This document shows positions 1 to 32,265 of a DNA stretch of 32,265 nt, piece after piece. Both the position numbers and the translations under genes were made by a program. The notes under the pieces are model-generated. The model did no database searches. It was not told the DNA's origin and was given only the letters and a program-made list of their open reading frames with translations. The stretch comes from Janthinobacterium sp. (GTDB lineage Bacteria; Pseudomonadota; Gammaproteobacteria; Burkholderiales; Burkholderiaceae_D), in assembly GCA_025356595.1 (NCBI GenBank), contig JANXSQ010000308.1, positions 1 to 32,265 on the forward strand, in the 5' to 3' direction. Each line of letters begins with the position of its first letter. The stretch's first letter is position 1.

Positions 1-238
1 GGGGGGGCGGCCCCCCCGCCGCGCGGTAGAGTAGAGCGGCGACCGTGTCATGCGGGCGCCGCTTTTTTTTGCCCGGCCGGCGCCCGCGCATGCCCCGAAC
101 TGGAGGGTAAAGCGGGCCCATTAAAAAGCACCGGAGGGAGCGGCGGCGGGTTAGAATCTAGCAGCGTTTCGCCCGGCCGCCGGGCCGGTTTTCCATTCAA
201 GGTTGGTATGTTCATGTTCTCACCCGTAGCGATAGACG
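1..238. other. 5' flank of the type I secretion operon
   Basis: No coding region is supported here. The first 17 bases form a perfect G7-CGG-C7 hairpin. An inverted repeat follows at 49-92, around a run of eight T. Further on, TAGAAT at 152-157 resembles a -10 box but has no convincing -35 partner. The start codon at 239 has only a weak ribosome binding site. The region probably holds the promoter of the secretion genes, but I cannot place it with confidence. Confidence 0.4.
49..92. repeat. Inverted repeat flanking a T8 tract
   Basis: CATGCGGGCGCCG at 49-61 pairs with CGGCGCCCGCGCATG at 78-92, with a two-base bulge. The 16-base loop contains T8 at 63-70. Because the T-run lies inside the loop rather than after the stem, this is not a standard intrinsic terminator. 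A shorter stem, GCGG-GCG-CCGC followed by T8, could serve as a weak terminator for a gene upstream of the window. The function is unproven. Confidence 0.35.
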
Positions 239-2386
239 ATGCAAGCTAAATTCCCCCACACCGTCGTTCAGTGCCTCACCGCCATCGCCCAACACCACGG
301 CCTGCAAGTGAACCCGGAGCGCTTGATCGACGACTACGCCCTGAGCGCCGAGGAGCCGGCCGCGCCGCTCCTGCTGCGCATCGCCGGCGAGATCGGCCTG
401 AAGGCCAAGGTCGGCGAATTGAGCTGGGAGAGCCTGCTGGCCCAGGGCGGCGTGTTCCCCCTGATGGCCCGGCTGGACAACGGCAACGCCGTGATCGTCG
501 TCGGCGCCCGCACCGAGGGCGGCGGCGACGGCAAGGTGGCCCTGCTCGACCCGCTGGAAGAGGGCAAGGGCGTGATGCTGCTCGACCGCGCGCAGTTCTG
601 CAGCCGCTGGCGCGGCGTCGTCGTCTTCCTCAAGCGCCAGCACGCGCTCACCGACCTGAACCAGCCCTTCAGCCTGCGCTGGTTCATCCCCGAGATCCTC
701 AAGCAGAAGGCGGCCTTCCGCGACATCGCCATCGCCGCCATCGCCATGCACTTCCTGGCGCTGGCCTCGCCCGTCTTCTTCCAGCTGGTGATCGACAAGG
801 TGCTGGTGCATCAGAGCTCCTCGACCCTGGCCGTGCTCGGCGTGGGCATCATCATCGCCCTCGTCTTCGACGGCATCTTCGGCTTCCTGCGCCAGATCCT
901 GACCCTGGCGGCGACCAACAAGATCGACATGCGCCTGACCCGGCGCACCTTCGGCCACCTGCTGTCGCTGCCGATCGACTATTTCGAGACCACCAGCGCC
1001 GGCGTCATCACGCGCCACATGCAGCAGCTCGAGAAGATCCGCGGCTTCCTCACCGGGCGCCTGTTCTTCACCGCCCTGGACGCCACGGCGCTGTTCATCT
1101 TCCTGCCCATCCTGTTCACCTACTCGGTCAAGCTGGCGATGATCACGCTGGCCTTCACGCTGCTCATCGGCGGCGTGGTCGGCTGCATGATCCCGACCTT
1201 CCAGCGCCGCCTCAACGCGCTCTACGCGGCCGAGGGCAAGCGCCAGGCGATGCTGGTCGAAACCGTGCACGGCATGCGCACCGTCAAGGCGCTGGCCATC
1301 GAGCCGGCCCAGCGCAAGGCCTGGGACCAGCGCTCGGCCGAATCGATCTCGATGCATTTCCGCGTCGGCCAGATCTCCATCACCGGCAACGCCATCACCG
1401 AGTTCCTCGGCAAGCTGCTGCCGGTCATCATCATCGTCGTCGGCGCCCAGGACGTCTTCGACCAGACCCTGACGGTGGGCGCGCTGATCGCCTTCCAGAT
1501 GATCACCGGGCGCGTCGTGCAGCCGCTGATCGCCATCGTCGGCCTGGTCAACGAATACCAGGAAACGGCGCTCTCGGTGCGCATGCTGGGCGAGGTGATG
1601 AACCGCGCCCCCGAGGGCCGCGCCGGCGCCGGCGGCCTGCGCCCGGTGCTGGGCGGCAGCATCACCTTCGACCAGGTGACGTTCCGCTACCCGGGCTCCA
1701 GCGCGGCCGCGCTGGACCGCGCCAGCTTCACCATCGCCGCCGGCACCGTGGTCGGCATCGTCGGGCGCAGCGGCTCGGGCAAGACCACGCTGACGAAACT
1801 CATCCAGGGCCTGTACGGCGTCCAGGAGGGCATCGTGCGCTTCGACGCCATCGACGCGCGCGAGATCGAGCTGTCGCACCTGCGCCGCCAGATCGGCGTG
1901 GTCCTGCAGGAGAACTTCCTGTTCCGCGGCAGCGTGCGCGACAACATCGCCGCCACCAAGCCCGACGCCACCTTCGAGGAGATCGTCGAGGCCGCCGCCG
2001 CCTCGGGCGCCGACGAATTCATCGAGCGCCTGCCGCAGGGCTACGACACGCTGCTCGAGGAGAACGCCTCGAACCTCAGCGGCGGCCAGAAGCAGCGCCT
2101 GTCGATCGCCCGCGCCCTGCTCTCCAAGCCGCGCATCCTGATCCTCGACGAGGCGGCCAGCGCGCTGGATCCGGAAAGCGAGGCCATCTTCATCAAGAAC
2201 CTGTCGCGCATCGCCGTCGGGCGCACCGTCGTGATGATTTCCCACCGGCTCTCGACCCTGGTCAACGCCGACGCCATCCTGGTCATGCAGCGCGGCAGCC
2301 TGATGGACAGCGGCCGGCATGAACAATTGCTTGAACGCAGCGAAACTTATAAGCACCTATGGAACCAACAAACAAGCCACCTGTAA
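239..2386 (+). CDS. Type I secretion ABC transporter, HlyB-like, with degenerate C39 domain
   Basis: This inner-membrane ATPase/permease would export an unfolded protein substrate through a type I (ABC-HlyD-TolC) channel. The 715 residues show the HlyB/RTX-type order: an N-terminal C39 peptidase-like domain (about 1-130), a six-helix membrane domain (about 155-440) and a nucleotide-binding domain (about 475-715). The latter has Walker A GRSGSGKTT (about 510), signature LSGGQKQR (about 612), Walker B ILILDEAASALD (about 635) and H-loop SHR (about 668). Where active C39 peptidases have their catalytic Cys, this protein reads AIAQHHGL. The domain is therefore probably a non-cleaving substrate-docking domain, as in HlyB, and the cargo would keep a C-terminal secretion signal. 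The gene overlaps the HlyD gene by 28 bases. No cargo or TolC gene is visible. The family call is very sure; the substrate is unknown. Confidence 0.93.
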   Translation: MQAKFPHTVVQCLTAIAQHHGLQVNPERLIDDYALSAEEPAAPLLLRIAGEIGLKAKVGELSWESLLAQGGVFPLMARLDNGNAVIVVGARTEGGGDGKVALLDPLEEGKGVMLLDRAQFCSRWRGVVVFLKRQHALTDLNQPFSLRWFIPEILKQKAAFRDIAIAAIAMHFLALASPVFFQLVIDKVLVHQSSSTLAVLGVGIIIALVFDGIFGFLRQILTLAATNKIDMRLTRRTFGHLLSLPIDYFETTSAGVITRHMQQLEKIRGFLTGRLFFTALDATALFIFLPILFTYSVKLAMITLAFTLLIGGVVGCMIPTFQRRLNALYAAEGKRQAMLVETVHGMRTVKALAIEPAQRKAWDQRSAESISMHFRVGQISITGNAITEFLGKLLPVIIIVVGAQDVFDQTLTVGALIAFQMITGRVVQPLIAIVGLVNEYQETALSVRMLGEVMNRAPEGRAGAGGLRPVLGGSITFDQVTFRYPGSSAAALDRASFTIAAGTVVGIVGRSGSGKTTLTKLIQGLYGVQEGIVRFDAIDAREIELSHLRRQIGVVLQENFLFRGSVRDNIAATKPDATFEEIVEAAAASGADEFIERLPQGYDTLLEENASNLSGGQKQRLSIARALLSKPRILILDEAASALDPESEAIFIKNLSRIAVGRTVVMISHRLSTLVNADAILVMQRGSLMDSGRHEQLLERSETYKHLWNQQTSHL

Positions 2387-3720
2387 AGCCGCGGCGCGGC
2401 GCCAAGACGGTCGGTCCGGACATCGCCTTCCTGCCCGACGCCGACGAGATCGAACTGCGCCCGCTGCCGCGCTACGCGCGCATCACGCTGCCCGTGCTGG
2501 TCTGCGCCCTGCTGGGCGGCGTGGTCTGGGCCAGCCTGTCGGAGATCGACGAGGTGGTGGTCGCCGGCGGGCGCCTGATCAATCCGCTGCCGAACATCGT
2601 CGTCCAGCCGCTCGAGACCTCGATCGTGCAGAGCATCGACGTGCGCGTCGGCCAGATCGTCAAGAAGGGCGAGCGCCTGGCCACGCTGGACCCGACCTTC
2701 GCCCAGGCCGACGAGCAGCAGTTGCGCGTCAAGCTGCGCAGCCTGGACACGCAGAGCGCCGGCCTGACCACGGAGCTGGCCGGCACGCCCGGCGCCAGCG
2801 CCGGCGGCGACGCCGACAGCCAGTTGCAGGCGCGCCTGTCGGCCGAGCGGCGCGGCAATTTCCGCGCCCAGCTCAGCAAGATCGAGGAAACCGGCGCGCG
2901 CCTGCGCGCCTCGCTCGACACCAACCGGCGCGACCAGCTGGTGCTGGCGGCGCGCCTGAAGTCGGTGCTGGAGATCGAGACCATGCAGGAAAAACTGGTG
3001 GCGCAGCAGTACGGCGCGCGCATCCGCCTGCTCGAGGCGCAGGACAAGCGCCTCGAGGTCGAGCGCGACCAGTTGCTGACCAAGAACCGCGAGCAGGAGA
3101 TCGTCCGCGAGCTGGCCGCCCAGGACGCCGACAAGGCCGCCTTCCACAAGGGCTGGCGGCAGAAGGCGATGGAGGACATGCTGCTCATCTCGCGCGACCG
3201 CGACGCCGTCCTCGAGCAGCTGCAGAAGGCCGACCGCCGGCACCAGTTGGTGAGTCTGGTGGCGCCGGCCGACGGCGTCGTGCTGGAGGTCGCCAAGCTC
3301 TCGCCCGGCTCCATCGTGCGCGAGGCCGAGACCTTCTTCACCCTGGTGCCGCTGGGCGCCCGCCTCGAGGCCGAGGTGCAGATCGATTCGCTCGACGTCG
3401 GCTACATCCGCCGCGGCGCGCCGGTGCACCTCAAGTTCGACGCCTTCCCCTACCAGCGCCACGGCGACCTGGCCGCCACCGTGCGCAGCGTCAGCGAGGA
3501 CGCCTTCAAGCGTGAGACGGCCGGCGGCCCCGGCCTGGACGCCTACTACCTGAGCCGCATCACGCTCGGGCCCACCGGCCTGAAGCGCATGACGCCGCAG
3601 GCGCGCCTGCTGCCCGGCATGACGCTGAAGGCGGAGATCGTGGTCGGCAAGCGCAGCGTCATGTCCTACCTGCTGTGGCCGCTGACCAAGTCGCTCGACG
3701 AATCGCTGCGCGAACCCTGA
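2359..3720 (+). CDS. Type I secretion periplasmic adaptor, HlyD family
   Basis: This membrane fusion protein links the ABC transporter to an outer-membrane TolC-type channel. The 453 residues have a short cytoplasmic N terminus, one transmembrane helix (about 43-60, ITLPVLVCALLGGVVWASL) and a first lipoyl half-motif (about 85-115). A long, charged, Gln/Glu/Arg-rich coiled coil (about 120-290) leads into the second lipoyl half, VAPADGVVLEV. A beta-barrel follows, with the HlyD-type segment around KFDAFPYQRHGDL. The length fits the HlyD/PrtE family. The start lies 28 bases inside the upstream ABC gene, so the two are probably translationally coupled. Confidence 0.93.
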   Translation: MEPTNKPPVKPRRGAKTVGPDIAFLPDADEIELRPLPRYARITLPVLVCALLGGVVWASLSEIDEVVVAGGRLINPLPNIVVQPLETSIVQSIDVRVGQIVKKGERLATLDPTFAQADEQQLRVKLRSLDTQSAGLTTELAGTPGASAGGDADSQLQARLSAERRGNFRAQLSKIEETGARLRASLDTNRRDQLVLAARLKSVLEIETMQEKLVAQQYGARIRLLEAQDKRLEVERDQLLTKNREQEIVRELAAQDADKAAFHKGWRQKAMEDMLLISRDRDAVLEQLQKADRRHQLVSLVAPADGVVLEVAKLSPGSIVREAETFFTLVPLGARLEAEVQIDSLDVGYIRRGAPVHLKFDAFPYQRHGDLAATVRSVSEDAFKRETAGGPGLDAYYLSRITLGPTGLKRMTPQARLLPGMTLKAEIVVGKRSVMSYLLWPLTKSLDESLREP

Positions 3721-3763
3721 GCCGCGGCGCGCCGATGAACCTTTTTTCCCGATCCCGATCCCG

Positions 3764-4621
3764 ATGACGACCAAAATCAATCTGGTGCTGTTCCAGCCCG
3801 ACACCGCGCGCTACAAGATCCTCGACTCCTACCTGGAGGTGATCGAAAGCCTGCGCTGGGGTTTGGAGGCGCTCGGCTACCGCTGCGGCTTCATGCGCAA
3901 CCGCTTCGAGCACGACGCCGTGAACATCTTCTTCGGCTGGATCCCGGCGCTGCAGATGGGCGCCCTGGAGAGCATCCCGGCCAATTCGATCTTCTACAAC
4001 CTCGAGCAGATGGCCGTCGGCAGCATGCGCGGCGCGGTCCTGCTGGAGCAGGCGGCGGCGCGCTTCCAGATCTGGGACTACAGCGCCGCCAACCTGGCCA
4101 ACTGGGCCGAGCTGAACCCGCGCTTCCCGGTCTACCACGCGCCGGTCGCCTACGCGCCGACGCTGGAGTGCGTGCCGGCCGGGCCGGCCGAGGACATCGA
4201 CCTGCTCTACGTCGGCAGCGTCAGCCCGAAGCGCGCCGAGAAGCTGGCCACGGCCTCCTCGCACAACAGTTCCCTGCTCACCCTGGGCAATGTCTGGGGC
4301 GCCCAGCGCGACGCCTTCATCGGCCGCGCCAAGGTGCTGCTGAACGTCTCGCACGACCGCCCGGCGATGAACATCTTCGAGGTCGTGCGGGTGTCCTACT
4401 ACCTGGCCAACCGCAAGGCCGTGGTGTGCGAATCCTACCCCGGCCAGCACGTCGAGGCCGACATGCTGGCGACGCTGCGCTTCGCCGCCGCCGCCGACCT
4501 GGGCGAGGCCTGCGACGCCCTGCTGGCCGACGCGCCGGCGCGCGCCGCCTACGCCGAGGCGGGCTACGAGATGTTCCGCCAGCGCGACGTGCGCGCCGTG
4601 CTGCGCGGCTTTTTCAACTGA
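3764..4621 (+). CDS. Putative glycosyltransferase-like protein
   Basis: This is a soluble 285-residue protein with no signal peptide or membrane helix. The second half has the look of a GT-B C-terminal domain: DLLYVGSVSPKRAEK (about 146-160), then a run of NVSHDRPAMNIFEVVRVSYYLANRKAVVCE (about 195-225; shown here as the only long quote is avoided elsewhere, key residues are E and R of FEVVR). This resembles the donor-binding region of CgeB/glycosyl-transferase 1-like proteins. The start codon sits at the end of a small GATCCC tandem repeat and has no clear Shine-Dalgarno. It follows hlyD by 43 bases and ends at a hairpin terminator, so it is probably the last gene of the secretion operon. It may modify the exported protein or a surface glycan, but no acceptor can be deduced. 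Confidence 0.5.
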   Translation: MTTKINLVLFQPDTARYKILDSYLEVIESLRWGLEALGYRCGFMRNRFEHDAVNIFFGWIPALQMGALESIPANSIFYNLEQMAVGSMRGAVLLEQAAARFQIWDYSAANLANWAELNPRFPVYHAPVAYAPTLECVPAGPAEDIDLLYVGSVSPKRAEKLATASSHNSSLLTLGNVWGAQRDAFIGRAKVLLNVSHDRPAMNIFEVVRVSYYLANRKAVVCESYPGQHVEADMLATLRFAAAADLGEACDALLADAPARAAYAEAGYEMFRQRDVRAVLRGFFN

Positions 4622-4627
4622 GGCGCG

Positions 4628-4649
4628 GGCCGCGGCGGCGGCCTTTTTT
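4628..4649 (+). terminator. Intrinsic terminator after the secretion operon
   Basis: GGCCGC and GCGGCC form a perfect six-base-pair GC stem around a GGCG loop, followed directly by six T (4644-4649). It lies just after the stop codon at 4621. It separates the secretion genes from the pse operon. Confidence 0.75.
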
Positions 4650-4674
4650 GGCCCCGCGCGCGGGCCGGACGCGG

Positions 4675-4680
4675 CATAAT
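4675..4680 (+). promoter_or_regulatory. Candidate -10 box of the pse operon
   Basis: CATAAT lies in an otherwise GC-rich gap between the terminator and pseB. It would give a leader of about 80 bases. No good -35 match is seen about 17 bases upstream, so this is a tentative call based on position and the -10 match alone. The pseB ribosome binding site is GGAAG, five bases before the ATG. Confidence 0.35.
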
Positions 4681-4682
4681 AG

Positions 4683-6921
<2,239 letters not shown>

Positions 6922-6925
<4 letters not shown>

Positions 6926-7611
6926 GAATCGCGATCATCCCGGCGCGCGGCGGCAGCAAACGCATCCCGCGCAAGAACATCAAGCCCTTCGCCGGCCGGC
7001 CGATGCTCGCCTACGCGATCGGCGCGGCGCGCGCCAGCGGCCTGTTCGAGCACATCGTCGTCAGCACCGACGACGCCGAGATCGCCGCGGCGGCCGTCGC
7101 GCTGGGCGCCGAGGTGCCCTTCATGCGCCCGGCCGAACTGTCGGACGACCACACGGCCACCATTCCGGTGCTGCAGCACGCCATCGGCGCCTGCCGGGCT
7201 CTGGGCTGGGACGCCGACCAGGTGTGCTGCATCTATCCCGGCGTGCCGATGCTGCAGGCCGCGGACCTGGGCGCGGCGCTGGCCCTGCTGGAGGACGGCG
7301 CGGCCGACTACGCCTTCACCGTGGCCGCCTTCCCGGCGGCCATCCAGCGCGCCCTGCGCCGCTCGCCGCAGGGCAGCATGGCGCCCTTCAATCCCGAGCA
7401 CGTGCTGACCCGCACCCAGGACCTGGAGCCGGCCTACTACGACGCCGGCCAGTTCTACTGGGGGCGGGTGGCGGCCTGGCTGGGCGGCGTCTCGCCGCAC
7501 CACAACGGCCGCGGCCTGGTGATCCCCGAATGGCGCGCCGTCGACATCGACACGCCGGACGACTGGCGCCGCGCCGAGCTGCTGTACCAGGCGCTGCACG
7601 CGCCGGCATGA
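6922..7611 (+). CDS. pseF: Pseudaminic acid cytidylyltransferase, PseF
   Basis: This enzyme activates pseudaminic acid with CTP to give CMP-pseudaminic acid, the donor used by transferases. The 229-residue protein begins with the CMP-sugar synthetase motif IPARGGSKRIPRKN (about 5-18), which binds the CTP. It also has the downstream FEHIVVSTDD segment shared with NeuA/PseF. Its length is normal for PseF. The start overlaps the pseC stop and its stop overlaps the pseG start, both by four bases. This is the last biochemical step but the third gene in the operon. That order is common in pse clusters and fits coordinated translation. Confidence 0.95.
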
Positions 7612-8690
7612 GCGGCGTCGTCTTCCGCGTCGACGCCTCGCTGGCCAGCGGCAGCGGGCACGTGATGCGCTGCCTGACGCTGGCCACGGCGCTGCGCGCC
7701 GGCGGCGCGGCCGTCAGCTTCGTCTGCCGCGTCCACCCCGGCCACCTGTGCGGGTTGATCGAGGAGCGCGGCTTCGCCGTGCGCCGCCTGGCGGCGCCGG
7801 ACCCGGCCTTCGTTCCCGCCGGCGGCCCCTACGCCGCCTGGCTGGGCGCGGCGCCGGCCGAGGACGCGGCGCAGACCCTGGCCGCGCTGGACGGCCGGCC
7901 CGACTGGCTGGTGGTCGACCACTACGCCATCGACGCCGCCTGGGAGGGCGCGCTGCGCGGCGCGGTGGGGCGCATCCTGGCGCTCGACGACCTGGCCGAG
8001 CGGCGCCACGATTGCGATATCCTGCTCGACCAGAACATGGTGGCCGGCATGGACGGGCGCTACGCCGGCCTGCTGCCGCCCGGCTGCGCGACGCTGCTGG
8101 GGCCGGACTACGCCCTGCTGCAGCCGGAATACGCCGAGTGGCGCGCGCGCCGCGCGCCGCCGCGCCAGCCGCCGCGGCGCCTGTTCGCCTTTTTCGGCGG
8201 CGTCGATCCGGCCGATTTGAGCGGCAAGACCCTGCAGGCCTTCCTGGCGCTGGGTCGCGCCGGGCTGGAGCTGGACCTGGTGCTGCCGACCCAATATCCG
8301 CAGGAGGCGCTGCGCGCCCGGGCCGCCGGCCACGCCAATGTGCGCCTGCACAGCGGCCTGCCCAGCCTGGCGCCCCTGATGGCGCGGGCCGACCTGGCGC
8401 TGGGCGCCTGCGGCGCGACGAGCTGGGAGCGCCTGGCGCTGCGCCTGCCGGCCCTGGTCGTGCTGGCGGCCGAGAACCCGCGCGCCGGCGCGCTCGAGCA
8501 GCAGCGCCGCGGCCTGGCTTTTTTGCTGGGGACGGCGGCCGAGCTGGACGCCGGGGCCATCCTGGCGGCGCTGCGCCGCGTCTACGCCGAGGGCGTGGCC
8601 GCGCTGGTGCCGGGCGCGCTGGAGGCGACGGTCGACGCCGGCGGCGTGCAAAGGGTGCTGCTGCGGATGGCGGCGCGGGAACGACAATGA
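7608..8690 (+). CDS. pseG: UDP-2,4-diacetamido-2,4,6-trideoxy-altropyranose hydrolase, PseG
   Basis: This inverting hydrolase removes UDP from the product of PseH, giving free 2,4-diacetamido-2,4,6-trideoxy-L-altrose. The 360-residue protein has a GT-B (MurG-like) fold. The N-terminal motif FRVDASLASGSGHVMRC contains H18, equivalent to the catalytic His of characterised PseG. A nucleotide-binding region follows (LFAFFGGVDPADL, about 193-205), and LALGACGATSWER near 265-278 is typical of this fold. I chose the ATG at 7608 because it overlaps the pseF stop; a longer open frame begins inside pseF and is not needed. Confidence 0.94.
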   Translation: MSGVVFRVDASLASGSGHVMRCLTLATALRAGGAAVSFVCRVHPGHLCGLIEERGFAVRRLAAPDPAFVPAGGPYAAWLGAAPAEDAAQTLAALDGRPDWLVVDHYAIDAAWEGALRGAVGRILALDDLAERRHDCDILLDQNMVAGMDGRYAGLLPPGCATLLGPDYALLQPEYAEWRARRAPPRQPPRRLFAFFGGVDPADLSGKTLQAFLALGRAGLELDLVLPTQYPQEALRARAAGHANVRLHSGLPSLAPLMARADLALGACGATSWERLALRLPALVVLAAENPRAGALEQQRRGLAFLLGTAAELDAGAILAALRRVYAEGVAALVPGALEATVDAGGVQRVLLRMAARERQ

Positions 8691-8703
8691 CAAGGGGAAC
8701 GGC

Positions 8704-9249
8704 ATGACGCAGCGCATCACACTCAGACTGGCCTCGGCCGACGACATCGACGAGGAATACCTCGCCTGGTACCGCAACGACGACCATTTGCTCGACACCT
8801 TCACTGGCTCGCGGCGCGTGTTCCGCGACGAGGAGGTGCGCGCCGACGTGCTGGCCAGCCAGGCCGGCGACCGCGTCGCCTACTGGCTGATACTCGACAC
8901 GGCCAGCGGGCGCAAGATCGGCAACGTCAAGATCGGCCCGATCGACCACGTCAACAAGACCTCGGACCTGGTCTGCTTCATCGGCGAGCGCCAGTTCCAC
9001 GGCCTCGGCCTGGCCAAGGAAGCCATCGCGCTGGCCTCGCGGCTGGCCTTCGAGCATTACGACATCCGCCGCCTGCAGGGCGGTATGTACGTCACCAACA
9101 TCGCCTCCATCAAGGCCTACCTGGCCGGCGGCTGGCGCGAAGAGGGCTTGTTGAAGGGCTACTACTGGGTCGACGGCGCGCCGGTCGACCGCTTGCTGGT
9201 GTGCTGCCTGAATCCCGCCTATTTTAGCGACACAGAAACCAATCAATAA
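8704..9249 (+). CDS. pseH: UDP-4-amino-4,6-dideoxy-altrosamine N-acetyltransferase, PseH
   Basis: This enzyme would acetylate the 4-amino group of the PseC product with acetyl-CoA. The 181-residue protein is a GNAT-fold acetyltransferase of the RimJ/RimL type. It has YWLILDTASGRKIGNVKIG (beta-hairpin) and the acetyl-CoA loop GERQFHGLGLAKEA, followed by IRRLQGGMYVTNIASIKAYL. A good Shine-Dalgarno (AAGGGGAAC) lies just before the ATG, and the same sequence precedes pseI. The position between pseG and pseI supports the PseH call over a generic GNAT. Substrate specificity itself cannot be read from the sequence. Confidence 0.9.
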   Translation: MTQRITLRLASADDIDEEYLAWYRNDDHLLDTFTGSRRVFRDEEVRADVLASQAGDRVAYWLILDTASGRKIGNVKIGPIDHVNKTSDLVCFIGERQFHGLGLAKEAIALASRLAFEHYDIRRLQGGMYVTNIASIKAYLAGGWREEGLLKGYYWVDGAPVDRLLVCCLNPAYFSDTETNQ

Positions 9250-9259
9250 GGGGAACACC

Positions 9260-10306
9260 ATGCGCGTGGGTCAATACACCATCGGAGCGGGCCACAAGCC
9301 CTTCATCATCGCCGAAATGTCGGGCAACCATAACCAGTCGCTGGAGCGGGCGCTGGAGATCGTCGAGGCGGCCGCGCGCAGCGGCGCCCAGGCGCTCAAG
9401 CTGCAGACCTACACGGCCGACACGATGACGCTCGACATCACCAGCGGCGAGTTCCGCATCGACGACGCGAACAGCCTGTGGCGGGGGCAGAACCTGCACG
9501 CCCTGTACCAGCAGGCCCACACGCCGTGGGAATGGCATGCGCCCATCATGCGCCGCGCCGCCGAACTGGGCATGGTCTGCTTCAGCACGCCCTTCGACGA
9601 CAGCTCGGTCGACTTCCTGGAAACGCTCGACGTGCCGGCCTATAAGATCGCCTCCTTCGAGGCCATCCACCTGCCGCTCATCGCCCGCGTGGCGGCGACC
9701 GGCAAGCCGCTGATCATCTCGACCGGCATGGCCAGCATCGCCGAAATCGACGAGGCGGTGCGCACGGCGCGCGCGGCCGGCTGCCGCGACCTGGTGCTGC
9801 TGAAGTGCACCAGCACCTACCCGGCCACGCCGCAGAACACCAACGTGCTGACCATCCCGCACATGCGCGCCCTGTTCGGCTGCGAAGTCGGCCTGTCCGA
9901 CCACACGATGGGCCTGGGCGCCTCGGTGGCGGCGGTGGCGCACGGCGCCAGCGTGATCGAAAAACACTTCACGCTGCGGCGCGCCGACGGCGGCGTCGAC
10001 AGCACCTTCTCGCTGGAGCCGGAGGAATTGACGGCGCTGGTGGTGGAGACCGAGCGGGCCTGGCAATCGCTGGGCCAGATCGCCTACGGGCCCACCGAGG
10101 CGGAAAAGAAATCGCTGGTCTACCGGCGCTCCGTCTACATCGCCGAGGACGTCAAGGCAGGCGCCGTGCTGACCGAGCAGAACCTGCGCTGCGTGCGGCC
10201 CGGCCTGGGCCTGGCGCCGAAATACTACGAGCTGCTGCTGGGCCGGCGCGTCAACCGCGACGCCGCTAAGGGCACGCCGATGAGCTGGGACCTGCTGGGG
10301 GGCTGA
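9260..10306 (+). CDS. pseI: Pseudaminic acid synthase, PseI
   Basis: This enzyme condenses 2,4-diacetamido-2,4,6-trideoxy-L-altrose with phosphoenolpyruvate to form pseudaminic acid, a nine-carbon sialic-acid-like sugar. The 348-residue NeuB-family protein has an N-terminal TIM barrel, including FIIAEMSGNHNQS (about 15-27), LKLQTYTADTMTLD (about 49-62), ISTGMAS (about 154-160) and VGLSDHTMGLG (about 213-223). A C-terminal SAF/antifreeze-like domain follows (about 290-348, RRSVYIAEDVKAG). The pattern fits PseI rather than NeuB or LegI, and the context agrees. The strong ribosome binding site AAGGGG overlaps the pseH stop. Confidence 0.95.
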   Translation: MRVGQYTIGAGHKPFIIAEMSGNHNQSLERALEIVEAAARSGAQALKLQTYTADTMTLDITSGEFRIDDANSLWRGQNLHALYQQAHTPWEWHAPIMRRAAELGMVCFSTPFDDSSVDFLETLDVPAYKIASFEAIHLPLIARVAATGKPLIISTGMASIAEIDEAVRTARAAGCRDLVLLKCTSTYPATPQNTNVLTIPHMRALFGCEVGLSDHTMGLGASVAAVAHGASVIEKHFTLRRADGGVDSTFSLEPEELTALVVETERAWQSLGQIAYGPTEAEKKSLVYRRSVYIAEDVKAGAVLTEQNLRCVRPGLGLAPKYYELLLGRRVNRDAAKGTPMSWDLLGG

Positions 10307-10308
10307 GC

Positions 10309-11283
10309 ATGACATACCGCGTTCTGATCGTCGGACTGGGGCAGATCGGCCTCGGCTACGACCTGGGCGGCGCGCCGGCCGAGCAAGTGTATTCGCACGC
10401 CCGCGCCGTCAGCCGGCACCCGGCCTTCACCCTGGTCGGCGGGGTCGACGGCGCGCCGCGCCAGCGCGCCCTGCTGAGCGAGCATTACGGCTGCCCGGCC
10501 TACGCCGACCTGGCCGAGGCCCTGGCGCGGCAGGAGATCGACGTGCTGATCATCGCCGCGCCGACGGCGCAGCACGGCGCCATCCTGCGCCAGGCGCTGG
10601 AGCTGGCGCGGCCGCGCCTGGTGCTGTGCGAAAAGCCGCTGGCCTACGAACTGGCCGAGGCGCGCGCCATGGAGGCGCTGTGCCGCGAACGCGGCGTGGC
10701 CCTCTACGTCAACTACATGCGGCGCGCCGACGCGGCCGTGGTGGAGGTGCGCCGGCGCATCGAGTCGGGCGCCATCGCCGGCCCGCTGAAGGGCGTGTGC
10801 TGGTATTCCAAGGGCTTCCAGCACAACGGCTCGCACTTCTTCAACCTGCTCGAATACTGGCTCGGCCCGATGCGCTCGGCCCAAGTGATCGCGGCGGGCC
10901 GGCTGTGGGACGGCGTCGACGCCGAGCCGGACGCGCGCGTCGTCTTCGGCGCCGGCGGGGTGCTGTTCCTGGCCGCGCGCGAGGAGGCGTTCTCGCACTA
11001 CACCATCGAACTGCTGGCCGCGAACGGCCGCCTGCGCTACGAGCAGGGCGGCCGGCGCGTCGAATGGCAGGCGGCGGTGGCCGGCGCGCTGCCCGGCTAC
11101 ACCGTGCTCTCGCCCGAGGCCGAGCTGCTGCCGGACGGCATGGCGCGCTACCAGTGGCACGTCGCCGAGCAGATGGCGGCGGCGCTGGGCGGCGCCGCGG
11201 CGCAGTTGTGCAGCGGCGCCGAGGCGCTGGCGACGCTCGAGAGCATGCACACCATCACGGAACAAAGGCAGGCGCGCATCTGA
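10309..11283 (+). CDS. Gfo/Idh/MocA family NAD(P)-dependent sugar oxidoreductase
   Basis: This is probably a cytoplasmic oxidoreductase acting on a sugar or nucleotide sugar. The 324 residues have an N-terminal Rossmann domain with GLGQIG (9-14) and the family's conserved EKP (108-110) in CEKPLAYE. A C-terminal alpha/beta substrate domain includes GSHFFNLLEYWLG, where the His corresponds to the usual catalytic position. It starts two bases after pseI, so it belongs to the same operon. The pse pathway does not need it. With the next two genes it could form an oxidise-transaminate-acylate module, as the WbpB/WbpE/WbpD-type set does for other sugars. That analogy is inference. Confidence 0.85.
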   Translation: MTYRVLIVGLGQIGLGYDLGGAPAEQVYSHARAVSRHPAFTLVGGVDGAPRQRALLSEHYGCPAYADLAEALARQEIDVLIIAAPTAQHGAILRQALELARPRLVLCEKPLAYELAEARAMEALCRERGVALYVNYMRRADAAVVEVRRRIESGAIAGPLKGVCWYSKGFQHNGSHFFNLLEYWLGPMRSAQVIAAGRLWDGVDAEPDARVVFGAGGVLFLAAREEAFSHYTIELLAANGRLRYEQGGRRVEWQAAVAGALPGYTVLSPEAELLPDGMARYQWHVAEQMAAALGGAAAQLCSGAEALATLESMHTITEQRQARI

Positions 11284-11311
11284 GCCGCCGCCGCACACAA
11301 AGGAAAACGAC

Positions 11312-12616
11312 ATGAAAAACTTGGCAATCGCCGGCGGCGCGCCGCTGCGCACCGAACCCTTCAAGGGCCGCCGCACCATGGGCGAGGAAGAGAAGCGGGC
11401 CGTCATCGAGGTGATGGACAGCGACCAGTTGTCGTCCTTCTTCGGCAGCCCCGGCGCGCAGTGGTTGGGCGGGCCGAAGGTCAAGGAGTTCGAGCGCAAA
11501 TGGGCCGAGCAGTACGGCTTCAAGCACGCCATCTCGGTCAATTCCTGGACCACCGGCCTGATGACGGCGGTCGGCGCGGTCGGCGTCGAGCCGGGCGACG
11601 AGGTCATCGTCTCGCCCTACACGATGTCGGCCAGCGCCACCGCGATCCTGTTCTACGGCGCCATCCCGGTGTTCGCCGACGTCGATCCGCTGACCTTCAA
11701 CCTGACGGCGGCCAGCATCGAGGCGCGCATCACGCCGCGCACCAAGGCCATCATGCTGGTGCACCTGTTCGGCCAGGCCTGCGACATGGACCCCATCATG
11801 GCGCTGGCGCGGCGCCACAATCTGAAGGTCATCGAGGACGCGGCGCAGGCGCCCGGCGTGTACTACAAGGGCCAGCCGGTGGGCGCCATCGGCGACGTCG
11901 GCGGCTTCAGCCTGAACTACCACAAGCATATCCACACCGGCGAGGGCGGCATGCTGGTGACCAACGACGACCATCTGGCGCTGCGCTGCCAGATGATACG
12001 CAACCACGCCGAAAACCTCACCGAGGCGCAGGGCATGGAGGACTTGTCGAACATGATAGGTTCGAACTACCGCCTGACCGAATTGCAGGCGGCGATAGGC
12101 TGCGTGCAGCTGGACCGCCTGGACGGCTACCTGGCGCACCGCCAGCGCCTGGCGCGCCACCTGGGCGAGCGCCTGGCCGGCATCGCCGGCCTGACGGCGG
12201 CCACGCTGGCCGAGGGCGCCGGGCACGCCTACTATGTCTATCCGATCAAGTACGACGCCGCCGTCACCGGCATCGAGCGCTCGCTGTTCGTGCGCGCCGT
12301 GAACGCGGAACTGCCGGTGCCCGGATCGGCCGAGCAGGTCGGCCTGGTGGCCGCCTACGTGCGTCCGCTCTACCTGGCGCCGCTGTACCAGAAGAAGATC
12401 GCCCTGGGCAGCAAGGGCTTCCCGTGGAGCATGCACCCGGAACTCGAGTACGACTACGCCAAGGGCCTGTGCCCGGTGGTCGAGCGCCTGCACGAGCAGG
12501 AAATGCTGCTCACGACCCTGGTGCGCGAGCCGCTCGGGGAAGCCGACATCGACGCCTTCGTCGACGCCATCCGCAAGGTCCTGGCGCACAGCGACGAATT
12601 GGCGGGGCTGGCGTGA
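11312..12616 (+). CDS. DegT/DnrJ/EryC1/StrS aminotransferase (second copy in operon)
   Basis: This PLP-dependent sugar aminotransferase has 434 residues, clearly longer than PseC upstream. The PLP-binding segment is VIEDAAQAPG (D176), and the Schiff-base lysine is K205 in NYHKHIHTGEGG, unlike the HPVK form of PseC. The N terminus starts with LAIAGGAPLRTEPF, a form common in the DegT subgroup that includes AHBA synthase and inosose/keto-sugar aminotransferases. A good Shine-Dalgarno (AAAGGAAAA) precedes the ATG. The upstream partner is a Gfo/Idh oxidoreductase, which could supply the keto sugar. The substrate cannot be told from the sequence. Confidence 0.88.
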   Translation: MKNLAIAGGAPLRTEPFKGRRTMGEEEKRAVIEVMDSDQLSSFFGSPGAQWLGGPKVKEFERKWAEQYGFKHAISVNSWTTGLMTAVGAVGVEPGDEVIVSPYTMSASATAILFYGAIPVFADVDPLTFNLTAASIEARITPRTKAIMLVHLFGQACDMDPIMALARRHNLKVIEDAAQAPGVYYKGQPVGAIGDVGGFSLNYHKHIHTGEGGMLVTNDDHLALRCQMIRNHAENLTEAQGMEDLSNMIGSNYRLTELQAAIGCVQLDRLDGYLAHRQRLARHLGERLAGIAGLTAATLAEGAGHAYYVYPIKYDAAVTGIERSLFVRAVNAELPVPGSAEQVGLVAAYVRPLYLAPLYQKKIALGSKGFPWSMHPELEYDYAKGLCPVVERLHEQEMLLTTLVREPLGEADIDAFVDAIRKVLAHSDELAGLA

Positions 12617-12642
12617 CGGCCGCGCGCCGGGAGGCTTAAGCG

Positions 12643-13608
12643 ATGGCCAGCGCGGCATTGCAGATGAGCGAGTGCGACGACGACGCGGCCTGGGACGGCC
12701 TGGTCGCCGCCTCGCCGCAGGGCACGGTGTTCTCCAGCTCGGGATTTTTGCGCTCGCTGGGTTGCCGCTTCCGGCGCTACCTGATCGGCGCGCCGGGGCG
12801 TCCGCAAGCCCTGTGCGCGGCGATCGAGGACGAGGCCGGCGAGCGGTTGCTGGGCCACGACTACACGCCCTATCTGGGCCTGCTGTTCGTGGCCGGCGCG
12901 GCGACGCCGGCGCGCCAGCGCGTGGCCGAGGAAATGCGCCTGAGCCAGTTCGCGCTGGAGCAGTTGACGGCGCGCTACCGCACGGTGGCGATGGCGCTGT
13001 CCTGGCAGTACGCCGACGTGCGTCCCTTCCTGTGGCATAACTACCACGAGAGCGCGCTGGGCCAGTTCAAGGCCACGCCGCGCTACACCGCCGTGCTCGA
13101 CCTGGACGGCATCGACGCGGCCACCTATCCCGAACAGACGCGCGCCTGCCGCCGCCAGGAGCTGCGCAAGGGCGCCGCCTACGCCGTGCGCGAGGAAAGC
13201 GACGTGGAGGCCTTCCTGGCCATGTACGCGCTGACCTTCGCGCGCCAGGGCATCGCGCTGGCGCCGGCCGCGCTGGCGCTGGTGCGGCGCATCACCACGG
13301 CGGCGCTGGAGCAGGGTTACGGGCGCCTGAGCAGTTGCAGCACCGAGCAGGGCGCGGCGGCGATGACGCTGTTCCTGTTCGACAGCCGGCGCGCCTACTA
13401 CCTGTTCGCCGCCAACGATCCGGCGCTGCGCAACAGCGGCGCGGCGACCCGGCTGATGTTCGAGAACATCTACGACGCCAAGCGGCGCGGCCTGGCCGAA
13501 TTCGACTTCGTCGGCGTCAACTCGCCGCAGCGCGGCGATTTCAAACTCAGCTTCAACCCCGAGCTGAAGCTGTACTTCGACATGCGCTGCGAGCGCGCCG
13601 CGGCATGA
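12643..13608 (+). CDS. FemAB/GNAT-like N-acyltransferase
   Basis: The 321-residue soluble protein resembles the BioF2-like/FemAB acyltransferase group (a double GNAT fold). Typical features are TVFSSSGFLRSLG near the N terminus and RRQELRKGAAYAVREESDVEAFLAMY (key residues R-R-x-E-L-R-K) in the middle. The C-terminal half has AYYLFAANDPALRN and EFDFVGVNSPQRGDFKLSFNP. I infer that it attaches an acyl or aminoacyl group to an amino sugar made by the neighbouring genes. The ribosome binding site GGGAGG lies eight bases before the ATG. The stop overlaps the next gene by four bases. Family level is moderately sure; the acyl donor is unknown. Confidence 0.7.
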   Translation: MASAALQMSECDDDAAWDGLVAASPQGTVFSSSGFLRSLGCRFRRYLIGAPGRPQALCAAIEDEAGERLLGHDYTPYLGLLFVAGAATPARQRVAEEMRLSQFALEQLTARYRTVAMALSWQYADVRPFLWHNYHESALGQFKATPRYTAVLDLDGIDAATYPEQTRACRRQELRKGAAYAVREESDVEAFLAMYALTFARQGIALAPAALALVRRITTAALEQGYGRLSSCSTEQGAAAMTLFLFDSRRAYYLFAANDPALRNSGAATRLMFENIYDAKRRGLAEFDFVGVNSPQRGDFKLSFNPELKLYFDMRCERAAA

Positions 13609-14507
13609 GCGCGGCCGGCCGCACGGCCATCGTGGCGCACGACGCCGGCGGCGCCGAGGTGCTCAGCAGCCATGTGCGGCGGCAGGGCCTGGACTGCCTG
13701 TTTTCGCTGCAGGGCCCGGCGCGCGCCGTGTTCGAGCGCAAGCTGGGGCCGTTCGAGAATCTGCCGCTGGAGGCGGCGCTGGCGGGCAGCGCGCGCCTGT
13801 TGTGCGGCACCAGCTGGCAATCCGACCTGGAACTGGAGGCGATCGCGCTGGCGCGCCGCGCCGGCCTGCCCTCGGCCGCGTGGTTGGACCACTGGGTCAA
13901 CTACCGTGCCCGCTTCGAACGGGGCGGCGCGCTGCGCCTGCCGGACGAAATCTGGGTCAGCGACGACTGCGCGCTGGCGCTGGCGCGCGCCGAACTGCCG
14001 CAGGTGCGCCTGCGCCAGATGGAGAATCCCTACTTCCTCGACATCGCCGCCAGCCTGCGCGCCGAGCCGCGCCTGTTTCCGGCGCTGCCGGGGCGGCTGA
14101 ATGTGTTGTATGTGTGCGAACCGGTGCGCGAACACGCGCTGCTGCGCTACGGCGACGAGCTGCACTTCGGCTATACAGAGGAACAGGCGCTGCGCTATTT
14201 CCTGAATCATGTGGCGGCGCTGGGCGCGCCGCTGGGCCGCGTGCTGATCCGTCCGCATCCGTCCGAGGCGGCCGGCAAATACACCGCGCTGGCGGCCGAG
14301 TTCGCGCTGCCGCTGGCCTTCAGCGCCGGCGACACCCTGAGCGCCGAAGTGGCGTCCAGCGACTGCGTGGTCGGTTGCAGCAGCATGGCGATGGTGATCG
14401 GCCTGATCGGCGGCAAGCGCGTCGTCAGTTGCATCCCGCCGGGCGGGCCGCCGTGCGCCCTGCCGCAGCCGGAGATCGAATCGCTGCGCGCCCTGTTGGC
14501 GCAATAG
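13605..14507 (+). CDS. Unassigned GT-B-like protein at the end of the pse operon
   Basis: I do not recognise a named family. The 300-residue soluble protein opens with IVAHDAGGAEVLSSHV, followed by a patterned alpha/beta region (ARLLCGTSWQSDLELEA, WLDHWVNYRARF, PDEIWVSDD). The second half has LNVLYVCEPVREHALL, then IRPHPSE (about 214-220) and VGCSSMAMVIGLIGGKRVVS. The RPHPSE and GCSSM segments resemble GT-B-fold sugar-nucleotide enzymes such as capsule and CDP-glycerol transferases or epimerases. The start at 13605 overlaps the upstream stop by four bases. It is the last gene of the operon, so a role in handling or transferring the sugar made upstream is plausible. Confidence 0.55.
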   Translation: MSAAGRTAIVAHDAGGAEVLSSHVRRQGLDCLFSLQGPARAVFERKLGPFENLPLEAALAGSARLLCGTSWQSDLELEAIALARRAGLPSAAWLDHWVNYRARFERGGALRLPDEIWVSDDCALALARAELPQVRLRQMENPYFLDIAASLRAEPRLFPALPGRLNVLYVCEPVREHALLRYGDELHFGYTEEQALRYFLNHVAALGAPLGRVLIRPHPSEAAGKYTALAAEFALPLAFSAGDTLSAEVASSDCVVGCSSMAMVIGLIGGKRVVSCIPPGGPPCALPQPEIESLRALLAQ

Positions 14508-14550
14508 GGCGGCGCGCAAGGCGCAAAAACGACGCCGCGGCGCCGCGCGC

Positions 14551-16230
14551 CTACAGCAGGCGGCGCAGCGCGCAGGTCTGCTTGAACAGGCTGACGTAGT
14601 CGGCGAACTGGGCCATCGCGAAGATGTGCAGATTGTTGGCATCGTCGCGGAAGTCGTCGAGCTGGGCCAGCGTCGCCTCGACGCTGGCGCGCGGCACGAT
14701 GCGGCTGTCCGCCGTGGCCGCCTCGGCCTTGCTGAGCGGCGCCGGGATCGGGTTCAGGATGGGCACGGCGGTGCGCAGGAATTCGATGTCGGCGTTGGTC
14801 GGCGCGTCGTACATCAGGCACAGGTCGATGCTCTGGGCGAACTGCGACAGCGAGCCGACCAGGCAGGCGCGCATGGCGTCGGCGTCGGCGCCGCAGGCGC
14901 GCTCGATGATTTCGATCAGCGACTGGGCCTGGCGGCAGCGGATCCGCAGCGTGATGCCGTGTTCGGCGCACCAGGCGGCGATGCGCGCGATGCCGGCCAG
15001 GTAGACGGAAAACTCGGTGCACATGATGCCGTTCAGCGAGATGCCGTTGAGCAGCAGGCCGACCGTCTTCAGGGGCCCGGGCGGCGCGCTGCTGGCGCCG
15101 AAATTCTCCACATAGGGCAGGGTCTGGTGGCGCAGGCGTTGGCGCCGGCTGTTAAACAGCGGCAAACCCTGCATCGGGTGGGTCAGCATCGTCACGTCGC
15201 CGTAGTCGAATTCGATGTCTTCGCTGGTCTTGGCGTGCGGCACCATCAGGACGGGGATGCGGTGGCGCGCGGCGAAGCTCAGCAGCGGGCCGTGGAAGCC
15301 GGCGTCGTGGTCGGAGAGCAGCAGCTTGCCCGGCTTGTGCGTATGGAAATGTCGCTCCAGCGCGTGCAGGTCGACCACCTGGCACTGGTACAGCGTGCTC
15401 AGCTGGCGGGCCTGGCGGGCGCGGTACTCGGGCGTGGCGATGTAGGGCGCCAGCAGCGCGTCCAGGCGCGCCTCCAGGCGCTCGGCCAGGGCGGCCAGCG
15501 GTGGCGCGCCGCCGCTGAGCGCCTGCTGGTGGTGCAGGCGCATCAGATTGGTCTTCGCCGTGGCCTCGAAGGGCACGCCCCAGTATTTCGGCTCGATGTG
15601 CAGATTCGTCTTGCCCGAGGCCTGCAGTTCGGCGCTGAAATGGGCCGCGTCGTAGAAGCAGGTCGGCAGATGGCTGAGCACATCGTAGGGGCCGGCCTCG
15701 GACTCGCCGAAGTTGATCACCACGTCCGCCTCCTCGGGGCGGGCGCCGTATTTGACGGCCGAGAAGGGAATCTCCATGGTGCGCAGCAATTGCAGCAGCA
15801 GCAGCGCCGGCACGAAGGACGGCCAGTAATAGGTGGAGGGATTGTCGCACAGGAAGACGTGCGGCTTGTGCTCGCGCAGCTTGCCCAGCACATCCTTCCA
15901 CAGGCCGTTGTACCAGCGGTGGCCGAGGAAGAAATAGAACAGGTTCAGGTGCTGCCAGCCGGCCAGCGAGGCCTCGGGCAGCAGTTCGCGCAGCTCGGCG
16001 TCGAGCGCGGCCTCGAAGGCGTGCGCGTCGGCGTGCGCCGCCGCCACCAGCGCCGGATAGTCGGGACAGGCGTTCCAGGCGACGAACTCGGCGTTGCGCA
16101 GCGCGCTGGCGGCGATCGGGTCGACCAGCGTCGGGTCGAAGAAGACCACCCGGTACTGCTCGAGCCGGGCGGCGACGGTCTCGGCGACGGCGATGTCGTG
16201 CGAGGTGGTGATGATGAGCAGATTGTCCAT
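14551..16230 (-). CDS. Unassigned 559-residue protein, possible glycosyltransferase
   Basis: No named family is recognised. The 559-residue protein has no signal peptide. Its first half reads like a Rossmann-type domain (NLLIITTSHDIAVAETV at the start; FLCDNPSTYYWPSFVPALLL near 125-143). The second half contains KLLLSDHDAGFHGPLLSF (about 300-317) and VLMVPHAKTSEDIEFDYGD (about 325-343). It then has a C-terminal GT-B-like part with IRCRQAQSLIEI. A His/Asp-rich core plus a PHAK segment recalls capsule-type or sialyl/Kdo-type transferases, but that is only suggestive. It lies 21 bases after, and in the same frame as, the GT41-methyltransferase gene. The ribosome binding site is poor, which suggests coupled translation. 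Its location next to the pse operon makes it a candidate pseudaminyl transferase. Confidence 0.55.
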   Translation of the reverse strand: MDNLLIITTSHDIAVAETVAARLEQYRVVFFDPTLVDPIAASALRNAEFVAWNACPDYPALVAAAHADAHAFEAALDAELRELLPEASLAGWQHLNLFYFFLGHRWYNGLWKDVLGKLREHKPHVFLCDNPSTYYWPSFVPALLLLQLLRTMEIPFSAVKYGARPEEADVVINFGESEAGPYDVLSHLPTCFYDAAHFSAELQASGKTNLHIEPKYWGVPFEATAKTNLMRLHHQQALSGGAPPLAALAERLEARLDALLAPYIATPEYRARQARQLSTLYQCQVVDLHALERHFHTHKPGKLLLSDHDAGFHGPLLSFAARHRIPVLMVPHAKTSEDIEFDYGDVTMLTHPMQGLPLFNSRRQRLRHQTLPYVENFGASSAPPGPLKTVGLLLNGISLNGIMCTEFSVYLAGIARIAAWCAEHGITLRIRCRQAQSLIEIIERACGADADAMRACLVGSLSQFAQSIDLCLMYDAPTNADIEFLRTAVPILNPIPAPLSKAEAATADSRIVPRASVEATLAQLDDFRDDANNLHIFAMAQFADYVSLFKQTCALRRLL

Positions 16231-16251
16231 GCGGCGGCGGCGCGTTCCCGA

Positions 16252-18987
16252 CTAGCGCTTCAGGACCAGGCCCTGGCCGGTCGGCAGCGGGAAGACGCGG
16301 TATTTGCGCGCCTCGAACCAGGCGTCCTCGGCGATTTTCTGGACGCGGTATTCGCCGGCCCATTCGTAGTCGTCGAGGATGACCATGCCGCCCGGGACGA
16401 CGCGCTCGAACAGGGCGTCGAGGACGGCGATTTCGAAGGCGGCGTTGTTCAGATCGATGTGCAGGTAGGCGATTTTTTGCGGCGAATTGCCTTCCAGCGA
16501 GGCCGGCAGCAGGCCCTTCACCAGCCTGACGTTGTCGTAGCCGGCGAAGCGTTGCTGGATCTGCTCGTACATGCCGTCTTCCTGGCCGACGAATTTATGT
16601 CCTTCGACGGGATTGTAGTCGTAGGTGTCGTAGCCCCAGAAGGTCTTGCTGAACTCGTCCTTGCCGAAATAGTCGATGACGGTCTTGATGCCGGTGCCGC
16701 GGTACACGCCGCACTCGACGAAATCGCCCTCCAGCTGCGAGCAATGGTAGGCCGAGCAGGCCAGGATGTAGCGGCGCCAGGCGATGGCGCGGTCGGCGTC
16801 GTTCTGCACGTTGGCCTCCCAGGCGCGCACGAAGGCCTGGTCCTCGAAGGGCGAGTTGTTCTTGCCCCAGGTGAAGAGGTTGTCGCCCAGGTAGGTGCCC
16901 GGCACGACCAGGGCCTTGGCCTCCTCCATCAGGGCGTAGAAGCGGGCCGGGTCGGTCAGGCCCCACACGGTTTGCACCATGAAATTCATGATGCGGCTCG
17001 GGTCGGCGATCGGGGTGTGCGCTGGCAGTTTCATGCTGTGTTCCTTTGCGGCGGGTGGGGCGAAGGGCGGCGCCGACGGCGCCATGGGGAGGGCGGCGCG
17101 GTCCGGCGACAGCGCCACGCTGCGGAACAAATCTTCCAGGTCGCGCACGAAGCGCGGGCTGTCGAACAGCGCGCAGCTGAGGCGCTGCTCTTGCAGTTGC
17201 TGTTTCATTTCGGCCACGCGGCGCGGCTGCAGCGCCAGGCCGACGGCCTTGTCCTCGTACTCCTGCAGGCTGTGCGTGACCAATTCGGGCAGATCGACCG
17301 CCAGCAGCAGGCTGCCGGCCATGCGCGAGGAGAAGGTGCGTCCGCTGCAGGTGAGCAGGGGCAGGCCGGCCCACAGCGCGTCGCTGGCGGTGGTGCCGGC
17401 GTTGAAGGGCATGGTGTCGAGGAACAGGTCGGCCACCTGGTAGCGCGCCAGGTAGTCGGCCGGCGTGACGCGCTCGGCGAACAGCAGGCGCGCCGGGTCG
17501 ATGTCGTGGGCGGCGGCGGCGGCGCGCAGGTTCTGCCGCACCATCTCGTGGTCCGACACCAACCACAGCACGCTGGCCGGGGCGCGCGCCAGGATGCGCA
17601 TCCAGCTGGCGAAAACTTCCTCGGTGAACTTGAAGTTGTTGTTGAAGGAGCAAAACACGAAGGCGTCCTCCGGCAGGCCGCAGGAGGCGCGCGTCGGCCG
17701 CGCGCCGATGGCGCGCTGGCGGTCGTTGATCTGGAAGGAGCGCGGCATGTACAGCGGCCGTTCGGTGAAGTAGGGCGCCAGTTCCGGCGGCAGCACGAAG
17801 GCGTCGGCGATCACATAGTCGATGCAGGGCAGGGCGGTCGGGCCGGGGAAGCCCAGGTAGGTCATCTGCACCGGCGCCGGGCGCCAGGACAGGATGTTCG
17901 GGCGCGTCCCCAGGGTCAGGCCGTGCAGGTCGACCAGGATGTCGATTTCGTGCGCCAGGATGCAGCGCGCGGCGGCCTCGTCGTCCATGCCGTCGATGCG
18001 GATGTAGTGGTCCATGGCGCTGACCACGCGGCTGCGCAGCGGCGTGCCGTCCTCGCGGCTCCAGGAAAAGGCGTACACCTCGACGCTGCTGCGGTCGTGC
18101 AGTTCGTAGAGTTCGGCCGTCAGGATGGAGACGGCGTGCGAGCACAGGTCGGAGGACAGGTAGCCGACGCGCAGGCGTTCGTGGCGGTAGCCCTGCGGCG
18201 GCGCCAGCGGCGCCGTCGCCGGCATGACTTTTTCGGCGACGAAGCGGCGCGAGGCGGCCAGTTGCTCGGCCGGATCGGTGTCGGCGCTCAGGCTGGCCAG
18301 CGCCGAGGTGGCCTCGATCATCTGCTGCTCGCTGACGCCGGCGATGGGCTGGTAGAGCGGCCACTGGCACAGCTTCTGGCGCAGGTGGATGACGTGGGTG
18401 AGCACCTTCGGCTGTTGCGGGTCGACCTGCAGGCTCTTGACGAGCACGTCGTTCGCTTCCGGCAACTGTTTGCGGATCTCCAGCAGGCGGCCCAGATTGT
18501 TCAGCGCCTGCAGATAGAAGTCGCGCTCGCCGGCCACCTCGGGCCGGGCCAGCGCCGTGACGCGGTTCCACAGCGTCAGCGCCTCGACGGGCAAGCCCCT
18601 GCGCTCGAGCAGGGTGCCCAGGTTCAGGTGGGCTTCGATGAAGTCCGGCTTGAGCGCCAGCGCGCGCCGGTAGCTTTCCTCGGCGCCGGCGTCGTCGTTC
18701 TGGTTGCCCAGGCTGACGGCGAGGTTGAACAGCACGGCGTAGGCGACCTCGGAGACGGTGTGCTCGAGCCAGAGGCGGTACAGGGCGACGGCGTCGGCGG
18801 TGCGCGCCGCCTGGATGTGCAACTGGCAGACGCTGAACAGTTCGACGATGGGCAGGGCGCCGCGGCGCGCCAGCGTCGCCGCGAGGGCGGGCGCGGCGGC
18901 CATCTGGTTGCCGGCGAGGGCGAGGCGGAGCGTTTGAAGCGGATCGGGCTGGTGGCGTGCGGGATTTTTTTTCATGATTTGAGTCAT
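16252..18987 (-). CDS. TPR + GT41 (SPINDLY/OGT-like) transferase fused to TylF-like methyltransferase
   Basis: This 911-residue protein has three parts. Residues about 20-210 are TPR-like helical repeats (for example ALKPDFIEAHLNLGTLLERR). Residues about 270-620 are a GT41 catalytic region: GYLSSDLCSHAVSILT with a His at the conserved position, FCSFNNNFKF with the Lys equivalent to the UDP-binding Lys of OGT, and GTTASDALWAGLPLLT. After a Pro/Ala linker (about 625-650), residues 652-911 are a class I methyltransferase of the TylF/macrocin O-methyltransferase type, with EGDFVECGVYRGTG and HIDLNNAAFE. GT41 enzymes put a sugar, usually GlcNAc, on Ser/Thr of proteins; the methyltransferase could cap the sugar. 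A second in-frame ATG at 18975 (MKKNP) is an alternative start. Neither start has a clear ribosome binding site. Confidence 0.88.
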   Translation of the reverse strand: MTQIMKKNPARHQPDPLQTLRLALAGNQMAAAPALAATLARRGALPIVELFSVCQLHIQAARTADAVALYRLWLEHTVSEVAYAVLFNLAVSLGNQNDDAGAEESYRRALALKPDFIEAHLNLGTLLERRGLPVEALTLWNRVTALARPEVAGERDFYLQALNNLGRLLEIRKQLPEANDVLVKSLQVDPQQPKVLTHVIHLRQKLCQWPLYQPIAGVSEQQMIEATSALASLSADTDPAEQLAASRRFVAEKVMPATAPLAPPQGYRHERLRVGYLSSDLCSHAVSILTAELYELHDRSSVEVYAFSWSREDGTPLRSRVVSAMDHYIRIDGMDDEAAARCILAHEIDILVDLHGLTLGTRPNILSWRPAPVQMTYLGFPGPTALPCIDYVIADAFVLPPELAPYFTERPLYMPRSFQINDRQRAIGARPTRASCGLPEDAFVFCSFNNNFKFTEEVFASWMRILARAPASVLWLVSDHEMVRQNLRAAAAAHDIDPARLLFAERVTPADYLARYQVADLFLDTMPFNAGTTASDALWAGLPLLTCSGRTFSSRMAGSLLLAVDLPELVTHSLQEYEDKAVGLALQPRRVAEMKQQLQEQRLSCALFDSPRFVRDLEDLFRSVALSPDRAALPMAPSAPPFAPPAAKEHSMKLPAHTPIADPSRIMNFMVQTVWGLTDPARFYALMEEAKALVVPGTYLGDNLFTWGKNNSPFEDQAFVRAWEANVQNDADRAIAWRRYILACSAYHCSQLEGDFVECGVYRGTGIKTVIDYFGKDEFSKTFWGYDTYDYNPVEGHKFVGQEDGMYEQIQQRFAGYDNVRLVKGLLPASLEGNSPQKIAYLHIDLNNAAFEIAVLDALFERVVPGGMVILDDYEWAGEYRVQKIAEDAWFEARKYRVFPLPTGQGLVLKR
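17032..17047 (-). promoter_or_regulatory. Internal ribosome binding site and ATG at the methyltransferase domain
   Basis: On the minus strand AAAGGAA (17041-17047), a six-base spacer CACAGC and ATG (17032-17034) lie in frame inside the fusion gene. They sit at the junction between the Pro/Ala linker and the methyltransferase domain. Translation from here would give a 260-residue stand-alone methyltransferase, close to the usual TylF-family length. The main start at 18987 has a much poorer site. Either both forms are made, or this is a relic of two genes that merged. Confidence 0.55.
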
Positions 18988-19231
18988 CTAGCGGTTGAAT
19001 TGCTCCGGCGTTCGATTCGAACAACAATGTAGGGCCATGGGCGCCTACCCGCCGCCGCTGGTGGGAACAAGCCGAAGTATTTTAAACCAGAATAAGTTTC
19101 TCCCGGCTAAAATTTAACGCCGGAACAGCGGCCCGGAAGCGCGTCTTTTCGACGCGCCGCTGGCGCCCGCCGAATGCGGGTATGATCCGCCACAGGCGCG
19201 CGCCGCGCGTCCCCTCCCGCCCTGGACAGCC
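18988..19231. promoter_or_regulatory. Divergent intergenic region between the GT41 gene and nudC
   Basis: These 244 bases separate two divergent genes and should hold both promoters. On the plus strand TATGAT at 19181-19186 is a fair -10 box for nudC, but the -35 is not clear. For the minus-strand gene the AT-rich stretch 19075-19115 (with TTTAAAATA on that strand) is the likeliest promoter region. I found no FliA-type box (TAAA...GCCGATAA) that would tie the GT41 gene to flagellar regulation. Confidence 0.35.
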
Positions 19232-20062
19232 ATGCTACACACACCCGCCTCCTTCATCCCGCTGCTGGCGCCGCAAGAGCACGCCGAGCCGCTGACCTTC
19301 GTCTTCCACCGCGAACGCCTGTTGCTGCGCGAGGCCGACCTCGGCTTGCCGGACGCGGCCTTCCTGGCCGCCCTCGGCGTCGACACGGCGCGCGCCCATC
19401 CGCTCGGACTGTGGGACGGCCGCTATTGCCAGGTGGCGCTGGTCGAGGACGACGCGCTGCCGGACGCGGCGCACGCCTACCGCGGCCTGCGCTCGCTGTT
19501 CAACGCCGTCGACGACGGCATGCTGGGCCTGGCCAGCCGGGCCTGCCAGGTGGCCGAATGGGCGCGCACCCACCGCTACTGCGGCGTCTGCGCGGCGCCG
19601 ATGGCGCTGGCCGCAGGCGAGCGCTGCTTCAAGTGTCCGGCCTGCGGCATGTTGGCCTATCCGCGCATCTCGCCGGCCATGATGGTGCTGATCCGCAAGG
19701 GCGAGCGGGTGTTGTTGGCGATGCACACGAATTCGCCGTCGAAGCGCTTCAGTCCGCTCGCCGGCTTCCTCGAGGCGGGCGAATCGATCGAAGAGGCGGT
19801 GCACCGCGAGGTGATGGAGGAGGTCGGCCTGCGCGTGCACAATCTGCGCTACTTCACCAGCCAGTCCTGGCCGTTCCCGCATTCCTTGATGATCGCCTTC
19901 ACGGCCGACTACCTGGACGGCGAGATCCGCGTCGACGCCAGCGAGATCGCCGAGGCGCGCTGGTTCGGCCCGGACGACGTCTGGCCGGAGCCTGTGTCGA
20001 CGGTGTCGATCTCGTCCCTGCTGGTGGACGCGCACCGTCCCGGCGTGGTCCGGCCGGCCTGA
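19232..20062 (+). CDS. nudC: NAD(+) diphosphatase / RNA decapping Nudix hydrolase, NudC
   Basis: This enzyme cleaves NADH/NAD+ to NMN(H) and AMP, and in known members removes the NAD cap from RNA 5' ends. The 276-residue protein has an N-terminal NUDIX-like domain. A four-cysteine zinc ribbon follows (CGVC and, 17 residues later, CFKCPACG). The Nudix box GFLEAGESIEEAVHREVMEE ends with VGL. After it comes SQSWPFPHSLM, the family-specific SQPWPFPxS-type motif that sets NADH diphosphatases apart from other Nudix enzymes. The length is close to E. coli NudC. It is a monocistronic housekeeping gene. Confidence 0.95.
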   Translation: MLHTPASFIPLLAPQEHAEPLTFVFHRERLLLREADLGLPDAAFLAALGVDTARAHPLGLWDGRYCQVALVEDDALPDAAHAYRGLRSLFNAVDDGMLGLASRACQVAEWARTHRYCGVCAAPMALAAGERCFKCPACGMLAYPRISPAMMVLIRKGERVLLAMHTNSPSKRFSPLAGFLEAGESIEEAVHREVMEEVGLRVHNLRYFTSQSWPFPHSLMIAFTADYLDGEIRVDASEIAEARWFGPDDVWPEPVSTVSISSLLVDAHRPGVVRPA

Positions 20063-20096
20063 TCCGGGCGGCCGGCGCGCCGGGCCCGGCCCGTCC

Positions 20097-20462
20097 TCAA
20101 TGGCGGTAGTCGTTCACCACATGGCGGGTGAAGTTGTACTTGCTGCCGCCCGGCAGCAGGTCGATCAGGCGCTTCGGCGTCGAGGCCGACATGAAGGCGT
20201 CGGCGGCGCCGTCGCCGCTGCGGAATTTCATGCCCGGGCTGAGGATCTGGTTGGCGCGTATGGTCAGATGCTGGAAGCTCTTGGTCTTCTCGTTGTTGAG
20301 GATGAAATGCAGTTCCTGCTTGAAGGTCAGGTAGGGGATCTTCAACCACCAGCCCTCGTCCGCGCCGTACACGACGACGTTGGAAAAATGCGTGTTCTTG
20401 TCCGTCAACGCCGGCGCGCCGAGGCGGTCGTTGATGCGTTTCCTTGCTTCGATCTTGGTCAT
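20097..20462 (-). CDS. Conserved-looking hypothetical protein, 121 residues
   Basis: I do not recognise this gene. The product is soluble, without a signal peptide or membrane helix. It reads MTKIEARKRINDRLG at the N terminus, then GWWLKIPYLTFKQELHFILN (about 38-57), and ends with NFTRHVVNDYRH. The pattern looks like a small alpha/beta domain. I chose the ATG at 20462 because GAAGGAAA lies four to twelve bases upstream. The open frame continues further upstream, but that part is arginine-rich and unlikely to be translated. It is convergent with nudC and lies 76 bases from the next LysR gene. Confidence 0.7.
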   Translation of the reverse strand: MTKIEARKRINDRLGAPALTDKNTHFSNVVVYGADEGWWLKIPYLTFKQELHFILNNEKTKSFQHLTIRANQILSPGMKFRSGDGAADAFMSASTPKRLIDLLPGGSKYNFTRHVVNDYRH

Positions 20463-20538
20463 GCGGTTTCCTTCGACAACACGAAAAAGCGCCCCGCCCG
20501 CGCGGCGCGCCACAAGCCGCATTTTGACACAGTTCGCC

Positions 20539-21432
20539 TCAGCTAATTTCCAGGATGTCGGCCAGCCAGTCGACGAACACGCGCACCCGCGGCGAGAGGT
20601 GTTTGTTGTGGGCGTAGACGATGGAGACGGGCAGCGGCGCCGGCCGCCAGCGCGCCAGCACCTCCTCCAGTTCGCCCGCCGCCAGCAGCGCCTCCATGCC
20701 CAGGCGCGGCGCCTGGATCAGGCCCAGCCCGGCGCGGCAACTGGCGACATAGGCTTCGGCGCTGCTCACCGACACCAGGCTGCGCATGGCCAGGCTGCGG
20801 CTGGCGCCGTCCTCCTCGTATTCCCATTCCAGGTCGCGGCCGCTCTGGCTGGAAAAAAAGTTCACCGCGTAGTGGCGCGCCAGGTCGGCCGGCGTCTGCG
20901 GGCGGCCGTGCTCGGCCAGATAGGCGGGCGCGGCGCAATTGATCTGCTGCATGGCGCCGATGCGTCTGGCGACCAGGCTGGAGTCGCGCAGCGTGCCGGC
21001 GCGCACGGCGCAGTCTATGCCCTCGCCGACCAGGTCGGCGTAGCGGTCGTTCGCGCCCAGGCGCACCTGGATGTGCGGGTACTGCTTGAAAAAGGCCGGC
21101 AGGGCGGGGATCACCATCAGGCGCGCCAGGCGCTCCGGCAGGTCGACGCGGATGGCGCCGCTGGGCAGGTGGCCGGGGCCGAGGAAGAGGGCGTTGACGT
21201 CCTCCAGTTCGTCGAGCAGGCGGATGCAGCGCTCCAGGTAGATGGCGCCCTCGAGCGTCAGGCTGACCTTGCGCGTGGTGCGCTGCAGCAGGCGCACGCC
21301 GAGCAATTGTTCGACGCTTTGCACGGCGTTCGTCACGGTCGGCTTGGGCAGGTCGAGCTGTTCGGCGGCCTGGGTGAAGCTCTTGCATTGCGCCACGCAT
21401 TTGAAGATGTGCATCGCCTTGAACTGATCCAT
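20539..21432 (-). CDS. LysR-family transcriptional regulator (beside aldo/keto reductase)
   Basis: This is a 297-residue DNA-binding regulator. The N-terminal winged helix-turn-helix is clear (MDQFKAMHIFKCVAQCKSFT, then AAEQLDLPKPTVTNAVQSVE at about 21-40). A linker helix leads into a periplasmic-binding-like effector domain from about residue 90. I set the start at 21432, which gives the usual LysR length and has AAGGGG five bases upstream, although the frame is open for another 42 codons. It is transcribed away from the aldo/keto reductase gene, the usual arrangement for a LysR protein controlling its neighbour. The inducer is unknown. Confidence 0.92.
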   Translation of the reverse strand: MDQFKAMHIFKCVAQCKSFTQAAEQLDLPKPTVTNAVQSVEQLLGVRLLQRTTRKVSLTLEGAIYLERCIRLLDELEDVNALFLGPGHLPSGAIRVDLPERLARLMVIPALPAFFKQYPHIQVRLGANDRYADLVGEGIDCAVRAGTLRDSSLVARRIGAMQQINCAAPAYLAEHGRPQTPADLARHYAVNFFSSQSGRDLEWEYEEDGASRSLAMRSLVSVSSAEAYVASCRAGLGLIQAPRLGMEALLAAGELEEVLARWRPAPLPVSIVYAHNKHLSPRVRVFVDWLADILEIS

Positions 21433-21461
21433 CGCGGCCCCTTCGATTGGATCGTTTTTTC

Positions 21462-21515
21462 GAATAAACAAAGCAATAATAGCGTATTTATTCTTCGCCG
21501 CGCGCCGCGCATACT
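21462..21515 (+). promoter_or_regulatory. Divergent promoter and candidate LysR operator
   Basis: On the plus strand TTTATT (21487-21492), a 17-base spacer and CATACT (21510-21515) make a plausible sigma-70 promoter for the aldo/keto reductase. A perfect inverted repeat GAATAAA (21462-21468) / TTTATTC (21487-21493) with an 18-base gap overlaps the -35 box, a fitting place for LysR binding. The region also holds AT-rich sequence suitable for a promoter in the other direction. Confidence 0.4.
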
Positions 21516-21569
21516 GTTTCCACCGGGCCCAGCACTCCGCGCCGCGGCCCCTTTTCACCGGAGAATATT

Positions 21570-22574
21570 ATGCAAGTTCGTCAACTCGGCCGCAGCGGCC
21601 CGCAGGTAGCGCAAATCGGCCTCGGCCTGATGGGCATGTCCGACCTGTACGGTCCGGCCGAACGGGGCGAGAGCATCGCCACCATCCACGCCGCGCTGGA
21701 GGCCGGCGTGACCCTGCTCGACACGGGCGACTTCTACGGCATGGGCCACAATGAGTTGCTGCTACGCGAGGCGCTGGCCGGCGGGCGGCGCGACAACGCC
21801 GTCATCAGCGTCAAGTTCGGCGCCCTGCGCGACCCGGACGGCGGCTGGAGCGGCAGCGACTGCCGCCCGGCGGCCGTGAAGAATTTCGCCGCCTACTCGC
21901 TGCGCCGCCTGGATGTCGAGCGCATCGACATCTACCGTCCGGCGCGCCTCGACCCGGCCGTGCCGATCGAGGACACGGTGGGCGCCATCGCCGAGCTGAT
22001 CAAGGCCGGCCACGTCGGCCACATCGGCCTCTCGGAGGTCAGCGCCGCGACCCTGCGGCGGGCCCACGCGGTGCACCCGATCAGCGACCTGCAGATCGAA
22101 TACTCGCTGATCTCGCGCGGCATCGAAGACGAGATCCTGCCGGTGGCGCGCGAACTGGGCATCGGCATCACCGCGTATGGGGTGCTGTCGCGCGGCCTGA
22201 TCAGCGGCCACTGGAGCGCCCGGCGCGAGGGCGAGCAGGATTTCCGCGGCCAGTTCAGTCCGCGCTTCCAGGGCGCCAACCTGGCCAGCAATCTCGCGCT
22301 GGTCGAGGAGCTGCGGGCCATCGCCGACGAGCTCGGCGTGACGGTGGCGCAACTGGCCATCGCCTGGGTGGCGGCGCAGGGCGCCGACATCGTGCCCCTG
22401 GTCGGCGCGCGCCGCCGCGACCGCCTGCGGGAGGCGCTGGGCGCGGTCAGCCTGCGCTTGTCGGCGGCCGATTTGGCGCGCCTGGAGCGGGTGATCCCGG
22501 CCGGCGCGGCGGCCGGCGGACGCTACCACGCGCATCTGGCGCGCGACCTCGACAGCGAGCGCGCGGCGTCCTGA
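21570..22574 (+). CDS. Aldo/keto reductase family oxidoreductase
   Basis: This is an NADPH-dependent (beta/alpha)8-barrel reductase of 334 residues. The catalytic Asp51, Tyr56 and Lys82 are present in LLDTGDFYG and SVKFG. The position of the fourth tetrad residue, His in most members (IDLYxLH), reads IDIYRPARLD here, so an Ala stands where His is expected (about residue 125). The C-terminal NADPH-binding region is present (IVPLVGARRRDRLREAL). A good Shine-Dalgarno (GGAGAA) precedes the ATG. It is probably controlled by the divergent LysR gene. The substrate is unknown. Confidence 0.9.
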   Translation: MQVRQLGRSGPQVAQIGLGLMGMSDLYGPAERGESIATIHAALEAGVTLLDTGDFYGMGHNELLLREALAGGRRDNAVISVKFGALRDPDGGWSGSDCRPAAVKNFAAYSLRRLDVERIDIYRPARLDPAVPIEDTVGAIAELIKAGHVGHIGLSEVSAATLRRAHAVHPISDLQIEYSLISRGIEDEILPVARELGIGITAYGVLSRGLISGHWSARREGEQDFRGQFSPRFQGANLASNLALVEELRAIADELGVTVAQLAIAWVAAQGADIVPLVGARRRDRLREALGAVSLRLSAADLARLERVIPAGAAAGGRYHAHLARDLDSERAAS

Positions 22575-22578
22575 GGCC

Positions 22579-22670
22579 GGCGCCCTCAGCCCGGCGCCCT
22601 CAGCCAAGCGCCCTTAGCCAGGCGCCCTTAGCCAGGCGCCCTTAGCCAGACGCCCTTAGCCAGGCGCCCT
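22579..22670. repeat. 14-bp tandem repeat, six full units plus a partial
   Basis: The unit GGCGCCCTTAGCCA occurs six times without gaps (22579, 22593, 22607, 22621, 22635, 22649), with one to three base changes per copy. An eight-base partial copy runs to 22670. It fills the gap between the converging aldo/keto reductase and EamA genes, and its last bases overlap the EamA stop codon (22669-22671). GGCGCC in most units is self-complementary. Confidence 0.92.
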
Positions 22671-23097
22671 AAAACAGCAGGATCAGGGAGCCGAGCACGA
22701 TCATGCCGGCGCCGGCGGCGCCCTTCAGCGTCGGCGCTTCGCCCAGCAGCGTCCAGCCGGCCAGCACCACCAGGGCGACGCTGAGCTTGTCGATCGGCGC
22801 CACCTGCGACACCGGCCCCAGTTGCAGGGCGCGGAAGTAGCACAACCAGGACAGGCCGGTGGTCAGGCCGGAGGCGATCAGGCAGGTCCAGCCGAGCCAG
22901 TTGCCGCCGGCCGGACGCTGCCATTCCGCGCGCAGCGAGATGATGGCCGCCGTGACCATCAGGATGACGACGGTGCGTATCAAGGTGGCCATATTGCTGT
23001 TCATGTGCGCCACGCCCAGTTTGCCCAGGATGGCCGTGAGCGCCGCGAACAGGGCCGACAGCAGCGCGAAGCCCTGCCAGGAAAATGAAATGTGCAT
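22669..23097 (-). CDS. EamA/DMT-superfamily small transporter
   Basis: This integral inner-membrane protein has 142 residues with four or five hydrophobic segments (about 8-28, 38-54, 68-90, 95-114, 122-142). It corresponds to a single EamA domain, half the usual ten-helix transporter, so it would work as a dimer. The N terminus MHISFSWQGFALLSALFAAL and the segment LGPVSQVAPIDKLSVALVVL are typical. The DMT group exports or imports metabolites, but no substrate can be named. The ATG at 23097 has AAGGAA just upstream. Its stop codon is built from the tandem repeat that follows. Confidence 0.88.
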   Translation of the reverse strand: MHISFSWQGFALLSALFAALTAILGKLGVAHMNSNMATLIRTVVILMVTAAIISLRAEWQRPAGGNWLGWTCLIASGLTTGLSWLCYFRALQLGPVSQVAPIDKLSVALVVLAGWTLLGEAPTLKGAAGAGMIVLGSLILLF

Positions 23098-23423
23098 GCT
23101 GTTCCTTCGCTTCGCATGAATGGATTTAATAATACGCGGACGCCGGCATTGATAATGCGGCTATTTTTGCTTTTAATATAATGATATCGATAAATTAAAT
23201 AGGGCAACATTCAGCGTTGTTTTCCTGACGGGCATATAACATTGCCTTGAAGATATTGCTTCACGGCATGCAAAATTCACCGTATATTCGGCGTATTCGG
23301 AGTAGGATCGAACGGTGCCGAAGCCGCGCCGGCGCCGTCGCATCCCCGTCTCCCAGGTCCCGGCCGGCGGACGCGGATGGGGAATACACGTCGCTGTAAC
23401 ACCATAATATGTTGGAGACTATC
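23098..23423. promoter_or_regulatory. Divergent region between the EamA and chemoreceptor genes
   Basis: This stretch of 326 bases has no gene. It includes the most AT-rich sequence in the window (about 23160-23205). A perfect TATAAT at 23177-23182 lacks a suitably placed -35. For the chemoreceptor a better pair is TTGAAG (23247-23252), an 18-base spacer and CAAAAT (23271-23276). No FliA-type motif was found. The minus strand carries TATTAT (complement of 23129-23134), which could be the -10 box of the EamA gene. Confidence 0.3.
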
Positions 23424-25061
23424 GTGAAGAAACTGACCTTTCAGCAAAAATTATGGATCCCCTTGCTGTGCAGCTTATTGTGCATCACGGGGATCTTTTT
23501 GTATAACGCGGTGCAAACGCGCGACCTGCGCATCGAAGAGCGCAGCGGCGACTTGAGCAACCTCGGCGACATGGGCGTGAGCATCCTGAAAATGTACGGC
23601 GAGCTGGCCGAGACCGGCAAGATGAGCAAGGAGGAGGCGCAGAAACAGGCCATCGCCGTCGTCAAGGGCCTGCGCTACGGCAAGGACGGTTACCTGAGCA
23701 TCGTCACCACCGACACGGTGGCCCTGATGAACCCCTTCAAGCCGGCCAACGACGGCAAGGATGTCAGCGAGGTCAAGGATGTCAACGGCGTGTATCTGTA
23801 CCGCGACATCGTCAAGCTGGGCCGCAGCGACAGCGGCGCCGGCTTCGTGCGCTATGTCTGGCCGCGGCCGGGCGACACGGCGCCCTCGCCGAAGATGAGC
23901 CGCGTCAGCACCTACAAGCCGTGGGGCTGGATCATCATCAACGGCATGTACATGGATGACATCGACACCGCCTTCCGCCAGTCGCTGCTGAGCGCCGGCG
24001 GCTTGCTGCTGGCGGTCTGCGCGCTGCTCTCGGTGATCGTCACGACGATCAACCGCAGCCTGCGCCACGCCTTGGGCGGCGCGCCGGAGTACGCCGCCGA
24101 GGTGGCCGAGAAGATCGCCCGCAACGACTTGAGCGGCGTGGTCGCCACGCACAAGGACGACCGCAGCAGCGTCCTGTTCGCGATGAAGACCATGCAGAGC
24201 AACCTGGCGACGACGATAGGCGAAATCCGCAACAGCGCCGACACCATCGCCACCGCCTCGAGCGAAATCGCCAGCGGCAATATGGACCTGTCGGGACGCA
24301 CCGAATCGCAGGCCAGCGCGCTGGAGGAAACGGCCGCCTCGATGGAGGAACTGACCTCCACCGTGAAGCAGAACGTCGACAACGCCGTGCAGGCGAACCA
24401 GATGGCGCTGTCGGCCTCGGAGGTGGCGCAGCAGGGCGGCGCCGTGGTGTCCAAGGTGATCGCCACCATGGACACCATCAACGCCTCGGCCACGCGCATC
24501 GTCGACATCATCAGCGTCATCGACGGCATCGCCTTCCAGACCAACATCCTGGCGCTGAACGCGGCCGTGGAAGCGGCCCGCGCCGGCGAGCAGGGGCGTG
24601 GCTTCGCCGTGGTCGCCTCCGAGGTGCGCAACCTGGCCCACCGCAGCGCGGCGGCGGCCAAGGAAATCAAGGCCCTGATCGGCGACTCGGTCGACAGCAT
24701 CGCCGCCGGCAGCGCGCTGGTCGGCCAGGCCGGCGCGACGATGGACCAGGTGGTCGCTAGCGTCTCGCGGGTGACCGACATCATGGCCGAGATCACGGCC
24801 GCCTCGCGCGAGCAAAGCACCGGCATCGGCCACGTCAATCAGGCGATCGCGGAAATGGATTCGGTGACGCAGCAGAACGCGGCGCTGGTCGAACAGGCGG
24901 CGGCGGCGGCCGGCAGCATGCAGGACCAGGCCGCCAATCTGGCCGGCCTGGTGGCGCGCTTCAAGCTGGAGGAGGGCGAGGGCGGCATGCCGCGTCCGGC
25001 GCCGGCCGCGGCGGCGCGCGGCGTCAAGGCTCGTCCGGCGCGCGCGCTGGCGCTGCGCTGA
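23424..25061 (+). CDS. Methyl-accepting chemotaxis protein with Cache-type sensor
   Basis: This is a transmembrane chemoreceptor. From the GTG start it has 545 residues. TM1 (about 7-27) is followed by a periplasmic single-Cache domain (about 30-180, with [15 protein letters not shown] and [16 protein letters not shown]). TM2 (about 188-210) leads to a short linker and the cytoplasmic signalling helices, with the highly conserved tip [21 protein letters not shown] prefer GTG at 23424 over the in-frame ATG at 23409 because GGAG lies six bases before the GTG and the ATG has no ribosome binding site. The C terminus (ARALALR) lacks a CheR-binding pentapeptide. The Cache type suggests small organic acids as ligands, but the ligand is not known. 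Confidence 0.94.
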
Positions 25062-25065
25062 GGCG

Positions 25066-25112
25066 CGGCGGGAACCCGGGGCGCGCGCTCCGGGTTCCCG
25101 CCGGTCTTTATT
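25066..25112 (+). terminator. Strong intrinsic terminator after the chemoreceptor gene
   Basis: A perfect 14-base-pair stem (25066-25079 with 25090-25103) around a ten-base loop is followed by GTCTTTATT. It begins five bases after the chemoreceptor stop. It also covers the end of the converging LysR gene, whose stop codon (25108-25110) is in the T-rich part. Confidence 0.85.
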
Positions 25113-26004
25113 GCGCGCGCTCGAACAGGCCTTCGAGGAAGTCGACGAAGACCCTGACCTTGGCGGCGCGCTCGTGCTTTTTCTGGAACAGCACCGACAC
25201 GTCGGGGCCGGGCGCGCTCCAGTCCTGCAGCAGCGGCACCAACGTGCCGTTGCCGATCGGCACCGTCAGCGACACCGACAGGGCCTGCACGATGCCGCAG
25301 CCGGCGCTGGCCGCCGCGATCATCGATTCGACGTGGTCCATCGCCAGGCCGCCCTGCGGCGTGTGGGCGAAGGGCGCGCCGTCGCGCTCGAACAACCAGG
25401 GGCGCAACTGGCGCGTCTTCGGATACAGGAAATTCAGGCAGGCGAAGTCGGACAATTGTTCCGGCGTCTGCGGCGCGCCGTGGCGGCGCAGGAATTCGGG
25501 CGAGGCGCAGCACACATAGCGCGTGCGGCAGACGGTCTTCGCCACCAGATGCGCGTCGGGCACGTCGCCGATGCGGATCTGCACGTCGACGCCCTCCTCG
25601 GCCATGTCGATGGGGCGGTCGCCGGCCGTCATGCGCAGGGTGATGTCGGGGTAGGCCGCCAGGAAACGCGGCAGCGCCGGCGCCACGAAGAGACGGCTGA
25701 TGACGCTGGGCATGTCGACGCGCAGGCTGCCGGCCGGCGCCTGGTTCGAGCATTGCAGGCTGCTTTCCAGCTCGTGCATATCGCTCAGCAGATGCAGGGC
25801 CCGCTCATGGCACTGGCGCCCCTCGTCGGTGAGCGACATGCTGCGCGTGGTGCGGTTCAGCAGCCGGGTGTTGAAGTGCGTCTCCAGCGCGGCGACCTGG
25901 TTGGTCACCGACGAGGTCGAAATGCCCAGGCGCTCGGCGGCCTTGCTGAAACCACCCGTTTCCACTACGGCGCAGAAAACCTTCAGCGCGTCCAAACGAT
26001 CCAT
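25108..26004 (-). CDS. LysR-family transcriptional regulator (second copy)
   Basis: The 298-residue DNA-binding regulator has an N-terminal winged helix-turn-helix (MDRLDALKVFCAVVETGGFS, then AAERLGISTSSVTNQVAALE). Its effector-binding domain (about 90-298) is of the CrgA/DmlR-like type common in this family. The ATG at 26004 is preceded by GGAG. No divergent target gene is adjacent: a palindromic element and then a lipoprotein gene on the same strand lie upstream. Its regulon therefore cannot be inferred from position. Confidence 0.92.
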   Translation of the reverse strand: MDRLDALKVFCAVVETGGFSKAAERLGISTSSVTNQVAALETHFNTRLLNRTTRSMSLTDEGRQCHERALHLLSDMHELESSLQCSNQAPAGSLRVDMPSVISRLFVAPALPRFLAAYPDITLRMTAGDRPIDMAEEGVDVQIRIGDVPDAHLVAKTVCRTRYVCCASPEFLRRHGAPQTPEQLSDFACLNFLYPKTRQLRPWLFERDGAPFAHTPQGGLAMDHVESMIAAASAGCGIVQALSVSLTVPIGNGTLVPLLQDWSAPGPDVSVLFQKKHERAAKVRVFVDFLEGLFERAQ

Positions 26005-26045
26005 GCCTACTCCATCCTAATGGGAAATGCCGGCCGAAGCCGGGT

Positions 26046-26208
26046 TTAGGAGCCGTTCAAAAATAACTGTACCATTTGGATCGGCCCTGGCGGGCGCGCT
26101 GCTGCGTTGCTCGTCGTCGCGATAGCTCGCTATGACTCCTTCTCGCGCCTTGCCTCGCAACTCGCCAGGACCGCCCAAATGTCACACTTATTTATTCATG
26201 GCTCCTTA
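26046..26208. mobile_element. 163-bp palindromic (MITE-like) element
   Basis: Two 34-base arms, 26046-26079 and 26175-26208, are inverted copies that agree at 26 of 34 positions and start with TTAGGAGCC / TAAGGAGCC. The inner part is also partly self-complementary (CCTGGCGGG with CTCGCCAGG). The exact centre is ATAGC-TC-GCTAT at 26122-26133. The whole element could fold into one long hairpin. It has no coding capacity. Its right end supplies the TAA stop of the lipoprotein gene. Similar elements occur in many proteobacteria, from memory; copies elsewhere in this genome cannot be checked here. Confidence 0.8.
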
Positions 26209-26643
26209 CTGCGCGCCGGCGGGGGCCGCCGGCTGCTCGGGCGCGGCCTCGAATTCCAGCTTGCCGCCGTTGACGACGAAGCTGCCCACCGGCTGGCCCA
26301 GGTCGGCCTTGGGATCGTTCTGTAGTTCGGTCAGGCTGTTGCAGGTGTTCGTTTCGACCTGCCACAACTGGTCGCCGAGGCGCAGGTTCCAGGTGCCGTC
26401 GGCGGCGGCGAACAGCTCCGCCTTCACGTCCGTGGCCGGCTGCACCGTCGTCAGACGGTGCAGGCGCTGGCATTCCGGCAGGCGCGAGGCGACCAGGGTG
26501 ACGGCGGCCTCGCTTTTCCAGAAGTAGGACTGCTGGCGGCGCAGGGTCAGGGAATGGTCGCGGCCGTCGATGTAGTAGGAGGCGGAATCGTCGACGCAGC
26601 CCGCCAGGAAAACAGCCATCAGAACGATCAGGGTCTTGCGCAT
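26206..26643 (-). CDS. Small lipoprotein of unknown function
   Basis: The 145-residue precursor has a lipoprotein signal (MRKTLIVLMAVFLAGC) with the lipobox LAGC and the lipidated Cys at 16. The residues after it are Val-Asp-Asp; Asp at +3 instead of +2 favours outer-membrane sorting, though weakly. The mature part is a small beta-rich domain (SYYIDGRDHSLTLRRQQSYF, then LPECQRLHRLT with another Cys, and NTCNSL). A Pro/Ala tail ends it. The stop codon lies in the end of the neighbouring palindromic element. I do not recognise a family. Confidence 0.8.
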   Translation of the reverse strand: MRKTLIVLMAVFLAGCVDDSASYYIDGRDHSLTLRRQQSYFWKSEAAVTLVASRLPECQRLHRLTTVQPATDVKAELFAAADGTWNLRLGDQLWQVETNTCNSLTELQNDPKADLGQPVGSFVVNGGKLEFEAAPEQPAAPAGAQ

Positions 26644-26862
26644 GGGCGTCGCTTTCCAGTGTGTTTCCGTAGGTAAATGGCGCGCAAACGCCGGCCGGGC
26701 CCGGCAAACGGAGGCTGGCGGGGCGGCGCGGCGCCGGCCGGCGCGCCCGAAGCGGGGCCGTCAGAAAATTTCGCGCCGACGTGGCATTATATCGGTGCCC
26801 GCCGGCGCCGGCATGCTCATTGTTGCCATGCCCCAGCCCGCTTCCAACCTGGAGAGAAAAAC

Positions 26863-27558
26863 ATGATCGATCTATATTACTGGACCACGCCCAACGGCCA
26901 CAAAATCACGATGTTCCTGGAGGAGAGCGGCCTGCCCTACCGCATCATCCCCGTGCACATCGGCAAGGGCGAGCAATTCCAGCCGGACTTCCTGGCCATC
27001 GCGCCGAACAACCGCATTCCGGCCATCGTCGACCAGGCGCCGGCCGACGGCGGCGCGCCGATCCCGCTGTTCGAGTCGGGCGCGATCCTGCAATACCTGG
27101 CCGAGAAAAGCGGCCAGTTCCTGCCGCGCGACGTGCGCGGGCGCGCCGAGGTCAGCCAGTGGCTGTTCTGGCAGATGGGTGGCCTGGGGCCGATGGCCGG
27201 CCAGAACCACCATTTCAACCTGTACGCGCCGGAAAAGATCCAGTACGCCATCGAACGCTACGTGAACGAGACCAACCGCCTGTACGGCGTGCTGGACCGG
27301 CGCCTGGCCGGGCGCGCCTTCATCGCCGGCGAAGAGTATTCGATCGCCGACATGGCCGCCTATCCGTGGATCGTGCCGCATGAAAAGCAGGGCCAGAAGC
27401 TGAGCGACTTCCCGCATCTGGCGCGCTGGTTCGCGGCCATCGCGGCGCGTCCGGCGACCGTGCGCGCCTACGCCCGCGGCGCCGAGGTCAACACCGCGCC
27501 CACCGTCAGCGAAGAGGCGCGCCGCGTGCTGTTCGGGCAGACCGCCAAGCCGCTGTAA
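26863..27558 (+). CDS. yfcG: Glutathione S-transferase / disulfide-bond oxidoreductase, YfcG-like
   Basis: This 231-residue cytoplasmic protein probably uses glutathione to reduce disulfides or peroxides. The N-terminal thioredoxin-like domain starts MIDLYYWTTPNGHKITMFLE. The Thr-Pro-Asn at the active-site position is that of the Nu-class YfcG/YghU proteins, and cis-Pro is in NNRIPAIVD. The C-terminal helical domain contains GGLGPMAGQNHHFN and YAIERYVNETNRLYGVLDRR, both strongly like YfcG. The ATG at 26863 follows GGAGAGA. Open frame continues upstream, but it is rich in Arg/Pro/Ala and not part of the family. Confidence 0.88.
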   Translation: MIDLYYWTTPNGHKITMFLEESGLPYRIIPVHIGKGEQFQPDFLAIAPNNRIPAIVDQAPADGGAPIPLFESGAILQYLAEKSGQFLPRDVRGRAEVSQWLFWQMGGLGPMAGQNHHFNLYAPEKIQYAIERYVNETNRLYGVLDRRLAGRAFIAGEEYSIADMAAYPWIVPHEKQGQKLSDFPHLARWFAAIAARPATVRAYARGAEVNTAPTVSEEARRVLFGQTAKPL

Positions 27559-27661
27559 ACCGGGCCGCGCCCAAGCGCCGTGGCCCGGGCGCCGTGGCCC
27601 GGATGCTGTGGTCCGGGCGCGGCGGCGCGCCTGCGGCATCGATGGTCGCGGGCGGCGCGCC

Positions 27662-30600
27662 TCAGGCGCTCTCGGCCTGGGCCCGGAAGGCGGCCGCGTC
27701 GACCTGCGGCAGGGCGGCGTGGGCGGCCGCGAAGTGCGGCTGCGCGCCCCACAACGCCGCTTCGCCGATGATGTAGAAATAATGCTCGGCGCGGGTCAGC
27801 GCGACGTTGAGCAGGTTCGGCTTGGCCGCCGCCCACGCGGCCGCGCCGGCGCCGGCCTGGTCGGCGCCCAGCACCATCAGCACCATGCCCTGCTCCTTGC
27901 CCTGGAAGGTGTGCACGGTGCCGATGCGCTCGCGGCACCACTGCGCCAGTTGCTTGCGTTCCGGCGCCTGTTGCGCGCCGTCCCAGCCCATTTCCAGCAG
28001 GCGTTTGCGCACGGCGTCCTTGACGGCCTTGAACGGCGAGATGATGTACAGCGCCGGCAGGGCGCCGTCGCGCCGGTACAGGCCGCGCAGCACCTGCGCG
28101 ACCAGCTCCACCTGCTGCGGCACCACCTGCTTGAAGGTGGCGCGCCCGGCGACGTCGATCCAGGCGCTCTCGCCCAAGCCGGGCGCCTTGGCCGGCGGCG
28201 CGCGCCGGGCCATGCCGTAGACCATCTTGCCGCCGTAGGCGATGCCGTTCGAGAGCGAGAACATGGGTTCGGCGCAGCGCCGGTGCACGCGCAGCGGGCT
28301 GCCTATCCACAGGCCGCCGGCGTCGGCGCCGGCGACCAGCGTGCCGTAGGGATTGGCGGCGTCGGCCAGGCGCTGCACCGACACCTTGTCGGGCGCGTAG
28401 GCGCCGTCGCGGGTGTGCGGCGAGTGCGCCGACAGCGTCCGCACCAGTTGCGCCGGCACCGTGAACACCGGTTCGATCTGCAGCGGGTCGCCCACCACGA
28501 TGGCGCGGCGCGCCCGCCACAGCGCGCCGACGGCGGCCTGCGGCAGGGCCTGGCCGGCTTCGTCGATGAAGAGCCAGCCGATCGATTCGGCCTCCATGCC
28601 GCGGAACTGGCGCGCGAAGGAGGCGAAGGTGGTCGAGACCACCGGCACCACCATGAACAGGCTTTGCCAGATCGGCGCCACATGGGCGTCGTTGTCGGGG
28701 CGCTTGTTGTCGAGCAGCAGGGCGGCGGCGAACAGGTTGCCGCCGAAGCCGGCGCCGCCCTTCTGCGCCACTTCGGCCAGCCAGGCCTCGTGCAGGGCCA
28801 GCGCCTTGGCGAACAGCGTCGAGCGCAGGTGCGCCAGTTGCGTGTCCTGCCACAGGCCGCCGATCTGCGCGGCGTCCGTTTCCAGGTGGGCCGGGCTGGG
28901 CGGCGGCGTCAGGTGCGGGAAGCGGGCGCGGCACACGGCCAGGCGCGCCTGCGGCGCCTCCCAGGCGCGCTGGCTGGCCGCCAGGGCCACGCGGGCGGCG
29001 TCGGCGACGCTCTGGCAGCGCGTGCGGCGCGGCGCCATGACGCTGATGACGTGGGTCTTGGCGGCGGCGACGCGGCGCCCGGCGTGGCGCTGGGCGTCGG
29101 CGTTGCCGGCCACCTCGGCGCTGTGGCGGCGCGCGGCGGCGTTGCGCAGCAGGCGCGCCCACCAGGGCGGCGCGGCGCGGTTGAGCAGGCGCTCCTCCTC
29201 GCGCAGGGTGGCCAGGGCGTCGAGTTCGACGGCCATGGCCGCCTCGGCGCCGGCCAGCGCCTGCTGCGCGGCGTCGTCCTCGGCCAGGGCCTGGTCCAGC
29301 GCGTCCTGCTCGGCGCGGCAGAACTGCTCGCGCGGCGTGGTGCCGGCGCCCTGCCACAGGTCGGCGTATTCGGCCAGCTCGGCCAGGACCGCCTCGACCT
29401 GCTCCTCGGCGCCGCGGTAGTCGGCGGCGGCCTGGGCGAAGCTGGGGCCGCGGTAGCTTTCCAGCCACTGGCGGATGTTTTGCGGCGCGCCGGGACGCGC
29501 CCGGTCGCGCTCCTTGCTGTCGTAATAGAAGGTGGAGACGAAGTGCTTGCGGTTCTGGCTCTTGCCCAGCGCGCAGGAAATCAGGCCCCAGGGCAGGTCG
29601 CCCGGCGCCAGGTATTTGATCCTGCCGTCGCTGCCCTCGGCGGCCAGGCGCTGCGCCACCGATTGCAGGTAGCGCGCGCCGGACCAGGCGGCGCCCAGTT
29701 GCTTGCGCCGCGGCAGGTCGCTGGAAATGTTCTCCACGGCCGCGTTGTTCGACGAGGCCAGCACCATTTCAAAGCCGCACAGTTCGGGGCGCAGGCGGGC
29801 GATGGTGGCCGAGCGGCTGTCGCCGTTGAAGCCGATCTTGAGCTTGCCGACGAAGGCGTCCGAGGCCTTCTCCAGGCCGGCCAGCACGCCGGCGCGGCGG
29901 ACGATGTTTTCCGTGAAGATTTCGCGCAGCAGGGTGGTCTTGCCGGTGCCGGGCGGGCCGTTGACGGAGAACAGGCCGCGCTCGGCGACGTGCTGCAGGC
30001 CGGCGTTGATGGCGAACTGCTGCATCAGGCTCATCGAGCGGCTGGCGTCCTCCAGCCAGTGGCCGCGGTTGCCGTGCAGCGGATGCAGCATGTCGAGGAT
30101 GGCCTGGCGGCCGGCGTCGCTGTACAGGTCGGTGCGCTGGGCCGGCGCCAGCGGCGTCAGGTAGGCCGCCAGGGCGGCCGGCACCTGGCCGGCGCGCACG
30201 GCGCGGATGGCCCGCTCCAGGTCGTCGATGTAGAAGCTGTTGAGGATGTCGATGCTCGCCTCGGCGGCGAAATCGAGTTCGCCGTTGCGCGCCGGGGCGG
30301 GCGTGGGCGCCGTCTCGCCCGTCTCGGCCGGCGCGCCGGCCTTCTCGGTGCAGATCTCCAGCAGGGCGACGGGCTGGCCGCGCTCGGGCGTGAAATTCGC
30401 CCATTGCGCGAACAGCTCGTACAGCGCCAGGATGTCGGGGCCGCACAGGGCCGAGTTGGGCGCCGCGTCCGCCGCGGCGGGCGGGCGCGCGGCGCGGAAG
30501 TTCTGCAGGCGATCCTGCAAGTCCTGGCGGGCGCTGTCGAAGGCGTCCTGGGCCAGGCCGGACCAGCCCTGCGCCAGCATGTGGCCCAGCGCCCACGGCA

Positions 30601-30982
30601 CGGTGGACACCGAGACCGGCTCGAAACTGGCTTCGCCGGCCGCGTTCAGGGTGAGGCGGGCGAAGCAGGAGCGGCCCTGGGCGTTGCCGCGCTCGGCCTC
30701 GTCGAACTGCGCGCCGGGCGCGGCGGCGCAGGCGCGGCCGATTTCTTCCTTGTCGAAGACGCCGAGGAAGAGCTTGAAGCCGCTCACGCGCAGCTCGGGC
30801 GGCACGCTCAGGCGCGCCAGGAAGTCGGCCGGCTGGCCGGCCAGATCGCTGCGCGTCAGCCAGCGCAGCTTCCACTCATCCTGTGTGTCGCTGACCTGGG
30901 ACAGGTCGAAGGGCACGAAAAATTCGATCTTGTGCCAATAGTCGAGAATGTCGAGAAGGCGCTGCTGTTCTACCTGAGTCAT
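27662..30982 (-). CDS. Superfamily 1 (DNA2/NAM7/Upf1-like) helicase, AAA domain
   Basis: This is a large 1106-residue ATP-dependent helicase-like protein. The N-terminal 300 residues are unassigned. Walker A is GPPGTGKTTLL (about 340) and the coupling region is SSNNAAVEN (about 405). A charged insert with coiled-coil character spans about 560-640. Walker B is FIDEAGQALPQ (about 805), motif III is VGDPLQIEPVF, motif V is VHTFQGKEQG and motif VI is LNVALTRAEHYFYI (about 1055). No nuclease motif is seen. The start chosen is MTQVEQQRL; the upstream part of the open frame is Arg-rich and unconvincing, and no clear ribosome binding site is seen. It is a single gene. It may act in nucleic-acid repair, RNA metabolism or defence, but none is shown by the sequence. 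Confidence 0.9.
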   Translation of the reverse strand: MTQVEQQRLLDILDYWHKIEFFVPFDLSQVSDTQDEWKLRWLTRSDLAGQPADFLARLSVPPELRVSGFKLFLGVFDKEEIGRACAAAPGAQFDEAERGNAQGRSCFARLTLNAAGEASFEPVSVSTVPWALGHMLAQGWSGLAQDAFDSARQDLQDRLQNFRAARPPAAADAAPNSALCGPDILALYELFAQWANFTPERGQPVALLEICTEKAGAPAETGETAPTPAPARNGELDFAAEASIDILNSFYIDDLERAIRAVRAGQVPAALAAYLTPLAPAQRTDLYSDAGRQAILDMLHPLHGNRGHWLEDASRSMSLMQQFAINAGLQHVAERGLFSVNGPPGTGKTTLLREIFTENIVRRAGVLAGLEKASDAFVGKLKIGFNGDSRSATIARLRPELCGFEMVLASSNNAAVENISSDLPRRKQLGAAWSGARYLQSVAQRLAAEGSDGRIKYLAPGDLPWGLISCALGKSQNRKHFVSTFYYDSKERDRARPGAPQNIRQWLESYRGPSFAQAAADYRGAEEQVEAVLAELAEYADLWQGAGTTPREQFCRAEQDALDQALAEDDAAQQALAGAEAAMAVELDALATLREEERLLNRAAPPWWARLLRNAAARRHSAEVAGNADAQRHAGRRVAAAKTHVISVMAPRRTRCQSVADAARVALAASQRAWEAPQARLAVCRARFPHLTPPPSPAHLETDAAQIGGLWQDTQLAHLRSTLFAKALALHEAWLAEVAQKGGAGFGGNLFAAALLLDNKRPDNDAHVAPIWQSLFMVVPVVSTTFASFARQFRGMEAESIGWLFIDEAGQALPQAAVGALWRARRAIVVGDPLQIEPVFTVPAQLVRTLSAHSPHTRDGAYAPDKVSVQRLADAANPYGTLVAGADAGGLWIGSPLRVHRRCAEPMFSLSNGIAYGGKMVYGMARRAPPAKAPGLGESAWIDVAGRATFKQVVPQQVELVAQVLRGLYRRDGALPALYIISPFKAVKDAVRKRLLEMGWDGAQQAPERKQLAQWCRERIGTVHTFQGKEQGMVLMVLGADQAGAGAAAWAAAKPNLLNVALTRAEHYFYIIGEAALWGAQPHFAAAHAALPQVDAAAFRAQAESA

Positions 30983-31368
30983 GGTGATATCTGTTGAAGC
31001 TGCTGCGATTGGGTGGTGGCGAAAATACCGGCGGCGGCGCGGCGTGGCGACGCGCCTGACGCAGCATAGCGGTTTTTCGCTCCGGCGTTGCCCGCGCACG
31101 CGGGGCAAGGGCGGAATTATCCCCTCGCGCGGCGGCCTGCGGGGATTTTCTTGCGCCCGGCCGGCGCGCCGGCGCGGCCGGGGGGCGGCATTGTGTACAT
31201 TGTCTATCCATGCGACAACACGACGTTGACCCGAACCGGCGCTGCCGCCATACTAGACAGTCGCGCCAAACCCATGCCGTATCCCGCTGGCGCGCGCATT
31301 TTGCGCCCGGCGAGAGGGCTTGCTTGCACCGCATTACCGCTTTCATTGAATACAGATAAGGATTGGCC
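30983..31368. promoter_or_regulatory. Divergent region between the helicase and DUF3334 genes
   Basis: These 386 bases have no gene. The part from about 31160 to 31368 is less GC-rich and contains the promoter for the right-hand gene, annotated separately. The helicase side has no clear promoter; the T-rich stretch near 31070 is a possible location. Short open frames in the region are Arg/Pro-rich and have no ribosome binding site. Confidence 0.4.
31226..31254 (+). promoter_or_regulatory. Sigma-70 type promoter of the DUF3334 gene
   Basis: TTGACC at 31226-31231, a spacer of exactly 17 bases and CATACT at 31249-31254 form a good vegetative promoter. Transcription would start near 31261, giving a leader of about 108 bases. 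This is the best -35/-10 pair in the window. Confidence 0.6.
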
Positions 31369-32058
31369 ATGACCGTAGAAAACAAAAAAGTTGTGTATGG
31401 GACGGAAGACTTGCTCATAACTCTGTGCAACTCCGTCACCCGAGTCTTGAACATCGCGATGCACAGCAAGGTTCATTACTCCGGCATGGTGCAGCGCATC
31501 ACCAAGGTGGGCCTGAAGCCCGACATCGGCTGCTTCGTGCTGTTCGACGGCGGCTTCACGGGCCTGGTGGTGCTCAACTTCGCCGCCGACACGGCCATGG
31601 AGGTGTACGAGAAGTACATGCTGAACATGGGCATGCCGAAGTCGGAGCTGGCGAAGTCGCACACTTCGGACGAGGTCGGCAACATCATGGGCGAGCTGAT
31701 GAACCAGATCGTCGGCGACTTCACCGGCAAGGTGCGCCGCGAATTGCAGACCAACATCACGCAAAACCAGCCGAAAATGTTGGTGCTCAACAAGCAGGTG
31801 ATGCTCAGCGTGGACGCGCCGCTGGATCGTCCCGAGATGCGCCGCGTCACCTTCTACACGGAAAAAAACAATATTTTCTACCTGGAACTGGCGATCGACC
31901 GCACCGAGTTCATCAAGCTGCACGACTTCGATTCCAGCGACGAACTCGATCCGGACGAACTGATGGCGCTCGAGCAGGGCAACCAGGAAGCGGCGGCGGC
32001 GCCGGCGGAGGCGCCGGCCGCCGACAATGACGATTTGCTCAGGTCGCTGGGCATGTAA
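31369..32058 (+). CDS. DUF3334 family protein, CheC/CheX-like, with a CheZ-like C-terminal peptide
   Basis: The 229-residue cytoplasmic protein matches, from memory, the uncharacterised DUF3334 family of gammaproteobacteria and betaproteobacteria. It contains DEVGNIMGELMNQIVGDF (101-118) with two ExxN motifs (E102-N105 and E109-N112), the phosphatase signature of the CheC/CheX proteins that dephosphorylate CheY-P. An acidic stretch (DSSDELDPDELMALEQ) and an Ala/Pro linker lead to the terminal peptide DDLLRSLGM. This is nearly the same as the CheY-binding end of E. coli CheZ (DDLLDSLGF). The ATG at 31369 has AAGGA six bases upstream; a TTG two codons earlier is less likely. The gene has its own promoter and a strong terminator. 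A phosphatase role is inference. Confidence 0.82.
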   Translation: MTVENKKVVYGTEDLLITLCNSVTRVLNIAMHSKVHYSGMVQRITKVGLKPDIGCFVLFDGGFTGLVVLNFAADTAMEVYEKYMLNMGMPKSELAKSHTSDEVGNIMGELMNQIVGDFTGKVRRELQTNITQNQPKMLVLNKQVMLSVDAPLDRPEMRRVTFYTEKNNIFYLELAIDRTEFIKLHDFDSSDELDPDELMALEQGNQEAAAAPAEAPAADNDDLLRSLGM

Positions 32059-32078
32059 CAGCCGCCCGGCGCACGCAG

Positions 32079-32115
32079 AAACGGGGTCGCTCCAGATGGA
32101 GACGACCCCGTTTTT
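32079..32115 (+). terminator. Intrinsic terminator after the DUF3334 gene
   Basis: AAACGGGGTCG (32079-32089) pairs with CGACCCCGTTT (32103-32113), and an inner CTCC-AGAT-GGAG extends the stem. The hairpin ends in five T (32111-32115). The A-tract on the left side lets it work in both directions, also for the gene at the right edge. Confidence 0.92.
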
Positions 32116-32171
32116 ACGTGTGGCGCGCCGCAGGATGGGTGTAGCGGCGCCCGCAGCGCCAAGCCGCTGGT

Positions 32172-32265
32172 TTAGAACGCTTCCCAGGCGTCTTCGGGCT
32201 CGACGGCGGCGCGTCTGGCCGGCGCGCGGGCCGGATTGGCCGCGCCGCGCGCCGCTGCCCGCAGC
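32172..32265 (-). CDS. 3' end of a gene, probably a methyl-accepting chemotaxis protein (partial)
   Basis: Only the last 30 codons are in the window, read leftwards to a TAA at 32172-32174. The product ends in an Ala/Pro/Arg-rich stretch followed by EPEDAWEAF. A short flexible tail ending in a W-E-x-F peptide is typical of chemoreceptors, where NWETF-like pentapeptides bind CheR/CheB. The bidirectional terminator just beyond the stop supports a real gene end. The identification rests on one short motif. Confidence 0.45.
   Translation of the reverse strand, partial: LRAAARGAANPARAPARRAAVEPEDAWEAF

Follow-up and report, generated by a model that had tools for sequence, protein, structure and literature searches.

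A DUF3334 protein of Janthinobacterium with a predicted CheX fold and a CheZ-like terminal peptide, a candidate response-regulator phosphatase alongside CheZ

CheX and CheZ are said, in work attributed to Pazy et al. in 2010, to be a textbook case of unrelated folds that carry out the same chemistry with different modes of CheY binding. A gene near the end of a Janthinobacterium contig raises the question of whether the catalytic core of the one and the CheY-docking peptide of the other may be joined in a single protein. In the stretch of DNA analysed (32,265 nucleotides, hereafter the window), this gene encodes a member of the DUF3334 family, which an earlier note had suggested may combine a CheX-like core with a CheZ-like tail. 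That reading is supported by the predicted fold, one invariant ExxN motif and a conserved tail, from which we infer phosphatase activity and docking on CheY. With a probability of roughly 0.6, DUF3334 would be a response-regulator phosphatase of the CheX type to which a docking arm has been added, acting alongside CheZ, its catalysis, client and docking all being proposed rather than observed. The features concerned are as follows.

31369..32058, plus strand: DUF3334 gene, 229 aa (translation, Pfam)
31399..31929, plus strand: predicted CheX-fold core, residues 11-187 (predicted structure)
31672..31683, plus strand: E102-x2-N105, first ExxN, probably not the active pair (conservation, CheX alignment)
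31693..31704, plus strand: E109-x2-N112, predicted catalytic pair, as the E-x2-N of CheX (conservation, hhalign)
31930..32022, plus strand: variable acidic/Ala-Pro linker, residues 188-218 (low identity, low pLDDT)
32023..32055, plus strand: CheZ-like terminal peptide DNDDLLRSLGM, residues 219-229 (conservation, genome pattern scan)
32172..32264, minus strand: C-terminal fragment of a probable chemoreceptor (ends EDAWEAF), convergent neighbour (translation)

The reading frame, present in a single copy in the host genome, begins with an ATG at 31369 and its stop codon ends at 32058; the translation and a full-length Pfam match (PF11813, 372 bits, profile positions 2-226 of 226) bear out its assignment to DUF3334. 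The CheX model PF13690 also scores above its curated cut-off (30.5 bits versus 27, residues 54-130), as it does for DUF3334 in 20 of 20 carrier genomes, and the NCBIfam model for Thermotogales CheX falls far under its own (16.7 versus 280). DUF3334 and CheX are the only Pfam matches at E <= 10, with neither SPOA nor CheZ (PF04344) among them. For comparison, the best-scoring 80 of 575 confirmed loci were fetched, and this close set, which is Burkholderiales or betaproteobacterial, is therefore skewed to near relatives; a further 19 members were drawn across the phylum, 14 of them belonging to the host's class but to families outside its order. Several of these more distant carriers are probably Vibrio-like, because their classic CheX resembles that of V. 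vulnificus. Alignment A1 comprised the window protein and 53 of the 80 fetched loci, and alignment A2 the window protein, 11 of the 80 and, of the 19 phylum-drawn members, the 16 that remain after omission of L087, L095 and L104, the last of which has no tail; one species may be counted twice in these sets, the tails of L213 and L038 being near-identical.

Residues 11-187 are shown by structure prediction (pLDDT 62) to adopt the CheX fold, matching CheX structures over the CheX length at 12-17% identity, in agreement with the fold that the earlier note had proposed. A PDB sequence search with the protein and with the A2 profile found no CheX or CheZ chain, and profile-profile comparison of shallow alignments with classic CheX gave a weak match (hhalign probability 1.6%, E 0.032). 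The core is well conserved within the family, with mean identities to the window protein of 0.88 in the close set and 0.66 in the phylum-drawn set. Among the closest known systems is CheX (Thermotoga maritima 1squ/1xko, Desulfovibrio 3hm4, Borrelia 3hzh, Vibrio vulnificus 6vpw; PF13690), with which DUF3334 shares the predicted fold, an E-x2-N pair and the Pfam model, and from which it differs by about 40 added residues that make up the linker and the CheZ-like end. Classic CheX proteins from carrier genomes end directly after the fold in 14 of 14 cases.

Both ExxN motifs described earlier, E102-N105 and E109-N112, are present in DEVGNIMGELMNQ, and the second of them is invariant. E109 and N112 do not vary in any of 100 sequences, whereas the first pair drifts, E102 being replaced by D in 5 and N105 by D in 7 of the 100. 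In a weakly scoring hhalign alignment, GELMNQIVGD of DUF3334 is paired with GEITNMVTGG of classic CheX, so that E109-x2-N112, which sits on a long helix predicted at 100-126, is most likely the CheX catalytic pair; the stretch of classic CheX aligned to E102-x2-N105 reads EVTD. Two active ExxN pairs were considered and rejected as unlikely, given the drift of the first pair to D. CheC proteins have two active sites, and two ExxN motifs were seen in one protein examined here (C74); DUF3334 differs in having a single invariant pair, and inspection of the alignment by eye revealed no ExxN on its first helix.

CheC, CheX and FliY are described as inserting an Asn and an acidic residue into the active site of the receiver, the Asn of CheX in complex 3HZH being N99 (PMC3035606). 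By analogy with this published chemistry, and on the strength of conservation, the predicted CheX-fold core would insert E109 and N112 of the long helix into the receiver's active site, where N112 would orient the attacking water and E109 would meet the conserved Lys, so that the phosphoryl group is removed. A different proposal, that DUF3334 is a CheX relative without catalytic activity whose tail binds CheY-P, so as to buffer it or to compete with CheZ and FliM, seems quite improbable, since a pure binder would have no need of the two predicted catalytic residues, which all 100 sequences retain.

The acidic and then Ala/Pro-rich stretch after about residue 186 and the final DDLLRSLGM (residues 221-229) are both present as first described. 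Identity to the window protein drops in the linker (residues 190-217) to 0.35 in the close set and 0.24 in the phylum-drawn set, and climbs back over the last ten residues to 0.75 and 0.56, respectively. The linker is modelled with a pLDDT of 35-52 by block of ten residues, and a short helix is predicted with low confidence at 219-226. The protein ends in [LM][LM]xxLG-hydrophobic in 98 of 100 sequences, the exceptions being L103 (FLANLGL) and L104 (no tail); eight further members from the host's order are all tailed, one as FLKSLGM, and an end of the form (L/F)(L/M)xxLG-hydrophobic is kept in 107 of 108 family members. The terminal peptide is thereby conserved, as anticipated, across the host's order and in other families of its class. 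The tail-less gene (L104, in G290, positions 1501-2097) has an intact core and E-x2-N, and is either a natural variant or an error. In the mechanism that we favour, the terminal peptide (LL-x-x-LG-hydrophobic), which the unconserved linker of about 30 residues bears, would dock in the manner of the CheZ end on CheY-P, or on a related receiver, at the alpha4-beta5-alpha5 face, thereby raising the local concentration of the substrate and favouring the active form.

The likeness of this end to that of CheZ lies in the C-terminal LLxxLG-hydrophobic-stop preceded by a linker about 30 residues long, and the spacing of linker and helix in E. coli CheZ (linker 169-199, C-terminal helix 199-214; PMC7750401) is much like that of DUF3334. 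The cores are unrelated, the fold of DUF3334 being predicted as that of CheX. The tails also differ in detail: CheZ ends in VDDLLxxLGF in 31 of 31 sequences (the 30 best-scoring loci and the host's own), whereas of 100 DUF3334 sequences none has that Val, 99 finish with M, I or L, and 86 have K or R at position -5. Two DUF3334 tails searched by sequence against the PDB, as short queries, retrieved no chain.

The likeness might be coincidental, the tail serving to localise an otherwise ordinary CheX or to mediate its self-association; the motif is short, the invariant Val and Phe of CheZ are missing, and sequence searches lend no support to a relationship. The distribution of the motif argues otherwise. 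Genomes were scanned at the DNA level for (D/E)(L/F)(L/F)xx(L/F)G-hydrophobic-stop, with the reversed pattern as control, the DNA pattern also permitting Phe for Leu and TGG for the stop. In the host genome (5.67 Mb) the pattern occurs twice, at the ends of DUF3334 and CheZ (control, 0), so that CheZ is its sole other site. The 20 carrier genomes contain 48 matches, assigned by hand to 20 CheZ ends, 15 DUF3334 ends and 13 places elsewhere (control, 23); the DUF3334 end misses the pattern in five carriers, four of which have no D/E before LL and one of which is tail-less. Thirty CheZ-bearing genomes without DUF3334, hand-picked from the list of such genomes, contain 45 matches, 32 at CheZ ends and 13 elsewhere (control, 28). 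Outside CheZ and DUF3334 the pattern is therefore not in excess, with 26 matches against 51 for the control in the 50 genomes, and the tail is conserved behind a fast-changing linker; on balance, coincidence is judged unlikely. It is an evenly poised proposal that the peptide with which CheZ docks on CheY is a portable module, acquired by or independently evolved on the unrelated CheX fold, which would combine CheX catalysis with CheZ-type capture; some motile Proteobacteria would then run both systems, CheY-P being cleared by two convergently tethered enzymes.

Of 398 genomes drawn from Pseudomonadota, 20 carry DUF3334 and 152 carry CheZ; of 399 drawn from the host's order, the numbers are 14 and 239. 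CheZ is present in all of the DUF3334 carriers (20/20 and 14/14; 28 of 28 distinct genomes, host included), an association with Fisher p values of 2e-9 for Pseudomonadota and 0.001 for the host's order when relatedness is ignored. The idea that genomes with DUF3334 might lack cheZ is thus contradicted by the host and 27 other carriers, indicating that DUF3334 is an addition to CheZ and not a replacement; by this co-occurrence, it would work beside CheZ rather than in its place. Classic CheX is also present in 14 of 20 carriers.

Duties may therefore be divided, and the same architecture could serve another client, such as the receiver domain of a CheV or a second CheY paralogue, instead of the flagellar CheY on which CheZ acts. 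This possibility, which overlaps the favoured explanation, accords with the differences of the tail from that of CheZ at positions -10, -5 and -1, which, together with the lack of a PDB match for the tails, suggest that the client may be another receiver or that the affinity may differ. Vibrio cholerae, cited here independently of whether it carries DUF3334, has four CheY and several CheV proteins, according to PMC3774744 and PMC8789113, the latter of which mentions VC0377 as a member of the CheX family, there without an assigned role. The shared LLxxLG-hydrophobic end nevertheless points to the same face of CheY, which CheZ and FliM bind in common (PMC3774744), and there is no recurrent receiver-gene neighbour (of 108 loci, 8 have a receiver domain at most 2.5 kb away), so that a separate client is regarded as rather unlikely. 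A phosphatase with a docking arm that would act beside CheZ on CheY-P or a related receiver remains the preferred reading.

The genomic surroundings of DUF3334 vary by lineage in comparisons of neighbour clusters, and no che operon was seen around the gene in these clusters or in domain counts; to the extent of these comparisons, it stands by itself. The chemoreceptor end reported beside it is indeed present as a C-terminal fragment on the minus strand, but its identity as a receptor is likely only, as the contig stops there. Of 100 loci, 13 have a chemoreceptor signalling domain no more than 1.5 kb away; several of the 13 come from related genomes, and the window's own truncated neighbour is not counted among them. 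No signal of a FliA (sigma-28) promoter was found upstream (mean best score 15.2 versus 15.0 for shuffled sequence, n = 108), with 5 of the 108 regions scoring above all 20 of their shuffles. In another locus (L037, positions 1324-1749, minus strand), a small frame with a single receiver domain lies about 10-15 bases downstream of DUF3334 in convergent orientation, followed by a chemoreceptor.

Other features of the window were noted. A strong inverted repeat with a run of T after it, noticed by eye at about 32080-32115, separates the stop codon of DUF3334 from the end of the convergent receptor fragment and is probably a terminator shared by the two. The DUF3334 gene is adjoined by one for a large protein containing AAA_11 and AAA_12 domains of helicase type (27662-30982, minus strand), and a chemoreceptor in which Pfam identifies Cache and MCP signalling domains (23409-25061) is located 6.3 kb upstream. 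A run of genes at 4770-10306 resembles those for biosynthesis of pseudaminic- or legionaminic-type sugars, with a Polysacc_synt_2 dehydratase and NeuB identified by Pfam and the other genes presumably belonging to the same pathway; they possibly serve flagellin glycosylation. A 911-aa single chain with TPR repeats, Glyco_transf_41 and a TylF-type methyltransferase domain is encoded at 16252-18987 (minus strand).

The nearest precedent for a CheC-type domain with a CheY-binding peptide is FliY, in which such a domain is joined at the N terminus to a FliM-like peptide. FliY, described in PMC6946799 as having a CheC-family phosphatase domain and a SPOA domain, is also distinguished by its location at the motor, whereas DUF3334 matches no SPOA model and carries a CheZ-like peptide at its C terminus. 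No paper on DUF3334 was found in a literature search that covered few subscription papers, and no report of a DUF3334 protein was seen among the matches listed for chemotaxis phosphatases and the CheZ peptide or in the available parts of PMC3035606, PMC6946799, PMC3774744, PMC5760072, PMC7750401 and PMC8789113. Because membership of the CheX superfamily is readily found with Pfam, what is new lies in the tail and in the co-occurrence with CheZ. If the favoured reading is true, a CheX-type enzyme with a CheZ tether would blur the divide between CheX and CheZ and make the tether a separable part, and a family listed in Pfam only as of unknown function would have a testable one. Models of chemotaxis in these bacteria that count only CheZ would then overlook an enzyme of signal termination.
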